From Gaiellales bacterium (GTDB lineage Bacteria; Actinomycetota; Thermoleophilia; RBG-16-64-13), in NCBI GenBank assembly GCA_012719395.1, contig JAAYAL010000025.1, positions 72,558-136,557 of the forward strand: DNA of 64,000 nt, given 5' to 3'. Positions within the stretch are counted from its first letter, which is position 1; each line of letters starts with the position of its first letter. Below the pieces are notes generated by a model. That model saw nothing but the letters and a program-made list of their open reading frames with translations. It was not told the DNA's origin and ran no database searches. The translations under genes and the position numbers were made by a program. Of this stretch, positions 1 through 64,000 are shown piece after piece.

Positions 1-2
1 TG

Positions 3-845
3 GTGAGGGAAGAGGACAAAGCGGGAGCCTTCCTGGTGGTTGAAGAGGCCGGAGGCGGCGTGTTGCTGGCTCTGCCTGCCGCCACCATCGTGCCGGGGCC
101 GCAGGGATTCGTGCGGTTGAACGAAGTGGCGGAGCAGGAGGGGGGACTGGCGGTCCAAAGCGTGGCGGCTCTGCTGGGGGGAAAGGCGGGGAAGATGGCT
201 GAGGTTTCCTGGGCCGGCCTGCGGGCCGCCGCGGCACAGGTAGGTCAAGGTGCCGGCCTGCCTGCCTCCCTGGAAGGTGTGGAAGGCGCGGAGGCTGTGC
301 TACAGGCGGCCGTAGCCGTGGCGGCGGCCGCCGGCACTGCGGCGGGGGCGGGTGCCTTGGCCGACCTCACGCTTGAGGGTGACGGCGCCGAAGCCGCACG
401 AGCGGCGCTCAAGGCGATGCCCGGCCCGCCCAAGGTGCAGGCGGTGGTTCCCGGATCCCAGTGGGGCGAAGGGGCAGAGGCTTACTACGAGCCCGAGCCC
501 GAGCCCACCGGGTTGGCGGCACTGCTGGGGTTGCCGGCCTCGGATGCAGGGGTGTCGGTGGAGGTGCAGAACGGTTCGGGAGAGGTGGGAGCAGCCGAAG
601 CCGTAGGATCCTTCCTGAAGCCGCTGGGCCTCACGCTGCTGCCGGCCCGGAACGCGGAGCAGTTCCCGGATGTGGTTGTCACCCAGATCCTGGCCGCCTC
701 CGACGCCCTGGGACAGGCCGGCCGTGTCCGGGACCGGTTGGGGGTGGGAGGCGTGGTGGAGCAGGAGAGCCTGCCGGCCGGGCGCATAGTGGTGGTGGTG
801 GGCAAGGACCTGATTGCCTCTGCCCTCACCGAGAGCGGCGGCTAG
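3..845 (+). CDS. Degenerate LCP-like domain plus LytR_C domain protein (5' end cut by window)
   Basis: The first ~75 residues follow the LytR-CpsA-Psr layout (a LALPAATIV strand where catalytic LCP proteins have IPRDT, then a KTVEELLG-like helix AVQSVAALLG). The last ~90 residues (from VEVQNGSGEVGAAEAVGSFL) match the LytR_C domain. LCP proteins transfer glycopolymers to peptidoglycan, but the PRD arginine is absent, so a catalytic role is doubtful. The middle is an Ala/Gly-rich linker. No signal peptide or membrane anchor is visible, and the reading frame begins at the window edge, so the N-terminus is probably missing. The stop lies 22 bases before the next gene. Family assignment is by motif only. 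Confidence 0.55.
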   Translation: MREEDKAGAFLVVEEAGGGVLLALPAATIVPGPQGFVRLNEVAEQEGGLAVQSVAALLGGKAGKMAEVSWAGLRAAAAQVGQGAGLPASLEGVEGAEAVLQAAVAVAAAAGTAAGAGALADLTLEGDGAEAARAALKAMPGPPKVQAVVPGSQWGEGAEAYYEPEPEPTGLAALLGLPASDAGVSVEVQNGSGEVGAAEAVGSFLKPLGLTLLPARNAEQFPDVVVTQILAASDALGQAGRVRDRLGVGGVVEQESLPAGRIVVVVGKDLIASALTESGG

Positions 846-867
846 GTCTCGCCCAGGGGACGAGTCC

Positions 868-1637
868 GTGAAAGATGTCACGTCTTCCGAGTTCCTGGCG
901 CGCTATGAGCGACAGATGCTGCTCTCGGGCTGGGGAGAGGCCGGCCAGCGGCGATTGGCCAAGAGCCGCGTGGGTGTAGTTGGTTGCGGGGGTTTGGGCG
1001 GCGTGGCCGCCACCCACCTGGTACGCGCCGGAGTAGGTTTCGTGCGCCTGATCGACGCGGATCAGGTGTCGCTGCACAATCTCCATCGTCAGGTACTGTA
1101 CGCAGAGAAGGGCACTGGTTCCGGACAATCCAAGGCGGAGATCGCGGCGGCCCGGTTGGCTGCCATGAACAGTGAGGTCAACGTGGAAGTGGTGCCTGGG
1201 TTGTTCCAGGAGGCGATGGGCGACGCCTTCGCCGAGGGCTTGGACTCATCCTTGATGGCACGGACAACTTCGCCACCCGGTTCGCCATCAACCGGGTGAG
1301 CCTGGCCCGTGGTGTGCCGTGGATCTATGGTGGCGTTCTGGGTGCAACAGGGATGATCATGACCGTCTTCCCGCAGGGTGGTCCCTGCCTGCGGTGCCTC
1401 TTCCCTGAGGCGGTTGAACCGGGTCGGGCCACCGAGGGCGAACGGGCGGAGCGTGCGGTGATCAACACGGTGGTGACGGTGGTGGCCTCGCTGCAGGTGA
1501 CCGAGGCCTACAAGATCCTCCTGGACTGCCCGGCACACAATCGAGGTCTTCTGATCCTTGACCTCTGGGAGGGCAGTCTCACCCGTATGGCGGTGGAGCG
1601 TGACCCGGCCTGCACGGCCTGCACGGTGACGGCGTGA
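868..1637 (+). pseudogene. ThiF/MoeB/HesA-family adenylating enzyme, frameshifted
   Basis: E1-like enzyme that adenylates the C-terminal glycine of a ubiquitin-like sulfur carrier (ThiS/MoaD type). The GTG start at 868 has AGGGGA upstream. The N-terminal half has the nucleotide loop GCGGLGG and the conserved NLHRQVLY and GQSK segments. The frame then breaks near 1244-1246: one frame gives AEGLDSSLMART, while the next frame supplies the missing family sequence LILDGTDNFATRFAINRVSL and continues to the end with zinc-type cysteine pairs (CLRC and CTAC). Insertion of a single C in ggactca would restore one ORF of about 256 codons. It is either a sequencing error or a recent pseudogene. The end overlaps larE by 4 bases, suggesting a joint sulfur-transfer function. 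Confidence 0.8.
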
Positions 1638-2476
1638 CGGCGGGGGAGGCGCCGGCGGCGGAGCGGCGCGTGCGCGCTCTGCTGCGCGAGATGGGCTCGG
1701 TGGTGGTGGCACTCTCCGGCGGCGTCGATTCGCGCCTGCTTCTCGATCTGGCCGTTGATGAGCTGGGAGCCGGTCGCGTGCTGGCCGTCACGGCGGTTGA
1801 TGCCGTCTTCCCGGCCGGGGAGCGCGAGGTGGCGGCGCAGTCGGCGGCGGCGGCGGGCGTTGACCACCGACAGGTAGTGATCGGCGTGCTGCAGGAGGAG
1901 GGGTTCCTGGTTAACCCCCCGGACCGCTGTTACGTGTGCCGGACGGCGCTGTGCCGGCAACTGTGGGCGGTGGCTGGAGAGGTGGGTTTCCAGAATGTGG
2001 CGGATGGAAGCAATGCCGACGATCTGCAGGATTACCGCCCCGGCCTGCGGGCCGCGCGCGAAGCAGGCGTGCGCTCGCCACTGGCCGAAGCCGGTGTCAC
2101 CAAGGCGCAGGTGCGGGCCCTGTGCAGGTCGCGGGGCCTCAGCCACGCGGATGCGCCCTCGTCGCCCTGCCTGGCGTCGCGTCTCCCCTACGGAGAGCGC
2201 GTGAGCCCGGAGAGGCTGGCCCGCATCGCCGCCGCCGAGCGGCTGGTGAGAAGCTTGGGCTTCCGCGAGGTGAGGGTGAGGGACCACGGTACCCTCGCCC
2301 GCATCGAGGTCCCCGCCGCGGGACTACCGGCGCTGGCAGATCTCGACCTTCGCACGATTGTGGTGCGCGAGATGAAAGCGCTGGGTTTCGCCTATGTGGC
2401 CCTGGATCTGCAGGGTCTGCGTAGCGGCAGCCTGAACGAGGTACTTCCCTACGAACCGTCGGGCGGAGTGAGCTAA
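1634..2476 (+). CDS. larE: ATP-dependent sulfur transferase LarE
   Basis: PP-loop pyrophosphatase-family enzyme. LarE adds sulfur to pyridinium dicarboxylate mononucleotide during synthesis of the nickel-pincer cofactor. The PP-loop SGGVDSRLLLD lies at about residues 29-39. The family motifs DRCYVCR and SPCLASRLPYG follow, and the C-terminus has the typical DLQGLRSGSLNEVL. Two cysteines in CYVC plus the one in SPCLASR resemble the three-cysteine LarE type thought to bind an iron-sulfur cluster; that subtype call is inference. The GTG start overlaps the stop of the thiF-like gene. larB, larC and larA are not in the window, so the client enzyme is unknown. Confidence 0.88.
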   Translation: MTAGEAPAAERRVRALLREMGSVVVALSGGVDSRLLLDLAVDELGAGRVLAVTAVDAVFPAGEREVAAQSAAAAGVDHRQVVIGVLQEEGFLVNPPDRCYVCRTALCRQLWAVAGEVGFQNVADGSNADDLQDYRPGLRAAREAGVRSPLAEAGVTKAQVRALCRSRGLSHADAPSSPCLASRLPYGERVSPERLARIAAAERLVRSLGFREVRVRDHGTLARIEVPAAGLPALADLDLRTIVVREMKALGFAYVALDLQGLRSGSLNEVLPYEPSGGVS

Positions 2477-2485
2477 CATAGTCTG

Positions 2486-4810
2486 GTGCCTGTCTCTCGC
2501 CTCACCAGCCTCACAGATCTTCGCGCCGGACTGAACGGAGCCCAAATAAGGGCCGTGCTTCACGAGGAAGGCCCCTTGCTGGTGCTGGCCGGAGCCGGTT
2601 CCGGCAAGACCCGGGTGTTGACGTACCGCATTGCCTATCTGGTGTACTCTGGCCAGTTGAAGCCGCATGAGATCTTGGCCATCACCTTCACCAACAAAGC
2701 GGCAGGCGAGATGAGGGAGCGGGTGACGGGGCTGGTGGGTGGTGTGGGCCGCGCCATGTGGGTCTCCACCTTCCATTCTGTCTGCGCGCGCATACTGCGG
2801 GGGGACGCGGAGCGACTGGGGTATCGTCCCGGTTTCAGCATCTACGACCAGCAGGACCAGGTGCGGTTGGTCAAGCATTGCCTGGAGGAGCTCAATTTCG
2901 ATCCCCGCCGCTTCCCACCACAGGGCATCCATGCTCGCATCAGCGATGCCAAGAACAGGTTGGTGGGGGTGGAGGAGTACGGTGCGGACCGCGATGGCAA
3001 GGGACGGGCCACATCCTCGGCGCGGACTCTGACCGAGGTGGCGGCTGCCGCCTATCGTCTCTACCAGAAGAGGTTGTATGAGGCCAATGCCATGGACTTC
3101 GATGACCTCATCATGCGCACCGTGGACCTCTTCACGCTGTTCCCCGATCGTCTGCAGCACTATCGCCACGCCTTTCGCCACGTCCTGGTGGACGAGTATC
3201 AGGACACCAACCACGCGCAGTACGTCCTGGTGCGGATGCTGGCGGAAGAGCACCAACAGGTGACGGTGGTGGGTGACGATGATCAATCCGTGTACTCCTG
3301 GCGGGGGGCGGACATCCGCAACATACTGGAGTTTGAGCGGGACTTCCCCAACGCCAGTGTGGTCAAGTTGGAGCAGAACTATAGGTCTACCACCACAATC
3401 TTGGATGCGGCCAACGCCGTGGTGGCGCAGAACCGGGGCCGTAAGGCCAAACGGCTGTGGAGCGATCGCGGTGCGGGGGAGAAGGTGGCACTGCTGGAAT
3501 GCCGCGACGAGCACGAGGAGGCCCGCCGGGTAGCGGACGAGATAGAAGGCCTGATGGGTCGCGGCTACAATCTGGCAGACATGGCCGTCTTCTACCGGGT
3601 CAACGCTCAGTCCCGGGTGCTGGAGGACATGCTGGTGCGGTACGGCGTGCCCTATCAGGTGGTGGGGGGGACGAAGTTCTACGAGCGGGCGGAGATCAAG
3701 GATCTCCTGGCCTACCTGCGTGCGACCGTCAATCCCCGCGATGACATCTCCCTGCTGCGCATCCTCAACACGCCGCGGCGTGGAGTGGGCGCCGTGGCCG
3801 AGGCCCGGCTGCAGCAACATGCTTTCCAAGAGGGGGCCAGCCTGCGACAGACACTGGCCCTCAGCGATGACATCTCGGGCCTGACACCGGCAGCCTGCCG
3901 TGCATTCCAGAACCTGTCCTCCTGCTTCGCCACGTGGGAGACGAGGGCGATGTTGGGCCGTGAGGTGCCGGAGCAGTCGGCTTCGCGCGAGGGGAAGGGA
4001 GCTCGAGAGCTGGTGGGCGCCCAGGTGGAGAAGGTACTGGAGGAGAGCGGCCTGCTGGAGGCGCTTCGCAACGAGAAGACGCTGGAAGCGGAGGGACGCC
4101 TGGAGAACCTGCAGGAGTTCGTGGGCGTGGCTCGCGAATATGATCGCAACAACCCGGACGGGAGCCTCATCGAGTTCCTGCAGGAGATAAGCCTGTACGC
4201 CGATGCTGATTCCATCCGCGAGGGTGAGCCCCAACTGACGTTGATGACGCTCCACAACGCCAAGGGCTTGGAGTACCGCGTAGTGTTCATCGTGGGCATG
4301 GAGGAAGGCATGTTGCCTCATTCCCGTTCCCTCGACGGGCAGAACGTGGAAGAGGAACGCCGGCTCTGCTACGTGGGGTTCACCCGGGCCATGGATCTTC
4401 TCTATCTCTCCTACGCTGCCAGCCGCTCGCTCTACGGTGCAGCGAGCAGTAACCTTCCCAGCCGCTTCCTGGAGGAGATACCGTCCGCGCTGTTGCGGTA
4501 CTGCGATGGTGGCCGGGGCCTTCCCACCCGTAGCCTGCAGGGGCGTCGTCTTGCTGCCGGCACTCCCTCGGCGTGGGCTGCTCGTCCACGGCAACACAGT
4601 GGCCCGTCCTCGCCGGTACCGGTGCAGGGAGCGGGGGAGGCGGGAACGGACGGTCAGGTCTTCCGCGTGGGAGACAAGGTCCTGCACGCGAAATTCGGCG
4701 AGGGCGTGGTGCTCAACGTGGAACCGGGCGGCGTGGTCAGAGTGTTTTTCGCGCAACTGGGCGAGCAGAAGAACCTGTTGCTGGAATACGCTCCCCTGCG
4801 GAGGCTGTAG
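2486..4810 (+). CDS. pcrA: ATP-dependent DNA helicase PcrA/UvrD (SF1A)
   Basis: 774-residue 3'-5' helicase used in nucleotide excision repair and replication restart, close to the usual PcrA length. Visible motifs in order: Q-motif region LNGAQIRAV, Walker A LAGAGSGKT (~residue 35), FTNKAAGEM, DEYQDTNHAQY (Walker B), VVGDDDQSVYSWRGAD, QNYRS, TLHNAKGLEY and RRLCYVGFTRA. The C-terminal ~50 residues, GDKVLHAKFGEGVV onward, are the PcrA RNA polymerase-binding tail. The GTG start is only 9 bases after larE, so it may be co-transcribed. A long open minus-strand frame (2324-4984) is only its shadow. Confidence 0.96.
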   Translation: MPVSRLTSLTDLRAGLNGAQIRAVLHEEGPLLVLAGAGSGKTRVLTYRIAYLVYSGQLKPHEILAITFTNKAAGEMRERVTGLVGGVGRAMWVSTFHSVCARILRGDAERLGYRPGFSIYDQQDQVRLVKHCLEELNFDPRRFPPQGIHARISDAKNRLVGVEEYGADRDGKGRATSSARTLTEVAAAAYRLYQKRLYEANAMDFDDLIMRTVDLFTLFPDRLQHYRHAFRHVLVDEYQDTNHAQYVLVRMLAEEHQQVTVVGDDDQSVYSWRGADIRNILEFERDFPNASVVKLEQNYRSTTTILDAANAVVAQNRGRKAKRLWSDRGAGEKVALLECRDEHEEARRVADEIEGLMGRGYNLADMAVFYRVNAQSRVLEDMLVRYGVPYQVVGGTKFYERAEIKDLLAYLRATVNPRDDISLLRILNTPRRGVGAVAEARLQQHAFQEGASLRQTLALSDDISGLTPAACRAFQNLSSCFATWETRAMLGREVPEQSASREGKGARELVGAQVEKVLEESGLLEALRNEKTLEAEGRLENLQEFVGVAREYDRNNPDGSLIEFLQEISLYADADSIREGEPQLTLMTLHNAKGLEYRVVFIVGMEEGMLPHSRSLDGQNVEEERRLCYVGFTRAMDLLYLSYAASRSLYGAASSNLPSRFLEEIPSALLRYCDGGRGLPTRSLQGRRLAAGTPSAWAARPRQHSGPSSPVPVQGAGEAGTDGQVFRVGDKVLHAKFGEGVVLNVEPGGVVRVFFAQLGEQKNLLLEYAPLRRL

Positions 4811-4914
4811 GCGGAAAAGAAGACGGGCGTGTCGGGCCTCCGGGATGGTTGGGCCCGGGGGCGCCGCGTTCGGGTGTGAGCGGCGTCCCTGCGGTTCCGA
4901 GGGTGCAATACTCA

Positions 4915-4943
4915 TTGCGCTTGGCGATGATGCATGGTACATT
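4915..4943 (+). promoter_or_regulatory. Candidate sigma70-type promoter for the dcw cluster
   Basis: TTGCGC (4915-4920), then 17 bases, then TACATT (4938-4943), in the 277-bp gap between pcrA and mraZ. This is the only large gap before the cell-wall cluster. The match is by eye, and a second start nearer the MraZ repeats cannot be excluded. The rest of the gap shows no gene. Confidence 0.4.
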
Positions 4944-5059
4944 GCGATGAGTGCGAACCCCGCTTTGCAGGCGACTTTTCCCATTTGTGGCGTGAACCGG
5001 TTATCTGAAGGCCTGCATGTGGCACTGCGTGGGGCCTAGAGGGGGATCGTTGTTGCGCA

Positions 5060-5085
5060 GTGGGGTGTAGTGGTGTAAGGTGGGT
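5060..5085 (+). promoter_or_regulatory. MraZ operator: three GTGG repeats at 10-bp spacing
   Basis: GTGGGG (5060), GTGGTG (5070) and GTGGGT (5080) recur every 10 bases and end 2 bases before the mraZ ATG. A weaker TTGTTG sits at 5050. MraZ binds tandem GTGG-type repeats about one helical turn apart upstream of its own gene and represses the dcw cluster. The sites here cover the ribosome-binding region, so binding could block both late transcription initiation and translation. Confidence 0.8.
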
Positions 5086-5087
5086 CC

Positions 5088-5537
5088 ATGAGGCTGTACG
5101 GGACCTACGATCACTCCATGGACGACAAAAGCCGGGTCACCTTGCCCGCGGACTTCCGTGCTCACTACGCGCAAGGGGCGGTGTTGGTGCGCCTCCCCGT
5201 GCAACCCAATTGCGTGAGCGTCTTCAGCGAGGAAGACTGGGAGGCGGTCGAAAGCCGGTTCATCGAGGTCAAAGACGATTTCGACGACCCTGAGGTCGAT
5301 TGGTCCATCCGCGAGATCTACATGTACATGTCCCGCGTGGTTCCGGACCGGCAGGGAAGGGTGCTGGTCCAATCCTCGGTGTCCGAGGGCTTGGACCTCT
5401 GCGGCTCGGTCAAGATCGTGGGCCACAAGGATCGGCTGGAGATCTGGAACCCCGACATGTTCGCCCGCGAGCAGGAACGTCGCAATTGGCTCAAAGCCCA
5501 GAGGTCGTTGCCCAAGGAGCCCGGCGATGAGTCCTAG
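5088..5537 (+). CDS. mraZ: Transcriptional regulator MraZ
   Basis: DNA-binding regulator with two AbrB-like swapped-hairpin repeats; it autoregulates the dcw cluster. Repeat 1 is MRLYGTYDHSMDDKSRVTLP at the N-terminus; repeat 2 (MSRVVPDRQGRVLVQSS, about residue 80) has the same DxxGRxxLP-like pattern. At 149 residues it is of ordinary length. It is the first gene of the cluster, directly downstream of three GTGG operator repeats. It overlaps the chosen rsmH start by 11 bases. Confidence 0.95.
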   Translation: MRLYGTYDHSMDDKSRVTLPADFRAHYAQGAVLVRLPVQPNCVSVFSEEDWEAVESRFIEVKDDFDDPEVDWSIREIYMYMSRVVPDRQGRVLVQSSVSEGLDLCGSVKIVGHKDRLEIWNPDMFAREQERRNWLKAQRSLPKEPGDES

Positions 5538-6504
5538 CTCGGCGGCGCTGCTATTCGAGGCGGAGATGGCCATGGCACACATCCCAGTTCTTACGCAGGA
5601 ACTCGTGGATCTCCTCGGCCTGACGCCGGACAGCCACGTGGTGGACTGCACGTTCGGGGCCGGCGGTCACGCCGCCGCCGTTGCCAAACTGCTGGGCAAC
5701 GGCGCCTGGCTGGTGTGTTGTGACAGGGACCCCATCGCCCAGCACTACTACGGTGAGCTGGAGCCGTATCTGGCCTGCCACAGCTGCTTCTGTCCCGGCA
5801 ACTTCGCGGACACCTTGGTCCTCTTGGGGGAGGCCGGATTCGCGGCCACGCACGTCTACATGGACCTGGGCCTGAGCAGCATGCAGGTGGACACGGAGGA
5901 GCGGGGCTTCTCCTACGGCTACGACGCGCCTTTGGATATGCGCATGGACCCGTCTCTGCCGCTTTCGGCGGCAGACATCCTCAACGAATGGAGCGCGCAG
6001 GACCTGGTGCAGATCTTTCGCGAATATGGCGAGGAGCGTTACGCGCGTGTCATCGCGGATCGCATCGTGCGTGTTCGGGCCCAGGTGCCCTTCAGGCGCA
6101 CCTCGCAGCTGGTGGACGCCGTGAAGCAGTCCATTCCCGCCCCGGCCCGTTTCGGTGCCCGCAATCCGGCCAGGCGCGTGTTTCAGGCCCTGCGCATCGC
6201 GGTCAACGACGAACTGGACAGCCTGCGGCGGGCGTTGCCCGCCGCCCTGTCACTCCTTGCTCCCGGTGGAGTGCTGGCCGTGATCAGCTTCCATTCTCTG
6301 GAAGACCGAATCGTGAAGCGGTTCATGCATCGCGGAGAGCATCCCTGCACTTGCCCACCGTCTTTCCCGGTGTGCGTGTGCGGCAAGACGCCTACGTTGG
6401 AGGCGGTGACCACTCGACCGGTCGTGCCCAAGGCCAGAGAGATAAGGCTCAATCCCAGATCAAGTTCTGCGAAACTCAGGGTGGCGCGGAAGGTGATGGA
6501 ATGA
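5527..6504 (+). CDS. rsmH: 16S rRNA (cytosine-N4) methyltransferase RsmH
   Basis: SAM-dependent methyltransferase (formerly MraW) that modifies C1402 of 16S rRNA. The SAM loop DCTFGAGGHAA, MDLGLSSMQVD, RGFSYGYDAPLDMRMD, RVFQALRIAVNDEL and VISFHSLEDRIVKRF are all present. I start at ATG 5527 because AAGGAG lies 7 bases upstream; starts at 5566 or 5572 would better match the usual HIPVL N-terminus and would shorten the protein by 13-15 residues. It overlaps ftsL by 4 bases (ATGA). Confidence 0.95.
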   Translation: MSPSSAALLFEAEMAMAHIPVLTQELVDLLGLTPDSHVVDCTFGAGGHAAAVAKLLGNGAWLVCCDRDPIAQHYYGELEPYLACHSCFCPGNFADTLVLLGEAGFAATHVYMDLGLSSMQVDTEERGFSYGYDAPLDMRMDPSLPLSAADILNEWSAQDLVQIFREYGEERYARVIADRIVRVRAQVPFRRTSQLVDAVKQSIPAPARFGARNPARRVFQALRIAVNDELDSLRRALPAALSLLAPGGVLAVISFHSLEDRIVKRFMHRGEHPCTCPPSFPVCVCGKTPTLEAVTTRPVVPKAREIRLNPRSSSAKLRVARKVME

Positions 6505-7064
6505 GCGCCTCCCCGGCCAGATCTTTCGATTGGGACAGGGACAATGCGCCTTTCCCACGGGTCTCCCGACGAAGCAGCACGTCTCCGACGAGGAACCGTG
6601 AAGCTTCCGCGCAGCGATCTGCAGAACGAGAGCCAAGACCTCGCCCTCAGCTCAAGGTTGTGGCCCGACGTCGGAGGCGCCGCAGGTTGGTGCCGGTTGC
6701 CCTTGCGTTGGTCGTGCTCATATTGGCCTGTGCCGTGGCGCCGGTGGCCATCAATATGGCCGGGCTGCACTTGCGGGCCCAAGTTGTGGAACTGGGCGCG
6801 CAGGCCCAGGGACTGAGAGCGGAGATGAGAGACCTGGAAGCGCAGATGGCCCGCCTCAGCTCCGCACCTGTGCTCCAACAGCAGGTGGAGAAGATGGGCC
6901 TGTTGTCCGCGCAGTCGGTGAGCTACCTGGCGGCGGACGACGGCGACGCCGACGGTGGCAGCGGTTCGCACGCCGCGACGGCTGATGGAGGCTCCGGTGT
7001 GGCCTGGGTGCCTGGGGACAGCGAGGCGAGCGGCGAAGGCACCAGGGCTGCGGACGCCCGGTAG
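6501..7064 (+). CDS. ftsL: FtsL-like septum-formation protein
   Basis: Small bitopic divisome protein, assigned mainly by position between rsmH and ftsI. A basic cytoplasmic tail of ~80 residues (with RRRRRRR) is followed by one membrane span (LVPVALALVVLILACAVAPVAI). Next comes a short coiled-coil-like stretch (VVELGAQAQGLRAEMRDLEAQMARL) and a Gly/Asp/Ser-rich tail. The layout fits FtsL, which with FtsQ/FtsB activates FtsWI, but sequence conservation in the family is too low for proof. The 187-residue length is above the classic ~100-120 because of the long tails. Confidence 0.7.
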   Translation: MSASPARSFDWDRDNAPFPRVSRRSSTSPTRNREASAQRSAEREPRPRPQLKVVARRRRRRRLVPVALALVVLILACAVAPVAINMAGLHLRAQVVELGAQAQGLRAEMRDLEAQMARLSSAPVLQQQVEKMGLLSAQSVSYLAADDGDADGGSGSHAATADGGSGVAWVPGDSEASGEGTRAADAR

Positions 7065-7067
7065 CCG

Positions 7068-8717
7068 GTGAGAAACCGGCGGCTGCTCATAACGGCCGTA
7101 CTCCTGCTCTTGTGCGTGACGGGATTGCTGGCCCGTGCCTTCTACCTCCAGGTGGTGCTTGCGGCCGAATACACGGAGCGGGCGGAAGAGCAGCACATTG
7201 AGGTGCAAACCGTCTCCGTGAAGCGCGCATCCATTCTGGATAGGGAGGGCGCGGAGTTGGCGCTTTCGGTAAGTGTGCCCAGCATCTGCGCGGATCCCAC
7301 TCAACTGGAGGACCCGGCGGCGGCGGCAGCAGCCGTCGCCCCGCTGACGGGTGTCAACCAGGCCGAGTTGCTGGAGCTGTTCTCCAGCGATGAGCACTTC
7401 TGTTTCGTGGGTCGCAAGGTCGCCGCGGAGGTGGGCGAGAAGGTGGCCGCTCTGAGCCTGCCCGGTGTATACCAGATCACCGAAGAGAAGCGGGTATACC
7501 CGCAGGGACCGCTGGCCCCGCAGTTGCTCGGTTTCGTGGGGACGGAGAACAAGGGGCTGGCCGGCCTGGAGCTGACCTACGAGGAGCGCCTGCAGGGAAC
7601 AGAGGGTTCGCGGCGGGTACTGGTTGATGAAAAGGGCCGTGGTCTGGAGGTGCTGTCAGAAGAGGCTCCTCGGCAGGCCGACGCTCTGACGCTGACCCTG
7701 GACAAAGACATCCAATACGCTGTGGAGCAGATACTGGCGGAGGTTGTGGAGTCGGAAGGGGCCAAGCGGGCTTCCGCCATTGTCATGGATCCCGACGACG
7801 GTGGCATCCTGGCTCTCGCCACCACTCCCTCCTTCGACACCAACGAGTACGCCAACGCTCCGCAGGATGCCCAGCGGAACGTCCTGGTGACGGATCAATA
7901 CGAGCCGGGCTCCACTTTCAAAGTGGTGCTTATGGCGGCGGCTCTGGAGAACGGGCTGGTGACGCCGGACTCCTCATTCACCCTCCCGGCCGAACTGCCG
8001 GTCAAGGACGTCGTCATCCGTGAGGCGCACGAGGACGTGCCGTACCAGCGGGTGATGACCACCACCGATATCCTTGCCCAATCCTCCAACGTGGGGACAG
8101 TGACCATCGCGCTGGACCTGGGGCGGGAGAAGCTGGTGGACATGATCCAGAAGTTCGGCTTCACCTGCCGAACCGGCATTGACTTGCCCGGGGAGGTGGC
8201 GGGAACCATGCTGCCGTTGGAACAGTGGAACTGGGGTACGGCGGCCAGCGTGCCCATCGGTCAGGGCATATCGGTGACGGCCATACAGATGATCGCCGCC
8301 TACGCGGCCATCGCCAACGACGGGATTCTCATGCAGCCTCACCTCAGCCAGGAGGCGCGTCCGGGGATGGGGGTGGAAGTGATGAGCCAGACGGTGGCGC
8401 GGCAACTGCGTGACATGCTGCGCAAGGTGGTGGAGGAAGGCACGGGGACGTCGGCCAAGCTGGCCGGGTACACGGTGGCCGGGAAGACGGGTACGGCGCA
8501 GAAGGTGGAGGAGAACAGCGCGGTCTACTCACAAGACAAGTATGTGGCCTCGTTTGTGGGTATGATCCCGGCTGACGACCCGGAAATCGTGGTGCTGGCC
8601 ATCGTGGACGAGCCCCAGGAAGCCTACTTCGGCTCGGAGGTGGCGGCGCCCGTGTTCGCTCGGATCGCGGACTTCACCGTCAAGCACCTGGGCATAGTCC
8701 CCGATAGCGCGGACTAG
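7068..8717 (+). CDS. ftsI: Class B penicillin-binding protein FtsI (PBP3), septal transpeptidase
   Basis: Cross-links septal peptidoglycan with FtsW. An N-terminal membrane anchor (LLITAVLLLLCVTGLLA) precedes the class B dimerisation region (VKRASILDREGAELA). The transpeptidase domain follows, with catalytic STFK (S282), SSN (S339) and KTGT (K473). No C-terminal PASTA domains are present. 549 residues. The GTG start lies 3 bases after ftsL. Located in the outer face of the membrane. Confidence 0.95.
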   Translation: MRNRRLLITAVLLLLCVTGLLARAFYLQVVLAAEYTERAEEQHIEVQTVSVKRASILDREGAELALSVSVPSICADPTQLEDPAAAAAAVAPLTGVNQAELLELFSSDEHFCFVGRKVAAEVGEKVAALSLPGVYQITEEKRVYPQGPLAPQLLGFVGTENKGLAGLELTYEERLQGTEGSRRVLVDEKGRGLEVLSEEAPRQADALTLTLDKDIQYAVEQILAEVVESEGAKRASAIVMDPDDGGILALATTPSFDTNEYANAPQDAQRNVLVTDQYEPGSTFKVVLMAAALENGLVTPDSSFTLPAELPVKDVVIREAHEDVPYQRVMTTTDILAQSSNVGTVTIALDLGREKLVDMIQKFGFTCRTGIDLPGEVAGTMLPLEQWNWGTAASVPIGQGISVTAIQMIAAYAAIANDGILMQPHLSQEARPGMGVEVMSQTVARQLRDMLRKVVEEGTGTSAKLAGYTVAGKTGTAQKVEENSAVYSQDKYVASFVGMIPADDPEIVVLAIVDEPQEAYFGSEVAAPVFARIADFTVKHLGIVPDSAD

Positions 8718-8749
8718 GGACTGCGTTGCGTGAGCGGGCCGGCATCTCC

Positions 8750-10291
8750 ATGATAGAATTGCCATCTGTGAGACTCTCGGAGCTCGTACAGGATCTGGCC
8801 GGCGTCTCCCTCAGCGGAGAGCCCACCACGGCGATCAGCTCCCTCTCCTACAACAGCGCTCAGGTAGAACCCGGCGCGCTGTTCTTCTGTGTGCCTGGGC
8901 TCAAGCGTGATGGTCACGATTTCGCCGGGGATGCTGTGGAGAGAGGCGCCGTGGCACTGGTCGTGCAGCATCGCCTCCCGCTGGAAGTCCCTCAGGTGCT
9001 GGCGGCAGATACGCGACGGGCCATGGGCCCCATTGCAGCCCGCTTCTTCAGTCGGCCCAGCCGTGGCCTTCTGCTGGCGGGTATCACTGGGACAAACGGC
9101 AAGACCACTAGCGCCTACCTTGCCGCGTGGCTGTTGGAGGCAAGCGGGTTGCGCACCGGTCTCATTGGCACGGTGGAGAGACGCGTGGGCGGCGTGAGCC
9201 GGCGGGATGTGGACAGAACCACGCCGGAAGCCCTGGACCTGCAGAGGGACCTGGCCGGCATGGTGGCAGCGGGGGATCGCGCGGCCGTGATGGAAGTGTC
9301 CTCGCACGCGTTGGAGTTGAGTCGGGCGGACGATCTGGTGTTCGCGGCCGTGGCTTTCACCAACTTGACGCAGGATCACCTGGATTTCCACGGCAATCTG
9401 GACGCCTACTATCGGGCCAAGGCCCGTCTCTTTCTCGATCCCGTCTTCGCCGACCGCGAGCCGCCGGCGGTCATCAACATGGATGACCCGGTAGGGAGGC
9501 GCATCGCCCGGCAGGTTGCTCCCCATCGGCTGCTCACCTTCCGCGTGGCGGATGGTCGCGCCGGAGCCGTGGAGCCGGCGGATCTGGAGCTGCAGGGCCT
9601 GAAGGTGACGCCGGCCGGCATTGAAGGCCTCCTGCGGGTGGCCGGGCGGGCGGCAGACAGGGTGCACGCATCGGTGTCGAGGGAGCTGCACATTCCACTC
9701 TTGGGGCGGTTCAACGCCTCCAATGTGCTCACGGCCTTGGGACTGGGGCTTGCGCTCGGGCTGGATCTTGATCTGATGGTGGAGGCTGTGGCTGATTTCC
9801 CCGGTGTGCCGGGCCGCATGCAGCAGGTGGATGCCGGGCAGCCCTTCACCGTGCTGGTGGACTACGCGCACACGCCGGACTCAGTGGAGAACGTGCTGTC
9901 CACGGCGCGTGACGTGTGCCCGGGTCGGGTCATAGCCCTTCTGGGGTGTGGCGGTGATCGCGATCGGACCAAGAGACCTCGCATGGGAAGGGCGCTGGAG
10001 GAAGGGGCGGATGTGGCGGTGGTCACCTCGGACAACCCGCGCACCGAGCAGCCGACGGCCATCATTGCTGAGGTCTTGGCGGGTCTTGAGCAGCCGGAGA
10101 AGGCCCTCGTGGATGCCGACCGGCGTCAGGCCATGCGTACCGCGCTGCGCCAGGCGGCGCCGGGGGACATAGTGCTCATCTTGGGGAAGGGCCACGAGAG
10201 CGGGCAGGAGATCAACGGCCGGAAGATCGCCTTCGACGACTTCACCGTGGCCTGTGAGTTGCTGCGTGAGCAAGGCTGGCGGGCCACGTGA
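8750..10291 (+). CDS. murE: UDP-MurNAc-L-Ala-D-Glu:diamino acid ligase MurE
   Basis: Adds the third residue of the peptidoglycan stem peptide in the cytoplasm. The ATP loop ITGTNGKTTSAYL, TTPEALDLQ, VMEVSSHAL, DYAHTPDSVENVL and DNPRTEQP are present. The DNPR motif is the signature of meso-diaminopimelate-adding enzymes, so an mDAP wall is predicted. The ORF opens at TTG 8726; ATG 8750 and GTG 8768 (MRLSELV, the usual family N-terminus) are other starts and none has a clear Shine-Dalgarno. It overlaps murF by 4 bases. Confidence 0.94.
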   Translation: MIELPSVRLSELVQDLAGVSLSGEPTTAISSLSYNSAQVEPGALFFCVPGLKRDGHDFAGDAVERGAVALVVQHRLPLEVPQVLAADTRRAMGPIAARFFSRPSRGLLLAGITGTNGKTTSAYLAAWLLEASGLRTGLIGTVERRVGGVSRRDVDRTTPEALDLQRDLAGMVAAGDRAAVMEVSSHALELSRADDLVFAAVAFTNLTQDHLDFHGNLDAYYRAKARLFLDPVFADREPPAVINMDDPVGRRIARQVAPHRLLTFRVADGRAGAVEPADLELQGLKVTPAGIEGLLRVAGRAADRVHASVSRELHIPLLGRFNASNVLTALGLGLALGLDLDLMVEAVADFPGVPGRMQQVDAGQPFTVLVDYAHTPDSVENVLSTARDVCPGRVIALLGCGGDRDRTKRPRMGRALEEGADVAVVTSDNPRTEQPTAIIAEVLAGLEQPEKALVDADRRQAMRTALRQAAPGDIVLILGKGHESGQEINGRKIAFDDFTVACELLREQGWRAT

Positions 10292-11715
10292 TTCCTCTCT
10301 CCGCGGACGAGGCGGGATATGCGCTTCACCTGCCCCCGCTGCGGCAGGATGTCACCGGTGTCTCCGCGGACACGCGGACCCTCCGCCCCGGTGATCTCTT
10401 CGTGGCGCTGATCGGGGAGCGTTTCAACGGTCATCACTATGTGGAAGCGGCATTCGCGGTTGGGGCCTCAGGTGCCGTGGTGCAGGCCGGCGCCGGTGCT
10501 GAGCAGGTGCAGTCTGTTGTATCCGCACCCGAGAGGGACCGACTCTACGTCGTGCCGGACACTCTGGTGGCGTTGGGCGATCTAGCCCGAGCGGTCAGGC
10601 AGAAATCCTCCGCGATTGTCATCGCCGTCACGGGCAGCATGGGCAAGACCGGGACCAAGGACCTTATCCGGTCCATGGCCGGCATGGAGCGCGTGGTGTT
10701 GGCCACGGAGTTCAACCTCAACAACGAGGTCGGCGTTCCGCTCACGCTGTTGCAGATCGATCGCTCCACGGAATTGGTGGTGGTGGAGATGGGCATGCGC
10801 GGTCTCGGCCAGATCCAGTACCTCACGCGGATGGCGCGGCCCCAAGTGGGCGTTGTCACCAACGTAGCCCCCGTTCACCTGGAGCTGCTGGGGAGCATGG
10901 AAGCTATAGCTGAGGCTAAGGCTGAGTTATTGCTGGCCCTGGAGGGGTCGGGTGTGTGTGTGGTCCCGGCCGGGGAGGATCTCCTCCGTTCTTGGCTGGA
11001 GCGTTCCGCAGCCAAAGCGGTGAGCTTCGGCTTGGACCCACAGGAGAGGAATCCGCCACCGGACGTGGTGGGGAGAGCGGCGCTGCGTGAGGCCACCCGC
11101 TGTCTGCTGCAGGTGTCGTGGCCGGAGGGGGAAGCGGAGGTGGTGACACCCTTCACCGCCCGCTACAAAATGCAGAATACCGTGGCCGCTGCTGCGGCCT
11201 GCTATGCGGCCGGGCTTGACCTGGAGGTGTGCCTGAATGGGGTGGCCGGCGTTGACTTCACTCCCGGTCGCGGTGATGAGTATGAGGCAGGTGGCAGGAT
11301 AATCCTGGACGACAGCTATAATGCTAACCCTCAAGCCACGGTTGCGGCTTTGTCGCACCTGATGGAGAGGGCGGAGGAGACAGGTGGCCGGCCGGTGGCG
11401 GTACTGGGGGACATGTTGGAGCTTGGCCCCGACGCGGCCGCCTACCACGCGGAGGTTGGTCGGGAAGCCGCGCGCCTGGGGATAGGCACGCTGTTGGCCG
11501 TGGGGAGCTACGCCGAGCCCATGGCACGGGCGTTTCTGGCGGAGGCCTCCGGCGAGGTCACCGCCGACTGGTGCGGGTTGGATGCCGTGCGGCAAGGGGC
11601 GGCTCTGTTGATGGAGCGGCTGCAGCCTGGTGACGTGGTGTTGGTCAAGGCCTCTCGCCGGGTGGGACTGGACCGTCTGGTTCAGTACCTCATCTCCGGC
11701 ACTCCGGTCGGGTAG
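10288..11715 (+). CDS. murF: UDP-MurNAc-tripeptide:D-Ala-D-Ala ligase MurF
   Basis: Completes the UDP-MurNAc-pentapeptide. The N-terminal substrate domain contains VSADTRTLRPGDLFVAL. The central ATPase loop reads VTGSMGKTGTKDLI (TGSxGKT type). NEVGVPLTLL, EMGMRGLGQI, DDSYNANPQ and LGDMLELG follow. 475 residues, normal for the family. The GTG start overlaps the murE stop, consistent with coupled translation. Confidence 0.95.
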   Translation: MIPLSADEAGYALHLPPLRQDVTGVSADTRTLRPGDLFVALIGERFNGHHYVEAAFAVGASGAVVQAGAGAEQVQSVVSAPERDRLYVVPDTLVALGDLARAVRQKSSAIVIAVTGSMGKTGTKDLIRSMAGMERVVLATEFNLNNEVGVPLTLLQIDRSTELVVVEMGMRGLGQIQYLTRMARPQVGVVTNVAPVHLELLGSMEAIAEAKAELLLALEGSGVCVVPAGEDLLRSWLERSAAKAVSFGLDPQERNPPPDVVGRAALREATRCLLQVSWPEGEAEVVTPFTARYKMQNTVAAAAACYAAGLDLEVCLNGVAGVDFTPGRGDEYEAGGRIILDDSYNANPQATVAALSHLMERAEETGGRPVAVLGDMLELGPDAAAYHAEVGREAARLGIGTLLAVGSYAEPMARAFLAEASGEVTADWCGLDAVRQGAALLMERLQPGDVVLVKASRRVGLDRLVQYLISGTPVG

Positions 11716-11724
11716 GGAAGAGCT

Positions 11725-12708
11725 ATGGGGCGGATACTCGCTGCCGGCATCCTGGCCATTGTCCTCTCCGTGGTGGCGGGGCCGCGCTTCATCGCGTTGG
11801 TGCGCAATCGGGGCATCGGGCAACGCATTCGCGAGGAGGGACCTGAGCGTCACATTGGCAAGGCCGGCACGCCTACCATGGGTGGTCTTCTTATCCTGGC
11901 CTCTGCCGTGGTGGCGTACTTGGTCCTGGGTACGCACACGCTGGCCGGTCTGCTGGTCATGTCCCTCATGCTGGGGTCAGGCCTGGTCGGTTTCTTGGAC
12001 GATGCCAGCAAGGTCATCAAGCGCAGATCGCTGGGGATCAGTGGCAAGGCCAAGCTGGCCATGCAGTTCCTCCTCATGGTGGCCATTGGGTGGTTTGCCT
12101 TCCGCTTTGCCGGTGTTGACACGTACGTCTCCGTGCCGCTCACGGATCGGTTGTTCAACTTCGGCTGGTCGTACATAGTCCTGGCGTACGTCGTGACCGC
12201 CGGGACCTCGAACACCGTCAACCTGACCGACGGCTTGGACGGGCTGGCAGCGGGTACCGTGGCAGTGGCGCTGCTCGCCTTCACCGGTATCGCCTGGTTG
12301 CAGGGGGCCAAGGATCTCGCCATTCTCTCCGCCAGCCTCATGGGGGCCTGCGTCGGCTTCCTCTGGTACAACTCCTTCCCCGCGGAAGTCTTCATGGGCG
12401 ACACAGGCTCCCTCGCCCTGGGTGCGGCGCTGGGGGGGATGGCCATCATGACGGGCACAGAGCTCTATCTGCCGCTTATCGGTGGCATCTTCGTTATCGA
12501 GGGGCTGAGCCTCATCATTCAGGTCATTGCCGTGAGGGTGTTCCACCGCCGCGTGTTTCTCATGTCTCCCATCCATCACCACTTCGAACTGAAGGATTGG
12601 TCGGAGACCAAGATCATCGTGCGCTTCTGGATCGTCACTGCCATTCTGGCGGCCGCCGGGTTCACGCTCTACTACCTGACCTACACCAGAGGCCCCTTCC
12701 CGTGGTAG
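11725..12708 (+). CDS. mraY: Phospho-MurNAc-pentapeptide translocase MraY
   Basis: Polytopic membrane enzyme that attaches phospho-MurNAc-pentapeptide to undecaprenyl phosphate, forming lipid I. Recognised by GTPTMGG near the N-terminus, FLDDASKV (Mg-binding aspartates), NLTDGLDGLA, FMGDTGSLALG and the cytoplasmic SPIHHHFEL loop. About ten hydrophobic spans in 327 residues. The end overlaps the chosen murD start. Confidence 0.96.
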   Translation: MGRILAAGILAIVLSVVAGPRFIALVRNRGIGQRIREEGPERHIGKAGTPTMGGLLILASAVVAYLVLGTHTLAGLLVMSLMLGSGLVGFLDDASKVIKRRSLGISGKAKLAMQFLLMVAIGWFAFRFAGVDTYVSVPLTDRLFNFGWSYIVLAYVVTAGTSNTVNLTDGLDGLAAGTVAVALLAFTGIAWLQGAKDLAILSASLMGACVGFLWYNSFPAEVFMGDTGSLALGAALGGMAIMTGTELYLPLIGGIFVIEGLSLIIQVIAVRVFHRRVFLMSPIHHHFELKDWSETKIIVRFWIVTAILAAAGFTLYYLTYTRGPFPW

Positions 12709-14111
12709 GCGTGGGCGAGCGAGCCCTGCCCGCGGGCGTGAAACGGGTACTGGTGTTGGGCGCCGGCCGCTCCGGCTCAGCGGCGGCTCGTGCTCTGTCC
12801 CGCCGCGGTCTCTCGGTTGTGCTCAGCGATTCCAAAGCTGAAGCCGAGGTGCAGGATCTTGCTTCGCTGCGGGGATGGCAGATCGAGGTGGTCTTGGGTC
12901 CCCAGGGCGAGACTCAACTTGACGGAGTTGATCTTGTGGTCAAGAGCCCGGGCATTCCGGAGACTGCCGCCATTGTGCAGGCGGTGCGTCGGAGGGGCCT
13001 GACTCTGTACAGCGAGGTGGAACTGGCGTTCCGATTGGTGCCGAACCCGTTTTGCGCCATCACGGGAACCAACGGGAAGACAACTACCACCGCCCTCCTG
13101 GGTCACATGTTCGCCACGGCGGGCCGCCCAATGCGCGTGGTGGGGAACATTGGGGTGGCGCTGTCCAGCGTCATAGATGAGGCTGAAGCTGAAGCCGAGC
13201 TTGTTACGGAGCTTTCCAGCTTTCAGCTGGAGGATGTGCATGCCTTTCGTCCGGAGGTGGGGATTCTGCTCAACCTGACGCAGGACCACCTGGACCGGCA
13301 TGGGACCATGGAGCACTACCTGGAGATCAAAGGCCGGATGTTCCAGAAGCAGGGGCCTGCGGACGTGGCGGTGTTGAACGCGGCGGACGGGTGGGTCCGG
13401 GAATTCGGTCAGGCGTTGGCGGCGCGGACGGATCCACCCCGGGTGATGTACTTCTCCACTGCCGGCCCCCAAGGGGCAGAGTCGTGGCTGGAGGATGATC
13501 GCCTTCACGTGCTGGGGAGGCCGTCGCTGAGCGTGGGCCGACTGCAACTGCGTGGCCCGCACAATATGGAGAATTGCCTGGCCGCCGCGTCCGCGGCGCT
13601 TCTGCGCGGGCTGTCGCTGGAGGCTGTGGAAGAGGCTCTGCGGACCTTCGCGGGAGTGGAGCATCGCCTGCAGAAGGCAGGAAACGTCCGTGGGGTGGAG
13701 TATGTCAACGACAGCAAGGCCACCAACGTGGAGGCCGCGCTCAAGGCTTTGGGTGCATACCCACGTGGGGTGCACCTCATCTTGGGAGGGCGCGACAAGG
13801 CCTCGGACTATGAGCCTCTGGCTCGGGCGTGCGCCGGTGGCTGTGTGTCCGTGTATCTGATCGGTGAGGCGGCCCCGCTGATCCGGGCCGCGTTCGCAGA
13901 AGTGGAGAAGAGCGGGGTGCCGAGGCTTCCGGTCTTACTGGACATGGGAGACCTGGAGCGCGCCGTGGCCGTGGCCGCAGCGCGCGCGCAGCGCGGGGAG
14001 GTGGTGCTGCTTGCCCCGGCCTGTGCCAGCTTCGATCAGTACCGGAGCTTTGAAGAGAGAGGCGACCACTTCATGAGGCTGGTTGCTCAGCAGGCGAAGC
14101 GGGCGGGATGA
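12702..14111 (+). CDS. murD: UDP-MurNAc-L-Ala:D-Glu ligase MurD
   Basis: Adds D-glutamate to UDP-MurNAc-L-Ala. The N-terminal Rossmann domain begins VLVLGAGRSGSAAARAL. The ATP loop is ITGTNGKTTTTALLGHMF, followed by ELSSFQLED, NLTQDHLDRHG, YVNDSKATNVEA, LILGGRDK and LLAPACASFDQY. The track opens the frame at 12597, inside mraY. GTG 12702 has AGAGG nine bases upstream; GTG 12711 or 12738 would also fit. It overlaps ftsW by 4 bases. Confidence 0.94.
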   Translation: MVGVGERALPAGVKRVLVLGAGRSGSAAARALSRRGLSVVLSDSKAEAEVQDLASLRGWQIEVVLGPQGETQLDGVDLVVKSPGIPETAAIVQAVRRRGLTLYSEVELAFRLVPNPFCAITGTNGKTTTTALLGHMFATAGRPMRVVGNIGVALSSVIDEAEAEAELVTELSSFQLEDVHAFRPEVGILLNLTQDHLDRHGTMEHYLEIKGRMFQKQGPADVAVLNAADGWVREFGQALAARTDPPRVMYFSTAGPQGAESWLEDDRLHVLGRPSLSVGRLQLRGPHNMENCLAAASAALLRGLSLEAVEEALRTFAGVEHRLQKAGNVRGVEYVNDSKATNVEAALKALGAYPRGVHLILGGRDKASDYEPLARACAGGCVSVYLIGEAAPLIRAAFAEVEKSGVPRLPVLLDMGDLERAVAVAAARAQRGEVVLLAPACASFDQYRSFEERGDHFMRLVAQQAKRAG

Positions 14112-15496
14112 GCGGCCCGGCGGAGAAAACGCGTCGTGGGCCGGCCGGCCCGGAAAGGCGAAGCCGGTCTGCGTCTGAGGTCCCGCCGCTGCCCGGTACC
14201 CATGCCTCGACCTCTGACTTCGACGGCTGGGAAGCCGATTGGTTCACAGAGGTTCAGGACGGCAGCATGGTGCTGGGCTCGCGCGAAAGGCTGCCCTTGG
14301 CGTTTCACTGCCTGTGGTTCGCCACCATGTTGTTGTTGGGCTTCGGGCTGGTCATGATCTACTCGGTGTCCACGGCGCAGGGATTCTTCGGGGAGAACCT
14401 GGAGGCGCTGGATCGCCTCAAGGACCAGGCGTTGGCCGGGGGTGTGGGCATCGCAGTCATGCTCCTCATCTCCCGGCTCGACTATCGGCGCTGGCGCCGG
14501 CCCATCATCTGGATCAGCCTGCTGGCCTTCGCGCTGCTGGTGGCGGTGGAGATCCCCGGTATTGGACGGGAGGCCAACCACGCCACGCGCTGGATCGATC
14601 TCGGTCCTCTGCCCCTGCAGCCCTCGGAGGTGGCCAAGCTGGCCATGTTGGGGCTGGCCGCGCACCTACTGTCCACCCGGCGGGCGGAGCAGGGGCGCTT
14701 CGGGGTGCTCTTCTGGCCCTTGGCGCCGGTGGCCGCCGTTGCGGCCATACTCATCCTCATGCAACCCGACCTGGGCAGCACGCTGATGATCGGGGTGGTG
14801 GTCTTCGGTCTGTGGTGGTTGGCCGGCATGCGCCTGCGGGAGTGGGGCACGCTGGCTCTGTTGGCGGTGTCGGCAGTGGGTGCGGCCATCCTGCTTTCTG
14901 ACTACCGACGGGTGCGGTTCCTTGCCTTCCTGGACCCCTTCGCCGATCCCACGGACAGCGGTTGGCAGATCATTCAGTCCTTCCTGGCCATGTCCAGCGG
15001 TGGGTGGTGGGGTGTCGGGCCCGGTCGCAGCGTGCAAAAGTTCAGCTACCTGCCCGAGGCCCACACCGATATGATCTTCAGCATAGTGGGGGAGGAGTTC
15101 GGCTTCGTGGGAGTGGCGCTGCTCATTCTCACCTTTGTGCTCCTGGTAGGATGCATGCTCCGGTTGGCCGGTCGCTGTGACGATGCCTTCGGACGCTACC
15201 TGGCCGGCGGAGTGGCCCTTCTGATCGGTGGCCAGGCCCTCATCAACCTGGGAGGGGTGATGGGGGTTCTTCCGCTGACCGGGGTCCCTCTGCCGCTCAT
15301 CAGTTTTGGGCGGACCAACCTGGTGGTGGTTCTGGCCGCGGTGGGCGTGGTGCTCTCTGTAGCCCGCTATGGCCCGGTGGCCGTCACTCAACGAATTCGC
15401 CCCAAGCCCGTAGAAGGAGAATCGTCGAATGTCGCTTATCTTGATAGCCGGAGGTGGGACGGCCGGGCACGTGGTTCCCGCCTTGGCCATAGCTGA
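14108..15496 (+). CDS. ftsW: SEDS-family septal peptidoglycan polymerase FtsW
   Basis: Membrane glycosyltransferase that polymerises lipid II at the septum with FtsI. A ~70-residue hydrophilic N-terminus precedes about ten spans. SEDS motifs include IYSVSTAQG, LQPSEVAKLAMLG, MQPDLGSTLM, GWQIIQSFLAMSSGGWWGVGPG, PEAHTDMIFSIVGEEFG and LPLTGVPLPLISFG. The last ~23 codons run 68 bases into murG in another frame. The hydrophilic tail SSNVAYLDSRRWDGRARG is therefore constrained by murG's start. Confidence 0.94.
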   Translation: MSGPAEKTRRGPAGPERRSRSASEVPPLPGTHASTSDFDGWEADWFTEVQDGSMVLGSRERLPLAFHCLWFATMLLLGFGLVMIYSVSTAQGFFGENLEALDRLKDQALAGGVGIAVMLLISRLDYRRWRRPIIWISLLAFALLVAVEIPGIGREANHATRWIDLGPLPLQPSEVAKLAMLGLAAHLLSTRRAEQGRFGVLFWPLAPVAAVAAILILMQPDLGSTLMIGVVVFGLWWLAGMRLREWGTLALLAVSAVGAAILLSDYRRVRFLAFLDPFADPTDSGWQIIQSFLAMSSGGWWGVGPGRSVQKFSYLPEAHTDMIFSIVGEEFGFVGVALLILTFVLLVGCMLRLAGRCDDAFGRYLAGGVALLIGGQALINLGGVMGVLPLTGVPLPLISFGRTNLVVVLAAVGVVLSVARYGPVAVTQRIRPKPVEGESSNVAYLDSRRWDGRARGSRLGHS

Positions 15497-16571
15497 CGTT
15501 CTCTCCTCTCGGGGCTACACCGTTGAGTTCTGCGGCGCGGGCTACGGGATGGAGGCGCAGTTGGTCACTCGCTCGGCGTACCCGTTCCACCTCATCCGCA
15601 TTCGCGGGTTCCAACGCCATCTGGGCCTGTCCACGCTGCGCACGGTGGCTTCCATCCCGCTGGCCGGCATTGACGCCTGGAGACTCCTGCGGCGGCGGCG
15701 CCCCGCCTGCGTGGTGGGTGTGGGTGCCTACGCTTCGGGGCCGGTGGTGGCTGAGGCGGCGCTGCTGGGTAGACCGGCGGTGGCGGTGGAGATGGATGCG
15801 CACCTGGGCTGGACCAACCGCATACTGAGTCGCTTAGTCAAGCGCGTGTGCCTCTCCTTCCCCATTCCCGGCCGCGAGGGCGGTAGGTTCGTGTACACGG
15901 GCAGGCCGCTTCGCCCTCAACTGCTGTCCGCTACGCGCACCCAAGGCCTGACCCGCTTCGGTCTGGACCCGGATGTGCCTGTGGTGCTGGTTTTCGGGGG
16001 GAGCTTGGGGGCCCACACGCTGAACGCGGCCGTGGTTGAGGCCTACGCCGAGCAGGAGCTTCCGTTCCAACTGCTGCATGTCACCGGGCAGCGGGAGCAC
16101 GCCAAGGTGGCGACCGCTATGCGGGCTGAGGTGATCCAGGGAACGGGGGAAGACGATGCGGTGGCGGCCCCGGCCGCCCGGCCCAACTACCAGGCCTTCG
16201 CCTACCTGGATGATTTCCACTTGGCCCTGGCCGCCGCCGACGTGGTGGTGGGGCGGGCGGGTGGTTCGGTGGCCGAGTTGCTGGCTCGCGGCCTACCCTC
16301 TCTGCTGGTACCCTACCCCTACGCCACGGCGGATCACCAGATGAAGAACGCGCGTGCCTTGGAGCGGGCGGGCGCAGCGGCCGTGGTCCCGGATGGCGAG
16401 TTGACCGGTGCGCGCCTGAGCGGTGAGGTAGAGAAGCTGCTGGAGCCGGCGCGCCGTGAGGCCATGCGCAGGGCCGCCCTTTCTCTGGCCCGCCCCGACG
16501 CTACCGAGAGAATCGTGCGCGAAATAGTCCAACTAGCCGGGCCGCCTGCGGCGGCGCCGGCGGAGGCATAG
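15429..16571 (+). CDS. murG: UDP-GlcNAc:lipid I N-acetylglucosaminyltransferase MurG
   Basis: Makes lipid II on the inner face of the membrane. GT28/GT-B family: the loop GGGTAGHVVPALAIA at the start, GVGAYASGPV, EMDAHLGWTNRIL, a second glycine-rich loop FGGSLGAHTLN, GRAGGSVAELLARG and PYPYATADHQMKNARAL. 380 residues. The ATG at 15429 has AAGGAGA upstream, so this start is firm even though it lies inside ftsW. Confidence 0.95.
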   Translation: MSLILIAGGGTAGHVVPALAIADVLSSRGYTVEFCGAGYGMEAQLVTRSAYPFHLIRIRGFQRHLGLSTLRTVASIPLAGIDAWRLLRRRRPACVVGVGAYASGPVVAEAALLGRPAVAVEMDAHLGWTNRILSRLVKRVCLSFPIPGREGGRFVYTGRPLRPQLLSATRTQGLTRFGLDPDVPVVLVFGGSLGAHTLNAAVVEAYAEQELPFQLLHVTGQREHAKVATAMRAEVIQGTGEDDAVAAPAARPNYQAFAYLDDFHLALAAADVVVGRAGGSVAELLARGLPSLLVPYPYATADHQMKNARALERAGAAAVVPDGELTGARLSGEVEKLLEPARREAMRRAALSLARPDATERIVREIVQLAGPPAAAPAEA

Positions 16572-16573
16572 CA

Positions 16574-17974
16574 ATGACAGACGTCCTGGCCCAACCCGAT
16601 CCCATTGATTTCTCCACTTTCCGCCGCTTCCACTTCATTGGTCTGGGTGGGCAGGGCATGAGTGGCATTGCCTTGGTTCTCCACCAACTCGGCTTCGAGA
16701 TTGCCGGGTCGGATCTCAAGGCCTCGCGCTACACCAAGTTGCTGGCCAAGTCCGGCATCCACGTGGCCCTGCGCCATGCCGCTGAGAACCTGGGCGACCC
16801 GGATGTGGTGGTGGTCTCCTCGGCCATCCCGGCGCGCAATCCGGAGCTGATCGAAGCACTGCGCCGCAGCATCCCGGTGGTCAAGCGCTCACAAGTACTG
16901 GCCTGGCTCATGCAGGGCCGGAGAGGGATTGCCGTGTGCGGGACCCACGGTAAGACCACCACCACGTCCATGGTCAGCCGCGTGCTCATCGATGCCGGGC
17001 TGGATCCCTCCTTCGTGGTGGGGGGCGAGCTGAACGACGTGGGCTCCAATGCCCGCTTGGGCCGTGGGGAGTTCCTGGTGTGTGAGGCGGACGAGTCGGA
17101 TGGCTCCCTGGTCTACTACCGCCCTGAAGCGGCCATCCTCACCAACATCGAATTCGACCATCACAGCCACTACCTCCACCTCAACGACATCGTGGAGACC
17201 TTTCGCACCTTCATCGGGCATCTGCCGGTCAACGGGCAACTGGTCCACTGGGGCGACGACCGGCGGGTGAGTCGCCTGGCCGCGGAAGCCAAGTGCCGCA
17301 CGCTCTCCTATGGCTTGGAGGCCGGCAACGACTACCAGGCGCGCGAGATCAGCCTGCACCATGAAGGCAGCCGTTTTGAGGTATGGCGCCGCGGGCACCG
17401 TCTGGCGCGGGCGGAGCTGGCCATCCCCGGCCAGCACCACATCCTGAACGCCGTGGGTTGCTTCGCGCTCCTGTGCGAGCAGGGTGTCTCTCCTGCGCGC
17501 GTGGCGGATACCCTACGCGGTTTCGGCGGCGCTGCGCGCCGCTTCCAGTGGAAGGGTGAGCGCAACGGTGTGAGCGTGGTGGACGACTACGGTCATCACC
17601 CCACGGAACTCAAAGTGACGTTGCGCACGGCCCGCCTGGGGGAATGGAAGCGCGTGATCGCCGTATTTCAGCCCTATCTCTACTCGCGTACCCTCTTCCT
17701 GCAGAACGAGCTGGCAGAGGCTCTGCTGGAAGCGGACGTGACTCTGGTCACAGATATCCTGGGTGCCCGCGAGGATCCACAGCCGGGTGTAACGGGCAAG
17801 CTCATTGTTGACTCCATGCTGCGCCTCAATCCTCGTGCGCCGGTGGTCTACCTTCCGCGCTTGAACTCGGTGCCGGAGTACCTGGAGGCGCACGCCCGCC
17901 CCGGGGACCTGGTCCTCACCATGGGCTGCGGTGATGTCTACCGGGCCGGCGAGCACTTTCTCTCCCTCTCTTAG
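16574..17974 (+). CDS. murC: UDP-MurNAc:L-alanine ligase MurC
   Basis: First Mur ligase, adding L-Ala to UDP-MurNAc. The N-terminal domain has FIGLGGQGMSGIALVL. The ATP loop is CGTHGKTTTTSMVS, followed by CEADESDGSLVYY, NIEFDHHSHY, ARRFQWKGERNGVSVVDDYGHHPTELK and AVFQPYLYSRT. 466 residues, a normal length. It begins 2 bases after murG. Confidence 0.95.
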   Translation: MTDVLAQPDPIDFSTFRRFHFIGLGGQGMSGIALVLHQLGFEIAGSDLKASRYTKLLAKSGIHVALRHAAENLGDPDVVVVSSAIPARNPELIEALRRSIPVVKRSQVLAWLMQGRRGIAVCGTHGKTTTTSMVSRVLIDAGLDPSFVVGGELNDVGSNARLGRGEFLVCEADESDGSLVYYRPEAAILTNIEFDHHSHYLHLNDIVETFRTFIGHLPVNGQLVHWGDDRRVSRLAAEAKCRTLSYGLEAGNDYQAREISLHHEGSRFEVWRRGHRLARAELAIPGQHHILNAVGCFALLCEQGVSPARVADTLRGFGGAARRFQWKGERNGVSVVDDYGHHPTELKVTLRTARLGEWKRVIAVFQPYLYSRTLFLQNELAEALLEADVTLVTDILGAREDPQPGVTGKLIVDSMLRLNPRAPVVYLPRLNSVPEYLEAHARPGDLVLTMGCGDVYRAGEHFLSLS

Positions 17975-17984
17975 GGGGCAGGTC

Positions 17985-18980
17985 ATGCCGTTGCCGCAGG
18001 GAATCCCTGCTCGACTTCGCTCCATCGCCGGGGCTCGGGTATGGCGGAGCGCACCCATGGCGCCCTTCACCACCATAGGGGTGGGCGGCGCCGCCGCGCT
18101 CCTGCTCTCCCTGGAGGATGCGGCGGGGCTGAGCGAGGCACTGTCCCTGCTCCGTGTCGAGGGCGTTCCTCACACCGCGGTGGGGGCCGGATCCAACCTA
18201 GTGGTGGGTGACGCCGGTTACCGGGGAGTGATCCTCAAGCTGGGCGATGGCTTTCACTTCATCGACGAGCCGGTGCCTCACCCGTCGAGGGTGGGTGGGG
18301 CCGCGTCCACCCACGCGCCCACGGACACCGGACCGTCCGCGCTGTCCGTGGTGGCCGGCGCCGGCCTGCACCTTCCCCGGCTCTGCTCGCTCCTGGCCGG
18401 CTGGGGGCTCGGTGGTCTGGAGTTCTGCTGCGGCATCCCCGGCACGCTGGGCGGCGGCGTGGCCATGAACGCGGGAGCGCACGGCGGAGAGCTGGCGCGG
18501 GTGGTGGAGGCGGTGCAGGTGGCCCGCGGAGACGGCGTGCACTGGCTGGCGGCCGACGCTCTGGAGTGGGGCTACCGCCATTGCGGCCTGCCGCCAGGCG
18601 CCGTGGTGACTGCGGTGCGACTTCGTCTGCAGCAGACACCGGAAGCCAACATCCGTGCATTGCATCGGCGCTATCTGCAGCAGCGCCGCCAAGGGCAGCC
18701 ACGTGGCGCCCGCACTTTCGGCAGCACCTTTCGTAACCCGCCCGGCGAATCGGCGGGCCGTCTGCTTGACCAGGCGGGGATGAAAGGCGCGCGCCACGGG
18801 GGTGCTGAGGTATCCACCGTGCATGCCAACTTCATCGTGAACTGCGGTGACGCACGCGCGGCAGATGTGCTCTATCTCATGTCGCTCATGCGTGAGGCGG
18901 TCTACCGGAAACACGAGGTGCTCCTGGAACCCGAGGTGCGCGTCCTGGGCGCGAGACTGCCGTGGGAGACAGGCGCATAG
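17985..18980 (+). CDS. murB: UDP-N-acetylenolpyruvoylglucosamine reductase MurB
   Basis: FAD- and NADPH-dependent reductase giving UDP-MurNAc. Recognised by TTIGVGGAAALLL, the FAD-binding AVGAGSNLVVGDAGYRGV, CGIPGTLGGGVAMNAGAHGGE, the catalytic-serine segment ARTFGSTFRNPPGESAGRLLDQAG and HANFIVNCGDARAADV. The track opens the frame at 17931 inside murC; ATG 17985 has a GGGGGCAGG ribosome-binding site. It overlaps ftsQ by 19 bases. A ~20-residue Thr/Pro/Ala insert follows the FAD segment. Confidence 0.94.
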   Translation: MPLPQGIPARLRSIAGARVWRSAPMAPFTTIGVGGAAALLLSLEDAAGLSEALSLLRVEGVPHTAVGAGSNLVVGDAGYRGVILKLGDGFHFIDEPVPHPSRVGGAASTHAPTDTGPSALSVVAGAGLHLPRLCSLLAGWGLGGLEFCCGIPGTLGGGVAMNAGAHGGELARVVEAVQVARGDGVHWLAADALEWGYRHCGLPPGAVVTAVRLRLQQTPEANIRALHRRYLQQRRQGQPRGARTFGSTFRNPPGESAGRLLDQAGMKGARHGGAEVSTVHANFIVNCGDARAADVLYLMSLMREAVYRKHEVLLEPEVRVLGARLPWETGA

Positions 18981-19783
18981 CCTCTTCCGTGGATGAACGC
19001 CTTCGCCGGCGGAGGAAAGAAGTCATCCGCCACAACGGACGCGTGCGCCTGCTGCTGTTTGCCGTCCTGGCTCTCATCCTGCTGTCCGCTGCCGGTGTCT
19101 GGTGGCTCAGCCGTTCCTCCTCGCTGAGCGTGCGGCAGATAAGCGTGCCTGTCTTGGAGCACGTGCTGCCGGCGGAGATGGAGGAAGCCGCGGCCGGCGC
19201 GCGCGGCGTCAACCTGTTGCGGTTGGACGTGGGGGCCATAGAAGGGAAATTGCGCTCAATCCCGTATGTACGTGAGGTCTACGTTCACAAGCGCTACCCG
19301 GATGGGCTCGTGCTTGAGATCGAGGAGTACCGCCAGTTCGCGGTGGCGAAGCTGGAAAACGGCACGGCGTGGCTGGTGGCAGACGACGGGCGGGTCTTGC
19401 AGGAGGTGGCCGGCGACGTGCCGGAGGAAGTGGCAACGCCCTCCTTGCTCCTGGCGGCAAACGTGGAAGTGCTGAGAGGGGCTCGCCTGCCCGAGTACGT
19501 GGTGGCGTGTCTGCCGATCCTCTCTCTCGTCCGTGCCGACAAGTACTGGGCGTCGGATCATCCGGTGGCCCGGCTGTCTGTCTCGGCCACCGGTCTGGCC
19601 ACTCTGGTCCTGGTCGGGGGCGGCGAGGTGCGGTTGGGCGACCGGCAGAGATGGCAGACCAAGCTGCAGGTGGCGTCACAGGTGATCGATGCCTATCTGG
19701 ACCAGGGGAAGTCGTTGGAGTATGTGGATGTGCAGACGCCGGAGCGGGCGGTCGCGAAAGCGAAGGGAGCGGACGTTCCTTAG
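18962..19783 (+). CDS. ftsQ: Cell division protein FtsQ/DivIB
   Basis: Bitopic divisome protein. A ~30-residue basic cytoplasmic tail is followed by one membrane span (LLLFAVLALILLSAAGVWWL). A POTRA domain (SVRQISVPVLEHVLPAEMEEAA) and the FtsQ beta domain with RLDVGAIEGKLRSIPYVREVYVHKRYPDGLVLEIEE follow. 273 residues. The GTG start lies inside murB. Confidence 0.92.
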   Translation: MGDRRIASSVDERLRRRRKEVIRHNGRVRLLLFAVLALILLSAAGVWWLSRSSSLSVRQISVPVLEHVLPAEMEEAAAGARGVNLLRLDVGAIEGKLRSIPYVREVYVHKRYPDGLVLEIEEYRQFAVAKLENGTAWLVADDGRVLQEVAGDVPEEVATPSLLLAANVEVLRGARLPEYVVACLPILSLVRADKYWASDHPVARLSVSATGLATLVLVGGGEVRLGDRQRWQTKLQVASQVIDAYLDQGKSLEYVDVQTPERAVAKAKGADVP

Positions 19784-19807
19784 AGATGGATGCCACGACG
19801 GCATCAT

Positions 19808-19831
19808 GCTATGGTAGTAACGCTATGGTAG
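19808..19831 (+). repeat. Direct repeat GCTATGGTAG upstream of ftsZ
   Basis: GCTATGGTAG occurs at 19808-19817 and again at 19822-19831, a 14-bp period, within the 141-bp ftsQ-ftsZ gap. The following ~45 bases (TTCAAAATGTTAACCATAAAG) are much richer in A+T than the surroundings, as expected of a promoter region. No convincing -35/-10 pair was found. It could be a regulator site for ftsZ, but this is inference. Confidence 0.45.
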
Positions 19832-19924
19832 AGAACCAGATTCAAAATGTTAACCATAAAGTTGAGCCTTAATGTTGGGCTACAGGCGATGCCATTGGGG
19901 CCCGTGGGAAGCGGAGGCGCATAG

Positions 19925-21031
19925 ATGATCGACACCGGTTCCAGCTACATAGCTGTCATCAAGGTGGTGGGCGTGGGAGGCGGCGGGACCAACGCTGTGA
20001 ATCGCATGGTGGACGCCGGGCTGCGCGGTGTCGAGTTCATCGCTGTGAACACGGATGCTCAGGCGCTGCTGATGTGCGACGCGGACGTGAAGATCCACAT
20101 CGGCGCCAAGATCACGCGGGGATTGGGCGCCGGGGCCAACCCTGAGGTTGGGCGCCAGGCGGCGGAGGAGAGCCGGGATGAGCTGCGTGAGTCCCTGAAG
20201 GGCGCGGACATGGTGTTCGTCACTGCCGGCAAGGGCGGTGGGACCGGCACCGGGGCCGCCCCGGTCATCGCTGAGATCGCGCGCGAGCTTGGCGCGCTCA
20301 CCGTGGGCGTGGTGACGAAGCCCTTCTCATTTGAAGGCAAGAAACGCATGAGCCAGGCGGAGCAGGGCATTGTCAACCTGGCCAAGAAGGTGGACACGCT
20401 TATCATCATCCCCAACGATCGCCTGCTGCAGGTGGTGGAGCGTCGTACCTCCATCGTGGAGGCGTTCAAGGTGGCGGATGACGTCCTCCGTCAGGGCGTG
20501 CAGGGCATCACGGACCTCATAACCGTCCCCGGTCTCATCAACTTGGACTTCGCGGACGTGCGCACCATCATGCGCAACGCCGGGTCGGCGCTCATGGGTA
20601 TCGGAACGGCCTCCGGGGAGAATCGTGGCGGCGAGGCGGCCAAGGCTGCTATCTCCTCGCCCTTGCTGGAGTCCTCCATCGACGGGGCCACCGGTATCCT
20701 GCTCAACATCACCGGCGGCGCGGACATGGGCCTGTTTGAAGTGAATGAGGCGGCGGAAGTGGTCTCCAGTGCCGCTGATCCGGATGCCAATGTCATCTTC
20801 GGCGCCGTGATCGACGAAGCCATGAGCGACCAGATGCGGGTGACGGTGATTGCCACCGGGTTCGATGCCGACCTGCGCCGGCGTGCCGACTCCTCGTCGG
20901 CCAAGTCTGCGCCGGGCAAGCCGGAGACTGAGGCAGCGGACGAGGTTGAGTCCCCGCTGCTGGAGCGGCAGAAGTTCGACGTGAAGGACGACGTTTTGGA
21001 GATCCCATCATTCCTCCGCGACAAGCGGTAG
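19925..21031 (+). CDS. ftsZ: Cell division GTPase FtsZ
   Basis: Tubulin homologue that forms the Z-ring. [17 protein letters not shown] near the N-terminus, the tubulin signature [11 protein letters not shown], the T7 synergy segment [11 protein letters not shown] and the C-terminal peptide [12 protein letters not shown] are all present. That peptide binds SepF and other partners. 368 residues. ATG 19925 has GGAGG upstream. The gap before it suggests a promoter separate from the upstream mur genes. Confidence 0.97.
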
Positions 21032-21039
21032 CGCACACG

Positions 21040-21903
21040 GTGCCCGACAACCGGCGGGAGGTGGTTCCCCGCTTGCAGGCGACTCTGCCTCCGGACCTGA
21101 GGACGTGGTTCTCCGCCCGCCAGAGCGAGGGCGTGCCGTGGCTGGAGGCACATGTGCCTGTCCCCTTCCGATTGGGCTTCAGCACACGCTGGGGCGGAGT
21201 CAGCGGGGAAGACTACGCGGAGCTCAACCTGAGCTACTGGGTGGGAGATGACCCGGTACATGTGGACCAGAACCTGAGAGTGTTGGGCGGGAGCCTTGGC
21301 TTTCCCGCCGAGCACGTGGTGCTGCCCCGGCAGGTGCATGGCCTGGAGATCCTGGAAACCGACGAATGCCGGCGACGGGGAGGGCACCCGCCGTGCGACG
21401 GGCTCATCGTCCGGACGGAGCGGGACCGCCGGCACTTGGTGCTCATGATCAGCGGCGACTGCCTCACGGTGGTGCTGGTGGGAAAGCAGACCCTGGCGCT
21501 CATCCACGCCGGGTGGCGCGGCCTGCGGGATGGCATCCTGCAGAAAGGCGTGGCGGCCATGGGTGAGGACCGACCCTCGTTGGCCGTCTTCGGGCCGGCT
21601 ATCGGCCCCTGCTGTTACGAGGTAGGTGCGGATGTGGCCGAGGAGATGGGCCGGCGGCTGGGAACGGAGATGGTGGTGGAGTCGGGGGGACGGCTTCACT
21701 TGGACCTGTGGGCGGGGGCGGAGGCCGCTCTGGGGGAGGCAGGCCTGGAGCGGGGCGCGGTGGTGAATCCCCGGCTGTGCACCCTGTGCCATCCCGATCT
21801 GTTCTACTCGCATCGGGGGGAAGGCCCGCGTACCGGGCGCCACACTGCCTTTGCCTGGGTGGAGGGCCACGAGGCCCAGGGAGGCGCGGGGCAGGAGAGG
21901 TGA
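21040..21903 (+). CDS. pgeF: Peptidoglycan editing factor PgeF (YfiH/multicopper-oxidase-like family)
   Basis: DUF152 family. PgeF has been described as removing misincorporated residues from peptidoglycan precursors, while homologues have purine nucleoside phosphorylase/oxidase activity. Conserved segments: STRWGGVSGEDYAELNLS, LPRQVHGLEIL, ISGDCLTVVLVG, HAGWRGLRDGIL, GPAIGPCCYEVG and LCTLCHPDLFYSHR. The zinc ligands (His in RQVHG, Cys in CCYEVG, His in HAGWRG) are kept. GTG start 8 bases after ftsZ. It overlaps yggS by 4 bases. Confidence 0.88.
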   Translation: MPDNRREVVPRLQATLPPDLRTWFSARQSEGVPWLEAHVPVPFRLGFSTRWGGVSGEDYAELNLSYWVGDDPVHVDQNLRVLGGSLGFPAEHVVLPRQVHGLEILETDECRRRGGHPPCDGLIVRTERDRRHLVLMISGDCLTVVLVGKQTLALIHAGWRGLRDGILQKGVAAMGEDRPSLAVFGPAIGPCCYEVGADVAEEMGRRLGTEMVVESGGRLHLDLWAGAEAALGEAGLERGAVVNPRLCTLCHPDLFYSHRGEGPRTGRHTAFAWVEGHEAQGGAGQER

Positions 21904-22598
21904 CACTCTCTCTCGAAAAAGTGAGGAGCAATCTCGTTGAGGTGCATCGGCGGATCAAGGCGGCTCAGGCGCGCGGCGGCCGGCTGCACCAGGTGGGCGT
22001 GGTGGCCGCCACCAAGTACGTCCTCCCGGAGAGCATGGGAGTGGTGCGGGACGCGGGCATCAGGATGGTGGGAGAGAACAGGGCCAAAGAGTTGCAGGAG
22101 AAGTGGGGCCGGTTCCGCAATGATTTCGAGTTTCATTTCATCGGGCACGTGCAGCACCGCAAAGTGGGGGAGGTCGTGCCTTGCGTGAGCCTGATCCACT
22201 CGGTGGACTCGCTGCGGTTGGTGAAGGCGCTGAACGAGAGATCCGGCGAAGGCGGCATCGATGTCCTGCTGCAGGTGAATGTGAGTGGTGAGGAAAGTAA
22301 GTATGGTATTGTGCCGGCCGAAGCGGCTGCTTTCCTCGAAGAAGCGCTGGTGTACGAGAGGGTGCGTTTTCGGGGTCTCATGACCATGGCACCACTGGCA
22401 GACGTTGCGGAGGAAACCCGTCCGGTGTTTCGGGGACTGCGGGAGTTGCGCGACAACCTGGCGCCCCGCTTTGCCGGCCGATATCAGCTCTCGCATCTCT
22501 CCATGGGCATGACCAACGATTTCGAAGTGGCCGTGGAGGAGGGAGCCACCCTGGTGCGGTTGGGGAGCGTCCTCTTTTCCAGTGGTGAAGGAGGTTAG
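21900..22598 (+). CDS. yggS: Pyridoxal phosphate homeostasis protein YggS/YlmE
   Basis: PLP-binding protein of the alanine racemase N-terminal (type III fold) family that buffers free PLP. The PLP lysine lies in VAATKYVLPE; GENRAKELQEKW, FHFIGHVQHRK, LLQVNVSGEESKYGI, RGLMTMAPL and LSMGMTNDFEVAVEEGATLVRLG follow. The GTG start overlaps the pgeF stop; the track's earlier opening lies within pgeF. 232 residues. Genes of this family commonly sit beside sepF and proC. Confidence 0.93.
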   Translation: MTLSLEKVRSNLVEVHRRIKAAQARGGRLHQVGVVAATKYVLPESMGVVRDAGIRMVGENRAKELQEKWGRFRNDFEFHFIGHVQHRKVGEVVPCVSLIHSVDSLRLVKALNERSGEGGIDVLLQVNVSGEESKYGIVPAEAAAFLEEALVYERVRFRGLMTMAPLADVAEETRPVFRGLRELRDNLAPRFAGRYQLSHLSMGMTNDFEVAVEEGATLVRLGSVLFSSGEGG

Positions 22599-22605
22599 GA
22601 TAGGT

Positions 22606-23157
22606 ATGGGAAGTATCTGGCACAAAACCATGGTGTACTTCGGTATGGCGGACGACGAGGAGGACTACGAGGAGCAGACGCTCACGCAGCAGGAGGGCCG
22701 GGAACAGCCCGCCGACAGAGCCACCGTGCGCAGAGTAGACCGCTCCAGCTCGGAGAAGAGCTCGCGGTCCTCACGCCGTCGGGGCTCGGACTTCGACGAG
22801 ATTTTCGGCGAGGAGGACAACTTCCGCACTCAGCGCACGAGCGTGGTCCGTCCGCTGCCCACTCCCAACGAGCGCCCCAACGTTCGCGTTCACCTGGTGG
22901 AGCCCAAGAACTTCAATGATGCGCAGTTGATCGCCGACAAGTTCAAGTCAGACGTGCCTGTCATCCTCAACCTGCAGCGGAGTGACACCGAGCTCTCCAA
23001 GCGGCTCATCGACTTCTCCTCCGGCCTCACCTATGCGCTGGAGGGCGGCATCGAGCGCGTGGCGGACAAAGTGTTTCTCCTGACGCCGCGGAACGTGGAA
23101 GTGTCGGCGGAGGAGAAGCAACGTCTTCTGGAAAAGGGCTTCTTCAACCAGTTCTGA
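22606..23157 (+). CDS. sepF: Cell division protein SepF
   Basis: FtsZ-tethering protein. The N-terminal amphipathic segment MGSIWHKTMVYFGMADDEED binds membrane and a charged linker follows. The C-terminal DUF552 domain (HLVEPKNFNDAQLIADKFKS, VPVILNLQRSD, RLIDFSSGLTYALEGGIERV) polymerises and binds the FtsZ tail. ATG 22606 has AAGGAGG 11 bases upstream and gives the correct N-terminus; the track's GTG 22582 would add eight residues ahead of the membrane helix. Confidence 0.94.
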   Translation: MGSIWHKTMVYFGMADDEEDYEEQTLTQQEGREQPADRATVRRVDRSSSEKSSRSSRRRGSDFDEIFGEEDNFRTQRTSVVRPLPTPNERPNVRVHLVEPKNFNDAQLIADKFKSDVPVILNLQRSDTELSKRLIDFSSGLTYALEGGIERVADKVFLLTPRNVEVSAEEKQRLLEKGFFNQF

Positions 23158-23181
23158 GTTGCTCAGGGGGTAGGCGGGCGC

Positions 23182-24009
23182 ATGGCCGATGGTGCCGGCG
23201 GATGGAGGCTGGGTCTGGTCGGGCTGGGCAGCATGGGGTCGGCCATGCTGCGCGGCTGGCTGCGCCGGGGCGCGGACGCGTTGCCTTTCGTCTTGCCGGT
23301 GACGGTGTGTGAAGCGGACCAAGCGCGGTTGGGGGCCTTCGAGCTTGCGTGCCCGGGGGTGGTGGCGGCCACATCTTCGCCGGCCGCCGTGGCCCGGGAC
23401 GTGGATGTCGTCATCGTGGCGGTGAAGCCTCATGATGTCGCGGCCGTGTTGGCCGGCATGGCCTCGGAATTGACACCGGACAAGACCGTGGTGTCCATTG
23501 CCGCCGGGGTGAGGATGGAGGACATGCGGGAGGCCATGGGCACGGGCGCCGCCCTCTTCCGTGTCATGCCCAACCAGGCGGTGTCGGTGGGTCAGGGCGT
23601 CATATCCTTGGCGGGCGAGTCGGCGGCGCGGGGTGAGCGTTTGGCCGGGCTGGAGCGGATGCTGGCATTGCTGGGCTATGTCGAGGTGCTGCCGGAGAGC
23701 CAGTTCAACGCGGTGACCGCCCTGGCCGGGAGCGCGCCGGCCTTCTTGGCCCTCGTCATGCAGGGGCTGGAAGATGGTGGCGTCCGGGTGGGGATGCCCC
23801 GGGCCACCGCGCGGAGCATGGTCCGCCAGACGGTACTGGGAACGGCTGCGCTCATGGTGGAAGAGGAGCTCACCAGCCGTGAGTTGGCGGATCGCGTGAC
23901 GTCCCCCGGCGGCACCACCATTGCCGGGTTGGCGGTGCTGGAAGACTGCGCTGTGCGGGGGGCCATGTTGCGGGCGGTGGAGGCAGCCGACGAAAGGTCG
24001 CGCCGGTAG
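23182..24009 (+). CDS. proC: Pyrroline-5-carboxylate reductase ProC
   Basis: Last step of proline synthesis (P5C to L-proline, NAD(P)H). N-terminal Rossmann motif GLVGLGSMGSAML; VIVAVKPHDVAAVL, FRVMPNQAVSVGQGV, FNAVTALAGSAPAFLALVMQGLEDGGV and TSPGGTTIAGLAVLE are typical. 275 residues. It occupies the place between sepF and divIVA where yggT often lies. Note the proline-degrading PutA 3.5 kb away on the other strand. Confidence 0.93.
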   Translation: MADGAGGWRLGLVGLGSMGSAMLRGWLRRGADALPFVLPVTVCEADQARLGAFELACPGVVAATSSPAAVARDVDVVIVAVKPHDVAAVLAGMASELTPDKTVVSIAAGVRMEDMREAMGTGAALFRVMPNQAVSVGQGVISLAGESAARGERLAGLERMLALLGYVEVLPESQFNAVTALAGSAPAFLALVMQGLEDGGVRVGMPRATARSMVRQTVLGTAALMVEEELTSRELADRVTSPGGTTIAGLAVLEDCAVRGAMLRAVEAADERSRR

Positions 24010-24059
24010 CAGCCCGCGTTGTGTGCCTGAGCAAGCATGATCCCTTCAGGGAGGAACAT

Positions 24060-25229
24060 ATGAAGGTCACCCCTATAGACATCCGCCACAAAGAGTTTCG
24101 GCGTGCCATGAGGGGCTACTCGGAAGAGGAGGTGGATCTCTTCCTGGACGAGGTGGCCGACGGTTTCGAGGTGCTCTTCAAAGAGAACTTGGAGCTTCAA
24201 GATGAGATTCACCGACTGAAGGGACAGGTGGCGCAGTACGAGAGCCTGAAGGAGACGTTGCAGAGGACGCTGATCTCCGCTCAACAACAGGCTGACGAGA
24301 CGCGGGCCAACGCCCGGAAGGAAGGCGAGCTCATCCTGCGTGACGCCGAGTTGCAGGCGCGCAACATCATCGCCGAGTCGTACGCCGAGAAGCAGAAGGT
24401 GCAGCAGTCGGTGGCGCAGTTGCGGCAGGCGGAAGACGACTTCCGCTTCAAATTCCGATCCCTGCTGGAGGCCCACCTGAATCTGCTGATGGCAGAGGAG
24501 GCCGCGGAGGATCGTCGGCGCTTCCGCGAGACGGCCAACGGCACGGCTGAGCAGCCGGCCACGGGCCACGTCGTGCCGCCCGAGGCAACGGTCCTGATCG
24601 CCTCACAGGTGCAAGCGAGCGAGGATGACGTCACTCCCGAGCTGCCCGTGACCGAGATGGTGGCGGAGCCTGTGGCAGCCGCCGAGCCCGCACCTGCCGA
24701 GCCCGCACCTGCCGAGCCCGCACCTGCCGAGTTCGCACCTGCCGAGCCTGCGCCCAGAGCGCCGGAGCTCCAGCCTGAGCCTGCGGCCGTGGATGCCCAG
24801 TCCTCGGCGGGCGTAGAGACCGACCGCGTGGAGGCCCCGCCGGTTGCCGCAACGGCCTCCGTCGTGCCCACCGTCGCCGAGACGGAAGTGAGGAGCGAGC
24901 CGCCGACCGTGGACAGGCTTGCGGTGCAGGAGGCGCCCACGTCGTCGGTGCGGGACGAGGAGGAAGAACCGGCCTCTTGGCTGGCCTCGGCGGCCGTTGC
25001 CTCGGCGGCGGCGCGCGGTGGCACGGAGCAGGACGTCTCCGCCTTTGACGATTTCGCCGACTTCGATTTCGAGCTGCCCGAGGATCCCGATTCCGGTGTG
25101 GAGAGCCTGGCCGATGCCAAGAAGCCCAAGCGGGAGTCGCCGGTGCGCCGGTTCCTCTTCGGTCCCAAGAACGCGTCGCGGACCGACGGGGAGGAAGAAA
25201 AGAAGGACGACAGGGATTTTGATTGGTAG
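24060..25229 (+). CDS. divIVA: DivIVA/Wag31-type polar and septal scaffold protein
   Basis: Starts with the DivIVA lipid-binding domain (MKVTPIDIRHKEFRRAMRGYSEEEVDLFLDEV) and a coiled coil to about residue 150. A long acidic, Pro/Ala-rich region of ~230 residues follows, with AEPAP repeats. Family members recognise negatively curved membrane at poles and septa and organise growth. 389 residues is long for DivIVA because of the C-terminal extension. ATG 24060 has GGGAGGA upstream; the track's 24021 start is unlikely. Confidence 0.92.
   Translation: MKVTPIDIRHKEFRRAMRGYSEEEVDLFLDEVADGFEVLFKENLELQDEIHRLKGQVAQYESLKETLQRTLISAQQQADETRANARKEGELILRDAELQARNIIAESYAEKQKVQQSVAQLRQAEDDFRFKFRSLLEAHLNLLMAEEAAEDRRRFRETANGTAEQPATGHVVPPEATVLIASQVQASEDDVTPELPVTEMVAEPVAAAEPAPAEPAPAEPAPAEFAPAEPAPRAPELQPEPAAVDAQSSAGVETDRVEAPPVAATASVVPTVAETEVRSEPPTVDRLAVQEAPTSSVRDEEEEPASWLASAAVASAAARGGTEQDVSAFDDFADFDFELPEDPDSGVESLADAKKPKRESPVRRFLFGPKNASRTDGEEEKKDDRDFDW
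24681..24755 (+). repeat. Five tandem 15-bp units coding AEPAP in divIVA
   Basis: GCCGAGCCCGCACCT is repeated five times, the last two copies diverged (GAGTTCGCACCT and GAGCCTGCGCCC). It encodes Ala-Glu-Pro/Phe-Ala-Pro units in the linker. The near-identity of the first copies suggests recent slippage and likely length variation between strains. Confidence 0.85.
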
Positions 25230-25546
25230 GAGAGCCGTCTGCCGGTAGCAGTGCCAGATTGGCGCTCAGAGTGGTTCCCGGCGCCAAGCAGACGCGGATA
25301 GCCGGGGAGTACGGGGACCGCCTCAAGATCCACGTCAACGCGCCACCGGAGGGCGGCCGGGCCAACGCCCGTCTCGTTCGAGCGCTCGCGGCCTGGCTTG
25401 CTGTGGCGGAATCGCAAATCAGTATCATTGCGGGTGAGAGCACCCGCGACAAAGTGGTGGCCGTGCGCGGTTTGGAGGGCGCGGAAGTGCGGGAGCGCCT
25501 GGCTCGCGTCCAGGAAAGAGCGTCCGCGAAAGGGCGAGGTGGCTGA
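25223..25546 (+). CDS. DUF167/YggU-family protein
   Basis: Small conserved protein of unknown function (YggU/UPF0235). LRVVPGAKQTRIAGEYGDRLKIHVNAPPEGGRANARLVRALA is diagnostic. The TTG at 25223 overlaps divIVA by 7 bases; TTG 25259, just before LALRVVPG, is a realistic alternative start. It often follows divIVA/yggT in division clusters. It overlaps the next gene by one base. Confidence 0.85.
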   Translation: MVGEPSAGSSARLALRVVPGAKQTRIAGEYGDRLKIHVNAPPEGGRANARLVRALAAWLAVAESQISIIAGESTRDKVVAVRGLEGAEVRERLARVQERASAKGRGG

Positions 25547-25905
25547 TGGATCACGAGACGATACGCAAGGGGCTTCTGGACGAGCGGGTGAAGCTCGAGC
25601 GGGAACTGCTGGTCTTCGAGAAGGAGCTGAGCAGCTCGGTGGAGGAAACGTCCGGGGAGTCCCCTTATGGTCAGCATCTTGCCGAGAACGCGGCCGCTGC
25701 CTTGGATCGCGAGATGGACCTCACCTTGGAGGGCAATCTGCGCGAGGTGCTGCGCCGGATCGACCGAGCTCTGCTCAAGCTCGATGATGGCAGCTACGGC
25801 GTCTGCGACAAATGTGGCGGGCCCATAGGCGAAGATCGCTTGGAAGCGGCGCCCTATGCGGTCTTGTGTATGACCTGCAAGCGTCGGGAGGAACGCTCTC
25901 GCTGA
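25546..25905 (+). CDS. TraR/DksA-family C4 zinc-finger protein
   Basis: 119 residues: an N-terminal helical hairpin (KGLLDERVKLERELLVFEKEL), then a DksA-type zinc finger with two CxxC pairs (CDKC and CMTC) flanking GGPIGEDRLEAAPYAV. DksA proteins enter the RNA polymerase secondary channel. The acidic tip residues of true DksA are not evident, so I do not assign DksA function. Placed between yggU and lspA, it resembles the YteA/YocK-like genes often next to lspA. Confidence 0.85.
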   Translation: MDHETIRKGLLDERVKLERELLVFEKELSSSVEETSGESPYGQHLAENAAAALDREMDLTLEGNLREVLRRIDRALLKLDDGSYGVCDKCGGPIGEDRLEAAPYAVLCMTCKRREERSR

Positions 25906-25912
25906 TCCGAGT

Positions 25913-26458
25913 ATGAGACGGGATGCGCTACTACGCTGGGGATTGGGCGCCGGGATCGCCGCCGTGGCCCTGGCGGCGGACTACTTCACCAAGAGGATAG
26001 CGGAGCAGACGCTGCCTCTCGGTGAGTTGCGCTCCTTTCTGCCCCTGTTGTCACTGCAGCGCACCGCCAACACCGGGGTTGCCTTCGGCCTGCTGCGGGG
26101 GCGTATCGGCACTGTGCTGCTGGCGACGCTGGTGGCGGTCCTGGTCATGTTGGTCTTCATCCGCATGGAACGGCGGCCGGTGCTGGGGGGCTGCGCCGGA
26201 GGATTCCTCCTGGCCGGCACCTTGGGCAACGCCCTGGATCGTCTGCGGCAGGGCTACGTCACGGATTTCCTGAGGTTCCCCGTCTGGCCGAACTTCAACG
26301 TGGCCGACATCTGCATCGTGATCGGCACCGGGCTGCTCATCTTGGGCCTGGTGCGGAGCATGCAGGATGCCCAGAAGGCGGAAGAGGCGCGGCAAAGGGA
26401 GAAGGAGCCGGGGGCACGCGATCCTGCAGCCCACTCCAGCGATGAGAAGCGGGCCTGA
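25913..26458 (+). CDS. lspA: Lipoprotein signal peptidase LspA
   Basis: Aspartyl membrane protease (signal peptidase II) that cleaves prolipoproteins. Four spans. The two catalytic aspartates lie in GNALDRLRQGYVTDFL and FNVADICI; RTANTGVAFGLL is also typical. 181 residues with a charged C-terminal tail. Likely substrates in this window include the LivK-like lipoprotein. The end overlaps the rluD start. Confidence 0.95.
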   Translation: MRRDALLRWGLGAGIAAVALAADYFTKRIAEQTLPLGELRSFLPLLSLQRTANTGVAFGLLRGRIGTVLLATLVAVLVMLVFIRMERRPVLGGCAGGFLLAGTLGNALDRLRQGYVTDFLRFPVWPNFNVADICIVIGTGLLILGLVRSMQDAQKAEEARQREKEPGARDPAAHSSDEKRA

Positions 26459-27401
26459 GACGGGCCTCTGGGAGATCGTGCTGGGACCGGAGTCTGCAGG
26501 ACGGCGTCTCGACGCGGTGATGGGCGAGCTCGAGGAGGTGGGGAGTCGGGTCCGGGCCTCCCTGCTCATCCAGCAAGGGGCGATGCTGGTGGACGGCGTG
26601 GTCCGTCCCAAGAGCTGGCGTGTGGCAGAGGGACAGAGGGTGAGCGTGGACCTGTCGGTTCTGGGGCCGCCCGCCGGCGAAGCTCTCAGGGCGGCCCCCG
26701 ATATCACCGTGCCCATTGTCTACGAGGACGCCTACCTGCTGGTGGTGGACAAGCCGGCCGGGTTGGTGGTGCACCCGGCGCCGGGGCACGCGGAGGGGAC
26801 GCTGGTGAACGCCCTGTTGGGGCATGGCCTGGCGGGTGGAGAGGTGTTCCGTCCGGGCATCGTGCACCGCTTGGATCGCGATACCAGCGGTCTCATGCTG
26901 GTGGCCAAGGAGGCCGACGTGCAACGGCGCCTGTCGTGCATGATCCGCGAGCGCGAGGTGGAGCGCAGGTACCTGGCACTGGTGCGGGGCGACATCCGGA
27001 ACGAGAGCGGGACCATCGAGGCGTCGGTGGGCCGGGACGAGCGGCGAAGGACGGCCATGGCCGTCGAGGGCCGGGGGGCGCGCAGCGCGGTCACTCATTT
27101 CGCCGTGTGTGAGCGCTTCACCGCCTTCACGTTGCTGGAGGCCAGGCTGGAGACGGGACGCACGCACCAGATCCGCGTGCACTTCCAGGCCATCGGGCAC
27201 CCGGTGGCCGGCGATCCCACCTACTCGCCTGGTGCGGTGCTGGGCCTGACCCGGCAGTTCCTCCACAGCCATCGACTGCGGTTGCGGCATCCGGTGGATG
27301 GGAGCCGGCTGGACTTCACATCGGCTCTGCCCGCAGACCTGGCCGCGGTGCTGGCCGCCCTGCGTGCTGCTGCCGGAAGGTCGGTGCCGGGCGCGGAGTA
27401 G
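26442..27401 (+). CDS. rluD: Large-subunit pseudouridine synthase, RluD family
   Basis: RNA pseudouridine synthase with an N-terminal S4 domain (AGRRLDAVMGELEEVGSRVRASLLIQQGAMLVDG). The catalytic domain contains HRLDRDTSGLMLVAK with the catalytic Asp, VDKPAGLVVHPAPGH and LETGRTHQIRVHFQAIGHPVAGDPTYS. ATG 26442 lies inside the end of lspA; the track's earlier opening is an in-frame extension. 319 residues. Last gene of the dcw-linked run. Confidence 0.93.
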   Translation: MRSGPETGLWEIVLGPESAGRRLDAVMGELEEVGSRVRASLLIQQGAMLVDGVVRPKSWRVAEGQRVSVDLSVLGPPAGEALRAAPDITVPIVYEDAYLLVVDKPAGLVVHPAPGHAEGTLVNALLGHGLAGGEVFRPGIVHRLDRDTSGLMLVAKEADVQRRLSCMIREREVERRYLALVRGDIRNESGTIEASVGRDERRRTAMAVEGRGARSAVTHFAVCERFTAFTLLEARLETGRTHQIRVHFQAIGHPVAGDPTYSPGAVLGLTRQFLHSHRLRLRHPVDGSRLDFTSALPADLAAVLAALRAAAGRSVPGAE

Positions 27402-27480
27402 TGGCGCGGCGGCGGGCGCACGGACCGGTGGCGCGTGCCGGCGAGGACCCGAGAGCGTGAACAGGGGCTGAGGGCCGCCG

Positions 27481-30450
27481 TTACCCCGTCCGCGTCACCG
27501 TGCGCGGCTCCATGAACTGCAGCAGGTAGCCCGGGCCCCCCGTCTTCGAGCCCACGCCGCTCATGCGCGCCCCACCGAAAGGTTGCCGGCCCACCAGCGC
27601 TCCGGTGATGGGACGGTTGAGATAGAGGTTGCCCACCCGGAATTCGCGCTCCGCCAGCGCGAGGTGGCTGGGCAGGCGTGAATACACGCCTCCTGTGAGC
27701 CCGTAGGGGACGTCGAGGGCCATGGACAGGGCCTCCTTCAGATCGCGGGCCGCCATCACGGCCAGCACCGGCCCGAAGATCTCCTCCTGCGCCAGCGGGC
27801 TGTGCCGGTCAACCCCGGTGAAAATGTGGGGCGCCACGTAGTAGCCATCGGAGTCGGGGGTGCGGCCGCTGAAGGCGGGCGCGCCGTCCTGCGTGGCCTG
27901 CCGTATGTACCCGCCGGCCTTCACCGCCGCTTCCTGACCGACGAGCGGGCCCAGGGCCGTGCCCGGTTCCACCGGGTCACCCACGCGGAGCTCGGCGGCC
28001 GCCGCCACCAAACGCTCCACCAATTCGTCGTGGACGCCGCGCACCGCTATCACCCGGCTGCACGCGGAGCACTTCTGGCCGCTGTAGCCAAAAGCTGAAG
28101 CCAAGATGCCGGCCACTGCCTGGGACAGGTCGGCGTCTTCGTCCACCACGATAGCGTTCTTGCCGCCCATCTCCGCGATGATCCGGCGCACGTTGGCCTG
28201 GCCGGGACGGACCTCCGCGGCGTCGCGCACCAAGGACAGCCCCACGTCCCTGCTGCCCGTGAAGGCCACCAGGTCCACCTCGGGGTGGGTGGCCAGATAG
28301 GGGCCGATCTCGGCGCCCGGTCCGGGCAGGTAGGAGAGCACCGCGGGCGGCAGGCCGGCCTCCCGCAGGATGCGCGTCAGCTCCCAGGCGATGAGGGGGG
28401 CCGGGCTGGCAGGCTTCATGATGACGGTGTTGCCGGTGACGAGGGCGGCGGCGGTCATGCCGCAGAGGATGGCCAGCGGGAAGTTCCAGGGGGCGATGAC
28501 CGCCGCCACCCCGCGCGGCTCGTAGAAGTAGAGATTGGTCTCCCCGGGGACGTCGCCCATGGTCTGCGGGGCAGCGAGGCGAAGCATGTCGCGCCCGTAG
28601 TACTCCAGGAAGTCGATGGCCTCCGCCACGTCGGCATCCGCCTCGCGCCAAGGCTTGCCCACCTCCAGTACCAGCAGCGCGGCCAAGGGGCAGCGTTCTC
28701 GGCGCATGAGATCCGCCGCGCGGAACAGCACCTCAACGCGGGACTGCACCGGGGTGCGTCGCCAGTCCGCGGCAGCATGCCGGGCGGCCTGTACCGCCCG
28801 TTCTGCCTCGCCCGTGGCGGCGGAGGCCGCCGTTCCCAGCGTTTGAGAGGGGTGGGCGGGGTTGAGGGAGGCGATCACCCGCCCGGTGTCCACCTCCCGA
28901 CCCCCGATGAGCAACGGACGGTGCTCTCCCAACATGGCCTGCGTTGTGCCCAGCGCCTGTCCCATCTCCACACGGTTTATCTCCCGAGCGAAGTCCAGGA
29001 GGGCTTCGTTGCGGAACGGGCCTGGTGCGTGGCTGTCGGTGGCGTAGACTGCGATTCGCTCCAGGGGGAGTTGCCGCAGGTCGGGCGTGGGCAGGGGCGC
29101 CGCCAGCGTCTCCTCAGGACCGGCCTTGGCCACGGCCAGCTTCCGTGAGAAGGACTCGGACGAGGTGCTCTCCACGATGCGGCGGGACAGGTAGGGCATG
29201 GCGGCATCCAGCCCGCCCACCGGCACGTACTCGCCTGTGGAAAAACCGAGCCGGCTCAGCGCCCGGCGCATGGGCTCACCTGCGCCGTGCAGCACCTGGA
29301 ATTGCGTCGCCGCCGCCACTCTGGCGGCGCGGGCGGCCGCGGCCGCGGCCGCGGCGCTCCGAGCGTTGTGAGTGGCCACCGCCGGGCGCAACACGTCAGC
29401 GTGCTCCACCAGGCGCCGCGCCAAACGCTCGAACTGCACGTCGGTGTCCGCTTTGTGCTGGAGCACGGGGAGGGGCCAGCCCTGACGGCGCGCCGCCGCC
29501 GCCTCCTGCTCCCAGTAGGCGCCCTTGACCAACCGTACGGTGAATGGCGTGCCGCGCCGGGAGGCCAGTTCGATGAGCTCTTCGGCATCCTCCTGCGCGT
29601 CCACCAGGTAGGCCTGTATGGTGACGCCGAAGAAGGGGTAGGTGGCCAGCTCGTCGTCCATCACCAACCGGCTGAAGGCGGCCAGGGTGAGGTCGCGCGT
29701 GGAGAAGCGCTCCATGTCGATAGTGAGGCCGACACCGGCGTCCCGGGCCGCCCGGAACAGGGGTCGCAGGGCCGACACCAGCTCGTCTTCCGCGTATGCG
29801 AAGTCGATGGCGTCGTAGTGCGGGGTGAGGGCGGAGGGCTTGATTGACAGCGTGCCCGGGGGTGGGGCCGCAAGCGAGCGCGCCTCCGCCGGCTGTGGTG
29901 CCCAGGAAACCGCCTCCTTGGCCAGTAACGCGATGGCCTGCAGGTTGGCCTCCGTCAGGGCGTTGCCGGCCTCCTGGGTGGGGGTGGACTCCGCCAGGAG
30001 GTTGAGCAGGAAGGCGGCACCCTCTTTGTGGAGGCGGCGGGCTAAGGGCAGGGAGGCGGCGGCATCCTGTACGGGGACGAAGCTCTGCGTGACCAGCTGC
30101 AGGTTCCGCTCCAGGGTGCGGGCCACCAGCCCGGTGGTGATCTGGCCGGGCCAGGCGGCTTTGATACCCAGCCGCAGGGCCAGGGGCAGCTCGCCGGAGG
30201 GGTTCTCGAAGTACTCCTGCAGGTGGGAAGAAATCTGGTCCACGGTGCGCAGCGCGGGGAAGACCTCCACAAAGCGCAGAAGCCGGCGTTGGAAATCTGG
30301 GTCCCGCCCCGCCAGGTCCAGTGCCTGCGATTGCCACCAATCCGGCTGCAGCGGCGCCGGCCGCTGCTCGGAGACTGCGGCCAGGATCTGACGGCCGAGG
30401 GCCTTGACCTCCGCTTCGTAGGCTGCTGCGTCGGGAACGGTGAGCACCAT
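27481..30450 (-). CDS. putA: Bifunctional proline dehydrogenase / glutamate-semialdehyde dehydrogenase PutA
   Basis: Oxidises proline to P5C (FAD enzyme), then to glutamate (NAD enzyme). Residues ~1-450 are a PRODH barrel (IKPSALTPHYDAID, LTIDMERFSTRDLTL, TPFTVRLVKGAYWEQE, ATHNARS). Residues ~480-989 are an aldehyde dehydrogenase with APWNFPLAI, EMGGKNAIVVDEDAD and the catalytic cysteine in SGQKCSACSRV. At 989 residues it is the minimal PutA type without a DNA-binding domain or extra C-terminal domain. ATG 30450 has AGGAGG upstream. It is transcribed towards rluD and diverges from tkt. A fused PutA is unexpected in actinobacteria, which usually have separate enzymes. Confidence 0.94.
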   Translation of the reverse strand: MVLTVPDAAAYEAEVKALGRQILAAVSEQRPAPLQPDWWQSQALDLAGRDPDFQRRLLRFVEVFPALRTVDQISSHLQEYFENPSGELPLALRLGIKAAWPGQITTGLVARTLERNLQLVTQSFVPVQDAAASLPLARRLHKEGAAFLLNLLAESTPTQEAGNALTEANLQAIALLAKEAVSWAPQPAEARSLAAPPPGTLSIKPSALTPHYDAIDFAYAEDELVSALRPLFRAARDAGVGLTIDMERFSTRDLTLAAFSRLVMDDELATYPFFGVTIQAYLVDAQEDAEELIELASRRGTPFTVRLVKGAYWEQEAAAARRQGWPLPVLQHKADTDVQFERLARRLVEHADVLRPAVATHNARSAAAAAAAARAARVAAATQFQVLHGAGEPMRRALSRLGFSTGEYVPVGGLDAAMPYLSRRIVESTSSESFSRKLAVAKAGPEETLAAPLPTPDLRQLPLERIAVYATDSHAPGPFRNEALLDFAREINRVEMGQALGTTQAMLGEHRPLLIGGREVDTGRVIASLNPAHPSQTLGTAASAATGEAERAVQAARHAAADWRRTPVQSRVEVLFRAADLMRRERCPLAALLVLEVGKPWREADADVAEAIDFLEYYGRDMLRLAAPQTMGDVPGETNLYFYEPRGVAAVIAPWNFPLAILCGMTAAALVTGNTVIMKPASPAPLIAWELTRILREAGLPPAVLSYLPGPGAEIGPYLATHPEVDLVAFTGSRDVGLSLVRDAAEVRPGQANVRRIIAEMGGKNAIVVDEDADLSQAVAGILASAFGYSGQKCSACSRVIAVRGVHDELVERLVAAAAELRVGDPVEPGTALGPLVGQEAAVKAGGYIRQATQDGAPAFSGRTPDSDGYYVAPHIFTGVDRHSPLAQEEIFGPVLAVMAARDLKEALSMALDVPYGLTGGVYSRLPSHLALAEREFRVGNLYLNRPITGALVGRQPFGGARMSGVGSKTGGPGYLLQFMEPRTVTRTG
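29333..29356. repeat. GCGGCC/GGCCGC simple repeat inside putA
   Basis: A run of alternating GGCCGC units (overlapping NotI-type GCGGCCGC sites) that encodes a poly-alanine stretch (RSAAAAAAAARAARVAAA) on the minus strand. It lies in the PRODH part, just after the ATHNARS motif. It is self-complementary and slippage-prone, so indels in assemblies are a risk here. Confidence 0.6.
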
Positions 30451-30610
30451 GGTGACCTCCTCATCGGCCTGCCCGCCCCTTCAGAATACTCCGGAAGCGC
30501 ACTGCCTTACGTGCTAGACTGCGGGGCGTCCGGCGTCCCACGCCGGACGCCCAGCGGCCCGGCCGAGGGCCTGCGGCGAGGATTCGGTACCCCGACAGGA
30601 GGTGGGCTCC

Positions 30611-32653
30611 ATGACCGAGGCTGCGCCGGAAGCAGCCGCCTGCTTCGACGATCTGGACCAGCTGGCCGTCAACACCATCCGCACGCTGGCCATGGACGCC
30701 GTGCAGAAGGCCAACTCCGGGCACCCTGGCATGCCCATGGGCGCCGCCGCCATGGCGCACGCACTGTGGAGTCGCCATCTCATCTTCGATCCGGATGACC
30801 CGCAGTGGCCCAATCGTGATCGCTTCGTGCTTTCCGCCGGACACGGCTCCATGCTCCTCTACGCCCTCCTTCACCTGGCGGGCTATGACCTGGGGCTGGA
30901 TGAGCTCGAGCAGTTCCGCCAGTGGGGCAGCCGCACCCCCGGCCATCCTGAGCGGGGCGTCACTCCGGGGGTGGAAGTGACCACCGGACCTCTGGGACAG
31001 GGGTTCGCCAACGGGGTGGGCATGGCTATCGCCGAGGCCTTCCTGGCTCACCTCTTCAATCGCCCCGGGCACTCCGTGGTGGGCCACTACACCTTCGGCA
31101 TCGTCTCGGACGGGGATCTCATGGAGGGCGTGGCCGCGGAGGCGGCTTCCCTGGCCGGCCATCTGGGCCTGGGCCGGCTCATCTACCTCTACGACGACAA
31201 TCACATCACCATAGAGGGCCCCACGCAGCTGGCCTTCACCGAGGATGTGGGCCACCGCTTTGCCTCCTACGGCTGGCACGTCATGCAGGTGACGGACGGC
31301 AACGACCTGAGCTTGGTGGATGCCGCTATTGCCCGGGCCAAGCTGGTGGCGGACAGGCCCAGCCTCATCATGGTGCGCACGCACATCGCCTGCTGCAGCC
31401 CCAACAAGGAGGATTCGGCGGACTCACATGGCTCGCCTTTGGGGGCGGACGAGGTTCGCTTGACCAAGGAGGCCATCGGTTGGCCGCCCGACGAATCCTT
31501 CCGGGTCCCGCCGGAAGTCCGCGCCCGCTATGCTGAGGCGGCCGGCCGGGGCCGGGCCGCCCACGCCGCCTGGCGGGAGCGCATGGAGGCCTACCGCCAA
31601 GCCGAGCCGGAACCGGCCGCTCAGTGGGACGCCTACTGGGCACCAAAGCCGCCGGCGGGTTGGCAGGAGGCGCTTCCCGTCTTCACGCCGGAGGAGGGGC
31701 CCATTGCCACCCGTTCGGCCTCGGGCAAGGTGCTGAACGCCATCGCGGGCGCCGTTCCCAACCTGCTGGGCGGCTCCGCGGACCTGGCGCCCTCCAACAA
31801 CACGGCCCTCAAGGACAAGGGCCCCTTCGACAAGCGCTTCCGCGGCGGCCGCAACCTCCACTTCGGCGTGCGCGAGCACGGCATGGGCGCCGTCCTCAAC
31901 GGCTTGGCCCTGCACGGGGGCGTGCGCCCCTATGGCGGCACGTTCCTGGTCTTCTCTGACTACATGCGTGGCTCCATCCGTGTTGCGGCCCTGTCAGGTG
32001 CCCAGGTGGTCTACGTCTTCACTCATGACAGCGTGGCCGTGGGCGAGGACGGCCCCACGCACCAGCCCATCGAGCATCTGGCCGCGCTGCGGGCCATGCC
32101 CGGCCTCACCGTGATCCGCCCGGCGGATGCCAACGAGACGGTCGTGGCCTGGAAGGTGGCGTTGGAAGAGGTGGAGGGGCCCACAGCGCTCATCCTGTCC
32201 CGGCAGAACCTGCCGGTGATAGACCGCACGCACATGGCTTCGGCCGACCTTCTGTCCCGCGGCGCCTATATCATCTCGGAGGTGCACCACGGCAACGCGG
32301 AGGCCGTCATCATGGCCTCCGGTTCGGAGGTGGAGGTGGCGCTGGCCGCTCGGGATCTGTTGGCGGTGACCGGCGTCATGTGCCGCGTGGTGTCGTTCCC
32401 CAGCTGGGAACTGTTCGCCGCGCAGCCGGAGGCCTATCGCAAAGAGGTGCTGCCGGACCACCTGCCGGTGCGGGTGGCGGTGGAGGCGGCGGCCACCTTC
32501 GGCTGGGAACGCTGGACGGGGGATCGCGGCCGCATGGTGGGTATAGACCGGTTCGGGGCGTCGGCCCCGGGGCCACGGGTCATGAAGGAGTTGGGTATCA
32601 CGCCGCAGAGCGTGGCGGACGAGGTGCGGGCCGCCCTGGCGGCCGCAGTGTAG
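30611..32653 (+). CDS. tkt: Transketolase
   Basis: Thiamine diphosphate enzyme of the non-oxidative pentose phosphate pathway. [20 protein letters not shown] near the N-terminus, the ThDP motif GDGDLMEG variant [66 protein letters not shown] and RPADANE are present. 680 residues. ATG 30611 has AGGAGG 8 bases upstream. TGCTAGACT at 30512-30520 could be an extended -10 for it (weak). First gene of a tkt-tal-(zwf-pgl remnant) array. Confidence 0.96.
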
Positions 32654-32666
32654 GCGGGAGGGAATC

Positions 32667-33842
32667 ATGGGAGACGCCTTCGGCGACAATCCGTTGCAGA
32701 GACTGGCCACCGCCGGCCAGAGCATCTGGTATGACAACATCCGGCGCAGTCTCCTGGTGGATGGCGGACTGGCGGAGATGATGTCGCGTGATGCGGTCAC
32801 CGGCGTGACGTCCAACCCCACCATCTTCATGAAGGCCATCGCCGAGACCACGGAGTATGACGACTCCATCTTTGACCTGGCCCAGCAGGACGTGGATCCC
32901 AGGCAGACGCTGGACATCCTCATGGCCCAGGACATCCAGATGGCGGCCGATATCCTCCGGCCGGCCTGGGAGCGTACGCACGGTAAGGACGGATACGTCA
33001 GCCTCGAGGTGGATCCGGCTCTGGCCCACCAGGCGGAGGGCACGGTGGCTGAGGCGCATCGGCTGGCCTATCTGGTGGATAGGCCCAACGTGATGGTCAA
33101 GGTGCCGGCCACCACGGAGGGAGTGGAGGCCTTCCGGCGCCTGGTTGCCCAAGGGGCATGTATCAACGTGACGCTCATCTTTTCGCTGGAACGCTACCGG
33201 CAGGTGGTGGAAGCCTACATCTCCGGGCTGGAGGCGCTGGCTGCAGGGCTGGACGCGGGTGAGCAACTCCCGCCGCTCTCGGCCGTGGCAAGCGTGGCGA
33301 GCTTCTTCGTGAGCCGGGTGGATACACTCGTTGATGCAAAGCTGGATGCTCTGGCGGCGGCCGCCGCCAAAGGGGATGCGCCGGCGCTCACCCAGTTCAA
33401 GCGGCTGCGCGGCAAGGCAGCGGTGGCCAACGCCAAGCTGGCCTACCAGTACTTCCTCTCGGCCTTCAGCGGGCCCCGCTGGGAAGCGCTGGAGGCCCGC
33501 GGGGCCCGCGTGCAGCGCCCGCTGTGGGCCAGCACCAGCACCAAGGACCCCTCCTACCGGGATGTGGTCTACGCGGAGGAGCTCATCGGGCCCCAGACCG
33601 TCAACACCATGCCCCAGGTGCTGTTGGACGCGTTCCGAGATCACGGCCTGATCGCCTCCACGCTGTCCTCAGACGTGGAGAAGGCCAGGGAGAGGCTGGC
33701 CGGTTTGGAGGAAGCGGGCATCAACATGGCGGCGGTCACCGCGCAGCTGGAGGTGGAGGGCGTGAAGGCCTTCGCCGATTCCTTCACGGCGCTGGCCGAT
33801 GCCGTTGCGGCCAAGTACGCCATTGCGCGCGAGGGCGGCTGA
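32667..33842 (+). CDS. tal: Transaldolase
   Basis: Transfers dihydroxyacetone units in the pentose phosphate pathway. SIWYDNIRRSLLVDGGLAEMM, GVTSNPTIFMKAI and the Schiff-base lysine in RPNVMVKVPATTEGVEAF identify the long (~370-390 residue) Tal type common in actinobacteria. It begins 13 bases after tkt with AGGCGGGAGGGA upstream. Downstream lie only remnants of the oxidative branch. Confidence 0.95.
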   Translation: MGDAFGDNPLQRLATAGQSIWYDNIRRSLLVDGGLAEMMSRDAVTGVTSNPTIFMKAIAETTEYDDSIFDLAQQDVDPRQTLDILMAQDIQMAADILRPAWERTHGKDGYVSLEVDPALAHQAEGTVAEAHRLAYLVDRPNVMVKVPATTEGVEAFRRLVAQGACINVTLIFSLERYRQVVEAYISGLEALAAGLDAGEQLPPLSAVASVASFFVSRVDTLVDAKLDALAAAAAKGDAPALTQFKRLRGKAAVANAKLAYQYFLSAFSGPRWEALEARGARVQRPLWASTSTKDPSYRDVVYAEELIGPQTVNTMPQVLLDAFRDHGLIASTLSSDVEKARERLAGLEEAGINMAAVTAQLEVEGVKAFADSFTALADAVAAKYAIAREGG

Positions 33843-33891
33843 GCCGGGCTCTCAGCATCAGGAGGCCGGTGGCGCCTCCGATAGGGGAAGC

Positions 33892-34030
33892 ATGATCAGC
33901 GGATCTCCCACTGCGGCGGGTCGGGAATTCCCGGACAATCCGTTGCGCGGCGGACGTCGCATGCGGGCCCTGCCGCCGTCGTTCACCATGGTCATCTTCG
34001 GAGTCTCCGGCGACCTTGCGCATCGCAGGC
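33892..34030 (+). pseudogene. zwf: N-terminal remnant of glucose-6-phosphate dehydrogenase (zwf)
   Basis: ATG 33892 opens a frame giving NPLRGGRRMRALPPSF followed by MVIFGVSGDLAHRR. This matches the start of actinobacterial Zwf, where NPLR..LR..R.PEP precedes VIFGASGDLARRKL. Homology stops directly after the GxSGDLA NADP loop; only ~46 of roughly 500 codons remain. The frame then continues to 34308 as meaningless sequence. The 5' end and the spacing after tal look intact. Confidence 0.72.
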
Positions 34031-34243
34031 GGCGTGCGGTGGCTGACTATGACCGTGTCCACCCTGGGCGCGGCGCGACGGCTGCTGTACCTGATGACGG
34101 GAGACAGAGCGGCGGCCGTTGCCTCCGTGTTCGCCGCGGATTCCGACCTGCCGGCGGCACGGGTGGCGGCCCGGGCCGCGAAGGTCACCTGGATCCTGGA
34201 CGCGGAGGCCGCAGCGCTGGTTTGCCGCGAAGCAGCGGGTTAG
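34031..34243 (+). pseudogene. pgl: C-terminal remnant of 6-phosphogluconolactonase (pgl)
   Basis: In the frame one base away from the zwf remnant, the sequence VRWLTMTVSTLGAAR, then LLYLMTGDRAAAV, then LPAARVAARAAKVTWILDAEAAALV matches the end of 6-phosphogluconolactonase (R(L/I)TLTLPVLNAAR, the FLVTG.EKA region, DLPA..V and the terminal W.LD.AAA). Only ~65 codons remain and the natural stop TAG is at 34241-34243. Together with the zwf piece, this is what one deletion from early zwf to late pgl would leave. Confidence 0.68.
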
Positions 34244-34250
34244 CTACAAT
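34222..34250 (+). promoter_or_regulatory. Candidate promoter for pyrR
   Basis: TTGCCG (34222-34227), a 17-base spacer and TACAAT (34245-34250) form a good sigma70-like pair at the end of the pgl remnant. Transcription would start about 32 bases before the pyrR ATG. The match is by eye only. Confidence 0.45.
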
Positions 34251-34288
34251 CTCGCTTCCTTTGCAGCCCGGGCCACTGGGGGAGGGAG

Positions 34289-34870
34289 ATGGCGGCAGAT
34301 ATGGTTGACACTACGGAGTCCGGGTCCCCTACCGTGGTGCTCATGGATGAAGAGCGCCTGCGGCGGACCTTGGCCCGCATAGCCCATGAGATCGCGGAGC
34401 AGGCGGAAGGCAAGGAGCTTGCCTTCGTGGGCATCCACCGCCGTGGGGTGGAGCTGGCCGAGCGGCTGGCGGATCTCTTCGCCGAGTTCTACGGCCACCG
34501 GCCCACCACCGGGTCCATCGATATCACCTTCTATCGTGATGACATCGATACCCGCCCGCCCACCCTGGCCTACGAGCAGCCGGTGGTGCGCTCCAGCCGC
34601 CTGCCCTTCGATGTGAACAACCGCCTCATCGTGCTGGTGGACGATGTGCTGCAGACCGGTCGCACCATCCGTGCCGCCATTGAGGCGCTGTTCGACTACG
34701 GCCGTCCCGCCGTGGTCAGGCTGGCGGTGCTGGTGGATCGCGGTCACCGAGAACTGCCCATCCGTCCCGATTTCGTAGGCAAGAACGTGCCCACGGCGCG
34801 GTCGGAGAAGGTCATCGTGCACCTCACCGAGACCGACCAGGTGGACGAGGTGGTGCTGGAGAAGCCATAG
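34289..34870 (+). CDS. pyrR: Pyrimidine operon regulator PyrR / uracil phosphoribosyltransferase-like
   Basis: PRTase-fold RNA-binding regulator that senses UMP/UTP. The PRPP loop is IVLVDDVLQTGRTIRAAIEALFDYGRP. FVGIHRRGVELAERLA, DITFYRDDI and ELPIRPDFVGKNVPT are PyrR-specific. ATG 34289 has GGGGGAGGGAG upstream. 193 residues. The pyr genes it should control (pyrB, pyrC, carA) start 6 kb downstream behind a polysaccharide block; a matching RNA site is seen before pyrB. Confidence 0.94.
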   Translation: MAADMVDTTESGSPTVVLMDEERLRRTLARIAHEIAEQAEGKELAFVGIHRRGVELAERLADLFAEFYGHRPTTGSIDITFYRDDIDTRPPTLAYEQPVVRSSRLPFDVNNRLIVLVDDVLQTGRTIRAAIEALFDYGRPAVVRLAVLVDRGHRELPIRPDFVGKNVPTARSEKVIVHLTETDQVDEVVLEKP

Positions 34871-34994
34871 CACGTGTCGTGCGGCATGGCGTCCGGGGGG
34901 GCGCGGCCGGCCTTCCACGTAGGCGCGGGTCCCCTCTCTGGCCCTGTGCGCGGTCACCCGGTATCCTGGGGCGGACGTCTGTCAGGAGGTATGT

Positions 34995-36425
34995 GTGTCC
35001 GAGACCCTGCGTGAGCTCATCAGCCGAGGTCCGGTCGACGCTTCGACTGCTCTCAGCATTCTGGAGCAACTCCTCAGGTCTCTCGAGTTCGCCCACTGGC
35101 GCGGGCTGACGTACGCCTGCATAACGCCGGAGGGTATCGTTCTTTTTTCAGAGCCTCGGGGGATCAGGGCTCAGTTCGGCATCACTCCCGCGGACGTGGA
35201 TGCGACTGCGGTTCCCGGCGGTCCGGTCCCGAGCGCTCTCGCTGTCGAGTATGCGGCTCCCGAGCAGATTGCGGGCGCCGCGGCAGACGAACAGAGCGAT
35301 GTCTTCGCTCTGGCGGTGGTGGTCTACGAGATGCTCACCGGCAGCCACCCCTTCGGGGCTTCCGAGGACCTGTCCGAGGACGCCGTGAAGCAGCGCATCC
35401 TGCACGCCCCACCCCTGGAGATGCCCGGTACGGTGCGGGCCGCCCTGCCGGAGCACGTCGCACCGGCGCTGCGGGTTGCCCTGGCCAAAGACCCGGGGGA
35501 TCGTTTCCCCTCTGCCCTGCGCTTCCTGGAGGCGGTGCAGGCCGGGACCGTCATCACGGGCGAGGGGACCGTCACCACGGGCGAGGCTGCCACCGTCGAG
35601 GCTCGCACAGCTGCCGCCGCCCGCGAGCCTGCCGCGGTCACGGGCGTGGACGCCACGGCCGCCACGGAGGACGCCGCCGCTACCACGGAGGAGACCGCCG
35701 CCGCTTCGCCGCCGCCGCCCGAGCCGGCTGCCCGTGCCGAGTCCCACCATGGCACGCTGCGGGACAGGTTCCGGGGTCGGAAGATGCTCCTTTGCACGGC
35801 GCTGGGGGTGGTTGCCGTTATCGCCTTGGTGGCAGGGTTGGCCTTGCTCCTCAACCAGACCTCGGGCGGGAGTGAGACGAGCGTCGCCGGCTCCACCATC
35901 GGCTCCACCACCAGCGTCATCCCCGCGACCACGACCACGACCACGGTTCCGCCCACCACCAGCACCACCTTCGAGCTCCGGACCACCACCGCGGGGGTTA
36001 CGGCGGCGACGCTCGCTCGCTACGAGGAGTCTGATCCCCGCCTGGCCTACAGCGGCGACTGGTCTACTATCACCGACGATGCCGCGTCAGGGACCAGCCT
36101 CTTCCAGGCCGCCGATCCCCTGGCCTCGGTGACCGTCACCTTTGAGGGTACCTACCTGGCGTGGATCGCCAGAAGGAGCCCGGTCTACGGTATGGCCGAA
36201 GTCACGCTCGACGGGCAGAACCTCGGCACCATCGACCTCTATGATGCCGGCGCCGGCATGGGTCGACAGCAGAAGGTGTGGGGCTCAGGCACGCTCGAAC
36301 CCGGGGTGCATACAGTGACCATCTCTTGCACGGGGGAGAAGAACCCGGCCGCCACCGATACCATTGTCGGCATCGATGCGTTCGATGTGGTGGGTGCGCT
36401 CATCGCTCGCCGGCCGCGGTCATGA
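34995..36425 (+). CDS. Membrane protein with degenerate Ser/Thr kinase C-lobe and sugar-binding-like ectodomain
   Basis: Residues ~1-180 resemble only the C-lobe of a Hanks-type kinase: AAPEQIAGAAADEQSDVFALAVVVYEMLTGSHPF, ALAKDPGDRFPSA. No glycine loop or VAIK lysine exists; where HRDIKPEN should be the sequence is TYACITPEGI, and the DFG position reads RAQFGI, so it should be catalytically dead. An Ala/Glu/Thr linker, a membrane span (~264-287) and a Thr-rich stalk follow. The ~125-residue outer domain (WSTITDDAASGTSLFQAAD, FEGTYLAWIARRSPVYG, GVHTVTISCTGEKNPAATD) looks like a jelly-roll carbohydrate-binding type. GTG 34995 has AGGAGG. Next to polysaccharide genes; its role is unknown. Confidence 0.7.
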   Translation: MSETLRELISRGPVDASTALSILEQLLRSLEFAHWRGLTYACITPEGIVLFSEPRGIRAQFGITPADVDATAVPGGPVPSALAVEYAAPEQIAGAAADEQSDVFALAVVVYEMLTGSHPFGASEDLSEDAVKQRILHAPPLEMPGTVRAALPEHVAPALRVALAKDPGDRFPSALRFLEAVQAGTVITGEGTVTTGEAATVEARTAAAAREPAAVTGVDATAATEDAAATTEETAAASPPPPEPAARAESHHGTLRDRFRGRKMLLCTALGVVAVIALVAGLALLLNQTSGGSETSVAGSTIGSTTSVIPATTTTTTVPPTTSTTFELRTTTAGVTAATLARYEESDPRLAYSGDWSTITDDAASGTSLFQAADPLASVTVTFEGTYLAWIARRSPVYGMAEVTLDGQNLGTIDLYDAGAGMGRQQKVWGSGTLEPGVHTVTISCTGEKNPAATDTIVGIDAFDVVGALIARRPRS

Positions 36426-36542
36426 AGGTCTTTTGAAGAGCGTGTAGTACACTGAGCAAGATTTCGGCCCGGCTCAGGCCGGTCCTGTCATGGCCGGCTG
36501 CGCATCTTGGCCGCGCCCACTGTGACCAACTGGAAGGCAAGG

Positions 36543-38162
36543 ATGGCCAACGTGGAACCTGAGTTGCAGGAGCCCCTGGGGCTGGAGGACTACCTCCGGG
36601 TGGTCAGAGAGCGGGCCTGGATCATCGTGGCGGCCGTGATCATCGGAGCCCTTGCGGCGTTCGCGTACTCGCAGAGCGTCACACCTCTCTACAGCGCCTC
36701 CGCCAGTCTGGTGTACGAGAAGACCAATCTGGACACGGCGCTGTTGGGGACGCAACTCACGGGCGAGTCGAACCGCCTGCGTACGCTGGAGACGGCGGCT
36801 GCCGCCGTGGGGCAGGACGTATCCATAGCCGAAGGAGTCAAGACCCAGCTTGGCTCTACAGAATCCGCCGAGGCGCTCTCAGACATGGTCAGCGCCCGCG
36901 CCGACAAAGACCGCGATCTCATCACCATCGAGGCGGTGAGCGCCGATCCCGGCCAGGCGGCAGGGGTGGCCAACGCTTTCGCCGATCAGTTCGTCATCTA
37001 CCGCCAGAACGCGGCGCGCAAGACCGTGGCGGCGGCGCGTGACGTGGTGAAGGAGCAACTGGACGCTCTCAAGCCCAGTGAGCTGCAGGGCTCCTACGCT
37101 CTGATGCTGCAGGAGAAGTATGAGACGCTGCGCATCCTGGAGTCCATGCAGACGGGCGGTTTCAGCGTGCTGAGCCAGGCCGCGGTGCCACAAAGCCCCT
37201 TCACGCCGCGCACCACCCGCAACATCCTTCTGGGATTGTTGGTTGGCCTCGTTGTGGGAGCCGGGCTGGCCTTCCTCATTGACTACCTCGACAAAAGGGT
37301 CAAGGACGAGAGGACGCTGGAGAACGAGTTGGGTGTCCCGGTGCTGGCGGCCATCCCCGACGTGGACAGGCGCCGGCGCCTGGGCAAAGACCGCGGGCGC
37401 TCCGCCGCGCCGGTGGGCTTCGCCACCCACCGTTCCCTGCTGGAGCCGTTTCGCACCTTGCGCTCCAGCCTGCAGTACTTCAGCGTGGAGAATCAGCGCC
37501 CCGTGTGGCTCATCACCAGCGCGCTGTCCCGCGAAGGGAAGACAGTCACCACCATCAACCTGGCCCTCAGCCTGGCCCTCTCTGGCAAACGGGTGATCGT
37601 GGTGGAAGCCGACCTGCGCCGGCCCATGGTGGACACGTACCTGGGCCTCGGCGCGCGGGAGGGCTTGTCCGACGTGTTGGCCGGGATGAAACAGCCCACC
37701 GAGGTCCTGCAGTTGGTCAAGGCCACGGACTACCTGCCCGCGGGCGGCCAGAACCGGCAGGCAGAGATGGGTTCGCGACCCATGCATCGCAACCTCTACG
37801 TGATGGCCTCCGGTCCGTTGCCCCCCAACCCGGCCGAACTGCTTTCTTCCGCCCGCATGGCCAAGGTGGTCAAGGAGCTGGCGGAGACCGCCGATTGCGT
37901 GCTCATTGACACTCCACCGGTGCTCCTGGTGTCAGATGCCCTGGTGCTGTCTAAACACGTGGATGGCGTCATTCTGGCCGCTCGCCTGAACTCCACCACC
38001 CGCGATGAAGTGCGCGAGATGCGCAGCCTGCTGGACCGCGCCGGCGTGCGCGTCATCGGCACCGTGGCCGGAGGGACGAAACGGGGCCCCGGCTACTACC
38101 GCAAGCGGGGCTACGGAGGCTACAAGTACGGCTACGACTACGGCTACGAGGCCGAGGAATAG
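36543..38162 (+). CDS. Wzz-type chain-length protein fused to BY-kinase (polysaccharide co-polymerase)
   Basis: Controls polymerisation and export of surface polysaccharide. Residues ~12-250 are a Wzz domain with spans near 26-45 (AWIIVAAVIIGALAAFAYS) and 227-247. Residues ~290-500 are a bacterial tyrosine kinase: Walker A TSALSREGKTVTTINLA, Walker A' VVVEADLRRPMVD, Walker B DCVLIDTPPVLLVSD. The tail GYYRKRGYGGYKYGYDYGYE is the tyrosine cluster that is autophosphorylated. ATG 36543 has GGAAGG upstream; the track's TTG 36507 is less likely. 539 residues. Confidence 0.92.
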   Translation: MANVEPELQEPLGLEDYLRVVRERAWIIVAAVIIGALAAFAYSQSVTPLYSASASLVYEKTNLDTALLGTQLTGESNRLRTLETAAAAVGQDVSIAEGVKTQLGSTESAEALSDMVSARADKDRDLITIEAVSADPGQAAGVANAFADQFVIYRQNAARKTVAAARDVVKEQLDALKPSELQGSYALMLQEKYETLRILESMQTGGFSVLSQAAVPQSPFTPRTTRNILLGLLVGLVVGAGLAFLIDYLDKRVKDERTLENELGVPVLAAIPDVDRRRRLGKDRGRSAAPVGFATHRSLLEPFRTLRSSLQYFSVENQRPVWLITSALSREGKTVTTINLALSLALSGKRVIVVEADLRRPMVDTYLGLGAREGLSDVLAGMKQPTEVLQLVKATDYLPAGGQNRQAEMGSRPMHRNLYVMASGPLPPNPAELLSSARMAKVVKELAETADCVLIDTPPVLLVSDALVLSKHVDGVILAARLNSTTRDEVREMRSLLDRAGVRVIGTVAGGTKRGPGYYRKRGYGGYKYGYDYGYEAEE

Positions 38163-38227
38163 GCCCGGGAGGCCGGTACCTCGAGCGCGGGTGGCCTTGC
38201 TATGCTGAAACACATCAGGCAACCACC

Positions 38228-38530
38228 TTGTCCATGTGCAGGAAGGTCGGCTCGGAGATCTTGGCCTTTTCCTTCGTATGCTCGACGGTCATGCTGACCA
38301 AGGCTCCATTGGCGTCCATGTGGAGGAAGCCTGGTGGCCCATCCCCTGCCCCTTGCCCGGGGCGGCCGTGGCCGAGATCCCCTGCACCGCCTTCGGCAGG
38401 CGGGGTGTACCGGTGCGTCTCATCGTGCGCTGGGTGCCTCCCAGCCCGGGGAGTCAACTGGCTCTCTTTGCCGCCTACGCCTACCACGCCTTCATCGCCG
38501 ACCGCGTGGGTGACACGGATGGTGGGGCAC
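38228..38530 (+). pseudogene. Decayed transposase fragment, IS1380-like
   Basis: Two frames carry pieces that resemble actinobacterial IS1380-family transposases: AFSFVCSTVMLTKAPLASM in one frame, then EEAWWPIPCP, VAEIPCTAF and LIVRWVPPSPGSQLALF in the next, followed by AAYAYHAFIADRVGDT. The catalytic region and both ends are missing and there is at least one frameshift. It is an old remnant, not a working element. No inverted repeats were found. It fills most of the 614-bp gap between the BY-kinase and the dehydratase. Confidence 0.6.
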
Positions 38531-38569
38531 GGCCGCCTCACCACTGCCACGCTCAGGCGGCGCTTCCTT

Positions 38570-38692
38570 TCGTTTCCGGAGCCGGTGGCGCAAGAGCTTG
38601 GTGAGAACTCGCTGATGTTCGAAGTCCATCCGACTCTCACCGTAAGCCACATGACAGGAATGGCGGATATCGTGGAAGAAGTCATGGCGTAG
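38570..38692 (+). pseudogene. C-terminal remnant of a DegT/DnrJ/EryC1-type sugar aminotransferase
   Basis: The last codons of the frame ending at 38692 read PVAQELGENSLMFEVHPTLTV, then SHMTGMADIVEEVMA. This resembles the C-terminus of DegT/DnrJ/EryC1/StrS aminotransferases (CxxSLMF.VHPTLTEEDM....AV.KV). Upstream codons lose the similarity and merge into the transposase remnant. If right, a nucleotide-sugar aminotransferase once preceded the PglF-like dehydratase. Assignment rests on ~35 residues. Confidence 0.45.
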
Positions 38693-38776
38693 GCCACCGG
38701 GTAGGTTTTTGTCCGGGGCAGGGTGATGCGCGGCGATGCATAACGCGCATTCCCATCTCGGCCCACTGTTGCTAGG

Positions 38777-40834
38777 ATGGCTACCGGTTGGTTCCACGAG
38801 TGGGGGGAGACTGGCTTGACCGGCGTTAGGCACGTGCTCGGCCGTATGACGCGCCGCCGCCTGCTGGCCGTCCTGCTGGACGTCATCATCATCGTTCTGG
38901 CCTACGATGTGATCTTGGGATTCCGTTTCCAGAGGGCGGTGCCGGACGACTTTGTGCTCGGCTCCCCCAGGGTCCTGCACTTCCTGGTCATCGCCGTGGT
39001 GGTCCATGTGGGGTTCAACGCCGGCTATCACGTGTACTCCATCGTCAATCGCTACGTGGGCCTGCCGCAGGCCAGTTGGATAGCGGGGGCCACAATCGCC
39101 TCTGTCCTTGTCCTGCTGCTGGTGGACCTGGGCTGGCTCTTCACCGGCGCGTTCCTCATGCCGCTCTCCGTGGTGCTGCTGGGAGGAGCCACGGCCGGCG
39201 TGGCCATGATCGCGGTGCGCTTCTACAGTCGTGTCTTCCAGATGCAGAGCCTAAGGGCGGTTCGTTCCGGCAGGCGGATGGTGTTGGTGGGCGCGGGTTC
39301 GGCGGCGGAGATGCTAGTGCGGCAGGTGGACGGCACCCCTTCCCTGGACGTGAGGATCGTGGGGCTGCTCGATGATGACCCCCAGATGCAGCACATGCGC
39401 ATCCACAACTATCCGGTGCTGGGGACCATAGATGACGCGGTCCGCGTGGCCGCGGAGCACGAGGTGGAGGAGTTCGTGATAGCCATCCCTTCCGCCGGCA
39501 CCAGGGAGATGGAACGCATCTACAGCGAGCTCAAGAACACGGGTGCAGCCATCAGAACGCTTCCCTCAGTGTCCGAGCTTTTCGGGGGCAAGGTGAGCTT
39601 GACCGATATCCGCGAGCTCGATATTGAGGATGTCCTGGGCCGTCCTCCCGTGCAGACCGATCTGGCTGCCATCGCCAGCTACATCAAGGGCAGGCGGGTG
39701 CTGGTGACGGGGGCCGGGGGCTCCATAGGGTCGGAGCTGTGCCGGCAAATAGCCTCCTTCGCTCCCGAGAAGCTGGTGCTGGTGGATCGTGACGAGTCGG
39801 CCCTCTACGCTCTGCACGAGGAGCTGCGCGGCCGGGCATTCTCCCGGTATTCGCTGGTGGCCACGCATATCCAGCAGTCCCGGAAGATGCGTCGCATCAT
39901 GGAGGAGCATCGTCCTCACGTGGTCTTTCACGCGGCGGCCTTCAAGCACGTGCCTCTGATGGAGCACTCGCCGGACGAGGCCGTCTTGAACAACGTGATG
40001 GGCACCATGGTGGTGGCGAAGGCCGCGGCCGGCGCCGGGGTGGAGCGTTTTGTCAACATCTCCACCGACAAGGCGGCCGACCCCGTGAGCGTCATGGGGG
40101 TGAGCAAGCGGGTAGCGGAACTGGTGGTGCGGCACGTGGGCGCCCAGAACCTCCAGACCTGCTTCTGCTCCGTGAGGTTCGGCAACGTGCTGGGGAGCCG
40201 GGGGAGCCTGCTGCCCATCTTTCGCCGGCAGATCAAGGAGGGCGGCCCGCTGACCGTCACCCACCGCGACATGACCCGCTATTTCATGTCCATCGCCGAG
40301 GCTGTGCAGCTGGTGCTGCAGGCTGCCTCCATGTCCACGCACGTGGACGAGCAGGGGGCGGTGTTCGTGCTGGAGATGGGTGAGCCCGTCAGGATTCTGG
40401 AGTTGGCCGAGAAGATGATCCGGTTCGCCGGCCACGGAGTGGCTGCCGACATCCAGATAGCGTTCACGGGCCTCCGGCCGGGCGAGAAGCTGCACGAGGT
40501 ATTGGTGGGCACCCTGGAGCACAGTGCGCCCACCTCCCACCCCATGGTCTTCCTGGTTCGTCCTGGTGCCCTCGCGAGCGAGACGGCGGGGGTGACCCCG
40601 GGAACCGGCTTCGGCCAGAAGCTCGACGGGTTGATCAGCCTGGCGTGCCACCATGCGGGTCGCGATACGTTGGTGGCGGCGTTGGGCGAGCTTGTTCCCA
40701 CCTACCGGCCCTTCGCCTTGGAGGAGGCCGGGGCCTTCCCGGTGGGTGCTGACGGCCAACGGGACGGAGCTCCCGTGGAGCAGGGGGGGTGGCGGCCGGA
40801 GGAGGCGGAGGCGGAGGCGCCCGTGGCGTCGTAA
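38777..40834 (+). CDS. NDP-sugar 4,6-dehydratase, PglF/WbpM/CapD type (membrane-bound)
   Basis: Converts UDP-HexNAc-type sugars to 4-keto-6-deoxy intermediates for surface glycans. Four N-terminal membrane spans (~28-145) precede a CoA-binding-like Rossmann domain (MVLVGAGSAAEMLVRQV). The SDR dehydratase domain follows: VLVTGAGGSIGSELCRQIA, VFHAAAFKHVPLMEHSP, NISTDKAADPVSVMGVSKR (the SMK-type active site) and RFGNVLGSRGSLLPIF. 685 residues with an extra hydrophilic tail. The usual partner aminotransferase is missing; only the remnant just upstream is seen. Confidence 0.9.
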   Translation: MATGWFHEWGETGLTGVRHVLGRMTRRRLLAVLLDVIIIVLAYDVILGFRFQRAVPDDFVLGSPRVLHFLVIAVVVHVGFNAGYHVYSIVNRYVGLPQASWIAGATIASVLVLLLVDLGWLFTGAFLMPLSVVLLGGATAGVAMIAVRFYSRVFQMQSLRAVRSGRRMVLVGAGSAAEMLVRQVDGTPSLDVRIVGLLDDDPQMQHMRIHNYPVLGTIDDAVRVAAEHEVEEFVIAIPSAGTREMERIYSELKNTGAAIRTLPSVSELFGGKVSLTDIRELDIEDVLGRPPVQTDLAAIASYIKGRRVLVTGAGGSIGSELCRQIASFAPEKLVLVDRDESALYALHEELRGRAFSRYSLVATHIQQSRKMRRIMEEHRPHVVFHAAAFKHVPLMEHSPDEAVLNNVMGTMVVAKAAAGAGVERFVNISTDKAADPVSVMGVSKRVAELVVRHVGAQNLQTCFCSVRFGNVLGSRGSLLPIFRRQIKEGGPLTVTHRDMTRYFMSIAEAVQLVLQAASMSTHVDEQGAVFVLEMGEPVRILELAEKMIRFAGHGVAADIQIAFTGLRPGEKLHEVLVGTLEHSAPTSHPMVFLVRPGALASETAGVTPGTGFGQKLDGLISLACHHAGRDTLVAALGELVPTYRPFALEEAGAFPVGADGQRDGAPVEQGGWRPEEAEAEAPVAS

Positions 40835-40900
40835 GGGCCTCTGGTGCCCACCTTCGCTTTCGTTCCCGTCAGGAGTAGAATCGGTGCGGCAGGTGAGGTC

Positions 40901-40936
40901 GACCTTTAAGCGTGCCCAGCGAGGCCGGAAGGGAGC
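40901..40936 (+). promoter_or_regulatory. Probable PyrR-binding RNA hairpin in the pyrB leader
   Basis: GACCTTTAAGCGTGCC, CAGCGA, GGCCGGAAGGGAGC: the hexaloop CAGCGA fits the PyrR loop consensus CNGNGA, is closed by GCC/GGC, and is followed by GGAAGG as in known PyrR sites; a lower stem CCTT/AAGG is possible. The 3' arm contains the pyrB ribosome-binding site (GGAAGGGAG, ATG at 40943). PyrR binding could therefore block translation, the mode proposed for mycobacteria. TAGAAT at 40876 may be the -10 of the promoter. Compared with the Bacillus consensus, one base is missing between GAGGC and GAAGG. Confidence 0.5.
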
Positions 40937-40942
40937 CGCCCG

Positions 40943-41846
40943 ATGCATCTCGTCTCTATCGATGATCTCTCCGTGTCCGATATCGAGGGTCTGTTCCAGC
41001 TGAGTGACGGTTTCCTCGAAGTCTCCGCCCGCCCCATCAAGAAAGTCCCCACGCTGCGCGGCCGCACGCAGGTCAACATGTTCTTCGAGCCCAGCACGCG
41101 CACGCAGGCCTCCTTCGAACTGGCGGGGAAGCGGTTGTCGGCGGACGTCATCAATATCAAGGGGTCGTCGTCGGCGGTGGCCAAGGGCGAGAGCCTGAAG
41201 GACACCGTCCTTACCCTGGAGAGCTACCGGCCGGACATCATCGTCATCCGCCACGCCCAGGTGGGCGCCGCGCGGCTGGCCACCCACTTCACGCGCGCCT
41301 CGGTCATCAACGCCGGCGACGGTACCGGTGAGCATCCCACCCAGTGCCTCCTGGACCTGTACAGCCTGCGCCGCGTGTATGGAGCACTGCACGGGCTCAA
41401 GGTGGCCATCGTGGGGGATGTGCTCAACAGCCGGGTGGCCCGCTCCAACGTGTTCGGCTTCCGCAAGATGGGGATCGAGGTGCGGCTGGTGGGGCCGCCC
41501 ACGCTGATGCCGCCCGGGATAGAGCAGTGGGGTGTGCCCACCTACTTTGACGTAGCCGCGCTGGAGGAGGTGGATGTCATCTACCTCCTGCGCATGCAGT
41601 TGGAGCGCGTGCAGGGGCGTCTGCCCGCCGTGCCCAGCCTGCGCGAGTACAGCCGGGTCTGGGGCCTGGACCCCTACAGGCTGCGCGCAGGGCAGCGGGT
41701 CATGCACCCGGGGCCCATCAACCGCGGCGTGGAGATGAGCGGCGATCTGGCCGACGCCGAGCAGTCCCTCATCCTGCATCAGGTGGAGTCGGGCTTGGCC
41801 CTGCGCATGGCCATCCTCTATCAAGCCCTGGCGCCGCAGCTCGAAG

Positions 41847-41860
<14 letters not shown>
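40943..41860 (+). CDS. pyrB: Aspartate carbamoyltransferase catalytic chain PyrB
   Basis: Condenses carbamoyl phosphate and aspartate, the first committed pyrimidine step. FFEPSTRTQASFELAGKRLSADVINI holds the STRT carbamoyl-phosphate site; SSSAVAKGESLKDTVLTL, HPTQCLLDLYSL, VAIVGDVLNSRVARSN, YLLRMQLER and MHPGPINRGVEM follow. 305 residues. No regulatory chain (pyrI) is present. It overlaps pyrC by 14 bases. Confidence 0.96.
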
Positions 41861-43311
<1,451 letters not shown>

Positions 43312-43319
<8 letters not shown>

Positions 43320-44571
43320 GGGGAGCACCCCGGGTTACGTGGTCCTGGAGAACGGCCGGGTCCTCACCGGCTTCGGGTTCGGGGCCGAAGGCGCGGTCTT
43401 CGGCGAGATCGTCTTCAACACCGGCATGACCGGGTACCAGGAGATCGTGACCGATCCCTCCTACCACGGCCAGATGGTCATTTTCACCTACCCCATGTTG
43501 GGCAACTACGGGGTCTCGGATCACAACCTGGAATCTGCCGACGTCCGCTCCCGAGCCGTGGTGGTGCGTGAGGTCAAAAACACCAACTACAACCGGACCT
43601 GCCCCGGGGCTTGGGTGGATTGGCTGGCGGAGCGGGGCGTGGTGGGAGTGGGGGGCGTGGACACCCGCGCCCTCACTCGGGTCATTCGCGAGCAGGGGGC
43701 CATGACCGCCTGCGTGGCGGCGGGACACGATGTGGGCGTGAACCGGCTGTTGGCGGAGATGAAGGACTTCCCGGTGCTGTCCGGTCAGGACCTGGTGCAG
43801 CACGTCACCTGTGACGAGCCGTATCTGGTGTGGGAGGGAGGGCCCCTCGCGGGAGAGCACCCCGGTGGCCGGGGGCCGGAGGTCTTCGCCGGGAGCGGGG
43901 CGCCTCACGCGGCCGATGGGCGGCCGTACAGGGTGGTGGCGTACGATTTCGGCCTCAAGCGTTCCATCCTGCGTCGGCTGACGGCGGCGGGCTGCCTGGT
44001 TCTGGTGGTGCCGGCCGCCTGCCCGCCCGAGGAGGTGCTGGCCTACCGGCCGGAGGGCGTCTTCCTCTCCAACGGGCCCGGCGACCCGGCGCCGCTCACC
44101 TATGCCGTCGACAACGTGCGTCACCTGTTGGGTCGGGTGCCGGTGTTCGGTATCTGCCTGGGACATCAGTTGCTCTCGCTGGCGGTGGGGCTCTCCACCT
44201 ACAAGCTGAAGTTCGGGCATCGCGGTATCAATCACCCGGTAAAGAACTACGCCGGGGGCTTCATCGAGATCACCAGCCAGAACCACGGGTTCGCGGTGGA
44301 GGCTCCTGCCGCGGTGAGGGAAGCCGTGGAGGCGGGGGCGGATGTGTCGGGCCTTGCGCCGTCGGTGCTCACGGTGGAGACAGCCTTCGGGCCCGCCCGC
44401 GTCACCCACCTGAATCTCAATGACGGGACGGTGGAGGGTCTCAGACTGGATGGCGCGCCCGCGTTCAGCGTGCAGTATCACCCGGAGGCGGGGCCCGGGC
44501 CGCACGACTCGCGGTACCTGTTCGCGGAGTTCGCGGCGCTGATGAAGGCTCGGCGGTCGGCTGCCGGGTAG
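43312..44571 (+). CDS. carA: Carbamoyl-phosphate synthase small chain CarA
   Basis: Glutaminase subunit that delivers ammonia to CarB. The N-terminal CPSase_sm_chain domain has [22 protein letters not shown]. The C-terminal class I glutamine amidotransferase domain has the nucleophile Cys in [37 protein letters not shown] and the His/Glu pair in [18 protein letters not shown]. 419 residues. carB, the normal next gene, is absent and must be encoded elsewhere; pyrD, pyrF and pyrE are also not here. Confidence 0.95.
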
Positions 44572-44672
44572 CGGTCCGCTGGTGGAATCGCCGCAGGAGT
44601 GGGTGGCGCGGCGAACAGGGAGCGGGTGACCGGCCGCTGCAGGGCAGTGGCCGGCGAGCAAGGAGGGACAAC

Positions 44673-44972
44673 GTGGCCGTCGACAAGCAGGCCCAACCGC
44701 GAGAGGTCAAGATGCGCCTGCCGGAGGCTATCGCCCCCGGTGCGTACGCCAACGCCATGCTGGTGCAGCACAGCAAGCAGGAGTTCGTGCTGGATTTCGC
44801 CTGTGTGGTGGGCGGTAGCGGGCAGGTGGTGGCGCGGGTCATCACCTCTCCCGAGCACCTCAAGCGCATGGTGACGGGGCTGCAGAACGCGCTGGAGCGC
44901 TACGAGCGCTCCTTCGGCAGCCTGCAGGCGGAGGCACAGCCGGAGTTCAAGATCGGGTTTCAGCCGTCGTGA
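44673..44972 (+). CDS. DUF3467-family protein
   Basis: Small cytoplasmic protein of unknown function. The pattern PGAYANAMLVQHSKQEFVLDF, then SPEHLKRMVTGLQNALERYERSFG matches DUF3467. 99 residues. The GTG start has AAGGAGGGA upstream. It lies between carA and the selenoprotein, each separated by ~95-100 bp, so a shared operon is uncertain. Confidence 0.8.
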   Translation: MAVDKQAQPREVKMRLPEAIAPGAYANAMLVQHSKQEFVLDFACVVGGSGQVVARVITSPEHLKRMVTGLQNALERYERSFGSLQAEAQPEFKIGFQPS

Positions 44973-45066
44973 GGGAGGGCCGCGGCCGCTAGAGGCTGGC
45001 GCCGGGCGGCCCGTAGCGTGCTTTTGCCGAGGGGCCTGGATGGTCGGATAGGCAAGGAGGAAGGCC

Positions 45067-45612
45067 ATGATCGCGGTGGGTGAGAAGGCACCTCTGTTTG
45101 TGGCGGAGGGGACGCAGGGGGAGGTGAGCCTGGGCGCGTTATTGGAGAGAGGGCCGGTGGTGGTGTACTTCTTCCCCAAAGCCAACACCCCCGGTTGAAC
45201 GCTGGAAGGGGTGGAGTTCAACCACCTGCTGGACGATTTCCACGAGCTGGGCCTGGAGGTGGTGGGCATCTCGGTCGATGCCGCCAAGACCCAGGCGGGG
45301 TTCGCCGCCAAGCACGGTTTCCGTTTCCCCATGATCGGTGACAAGGAGCGCAAGATCGGCCCGCTCTACGGCGTCATGAAGAACGCGGACGGCACCGGCA
45401 GCACTCAGCGCGACACGGTGGTCGTGGGCAGGGACGGCATCGTGGTGCTGGCCTACGAGAAGGTGAAGGCCGCCGGGCATGCGGCGCGGGTCCTGGAGGA
45501 CGTGAATGCCGCGCGGGAGGGGTGGCCGGCGCCGGCTCTGCCCGCCTGCTGCCGGAGCCGCACTGCGGGCCGTGGCTCCCCGAGGGGGCCGGCCGGAGGA
45601 CGCGGCACCTGA
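45067..45612 (+). CDS. Selenocysteine-containing peroxiredoxin, Bcp/PrxQ type (UGA = Sec44)
   Basis: Thiol/selenol peroxidase. ATG 45067 (AAGGAGGAAGGCC upstream) opens a frame reading VVVYFFPKANTPG, then TGA at 45196-45198, then TLEGVEFNHLLDDFHELGLEVVGIS. In the Bcp family the position after NTPG is the peroxidatic cysteine (NTPGCT), so the UGA sits exactly on the active site. The rest of the fold continues unbroken, including FRFPMIGDKERKIGPLYGV and the conserved Arg in QRDTVVVGRDG. Family members often have a resolving Cys five residues later; here it is Val, so this is a 1-Sec type. A ~30-residue tail with a CC pair is unusual. The ORF track misses the gene because of the UGA. Confidence 0.85.
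45199..45227 (+). ncRNA. bSECIS-like hairpin after the UGA of the peroxiredoxin
   Basis: After the UGA, 11 bases lead to GGTGG (45210-45214), a 7-base loop AGTTCAA (45215-45221) and CCACC (45222-45226). The apical loop begins 17 bases after the UGA and has G at its second position followed by U. Both agree with the known bacterial SECIS rules (loop 16-37 bases downstream, G in the first two loop positions). An outer pairing TGGAA with TTCCA further downstream could extend it. Such hairpins bind SelB. Confidence 0.7.
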
Positions 45613-45661
45613 CCGGATTCCATGCTACGAATTGCGTATGAGTGATACCAGGAGAGACGCA

Positions 45662-47350
45662 GTGAGCGGCCCGCCGGCACCCCGTGCGCCGTGCGCCGCC
45701 CGCGAGGATGGCTTCCGCCGGCCCCGCCGGCGTCTCTCTTGGCGCAGGTGGGCCATTTTGGGCGCCGCCCTGATCTTGCTGCTCCTGGTCGTGCTCCCGC
45801 CGGCGGGGTGCGGGGAGACGGCGGCTACCCTGGAGCAGCCGGTGGTGGAGGGCGGTGTCATTCGCGGCAGGGAGTCCTCCGGGGTGTGGAGTTACCTGGG
45901 CGTTCCCTACGCCGCGCCGCCGGTGGGTGATCTGCGCTGGAAACCTCCCCAAGCCGTCATCCCCTGGAAGCAGGTCCGGGTCTGCGATGAGTACGGCCCT
46001 TCCTGTCCCCAACGCACCGGCCTTATGCAGATCGGCCTGCTGAGCGTGGGCCACACCAGCGAGGACTGCCTTTACCTGAACGTGTGGACGCCGGCGGAGT
46101 CGCCCAAGGACAGGCTTCCGGTCATGGTGTGGATTCACGGTGGCTCCTTCACCGGCGGATCCGCCTCCATGCCACTGTACTCCGGCGAGACGCTGGCCCG
46201 CCGGGGCGGAGTGGTGGTGGTGGGCATCAACTACCGCCTGGGTCCCTTCGGCTTCCTGGCCCACCCTGCCCTGAGCGCCGAATCACCCCGGGGCATCTCG
46301 GGCAACTATGGGCTGCTGGATCAGATGGCGGCGCTCACCTGGGTCAAGGAGAACATAGGCGTTTTCGGGGGCGATGCCACCCGCGTCACCGTCTTTGGGG
46401 AGTCGGCCGGGGCCATCAGCGTGCTCCATCTCATGGCTTCACCGCTGGCCCAGGGGCTCTTCCAGCGCGCCATCGCGCAGAGCGGTGTCCTGTGGGAGGG
46501 AGGCCTGGGCTCCATCACGGGCACCACGCTGGGTGACGCGGAGCGGGCCGGCCGCGAATTCGTGGAGAGGCTGGGGCTGAGCGGAGCGTCAGTGATGGAG
46601 GGCATGAGGGCCCTCACCTCTGACCAGCTCCTGGCCGGGACTGGTGCCGCGCAAAACCCGCTGTCCCTGGGTCTGAGCTTCGGCCCGGTGGTGGACGGTC
46701 ATGTGCTGCCCGACACGGCCACGCGGGTGCTCGCCGCCACCAAGCAGATGGACGTGCCCTTGCTCATAGGCTCCAACGCCGATGAGGGAGAGCTGTTCCT
46801 CTCCGCCGTGGGTCAGCTGACGCCGGACCAGTATCGCGAATATGTGCGGGACTTGCTGGTGGAGAGCGCCTCGGCGGTGCTGGCGCTGTACCCGGCAGAC
46901 ACCAAGGAGGAGGTGTCGAAGGCGCTGAGCCGCATGGTGACGGAGATGGGCTTCGCCGCCACGGCCCGTTTCGCCGCCATCTGCATGAACTATCCCGGCA
47001 TCAAGTCCCCCGCTTACCTCTACCAGTTCACGCGGGTTCCCACCGAGGCCATCAGACTGCCGGGCGTGCCGCAGGGTGCCTTTCACGGCCTGGAGATACC
47101 CTACGTGTTCGGCAAAGCCGACACCTTCGGTGTGCAGAACCCGGTTGATCACAGCCTCTCGGAGGAGATGATAGGTATGTGGACCCGGTTCGCCGCCACG
47201 GGCAACCCGAACAAGCCGGGGAGCGACTTCTGGCCCACCTACGACCGTTCTGCCGACCGCTATCTGGAACTGGGGGATACCATCGTGGTGAAATCGGGGC
47301 TCTACAAGCAAGCCTGCGACCTGGCCGATGTCATTCGGGTGGCGAAATGA
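45662..47350 (+). CDS. Type B carboxylesterase, membrane-anchored or lipoprotein
   Basis: Alpha/beta hydrolase of the carboxylesterase/lipase type. The basic N-terminus is followed by a hydrophobic segment (WAILGAALILLLLVVLPPAGC), either an anchor or an imperfect lipobox with Cys50. Then come GVPYAAPPVGDLRWKPP, the EDCLYLNVW and VMVWIHGGSF (oxyanion) motifs, and the nucleophile in VFGESAGAIS (~S247). The acid residue is in GSNADEGELF and His is in GAFHGLEIPYVFG. GTG 45662 has AGGAG upstream; ATG 45638 (MSDTRRDA) lacks one. It overlaps ade by 4 bases. Substrate unknown. Confidence 0.88.
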   Translation: MSGPPAPRAPCAAREDGFRRPRRRLSWRRWAILGAALILLLLVVLPPAGCGETAATLEQPVVEGGVIRGRESSGVWSYLGVPYAAPPVGDLRWKPPQAVIPWKQVRVCDEYGPSCPQRTGLMQIGLLSVGHTSEDCLYLNVWTPAESPKDRLPVMVWIHGGSFTGGSASMPLYSGETLARRGGVVVVGINYRLGPFGFLAHPALSAESPRGISGNYGLLDQMAALTWVKENIGVFGGDATRVTVFGESAGAISVLHLMASPLAQGLFQRAIAQSGVLWEGGLGSITGTTLGDAERAGREFVERLGLSGASVMEGMRALTSDQLLAGTGAAQNPLSLGLSFGPVVDGHVLPDTATRVLAATKQMDVPLLIGSNADEGELFLSAVGQLTPDQYREYVRDLLVESASAVLALYPADTKEEVSKALSRMVTEMGFAATARFAAICMNYPGIKSPAYLYQFTRVPTEAIRLPGVPQGAFHGLEIPYVFGKADTFGVQNPVDHSLSEEMIGMWTRFAATGNPNKPGSDFWPTYDRSADRYLELGDTIVVKSGLYKQACDLADVIRVAK

Positions 47351-48999
47351 AGCCGGGGGCGGAGAGGTGTGTCGCTGGGACCATTGTGGACCCGGTGACG
47401 GGCGAGGTCTACGCCGGCGCCATCACGGTCAGCGGGGGGCGCATCGCGCGCATCGAGCGAAACGATGCGGTGCCCGGACCGGGCCCGCGACGCTTCATCC
47501 TGCCCGGCCTGGTGGATGCGCACGTGCATGTGGAGAGCTCCATGCTGACGCCCTCGCAGTTCGCGCGCATGGCCGTTCGCCACGGCACGGTGGCCACTGT
47601 CTCCGACCCGCACGAGATCGCCAACGCCTTGGGCCTGCCCGGTGTGGAGTACATGATCCGCAACGGCGCCGCCGCTCCCTTCACCTTTGCCTTCGGCGCT
47701 CCCTCCTGCGTCCCGGCCACTCCCTTCGAGACGGCGGGAGCCGAGCTGGGGCCGGGGGAGGTGGACGCGCTGCTGGCCCGCCCGGACATCCGCTACCTCA
47801 GCGAGATGATGAACTTCCCCGGCGTCCTGGCCGGTGATGCCGGGGTGATGGCCAAGCTGGCCTCCGCCCGCCGGTACGGCAAGCCGGTGGACGGGCACGC
47901 ACCGGGACTGCGTGGTGATGACCTGCAGCGCTACATCGATGCCGGCATCAGCACCGACCACGAGAGCCTGGACTACGAGGAGGCCCGGGAGAAGATCGAG
48001 CGGGGCATGAAGGTGCTCATCCGCGAAGGCTCGGCGGCACGGGAGTTCGATCTCCTGGCCGGCCTCATCGACGAGTTCCCGGAGCGCTGCATGCTGTGCA
48101 GCGATGATCTGCACCCCACCGACCTGGTGCGCGGCCACATCAACAGCCTCCTGCGCCGTGGGGTGGCGGCCGGGCTGGGGCTGACGAACCTGCTGCGCTG
48201 TGCCACGGTCAACCCGGTGCGCCACTACGGGCTGGAAGTGGGATTGCTCCAGCTGGGCGACCCGGCCGATATGGTGGTGGTGGCCGACCTGGAGGACTTC
48301 GACGCCGTGGAGACCTATGTGCGGGGGGAACTGGTGGCGGTGGACGGTGCCGCGCTGTGGCAGGCGGAGCCGGGCGAGGAGCCCAACATGTTCGCGGCGG
48401 CGCCGGTGAGGGAGGAGTCGTTCGCGGTGGGGGCACGGCCGGGGAAGATCAACGTCATGGAGGCGCTGGACGGCCAGCTGGTCACGCCCCGGCTGCAACT
48501 GACGCCCACCATCAGCGCCGACCTGGCCGTTGCGGACCCCAGCCGCGATCTGCTCAAGATCGCCGTGGTCAATCGCTACCGCCCGGCACCGCCGGCCGTG
48601 GGGTTCATTCGCAACTTCGGCCTGGCGACAGGGGCTATGGCCTCTTCAGTGGCGCACGACTCGCACAACATCGTGGCCGTGGGGGCTTCGGACGAAGCGC
48701 TGGCGCTGGCGATCAATCGGGTGAGAGAGAACCAGGGAGGTTTGGCGGTGGCGACGCCGGAGGGGGTGTATGAGCTGCCATTGCCGGTAGCAGGGCTGAT
48801 GAGCACTCAGGACGGCTGGGAGGTGGCCGAGGCCTACGACGCCGTGGAGCGCGCGGCCAAAGACCTGGGCTCCACACTCACCTCGCCCTTCATGACGCTG
48901 TCTTTCATGTCCCTCCTGGTCATCCCCAGCCTGAAGATGAGCGATGAAGGCCTGTTCGACGGGGACAGTTTCAGTCCTGTTGATCTCTTTGTGAGGTGA
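47347..48999 (+). CDS. ade: Adenine deaminase (Ade)
   Basis: Metal-dependent amidohydrolase converting adenine to hypoxanthine and ammonia. LVDAHVHVESSMLTPSQFA, ATVSDPHEIANALG, SEMMNFPGV, VDGHAPGLRG, GISTDHESLDYEEA and CMLCSDDLHPTDL are the family markers. The C-terminal Ade domain has SSVAHDSHNIVAVG. 550 residues. ATG 47347 overlaps the esterase stop. Its 3' end overlaps the convergent AlkD-like gene by 29 bases. Confidence 0.94.
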   Translation: MKPGAERCVAGTIVDPVTGEVYAGAITVSGGRIARIERNDAVPGPGPRRFILPGLVDAHVHVESSMLTPSQFARMAVRHGTVATVSDPHEIANALGLPGVEYMIRNGAAAPFTFAFGAPSCVPATPFETAGAELGPGEVDALLARPDIRYLSEMMNFPGVLAGDAGVMAKLASARRYGKPVDGHAPGLRGDDLQRYIDAGISTDHESLDYEEAREKIERGMKVLIREGSAAREFDLLAGLIDEFPERCMLCSDDLHPTDLVRGHINSLLRRGVAAGLGLTNLLRCATVNPVRHYGLEVGLLQLGDPADMVVVADLEDFDAVETYVRGELVAVDGAALWQAEPGEEPNMFAAAPVREESFAVGARPGKINVMEALDGQLVTPRLQLTPTISADLAVADPSRDLLKIAVVNRYRPAPPAVGFIRNFGLATGAMASSVAHDSHNIVAVGASDEALALAINRVRENQGGLAVATPEGVYELPLPVAGLMSTQDGWEVAEAYDAVERAAKDLGSTLTSPFMTLSFMSLLVIPSLKMSDEGLFDGDSFSPVDLFVR

Positions 49000-49582
49000 A
49001 CTGAAGCTGAGCATGTCGTGCCAGCTCCACCGCTTTCCAGGCCGTGCGCCGGTTGCGCCGGCCCAGGAAGCGCATGGCTGCCCGCAGCGGGCTGCAGCGG
49101 CCGGGTGCCTCGTTGCCGGGCGGCGCGAAATACCCCGGGAAGCGGGCATCGGGGTGACCGGCATCGTCGATGGAAAGGCGCGTCATGAGCAGGAACCCCA
49201 CTCGCCGCACCATATCCTGAGACGACAGGCTCCAGGAGGGGGCAAGCCGGCGTCCCACCGGGGTCTTCTCCAAGAGCCTCGTGGCCAGGTAATCGGCCAG
49301 TTCCGTGGTATCGGCCTGGTCCACCCATTCCTGCGCTTGCTCTTCGCTCAGCGCCCGCGGGTCGGCCAGGGCAATCGCCAGCAGGCGCGTCTCGCGCAGG
49401 CCTCTCTCCCACAGGGCCACGGCCAGAGTGTGGTTCGGGCGCAGGTCGCGGGCCAAGTCCTCCAGGAAAGGGAGGTCAACTCCCAGGGCAGAGCCCGGGG
49501 GCGCGCCCAGGCGCTCGAGGGCCCCGGCCAGTAGAGGGTCGGCGTGTGCGCGCAGCGTGTCGATGATCTCCTCCGGGGACAT
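48971..49582 (-). CDS. AlkD-like DNA alkylation repair / HEAT-repeat protein
   Basis: Resembles AlkD-type glycosylases: FLEDLARDLRPNHTLAVALWERGLRETRLLAIALADP, WVDQADTTELADYLATRLL and SQDMVRRVGFLLMTRLS correspond to successive helical repeats. AlkD removes N3- and N7-alkylpurines. At 203 residues it is shorter than the usual ~220-240 and the last repeat appears truncated, so activity is uncertain. The only minus-strand gene between PutA and the Dpp permeases; converges on ade and diverges from the membrane gene at 49621. Confidence 0.75.
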   Translation of the reverse strand: MSPEEIIDTLRAHADPLLAGALERLGAPPGSALGVDLPFLEDLARDLRPNHTLAVALWERGLRETRLLAIALADPRALSEEQAQEWVDQADTTELADYLATRLLEKTPVGRRLAPSWSLSSQDMVRRVGFLLMTRLSIDDAGHPDARFPGYFAPPGNEAPGRCSPLRAAMRFLGRRNRRTAWKAVELARHAQLQFTSQRDQQD

Positions 49583-49620
49583 ATACTCATAGTAGCAGTG
49601 GCCAGAGGGAGGGAGGGTTA

Positions 49621-50427
49621 GTGGATAACCGGCAGGGCTCGAGCAAGGGGACGCTCATCATGGGCGTGCTCTTGGTGGCGCTGGGGATTGTGTTCCTCGT
49701 TGCATCGCTTCTGGGAAACAATGTCGTGGGCACGTGGTGGCCGCTCTTTATTATCGTGGTGGGTCTCCTGTTCTTCGCGCCTCTCTTCCTCCGTGAGGCC
49801 TCGTGGGGGGCATTCGCCATCCCCGGCTCTGTGCTGACCATGACCGGTGTGGTGCTGCTGTTCCAGAACCTGTTTGATGCCTGGCAGACCTGGGCCTACG
49901 CCTGGGCGCTAATCGCCCCGTTCTCGGTGGGGGTGGGGTTGTACATCTTCGGGGCGCACGCCGCGCAGCCGGGGCTCAAGGATGCCGGAGGCGTGGTGAT
50001 GAAGGTGGGGCTGGTGCTCTTCCTGCTGTTCGGATTCTTCTTCGAGGGCCTGGTAGGGGTGAGCGGCAACCTGTCCCTGCGGATCGTGTGGCCCATCCTG
50101 CTGATCCTGCTGGGAGCCTGGATCATTCTGCGGCCCATGTTCCGGCGGGCATCGGGCGGGCCGCAGGCCGCGCCGGCGGGTCAACAGCCGGGCGGTTCCC
50201 CCGCCTCCGATCGACCGTGGCCCCCGGCCACGCCCTCTCTCGCGCTGCCGGCTGAGCCCATCATCCCTCCCGGTGTGCCCCAGGCCCCGCAGTCACCACC
50301 GCAACCGGCGCCGGCCGAACCGGCCCAGGTGGTGGAGCCGGCCCAGGTGGCCGAGGTGGTGGAGCCGCCGGTGGAGGGCGAGGCAGCGGTGGAGCCCCTG
50401 CCCGGGGCGTCCCCCAGAGAGGGGTGA
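49621..50427 (+). CDS. LiaF/DUF5668-like polytopic membrane protein with Pro-rich tail
   Basis: Six to seven hydrophobic segments in the first ~180 residues, including repeated IVWPILLILLGAWIILRP and WWPLFIIVVGLLFF motifs of the LiaI/LiaF transmembrane family. A Pro/Ala/Val/Glu-rich cytoplasmic tail (EPAQVVEPAQVAEVVEPP) follows. Related proteins sense envelope stress. The GTG start has GGAGGGAGGG upstream. It overlaps the next gene's frame, suggesting joint function. Confidence 0.65.
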   Translation: MDNRQGSSKGTLIMGVLLVALGIVFLVASLLGNNVVGTWWPLFIIVVGLLFFAPLFLREASWGAFAIPGSVLTMTGVVLLFQNLFDAWQTWAYAWALIAPFSVGVGLYIFGAHAAQPGLKDAGGVVMKVGLVLFLLFGFFFEGLVGVSGNLSLRIVWPILLILLGAWIILRPMFRRASGGPQAAPAGQQPGGSPASDRPWPPATPSLALPAEPIIPPGVPQAPQSPPQPAPAEPAQVVEPAQVAEVVEPPVEGEAAVEPLPGASPREG

Positions 50428-50429
50428 CC

Positions 50430-51488
50430 ATGGCCGAAGGTGGGGGCTATCGCTATCGCTCGCTGTTCTGGCCGGTGGTCCTCATCGGAGTGGGGGTGGT
50501 GTGGCTGCTGGCCAATCTCGGCGTGATCTCAGGTTTGAGTGTTGCGGCGCTGCTGCGCTTCTGGCCGCTGGTGCTGGTGTTCATAGGGCTGGACCTCCTG
50601 ATAGGGCACCGCGCCCTTTGGGTGGGCGGCGTGCTGGGCCTGCTGGCGGTGGCGGTGGCCGTGGTCCTCTACGTCGGGGCGGCGAACTGGGGATGGGGCA
50701 TCGGCGACGAGAGCATCAGCACCCATCGTTACACCGAAGCGGTCGGCAATGCTGCGTCGGCTGAGGTGAGACTCGACCTCTCCGCGGCGCCCTCCTACCT
50801 CACGGCCGCGGAGGATGCAGCCGTTCTGTTCGATGCCACCATCACCGACCGTGGCGAGCCCACCTACGAAGTGAGCGGTGGCTCGGAGAGGAGGGTGGGG
50901 CTGTCACTCGATCGCTCCGGTGGATGGTTCGACTGGTCACTGGGGGGTGACCTGCGCTGGGACGTGCGGCTGGGCAGGGGCGTGCCCCTGGCTCTGCGCA
51001 TGGACCGCGGCTCCGGGTCGGTGGAGGCGGATCTCCGCCGGGTGCAGCTGACCGCCCTCACCTGCGATGGTGGCTCAGGTTCTATGAAGCTCCTACTCGG
51101 AGGACAGGGCGGGACCGTGCTTCCCCTGCAGTTCGGTGGCGGCTCGGGTAGCACGGAGGTAGAGATAGCGGAGGGGACTGCGTTCGAGGCTGAGGTCAAC
51201 ATGGGTTCGGGCGGCTTCCGCATGACGCTGGGCCCGGACAGCATGGCCACCGTGCGCTGCAGCGGCGGAAGCGGCGGATTCCGCCTGGACGTGCCCGACG
51301 GCGCGGCGCTGCAGGTGGAAGTGCGGGACTCCGGCTCCGGCTCGGTCAGACTGCCCTCGGGCATGAGCGAGATCCGCCGCGGCGATGGCGACGAGGGCCT
51401 GTGGGAGACGCCGGGCTTCGCCGGGGCCGCCGACCGGGTGACGGTCATCGTGGAGAGCATGGGCTCCGGCAGCGTGCGGATACAGTAA
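50430..51488 (+). CDS. LiaF-like membrane anchor plus toast-rack (DUF4097-like) outer domain
   Basis: N-terminal LiaF-type spans (FWPVVLIGVGVVWLLANLGV, ALLRFWPLVLVFIGLDLLIG, plus a third). An outer beta-helical domain of repeated short strands follows: MDRGSGSVEADL, CDGGSGSMKLLL, GGGSGSTEVEIA, NMGSGGFRMTLG, SGGSGGFRLDVP, DSGSGSVRLP, SMGSGSVRIQ. The GSGS periodicity is typical of bactofilin/toast-rack adhesin folds seen in DUF4097/DUF2807 proteins. The frame opens at GTG 50424; ATG 50430 is equally good. Function unknown; probably envelope sensing with the upstream gene. Confidence 0.65.
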   Translation: MAEGGGYRYRSLFWPVVLIGVGVVWLLANLGVISGLSVAALLRFWPLVLVFIGLDLLIGHRALWVGGVLGLLAVAVAVVLYVGAANWGWGIGDESISTHRYTEAVGNAASAEVRLDLSAAPSYLTAAEDAAVLFDATITDRGEPTYEVSGGSERRVGLSLDRSGGWFDWSLGGDLRWDVRLGRGVPLALRMDRGSGSVEADLRRVQLTALTCDGGSGSMKLLLGGQGGTVLPLQFGGGSGSTEVEIAEGTAFEAEVNMGSGGFRMTLGPDSMATVRCSGGSGGFRLDVPDGAALQVEVRDSGSGSVRLPSGMSEIRRGDGDEGLWETPGFAGAADRVTVIVESMGSGSVRIQ

Positions 51489-51500
51489 GGCGGGCGCGTA

Positions 51501-52565
51501 ATGGCGCAGGGACACCAGCATCCCCCTGCGGCGGGCGACCATCAGGCGGAGGCCCAAGCCGGGGGCGCGAGCCGGGCCCGCGAGCATGCCCACGAGCACG
51601 CCCGCCTGCCCGCGGACCCGGAGCCGCGCCTGCTCCTCAGCCTGGCGCTGAACGCCGTCATCCCCGTGATCCAGGTGGTGGCGGGACTCAGCGCCAACAG
51701 CCTGGGCCTGCTGTCGGACGCCGCACACAACGCCGGCGACTGCTTTGCTCTGGGCCTGAGCTGGGGGGCGGCCCGCGCCGCGCGGCGTCCGGCCACGCCG
51801 CGTCGCACCTTCGCCTACAAGAGGGTCGAGATCCTGGTGGCCCTCATCAACTCGGCGGCCCTGCTGGGTGTGTCGACCTTTGTGGCGGTGGAAGCCGTGC
51901 GCCGTCTGCTGGACCCGGAGCCGGTCAACGGGCTTCTCATCATGCTGGCGGCGGCCGGTGGTCTGCTGGTCAACGCCGCGGCTGCGCTGCTGCTGCGTGG
52001 TTTTCAGCGCAACCTCAATGTGCGGAGCGCCTTCCTGCACCTGGTGGCGGACGCCGTCACCTCGCTCAGCGTGGTGGTGGGCGGCGTGTTCGTCTACCTC
52101 TTCCGCTGGTACTGGGTGGACTCGGCCCTCTCCATCCTGCTGTCGCTGTGGATGGCGTGGCAGTCATGGAAGATCCTGCGCAGCTCGGTGAACGTGCTCA
52201 TGGAGGGGACGCCGGAGAGTCTCAGCCTGGTGCAGATCGATGAGGCCTTGCGCCGGGTGCCCGGCGTACGCGGCATCCATGACCTGCACGTGTGGGCCAT
52301 CGCCTCGGAGGACTTCGCGCTCTCCGCCCACGTGGAGATCGACGACGCCAAGGTCTCCGAGTTGGGCGAGTTTCTGACCGGTGTCAAGGACCTGCTGCGC
52401 GAGCGCTTCGAGATAGGGCATGCCACCCTGGAGGTGGAGTTGGCCGGAGGCACCTGCGCCGGCGCCGCCTGCGTGCTGGATCTGCGGGCATTGGCCCCGT
52501 CGCCGGGATCCCCCGCCGGCACCGGTTCGGCGGGTGCGCCTGAGGGGCCGGCGCAGCCCATCTGA
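51501..52565 (+). CDS. Cation diffusion facilitator (CzcD/ZitB-type metal exporter)
   Basis: Proton-coupled efflux of Zn/Co/Cd-type divalent ions. Six spans. The metal site uses SLGLLSDAAHNAGD (HxxxD) in span 2 and HLVADAVTS in span 5. The N-terminus is His-rich (HQHPP...REHAHEHARLPAD), as in zinc-handling members. The C-terminal cytoplasmic domain contains VRGIHDLHVWAIASEDFALSAHVEID and ends with a Cys pair (TCAGAAC). 354 residues. Confidence 0.93.
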   Translation: MAQGHQHPPAAGDHQAEAQAGGASRAREHAHEHARLPADPEPRLLLSLALNAVIPVIQVVAGLSANSLGLLSDAAHNAGDCFALGLSWGAARAARRPATPRRTFAYKRVEILVALINSAALLGVSTFVAVEAVRRLLDPEPVNGLLIMLAAAGGLLVNAAAALLLRGFQRNLNVRSAFLHLVADAVTSLSVVVGGVFVYLFRWYWVDSALSILLSLWMAWQSWKILRSSVNVLMEGTPESLSLVQIDEALRRVPGVRGIHDLHVWAIASEDFALSAHVEIDDAKVSELGEFLTGVKDLLRERFEIGHATLEVELAGGTCAGAACVLDLRALAPSPGSPAGTGSAGAPEGPAQPI

Positions 52566-52675
52566 GGCGGCACCGGCTACAATCACTGCGCGATGTCCCA
52601 TTCTGATGCCGCATGCCGCCCGGCCGCCCTTGCACCTCAGGGGTGTGGCCGACGGCCCGGCGAGAGAGGAGTGAC

Positions 52676-54214
52676 GTGCTGCCGGATCTATGGGAGCTGG
52701 GACCTGCGGAGGTCATCAGCGTGGTGGGCGCCGGCGGCAAGAGCACGCTGCTGGAGAGCCTGGCGCGCGAGTACGAGCGGCGCGGTGGGCTGGTGCTCCT
52801 CACCACCACCACCAAGATGATGCCGCCCCGCCCCGGTGGGCGGCCACTGATCACCGGGGAGACGTTGGAGGCCGTGATGGCCGGCTTGGATCGGTTGCAG
52901 GAGGCCGGGGGGTTGGCTCCGGTCCCCGGCTCTGGGCATCTGCCGCCTGTCACGAACGCAACGGCGGCCACCGCGGATGGCGCCTCCTGCTCCGCCGCGC
53001 CGCCGCCGACCCTCTCTGCGGGCGCCCGGCTCAGCCCGGTGGTGGGGCGCAGCGTCCTGGCCAACGGTAAGCTTGACGGCCTCCCCCTGGAATGGATCGC
53101 CGCACTGCGGGACCGCGCGGAGGTGGCGGCCGTGGTGGTAGAGGCGGATGGCGCCGCCCGCCTGCCGCTCAAGGCGCCGGCGGAGTACGAGCCGGTGGTG
53201 CCGCCCTGCACCTCGGTGGTGGTGGCCATGTGCGGGTTGGAGGCCCAGCGTGCCTACCTGGAGCCCGACCAGGTGCATCGGGCGGAGTTGCTGGCGGAGT
53301 TGCTGGACCTGCCTCTGGGGGCGCCGGTGCCGCCGGAGCGACTCCCCGAGGCACTGGTGCTGGGCTATCAGGACGCGGTGCCCTCTTGGGCGCGCTTCCT
53401 GCTGCTGTTCAACAAGGCGGATCTCATCCCGCCGGACCCGGCGTTGGTGGAGGCGGCTCGAGAGGCGCCGGTGGAATCCTGGCTGGGCGCGGTGGGGGCG
53501 CGGCCGGTGCCGCTGCTGCAGTGCCTGCGGGCGCGCGACGCCGCGCCCGCCGTGGTGATCCTGGCCGCCGGCCGCGCCTCACGCATGGGCGGGCGTCCCA
53601 AGGTGCTCCTGTCGTGGGAGGGCCGCACCTTGGTGACCCGCGCGGTGGAAACTGCGGGCTCATTGCAGGCCTCCGGCCCCGTGATCGTGGTGATCGGGCA
53701 CGAGGCCGAGAGGGTGAAGGCTGAGCTGGACCGAGCCGGGGCGGCCGGAGGGTTCCCCCGCATACTGGTGGTGCGGAATCCCTGTCCGGAGGAGGGTATG
53801 GGCTCGTCGTTGCGTCGGGGGGCGCTGGCGGCCGGGCCACGAGACCTGGTGGTGATGCTGGCGGATCAGCCCTTGGTGACCACGGCCACGCTGGAGCGTT
53901 TGCTGGCCGCCTTCCGTGCCCACCCCACTGCGGCCGGGGCCGTGCTGGGCACCGGCAGCCCGCCTGGCGAGGGGGAGTCGGGCAAAGGCGCGCCGACGGC
54001 GACGGGTACGTGGGGGCCGCCACTCGTCATCCATCGCTCATTGGCTCCGCAGCTGGCGTGCTTGGCGGGTAGCGACGGGGGTGGCCGAGGACTGCTGAGC
54101 CGTTACGAGACCAGGTTACGCCGGGTGCCGGCAGTGGGCGGTGAAGCCTCTGATATCGATACCGAAGCCGATTGGACCGTCCTGGGCGTGGGGCTCCCCC
54201 CGGATGGAAGGTGA
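52676..54214 (+). CDS. YqeC-MocA fusion: selenium-dependent molybdenum hydroxylase accessory plus Moco cytidylyltransferase
   Basis: Residues 1-~260 are YqeC: P-loop VVGAGGKSTLLESLAREY, LLTTTTKMMPP, EADGAARLPLKAP, FNKADL. YqeC is a marker of selenium-dependent molybdenum hydroxylases. Residues ~293-505 are MocA/MobA-like: VVILAAGRASRMGGRPKVLL, NPCPEEGMGSSLRRG, MLADQPLV and DIDTEADW, as in the enzyme making MCD-type molybdenum cofactor from CTP. GTG 52676 has AGAGGAG five bases upstream; the track's 52613 start is out. 512 residues. No hydroxylase subunits are in the window. Confidence 0.88.
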   Translation: MLPDLWELGPAEVISVVGAGGKSTLLESLAREYERRGGLVLLTTTTKMMPPRPGGRPLITGETLEAVMAGLDRLQEAGGLAPVPGSGHLPPVTNATAATADGASCSAAPPPTLSAGARLSPVVGRSVLANGKLDGLPLEWIAALRDRAEVAAVVVEADGAARLPLKAPAEYEPVVPPCTSVVVAMCGLEAQRAYLEPDQVHRAELLAELLDLPLGAPVPPERLPEALVLGYQDAVPSWARFLLLFNKADLIPPDPALVEAAREAPVESWLGAVGARPVPLLQCLRARDAAPAVVILAAGRASRMGGRPKVLLSWEGRTLVTRAVETAGSLQASGPVIVVIGHEAERVKAELDRAGAAGGFPRILVVRNPCPEEGMGSSLRRGALAAGPRDLVVMLADQPLVTTATLERLLAAFRAHPTAAGAVLGTGSPPGEGESGKGAPTATGTWGPPLVIHRSLAPQLACLAGSDGGGRGLLSRYETRLRRVPAVGGEASDIDTEADWTVLGVGLPPDGR

Positions 54215-54316
54215 GCGTTCCCCACGCGGAATGAAGGACGGGCGTGGCACGCGCGGGCCAAAGCTGTTATGCTGGCGCGCCATGTTGGTGGAGGTAACGT
54301 CAAAGGCAGCGGCCCG

Positions 54317-54727
54317 GTGAGTGTTCGGCAGCTTTCGCTCTTTGTGGAGAACAAAGCAGGGCGTATCGCCCAGATTGCCGGTGTGCTCGCCGCAAGGAAG
54401 ATCAACATCTTCGGCTTCTGCCTGGCTGACACCGGTGACTACGGCATCGTGAGACTGGTGGTGGACAAGCCGGAGAGCGCCGGCGGCGCGCTGCGCGGTG
54501 AAGGTTTCACCGTCACGGAGAACGCGGTAATCTGTGTGTCGCTGCCTGACCAGCCCGGTGCGCTGGCCACGTTGGCAGCCGTGGTGGCCGGTGCCGGCTG
54601 TAGTATTGACTACCTCTATTGGGGCGCTCGGGAGTCTGTCATCTTCATGGCCGACGACGTCCCCAACCTGGAACGCACGCTTACGGAAAAGGGGCTTTCA
54701 TGCTTGGTAGATGCCGATATTGCCTGA
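54317..54727 (+). CDS. Tandem ACT-domain amino-acid-binding protein
   Basis: 136 residues made of two ACT repeats: RQLSLFVENKAGRIAQIAGVLAARKINIFGF and VICVSLPDQPGALATLAAVVAGAGCSIDYLY. Such stand-alone proteins sit beside paaK and liv genes in many anaerobes and may sense branched-chain or aromatic amino acids. GTG 54317 gives the natural N-terminus; the track opening at 54269 adds a non-conserved leader. It is followed by livK after 70 bp. Confidence 0.85.
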   Translation: MSVRQLSLFVENKAGRIAQIAGVLAARKINIFGFCLADTGDYGIVRLVVDKPESAGGALRGEGFTVTENAVICVSLPDQPGALATLAAVVAGAGCSIDYLYWGARESVIFMADDVPNLERTLTEKGLSCLVDADIA

Positions 54728-54757
54728 GCTGAAAGGGCCATCTGTCCGTTAGCGTGA

Positions 54758-54773
54758 GCCGGCTCCAACCGGC
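54758..54773 (+). other. Small hairpin in the livK leader
   Basis: GCCGG, CTCCAA, CCGGC: a 5-bp stem with a 6-base loop, 25 bases before the livK ATG. No T-run follows, so it is unlikely to be an intrinsic terminator. It may be an mRNA processing or stability element separating the ACT gene from livK. Confidence 0.35.
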
Positions 54774-54797
54774 CTTAACAGTTCCAGGAGAGCACAG

Positions 54798-56042
54798 ATG
54801 CATAAGATCCTTGTCGCGGCCGTTGCCGCTTGTTTGGTTGTGGTCGTACTCTTTTCCGGCTGTGGCGGCACCACCACCGGTTCCTCCGAAGCCTCCGCCG
54901 GCACCGACGCTACCACTGCGCCCGCAGGCACCGCGGCTGCGGATTCCCAGGGCGGCCAGCTCACGGGAGACCCCATCGTCATAGGCGCCGTGGTCTCTAC
55001 CACCGGCCCCAACGCGCCTCTGGGCGAGCCGGAACGCATGGCGCTGGAGTTGTTTGAGAAGCAGATCAATGCCGCCGGCGGCGTGCTGGGGCGTCCCTTG
55101 GATGTTGTGGTTCTCGACGACCAGAGCAATGCCAAAGAAGCGGTGACTGCCACTCAGCGCTTGTTGCAGCAGGAGAAGGCCGTGGCCGTCATCGGCGCCA
55201 GCGGCTCGGCCTCCACGCTGGCCATGAAGGCCATCACCGCGCAGGCCGGCATCCCGCAGATCGCCATGGCGGCCTCCAACAACATTACCAGCGAGCCGCC
55301 CAGCGACTGGATCTGGCGCGTGGCTCCCAAGGACGACCTTGCCGTGGAGCGTGCCGTGTCCCACGTGGCGGAGGGGCTGCGGGTGACCAAGATCGCCGTG
55401 CTGTACGACGAGAACGCCTTCGGCTCCTCGGGTCTGGCGCAGATTGAGAAGGTGAAGGACCGGTACGGGATTGAGGTGGTGGCCAAGGAGTCCTACAAGA
55501 CGGACGAGACCGACCTCACCGCCCAACTGACCAAGCTCAAGGGCTCCAATCCCGAAGCGCTCATAGTGTGGGGCACAAATCCCGGCCCTGCCGTTGCCGC
55601 CAAGAACCTGAAGCAACTGGCCTGGGACATCCCCTACGTGGGTAGCCACGGCATCGCCAACGCCAAGTTCATCGAACTGGCGGGGGAGGCGGCCGAGGGC
55701 GTGACCTTCCCCACCACCAAGATCCTCTTCCCGGAGTCCATCACTGATCCGGAGCAGAAGGCTCTCATTGAGAAGCTCATCACCGACTACACGGCGGAGT
55801 TCGGCCAGGCGCCCAATCACTTCTCCTCGCACGGCTGGGACGGCATCGCCGTGCTGGTGGCGGCCATTGAGCAGGCCAAAAGCACGGAGCCGGCCGCCCT
55901 GCAGGCTGCGCTCAACGGCCTGACGGATTTTACCGGCGCCGACGGCATCTTCACCTACACCGCCACTGACCACGATGGTCTGAAGGTGGACGATCTGATC
56001 ATGGTCAGGGTCGAAGGCGGCAAGTGGGCGCTGGCCCAATAA
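54798..56042 (+). CDS. livK: Branched-chain amino acid ABC transporter substrate-binding lipoprotein LivK
   Basis: Type I periplasmic-binding fold. Signal peptide MHKILVAAVAACLVVVVLFSGC with a lipobox (FSGC, lipidated Cys22), then a Ser/Thr/Ala linker. The binding domain has PIVIGAVVSTTGPNAPLGEPERMALELFEKQINAAGGVLGRPLDVV, VAVIGASGS, LYDENAFGSSGL and FSSHGWDGIAVLVAAI. 414 residues. First gene of livKHMGF. The substrate may be aliphatic or aromatic amino acids or related acids. Confidence 0.93.
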   Translation: MHKILVAAVAACLVVVVLFSGCGGTTTGSSEASAGTDATTAPAGTAAADSQGGQLTGDPIVIGAVVSTTGPNAPLGEPERMALELFEKQINAAGGVLGRPLDVVVLDDQSNAKEAVTATQRLLQQEKAVAVIGASGSASTLAMKAITAQAGIPQIAMAASNNITSEPPSDWIWRVAPKDDLAVERAVSHVAEGLRVTKIAVLYDENAFGSSGLAQIEKVKDRYGIEVVAKESYKTDETDLTAQLTKLKGSNPEALIVWGTNPGPAVAAKNLKQLAWDIPYVGSHGIANAKFIELAGEAAEGVTFPTTKILFPESITDPEQKALIEKLITDYTAEFGQAPNHFSSHGWDGIAVLVAAIEQAKSTEPAALQAALNGLTDFTGADGIFTYTATDHDGLKVDDLIMVRVEGGKWALAQ

Positions 56043-56108
56043 GAAGGTTGGGGGGAAGGCGGCGGCTCGTGGGGGGGCCGCCGCCCCATCTCTCCGGGGC
56101 TCTCAACC

Positions 56109-56987
56109 ATGACCTTTGAGCAGCTACTGCAGTACATCTTCAGCGGCCTCACCAGCGGCAGCATCTATGCGCTGACGGCTCTGGGCTTCACCCTCATCTA
56201 CAACGCCACCGGGCTCATCAACTTTGCCCAGGGCGAGCTGGTGATGCTGGGCGGGTTGAGCGCCGTGGGCCTGTATCAGGCCGGGTTGCCCCTGCCGGTG
56301 GCTTTTCTGGGTTCGCTCACCATTGTGTTGATCGTCACCGTGCTGTTCCAGCAACTGGCCATCCGACCTCTCCTTTCCCGCGGCGTGCTGGCGCAGGTCA
56401 TCGCCACCGTGGGGGCCTCGCTGGCACTGCGCACGGCAGCCATGATGATCTTCGGGCGGGAGGCGCTGCCCCTGCCGGCCTTCTCCGGAGACACGCCCAT
56501 CCGTATCTTTGGTGCCAGCCTCAACCCGCAGACGTTGTGGGTGGTGGGCAGCACGTTGCTCATCGTGCTGGCGCTGCAGCTCTTCTACCGGCGCACGCTC
56601 ACGGGGAAGGCCGTTCGGGCCTGCGCCGTCAATCCGTTGGCCGCCCGCCTCATGGGCGTCTCCTACTCCAACGTGGTATTGCTCAGCTTCGCCGTGAGCG
56701 GCGCTATCTCAGCGGCGGCGGGTGTGATGATCACGCCTATCAGCTTCATGACCTACTCCTCAGGGGCGCTGTTGGGGCTCAAAGGCTTCGCCGCCGCCGC
56801 GCTCGGGGGGCTGGGCAATCCTGTGGGGGCGGTGGTGGGAGGCGTGGCCTTGGGCATACTGGAGGGCCTGGGTGTGGGGCTGGTGTCCTCCGGCTACAAG
56901 GACGCCATCGCTTTTGTCATCCTGCTGTTGGTGCTGTTCCTGCGACCGCAGGGCATCTTCGGTGGGAAGGCGGTGGAGCAGGAATGA
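56109..56987 (+). CDS. livH: Branched-chain amino acid ABC permease LivH
   Basis: Inner-membrane permease with about eight spans. GLTSGSIYALTALGFTLIYNATGLINFAQGELVMLG is the LivH signature; the coupling region GKAVRACAVNPLAARLMGVSYSNVVLLSFAVSGAISAAAGVM is also diagnostic. 292 residues. It overlaps livM by 4 bases. Confidence 0.94.
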   Translation: MTFEQLLQYIFSGLTSGSIYALTALGFTLIYNATGLINFAQGELVMLGGLSAVGLYQAGLPLPVAFLGSLTIVLIVTVLFQQLAIRPLLSRGVLAQVIATVGASLALRTAAMMIFGREALPLPAFSGDTPIRIFGASLNPQTLWVVGSTLLIVLALQLFYRRTLTGKAVRACAVNPLAARLMGVSYSNVVLLSFAVSGAISAAAGVMITPISFMTYSSGALLGLKGFAAAALGGLGNPVGAVVGGVALGILEGLGVGLVSSGYKDAIAFVILLLVLFLRPQGIFGGKAVEQE

Positions 56988-57964
56988 GCGGCGGCACTTC
57001 GTCCCGCGTGTCGCGTTTCGTGCCGCGCAACTGGAGTTTTGCCGTGTTAGCCGTTGCTGTGCTGCTGGTGCCGGCTTTCACCCGTGACACCTATATCCTG
57101 AGCATCTTCGCCTTCATGGCCACCCGTTTCATGGTAGTGGTGGGCCTGTGGCTCCTACTGGGCCTGGCGGGCCAGATCTCCCTGGGCCACGCCGCCTTCG
57201 TGGGCCTGGGCGCCTACGGGTCGGCCATCCTGGTCACGCGGGCGGACGTCAACCCCTGGCTGGCGCTGGTGATGTCGGCCGTGTTGGCCGCCGCCATCGC
57301 CGGGCTGATCGGCATCCCCACCCTCAAACTCAAAGGCCACTACCTGGCCATGGCCACCATGGGCTTCGGCGAGATTATCCATATCCTTCTCATCCAGCTC
57401 AAGGGTCTCACCAACGGCACAGACGGCATCACCGGCATCCCGCCGCTCAGCCTGGGACCTCTCAATTTCAGCGATCCTCGTTTGTACCATCTGCTGGTGT
57501 GGGTCGTGGCGCTCATCTTCTTCCTGTTGGCACTCAATCTCACCAACTCTCGGCTGGGGCGTGCCCTGCAGGCCCTGCGGCGCTCGGAAGTGGCGGCGCA
57601 ATCACTGGGGGTGGACACGTCGTGGCGCAAGCTGCAGGTGTTCATGCTCTCGGCGGTGGCCGCCAGTATCGCCGGGAGCTTTGACGCCCACTATGTGCAG
57701 TTCGTGAGTCCGGATTCCTTCACTCTCAACGTCTCCGTCATCCTGGTGTGCAGCGTGGTGATCGGCGGCTTTCGCAGCGTGTGGGGTGCCGTGTGGGGGA
57801 CATTGCTCATCACCATCCTGCCCGAGATCATCAAGCGCTTCAATGAGGACGCCGTCAACCTGGTGTTCGGGCTGCTCATCATCGTTATCGTGGTTCTGCT
57901 GCCGGTCAAGAGCGGCCCGCTGGCGCGTCTGCAACTACTCCTGCGCGGACGGGAGCGTCTCTGA
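56984..57964 (+). CDS. livM: Branched-chain amino acid ABC permease LivM
   Basis: Second permease subunit. GLAGQISLGHAAFVGLGAYGSA, TLKLKGHYLAMATMGFGEI, TNGTDGITGIPPL, GRALQALRRSEVAAQSLGVD and GGFRSVWGAVWGTLLI are family motifs. ATG 56984 (ATGA overlap with livH) is the start; the track's 56537 opening lies within livH. 326 residues. It overlaps livG by one base. Confidence 0.94.
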   Translation: MSGGTSSRVSRFVPRNWSFAVLAVAVLLVPAFTRDTYILSIFAFMATRFMVVVGLWLLLGLAGQISLGHAAFVGLGAYGSAILVTRADVNPWLALVMSAVLAAAIAGLIGIPTLKLKGHYLAMATMGFGEIIHILLIQLKGLTNGTDGITGIPPLSLGPLNFSDPRLYHLLVWVVALIFFLLALNLTNSRLGRALQALRRSEVAAQSLGVDTSWRKLQVFMLSAVAASIAGSFDAHYVQFVSPDSFTLNVSVILVCSVVIGGFRSVWGAVWGTLLITILPEIIKRFNEDAVNLVFGLLIIVIVVLLPVKSGPLARLQLLLRGRERL

Positions 57965-58728
57965 TGGCACTGCTGACCCTGGAAGGGGTCTCCATGCGCT
58001 TTGGCGGTCTCGATGCGCTGCAGGACGTGGGCTTCCATCTCCACGAACAACAGATCAAGGCGCTGATAGGTCCCAATGGGGCGGGGAAGACTACGCTCTT
58101 CAACTGCATCACCGGCGCGCTGCGGCCCACCGCCGGCCGTGTCCTGCTGGAAGGACGGGACGTCACCGCGTGGCCGGCCCATCGCATGTGCCACGAGGGG
58201 GTGGGGCGCACCTTCCAGCACAGCCGCCTCTTCGACGACATGAGCGTGCTGGAGAACGTGATGGTCGGTCGGCATGCCCGCACCTCGGCCGGGCTGCTCT
58301 CGGCCTTCCTGCGTCTGCCACGCCACCGTCGGGAGGAGGCGGAGAGTCGGCAGGCAGCCATGGACGCTCTGTGGCGGGTGGACCTGGTGGATCGGGCGGA
58401 TCAGCCGGCCTCCAGCCTTCCCCTGGGTGAGCGGCACCTGCTGGAGATGGCCCGAGCGCTGGCCACAGAGCCACGCATCCTGCTTCTGGACGAGCCGGCG
58501 GCCGGTCTCAACGACGAGGAGACGGAACGCCTGGCGACCTCAGTGCGCCGTATCCGCGACGAAGGCGTCACCATCCTGCTGGTGGAGCACGACATGGGCT
58601 TTGTCATGGATATCTCTGATGAGGTGGTGGTGCTGGACTACGGACGCAAGATCGCCGAGGGGCCGCCGCTCATGATCCAGGCCGACGAAGAGGTCATCCG
58701 CGCCTATCTGGGCGAGGAGCTGGAATGA
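57964..58728 (+). CDS. livG: Branched-chain amino acid ABC ATPase LivG
   Basis: Walker A IGPNGAGKTTLFN, VGRTFQHSRLFDDMSVLENVMVG (Q-loop), signature ASSLPLGERHLLEMARAL, Walker B LLLDEPAAGL and the switch His in LLVEHDMGFVMDI. 254 residues, normal for LivG. It overlaps livF by 4 bases. Confidence 0.95.
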   Translation: MALLTLEGVSMRFGGLDALQDVGFHLHEQQIKALIGPNGAGKTTLFNCITGALRPTAGRVLLEGRDVTAWPAHRMCHEGVGRTFQHSRLFDDMSVLENVMVGRHARTSAGLLSAFLRLPRHRREEAESRQAAMDALWRVDLVDRADQPASSLPLGERHLLEMARALATEPRILLLDEPAAGLNDEETERLATSVRRIRDEGVTILLVEHDMGFVMDISDEVVVLDYGRKIAEGPPLMIQADEEVIRAYLGEELE

Positions 58729-59546
58729 GCGCTCTGCTGAGCCTGAAGGGCGTGCGGGCCGGGTATGGGTCCATCGAGGTGTTGCACGGCCTGGACCTGG
58801 GAGTGCAGGCGGGGGAGATCGTCAGCATCATCGGTGTCAACGGCTCGGGGAAGAGCACGCTTCTGCAGGCCGTTTCCGGCGTTGTCCCTCTGCGGGGAGG
58901 CTGCATCGAGCTGGAGGGGGAGCGATTGGACACCACGGGGGTGGAAGGCATTGTGCGCCGTGGCGTGGTGCAGATTCCCGAGGGGCGACAGCTCTTCGGC
59001 CCCTTGACGGTGGAAGAGAACCTGGAGTTGGGCGGCTACTCGCGGCGCGGAAGGCGCGGGAGACACGCTGGTGGCGACGGCAGGGCTCGGGTGGGCTCGG
59101 GGCCGGCGGGCGCTGCCGCGCGCCTGGACCAGGTCTACGCCCTGTTCCCGCGCCTGGCGGAGCGCCGCCGGCAGGCCGCGGCCACGCTCTCCGGGGGCGA
59201 GCAGCAGATGCTGGCCCTGGGCCGGGCGCTCATGGCCGAGCCGCGCCTCCTGTTGCTGGATGAGCCCTCCATGGGATTGGCGCCACTCATCGTGCGTGAC
59301 ATCTTCCGCGTGCTGCGGGAGTTGAACCAGCAGGGACTGACGCTGCTGCTGGTGGAGCAGGACGCGCGCACCGCGCTCAACCTGGCCCACCGCGGGTTGG
59401 TGATGGAGCGCGGCCGGATCGTGCTGGAGGATCGGGCCGAGGTGCTGCTGGCCAGCCCGGACGTGCAATCCATCTACTTCGGACAGGGCGGCGGTCGTCA
59501 CGGGCGGGGTACCCGGCCGGCCGGACAGGGCGGAGGCTCGGCATGA
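58725..59546 (+). CDS. livF: Branched-chain amino acid ABC ATPase LivF
   Basis: Walker A IGVNGSGKSTLLQAVSG, QIPEGRQLFGPLTVEENL, signature LSGGEQQMLALGRAL, Walker B LLLDEPSMGLAP and His in LLVEQDARTAL (Gln-Asp variant usual in LivF). A ~25-residue Gly/Arg insert (RRGRRGRHAGGDGRARVGS) before the helical subdomain, plus a Gly-rich tail, brings it to 273 residues against ~235. It overlaps the CoA ligase gene by 4 bases. Confidence 0.94.
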   Translation: MSALLSLKGVRAGYGSIEVLHGLDLGVQAGEIVSIIGVNGSGKSTLLQAVSGVVPLRGGCIELEGERLDTTGVEGIVRRGVVQIPEGRQLFGPLTVEENLELGGYSRRGRRGRHAGGDGRARVGSGPAGAAARLDQVYALFPRLAERRRQAAATLSGGEQQMLALGRALMAEPRLLLLDEPSMGLAPLIVRDIFRVLRELNQQGLTLLLVEQDARTALNLAHRGLVMERGRIVLEDRAEVLLASPDVQSIYFGQGGGRHGRGTRPAGQGGGSA

Positions 59547-60850
59547 ATCAGATTTGGAATCCGGAGTACGAGACCATGGGCCGCGACCAGTTGCGCGAGC
59601 TGCAGTGGAAACGGTTGCAGATGACGCTGCGCTGGGCCTACGCCAATGTTCCCTTCTATCGCACGCGCTGGGAGGCGGCCGGGTTTGCGCCGCCGGACCT
59701 GCGCTCGCTGGAAGGGGTGTCCAGAATCCCCTTCACCCACAAGGACGATTTCCGCGCCGCGTACCCCTACGGCATGTTCGCCGTCCCCCTGGAACGTGTG
59801 GTTCGGGTGCACACCTCCTCGGGCAGCGCGGCCAGCCCCACGGTCATGGGCTTCACCCGGGGAGACCTCAATACCTGGGCGGAGCTGTGCGCCCGGGTGG
59901 CCACGGCCGGTGGCGCGCGCTCCCACGACGTGGCCCAGATCACTCTGGGCTACGGGTTGCCCACCGGCGCTTTCGGCCTGCACGCCGGCCTGGAGCGGCT
60001 GGGAGCCACCGTCATCCCCGCCTCCACCGGGGCCAGCAAGCGGCAGCTTCTCATCATGCGCGACTACTCGGTCAGCGTGCTGGTGGCGTCTCCCTCCTAT
60101 GCCCTGCACTTGGTGGACACGGCCGACGAGTTGGGCTTCGATCTCTCCCAACTCACGCTGCGCACGGCCCTGCTGGGGGCCGAGCGCTGGGGCGAGGGCA
60201 CGAGGGGCCGTGTGGAGGGCCGGCTGGGCCTCAGCGCGGTCGACAACTACGGCGTTTCGGAGGTGCTGGGCCCGGGCTTGTCCTTCGAGTGTCCCATGAA
60301 GCAGGGTCTGCACGTCAATGAGGACCATTTCCTGGTAGAGGTGGTGGACCCGGGCAGCGGCGAGGTGCTCCCCGTGGGGGAGGAGGGGGAGTTGGTGTTC
60401 ACCTCTCTCACCAAGGAAGCGGTCCCAGTGGTCAGGTATCGCACCGGAGATCTGGCGCGGCTCAGCGCCAAGGCCTGCGCCTGCGGCCGCACTCTGGTGA
60501 GGCACTCGCGAGTCACGGGGCGCACCGACGGCATGCTCAAAGTCCGGGGCGTCAATATCTTCCCCGCGCAGATCGAGCGCGTGCTGGAAGAGGTGGAGGG
60601 CACCCACCCCCAGTTCCAGATAATCCTGGATGAGAAGGCGTCTCTGGACCAGATGGAGGTGCGCGTGGCCGTCAAGGCGGAGTTCTTCCCGGACAGCATG
60701 CGCAGCCTTCTTGACTTCCGCCGCCGCCTGGAGGGACGCCTGCAGGAGGAACTGGGTGTCCGTGCTACAGTCATGCTCGTGGAGCCTGCCAGCCTGCCCG
60801 AGGACATCGCTGCTCAGGGGCAGGTGGTAGACCGGCGGGATAAGAGCTAG
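59543..60850 (+). CDS. Phenylacetate-CoA ligase (PaaK)-like AMP-forming enzyme
   Basis: ANL-superfamily, 435 residues, PaaK length. WNPEYETMGRDQLRELQWKRLQ, VPFYRTRWEAAG, YGMFAVPLERVVRVHTSSG, DNYGVSEVLGPGLSFEC, RYRTGDLARL, GRTDGMLKVRGVNIFPAQIE match PaaK. Two points are odd: the ATP loop usually SSGTTGKPT is SSGSAASPT, and the C-terminal EGKA..V.D lysine region reads AAQGQVVDRR. Catalysis may be altered or substrate-specialised. Coupling to livF by overlap and the nearby ACT protein point to activation of an aryl acid derived from amino acids. Confidence 0.85.
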   Translation: MNQIWNPEYETMGRDQLRELQWKRLQMTLRWAYANVPFYRTRWEAAGFAPPDLRSLEGVSRIPFTHKDDFRAAYPYGMFAVPLERVVRVHTSSGSAASPTVMGFTRGDLNTWAELCARVATAGGARSHDVAQITLGYGLPTGAFGLHAGLERLGATVIPASTGASKRQLLIMRDYSVSVLVASPSYALHLVDTADELGFDLSQLTLRTALLGAERWGEGTRGRVEGRLGLSAVDNYGVSEVLGPGLSFECPMKQGLHVNEDHFLVEVVDPGSGEVLPVGEEGELVFTSLTKEAVPVVRYRTGDLARLSAKACACGRTLVRHSRVTGRTDGMLKVRGVNIFPAQIERVLEEVEGTHPQFQIILDEKASLDQMEVRVAVKAEFFPDSMRSLLDFRRRLEGRLQEELGVRATVMLVEPASLPEDIAAQGQVVDRRDKS

Positions 60851-60858
60851 GATGCGGC

Positions 60859-61242
60859 ATGGCTCTTGAACCAGGTCTCCACGCGTCTGTCAGCACGGTG
60901 GTGGTGGATGGCATCACCGCGATGGCTCAGGGTACCGGCCCGGTGCGTAGTCTTGCCACTCCGGCCATGGCTGTGCTCATGGAGAAGGCGGCTGTGCGGG
61001 CCGTCGCGGAGCACCTGGCTGCCGGCCAAGGCACCGTGGGCAGCCACATAGATGTGTCGCACCTGGCGCCCACTCCGGTGGGCATGTCGGTGCGTGCCAC
61101 GGCCAAGCTGGTCCGGGTTGAGGGACGCCGTCTGCTGTTCGAGGTGTCGGCGGAGGATGTCAGCGGTGTGGTGGGGCGCGGCACGCACGAGCGGGTGGTC
61201 ATCAACCTGGACGCGTTCGAAGCCAAAGTGCGCGCCCGCTAG
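60859..61242 (+). CDS. FlK-like hotdog-fold acyl-CoA thioesterase
   Basis: 127 residues. LATPAMAVLMEKAAVRAV, then GTVGSHIDVSHLAPTPVGMSVRATAKLVRVEGRRLLFEVSAED, then GRGTHERVVI match the fluoroacetyl-CoA thioesterase-like family; catalytic-type Glu (MEKAA) and His (GSHIDVSHLA) are visible. It follows the CoA ligase by 8 bp, so it may hydrolyse excess or wrong CoA esters. The physiological substrate is not inferable. Confidence 0.82.
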   Translation: MALEPGLHASVSTVVVDGITAMAQGTGPVRSLATPAMAVLMEKAAVRAVAEHLAAGQGTVGSHIDVSHLAPTPVGMSVRATAKLVRVEGRRLLFEVSAEDVSGVVGRGTHERVVINLDAFEAKVRAR

Positions 61243-61254
61243 CCTGGGGTCCGC

Positions 61255-62205
61255 TCAGCGGAAGCGTTCGGTGGGTTGCCGCGCCTGGAGATGGTCCTCC
61301 AAACCGCGCAGTAGAAGGAACAGGCCCGTCACGGCGAAGATGAACGCCGCCATGGGGGCCAGCAGCGTCCACTGGTTGACCTGGATGGAGGCGCGAGCCT
61401 GCCCTATGAGCCCCGCCCACTCGTGGGTGATGGAGTAGTACATGGGGGGGTCCATGGAGAACTCGGTGCCGCCGAAGAACAGCTGGAAAATGCCCAGCTG
61501 CCCCAGGAGATTGAGCGCCAGCAGGGTCTCGTGGAGGACCATGAGCGTGATGTCTTCGCGCAGTAGGGGCAGGACGTGCCTGCTGCCTATCCAGACCCGG
61601 CCGGCTCCCAGCGCACCCGCCGCGTCCACAAAGGGCCGTGAGCGTAGTTGATAGGTCTTCTCCCGCACCAGCACTGCCACGCTGGGGATGCCCACCAGGG
61701 TCATGAGGGCGGCTTGGATCAGTGCCAACTGCCAGGGCGGCACCACTGAGCCCACGTTGATGCGGGCCATCGCCAGGTACACCACGAAGAAGGCGGGTAT
61801 GGCACTCAGCAGGCCCGCGCGGGCGGGGGCCTGACGGCGGGAGGCGCGCAACCCCAGACCCACGCCTACCGCACTCCCCACCAGGACCCGGGCCAGACCC
61901 ACGGCAAGCGCGCCGATGACGGTGAAGCGGGCTCCGTAGAGGAGCAAGGAGAGAAGATCGTATCCCCAGCGATCGGTTCCCAGCCAGTGGCGCAACGAGG
62001 GCGGTTGCGGCGCGTAGAGCGTCACCGGGCCCTGGGCCGTCTGCACCACCGCCAGCCGTTCCGCGTTGTCCTCCCCGTAGGGAGCCAGGGCGGGCCCGGC
62101 CAGTGCCGCCACCAGCAGCAGGCCGGTGAACAGCAGGCCGGCCCACAGCTTCCAGTTGAGGCGCCCGCGCGCGCCGGATGCGCTCTTCTGCCGTGGATGG
62201 CCCAT
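61255..62205 (-). CDS. Dpp/Opp-type ABC transporter permease, DppC-like
   Basis: Binding-protein-dependent permease. An N-terminal span (LWAGLLFTGLLLVAALAGPALAPY) and GTDRWGYDLLSLLLYGARFTVIGALAVGLARVLVGSAVG are DppC features; the EAA-like loop is DAAGALGAGRVWIGSRHVLPLL. ATG 62205 lies 2 bases after the stop of the upstream permease. 316 residues. No ATPase or binding protein is adjacent. Confidence 0.82.
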   Translation of the reverse strand: MGHPRQKSASGARGRLNWKLWAGLLFTGLLLVAALAGPALAPYGEDNAERLAVVQTAQGPVTLYAPQPPSLRHWLGTDRWGYDLLSLLLYGARFTVIGALAVGLARVLVGSAVGVGLGLRASRRQAPARAGLLSAIPAFFVVYLAMARINVGSVVPPWQLALIQAALMTLVGIPSVAVLVREKTYQLRSRPFVDAAGALGAGRVWIGSRHVLPLLREDITLMVLHETLLALNLLGQLGIFQLFFGGTEFSMDPPMYYSITHEWAGLIGQARASIQVNQWTLLAPMAAFIFAVTGLFLLLRGLEDHLQARQPTERFR

Positions 62206-62207
62206 CG

Positions 62208-63149
62208 TCAGCGCCGGGTCGCCCAGCGCAGGAGGGCTACGACCACCCACGTCCCCATCCACAGTGCTGCAAAGACCACCATCATCAGGAACATGGTGTT
62301 GATGGCCACGTTGGGCTGGTAGGAGTGCCAGAAGACGTAGGTGAAGGCAAGGCGACCCAGCCCGGGAATGTTGAAGAGGTACTCCACGATGAAGAGGTTG
62401 CCCACGATGAGGGCGGCCAGCCGCGAGGAACCGGCTTCAACGTGCAGGAGCGCATGGGGCAGCACATGGCGGCGCAGCAGTTGCCCGCGACTCAACCCCT
62501 GCGCCAGCGCCGTGCGGATGAACTCCTGACCCAGCGTGGTGCGCACGACGCCTGCGGTGCCCTTGAGCAGAAAGGCGGTGGGGATGACCGAGAGGACGAT
62601 GAGCGGAAGCAGTAGGGCCTGTTGCTCGCTGGAAATGGTGGCCACGCGGGCGATCCGCCACCCGGTGGCTTGGTAGACGGCCACCGCGGCAATCTGCAGG
62701 ACCAGCACCAGGATGAAGTCGGGGATGGAGCCCACGCCGCTCACCAGGTCGTGCAGATGCTCTCGCTTGGTGCCGCCCAAGGCCAGTCCCAGGCCCAGGG
62801 AAAGGGTGAGTGCGATGGCGCAGGCCAGTCCGGCGTAGGGGAGCGAGGTTGCCAGGGCGCGCCCCGCCGCGGGGAGGAAATGGTCGGTCTGGTTGAAAGC
62901 ACCGCGCTCGTACTGCAGGCTGGAGCCGTCCCGGAGGCCGGAAATGTAGTCGGCTGCGGTATGCCAGAAGGCGCTGGCGTGTAACTCCAGTCCGCCGTCA
63001 GAGAGCCGGACGGCTTCGGGGAGGGCAGCCAGGAGGAAAACTGCCAGGATGGTGCCCAGCAGCCCCAAGGTCCCACGCCGCAACTCGCCACCACGCCCCG
63101 TGGCGCCGCCGTCCGCTGAGCCCAGCGCCGGAGGTGGCCAGATGCTCAC
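62208..63149 (-). CDS. Dpp/Opp-type ABC transporter permease, DppB-like
   Basis: Partner permease. TSLPYAGLACAIALTLSLGLGLALGG, then GVGSIPDFILVLVLQI, then EFIRTALAQGLSRGQLLRRHVLPHALL (EAA loop) and LIVGNLFIVEYLFNIPGLGRLAF are typical DppB segments. 313 residues. GTG start at 63149. Transcribed with the DppC-like gene; the gap upstream (427 bp) must hold its promoter. Confidence 0.83.
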   Translation of the reverse strand: MSIWPPPALGSADGGATGRGGELRRGTLGLLGTILAVFLLAALPEAVRLSDGGLELHASAFWHTAADYISGLRDGSSLQYERGAFNQTDHFLPAAGRALATSLPYAGLACAIALTLSLGLGLALGGTKREHLHDLVSGVGSIPDFILVLVLQIAAVAVYQATGWRIARVATISSEQQALLLPLIVLSVIPTAFLLKGTAGVVRTTLGQEFIRTALAQGLSRGQLLRRHVLPHALLHVEAGSSRLAALIVGNLFIVEYLFNIPGLGRLAFTYVFWHSYQPNVAINTMFLMMVVFAALWMGTWVVVALLRWATRR

Positions 63150-63576
63150 GGCCGGGTGCGCCTCTGCCCGCCGGTCACGACCGGGTGGGGCGTGCCGGCG
63201 CTGCTGGGAATTGTGATAGCATGGATGCGCCAGTCAGGCCGACGACCGCCTGGTGCGCCGGTGGGTCACCCTTTGCGAATCCTGGGTTCAACCGCTCTGG
63301 TTACCTCTATGGCGCCGGGCATTGGCTCATGCATGGGTCGGAAGGCGTCGTGTTCGCGGATGGAGGTGCTGCCAACCTGCCGCGCCGCCTGACTGCGAGA
63401 CACTGCGCTACAGTAACGCGGAAGCGACGAGGCTGATGATTGCACCATTGCTCCCCGCCGCCAAGCCGGTTGCGCAGGGCAGTGAAGCGCATACCGGCGG
63501 GCGACCGGGCGCGCAGTGGTGGTCGGGATCATCGGCCACGAGAGCCAGCATTGGTGAGGGCGAGGGAGGTTGCAGG
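63150..63576. other. Divergent intergenic region, no gene seen
   Basis: 427 bp between the minus-strand permease and the plus-strand SDR. Short ORFs on both strands show no recognisable sequence. Promoters for both directions are expected; TAGCAT (near 63222) and TACAGT (near 63411) are weak -10 candidates without clear -35 partners. A GGGTTCAAC string at 63284 does not fold as a tRNA. Confidence 0.5.
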
Positions 63577-64000
63577 ATGGGCAAGGCAGTTATCGATCTG
63601 AGCGGCAAAGTGGCCATTGTCACCGGTGGGACCCGGGGCATCGGGGCCGAGATGGTGCGCACGCTGGCGCTGCAGGGCGCGGATATCGCCCTCAACTACC
63701 GCAAGAGCGTCGACGAAGCGGCCGCCCTCGTGGCGGAACTGCAGGGCATGGGCCGCAAGGCCATCGCTGTGCAGGCGGACGTGTCCAGCCTGGCTGATGC
63801 AGAGAAGATGGTGGCCAAGGTGGTGGAGGAGCTGGGTGGTGTTCACATTCTGGTCTGCAATGCCGGCATGAACTGGGACGGCGTGATCTGGAAGATGACG
63901 GAAGAGCAGTTCGATCGCGTCATCGGCGTTGACCTGAAGGGTACCTGGAACTACCTGCGCGCCTGCGCTCCCTACTTCAAGGAACAGAAGTACGGCCGCT
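63577..64000 (+). CDS. FabG-like short-chain dehydrogenase/reductase (3' end cut by window)
   Basis: ATG 63577 with GGGAGG upstream opens a frame with no stop before the window edge, so the ORF track omits it. AIVTGGTRGIGAEMVRTLA is the TGxxxGIG cofactor loop; ADVSSLADAEKMV supplies the Asp of the adenine pocket; VCNAGMNWDGVIWKMTEEQFD holds the NAG motif; VIGVDLKGTWNYLRAC leads to the missing Ser-Tyr-Lys site. About 141 of ~245 residues are here. Could be a 3-oxoacyl-ACP/CoA reductase. Confidence 0.88.
   Translation, partial: MGKAVIDLSGKVAIVTGGTRGIGAEMVRTLALQGADIALNYRKSVDEAAALVAELQGMGRKAIAVQADVSSLADAEKMVAKVVEELGGVHILVCNAGMNWDGVIWKMTEEQFDRVIGVDLKGTWNYLRACAPYFKEQKYGR

Follow-up and report, generated by a model that had tools for sequence, protein, structure and literature searches.

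The genome from which the window derives has, with high probability, lost the oxidative branch of the pentose-phosphate pathway through two deletions, one of ~3.2 kb across zwf-opcA-pgl, which lies in the window, and one of ~0.7 kb in the gnd gene. The window is the whole 64,000-nucleotide stretch of DNA that was analysed (G000:C9:72558-136557); its source genome, G000, comprises 2.43 Mb in 92 contigs and is 98.2% complete. The original prediction had described a scar in which the first codons of zwf run into the last codons of pgl, and what is new beyond it is the gnd scar, the lack of back-up genes and a coordinated, recurrent loss among relatives. The locus represents ordinary gene loss, a known pathway being caught part-way through its reduction; this reading is well supported and its novelty modest, since bacteria have often lost the oxidative branch (PMC4518329).

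The zwf-pgl scar and its intact counterpart

Consistent with the original prediction, tkt (transketolase; 30602..32653, plus strand; 74% identity with tkt of the sister genome G002, 679 aa) and tal (transaldolase; 32667..33842, plus strand; Pfam PF00923, E 1.2e-79; ~65-66% identity with G002 tal) are intact. They are followed on the same strand by a 5' remnant of zwf (33892..34029), whose frame is opened by an ATG at 33892 and which retains the start codon and first 46 codons, ending at GVSGDLAHRR as predicted. By tblastn, codons 16-46 share 67.7% identity with G002 Zwf (31 aa, E 4e-7). Pfam returned no G6PD match on the 48-aa remnant, merely a chance 16-residue model, so a family-specific profile was needed; the profile of the Zwf N-terminus, built from eight family sequences with the window excluded, found the remnant at E 4.4e-15, the next-best match among 2112 stop-to-stop frames having an E of 0.18. 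The 3' remnant of pgl (34028..34243, plus strand) aligns with positions 173-225 of the 225 in PF01182 (E 4e-5) and was found at E 1.5e-14 by a profile of family orthologues, the window likewise excluded (next-best match 0.35, same 2112 frames). The prediction that this remnant lies one frame off zwf and ends at its natural stop (TAG, 34241-34243) held, but its length of ~65 codons did not, as 71 are retained. These matches exclude the possibility that either remnant lacks homology to Zwf or Pgl. The joint lies at approximately 34024..34034 on the plus strand; because the two remnants overlap there by a couple of ambiguous bases, it is not placeable to the exact base.

Neither remnant has the makings of a functional enzyme. 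A functional Zwf has a full NAD-binding domain and a C-terminal PF02781 domain, where only 46 N-terminal codons are left here, and a functional Pgl has a complete PF01182 domain, where the remnant scores 21-24 bits against a curated cut-off of 27. Annotators should therefore not treat the Zwf and Pgl fragments at this locus as functional. The zwf-frame ORF continues out of frame through the pgl remnant to 34308 (33892-34308), its TGA overlapping the start region of the intact right-hand neighbour, a pyrR-like phosphoribosyltransferase gene (34289..34870, plus strand; PF00156, E 3.9e-21; 84% identity with G002, 186 aa); this overlap could permit translational coupling but is probably due to chance.

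At the corresponding place, G002 has an intact tkt-tal-zwf-opcA-pgl-pyrR locus (zwf 519 aa, pgl 262 aa) with the gene order and neighbours of the window, and the same intact order was found in G003, G007, G009, G012 and G014. Altogether, zwf-opcA lies downstream of tal in eight genomes of the same family (the above six, G005 and G011), of which six have a complete pgl and then pyrR, while in G011 the order is conserved as far as a contig end inside pgl. Set against G002, the window is missing everything from the remainder of zwf through opcA to codon ~177 of pgl; what is left of the first and last of these genes retains its order and orientation, and both flanks are syntenic with the intact relative. 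Because 3199 bp separate codon 43 of zwf from codon 178 of pgl in G002, a single deletion of ~3.2 kb is sufficient, in agreement with the one deletion originally proposed. Beyond pyrR the slots differ in content: the window has protein-kinase-like, Wzz/tyrosine-kinase-like and polysaccharide epimerase/dehydratase-like genes before pyrB (34995-40834), and G002 has a methyltransferase-like gene there, all names being assigned from sequence alone.

Because the joint lies in a 92-contig draft assembly, one could envision that the genome carries an intact zwf-opcA-pgl whose outer ends were falsely joined by the assembler. However, the 441 bp around the scar are single-copy in G000, and scar sequence recurs elsewhere in the genome only as matches of some 15-37 bases, most of them imperfect, a length insufficient to cause misjoining. 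Nor did this 98% complete genome yield any fragment of zwf, opcA, pgl or gnd beyond the two scars. PF02781 (G6PD), PF10128 (OpcA) and PF00393 (6PGD) had zero matches in G000 even though control families were found as expected, and the scar is the sole PF01182 match. The predicted loss of the oxidative branch had been made contingent on the absence of other copies, and this genome search turned up neither a further copy of zwf, opcA or pgl nor a complete gnd. With the non-oxidative branch kept, the gene content would class the organism as deficient in the oxidative pentose-phosphate pathway.

The second scar and the age of the deletions

In G002, gnd is on a separate contig, flanked by genes for GAPDH and TetR. 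Contig C79 of the window's genome keeps this neighbourhood (CorC, PEP-utilising protein, GAPDH, the gnd position, TetR, gamma-CA, Sir2), with flanking genes of 57-81% identity with those of G002 and one distal gene of 36%. In place of gnd is a 65-codon ORF (C79:10756-10953, L149), identified by synteny with G002 and by profile (E 2.5e-26), in which an in-frame deletion of ~0.7 kb has left the start, the stop, 7 N-terminal codons and 58 C-terminal codons. The product reads MELALVG up to the joint, continues SGEGRWTV and ends in SR, the last 58 codons beginning SGEGRWTVAEAI. The N-terminal NADP domain and PF00393 domain of a functional Gnd are lacking, in keeping with the null PF00393 search. 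Two deletions in unlinked genes are exactly what lost selection on a pathway predicts, and assembly error would hardly produce independent scars at two separate loci serving one pathway; we therefore regard an artefactual joint as highly improbable and return to two real deletions as our explanation.

The remnants show little sign of prolonged decay. Measured to other family members, their amino acid distances stand in a ratio of 1.03-1.08 to those of the intact G002 genes, as compared to ratios of 0.96-1.09 for the intact neighbours tkt, tal, pyrR and pyrB, although with 30-71 residues per remnant this is a weak basis for an age comparison; third codon positions of the old frames have a GC content (GC3) of 0.70-0.83 versus 0.84-0.87 in intact genes. 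Since divergence of the remnants does not exceed that of intact orthologues, a long period of free decay is not indicated, and both deletions are probably recent relative to the divergence from G002.

Such youth bears on two further explanations. The joint rests on one assembly, and the sampled population could be mixed, in which case the deletion would be real but only one variant, coexisting with intact cells; remnants that look young, with divergence not raised and coding GC3 kept, are what a mixed population would contain. However, the presence of the gnd deletion in one assembly implies a lineage already committed to the loss, and no minor contig with pieces of zwf or gnd is in the bin (though binning could have left one out), so we consider such a mixture unlikely. 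Alternatively, the remnants may have been retained on purpose, with the fused ORF or the gnd mini-ORF encoding a small protein, or with the former coupling translation to pyrR. The in-frame gnd joint with its start and stop kept, the zwf frame stop-free until just beyond the pyrR start region and the unraised divergence would all fit, but stop-free frames come easily in 67% GC DNA, and low divergence is equally explained by young deletions. In addition, almost nothing of Zwf past the beginning of the cofactor-binding motif remains in the fusion, whose pgl part is out of frame, and no remnant persists in the relatives G008 and G010. Retention for a function is thus most improbable, and deletion of genes no longer under selection remains the better account.

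Recurrence among relatives and the haem-copper oxidases

Loss of the two genes is coordinated. Of the 61 genomes compared, zwf and gnd occur together in 49 and are both missing from 10, with zwf alone in 2 (Fisher p 7e-10, kinship ignored), and both exceptions are incomplete: G013 is 64% complete, and G049 is 87% complete with zwf at contig ends. Within the window's family, zwf and gnd are both absent from five genomes (G000, G001, G008, G010 and G017). In G008 and G010, the zwf-opcA-pgl cassette is gone from the slot matching that of the window, with pyrR following tal either directly or past unrelated sequence, and gnd is absent likewise; in contrast to the window's genome, which retains remnants, theirs is a clean loss with no remnant detectable between tal and pyrR.

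Other changes were also seen in the family. In G010, the slot between pyrR and tal (L127, G010:C129 9937-10107) is occupied by an element of ~170 bp, a possible MITE, whose terminal inverted repeats are 26 nt long (AGGCTGCYGAAAAACGA). Two genomes keep zwf and opcA and have no pgl between opcA and pyrR (L123 of G005, 9754-9818; L132 of G013, 4702-4822). In G016, a different zwf, ~40% identical, lies beside pgl (L134, G016:C24, 1308-4558) with a full-length-type gnd nearby (contig 3671-4558); zwf-pgl-gnd arrays such as this suggest that another set has replaced the native pathway genes in part of the family.

All five zwf-less family members, the window's genome included, lack a haem-copper oxidase. 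Conversely, all nine of the family's COX1-bearing genomes keep zwf, whereas it has been lost in five of the nine without COX1 (one-sided Fisher p 0.015, kinship ignored). This suggests that loss of the oxidative branch is tied to anaerobic lineages, an anaerobic lifestyle being read here solely from the absence of haem-copper oxidases. The link to anaerobic life is a loose one, as G002 keeps the pathway without COX1 and, outside the family, G021, G048 and G058 are zwf-less and carry COX1; these three rule out COX1 absence as a class-wide predictor of zwf loss. We put forward only tentatively, and with somewhat less than even confidence, that the native oxidative branch has been lost repeatedly, from one slot and from the unlinked gnd, in lineages of this thermoleophilian family without haem-copper oxidases, the window's genome being an intermediate. 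Should this be true, two readable scars would make the order and cause of the dismantling of a pathway testable; for the present, the order of events for the two deletions would be a reconstruction. We found no account in the literature of oxidative pentose-phosphate loss in Thermoleophilia.

Metabolic consequences and known systems

The most probable course is the following. One deletion of ~3.2 kb ran from codon ~47 of zwf through opcA to codon ~177 of pgl and left a frameshifted, non-functional zwf/pgl fusion between tal and pyrR. Of the unlinked gnd on contig C79, a separate deletion of ~0.7 kb spared just 7 codons at the start and 58 at the end. Between them, the two losses abolish the whole oxidative branch, in which glucose 6-phosphate is converted to ribulose 5-phosphate with a yield of 2 NADPH. 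Pentoses would then come from the retained non-oxidative branch, for rpe is present in G000 and tkt, tal and rpe may permit their synthesis starting from glycolytic intermediates. NADPH would have to be generated by other means. Genes for one of these were identified, those of the proton-translocating transhydrogenase PntAB: contig C46 (6.2 kb) carries a complete operon of pntA-alpha, pntA-beta and pntB (L144, 1895-4759), and a second set, similar to that of G002, is truncated by a contig end (L145, C8, 6748-9196). Within the family, PntB occurs only in G000 and G002. Its absence from the other zwf-less members rejects PntAB as a general replacement; in G000 it may compensate for the lost NADPH source. 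Relaxed demand for NADPH under anaerobic life is a plausible reason that the loss could be tolerated in an organism without a haem-copper oxygen reductase.

Regardless of its cause, the locus provides an unusually legible snapshot of a pathway being dismantled, with two independent scars, an intact sister locus and clean losses in cousins, and we offer the genome set for asking whether loss of aerobic respiration makes the oxidative branch dispensable. Its closest known counterpart is the actinobacterial tkt-tal-zwf-opcA-pgl operon as represented in G002 (L121), with which the window shares its gene order, the ends of the remnants and its flanks, a divergent ProDH/P5CDH-like gene on the left and pyrR-pyrB-pyrC on the right; the operon is complete in G002, whereas in the window its middle, from within zwf to most of the way through pgl, has been deleted. 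A parallel for compensation is known from E. coli strains underproducing NADPH, in which a transhydrogenase can supply it (PMC4340650): there, as may be the case in G000, a membrane-bound PntAB-type enzyme stands in where an NADPH source is missing, but the E. coli rescue occurred during experimental evolution in the laboratory, whereas that in G000 is deduced from genes. Prokaryotes generally withstand disruption of either G6PDH or 6PGDH, and annotated G6PDH is found in 66% of bacterial genera, leaving about a third without it (PMC4518329 and Table 1 therein). Like the bacteria that naturally lack the oxidative branch (PMC4518329), G000 is without G6PDH, 6PGL and 6PGDH and keeps the non-oxidative branch; unlike them, it still bears readable footprints of both deletions and has a related genome in which the syntenic genes are intact.
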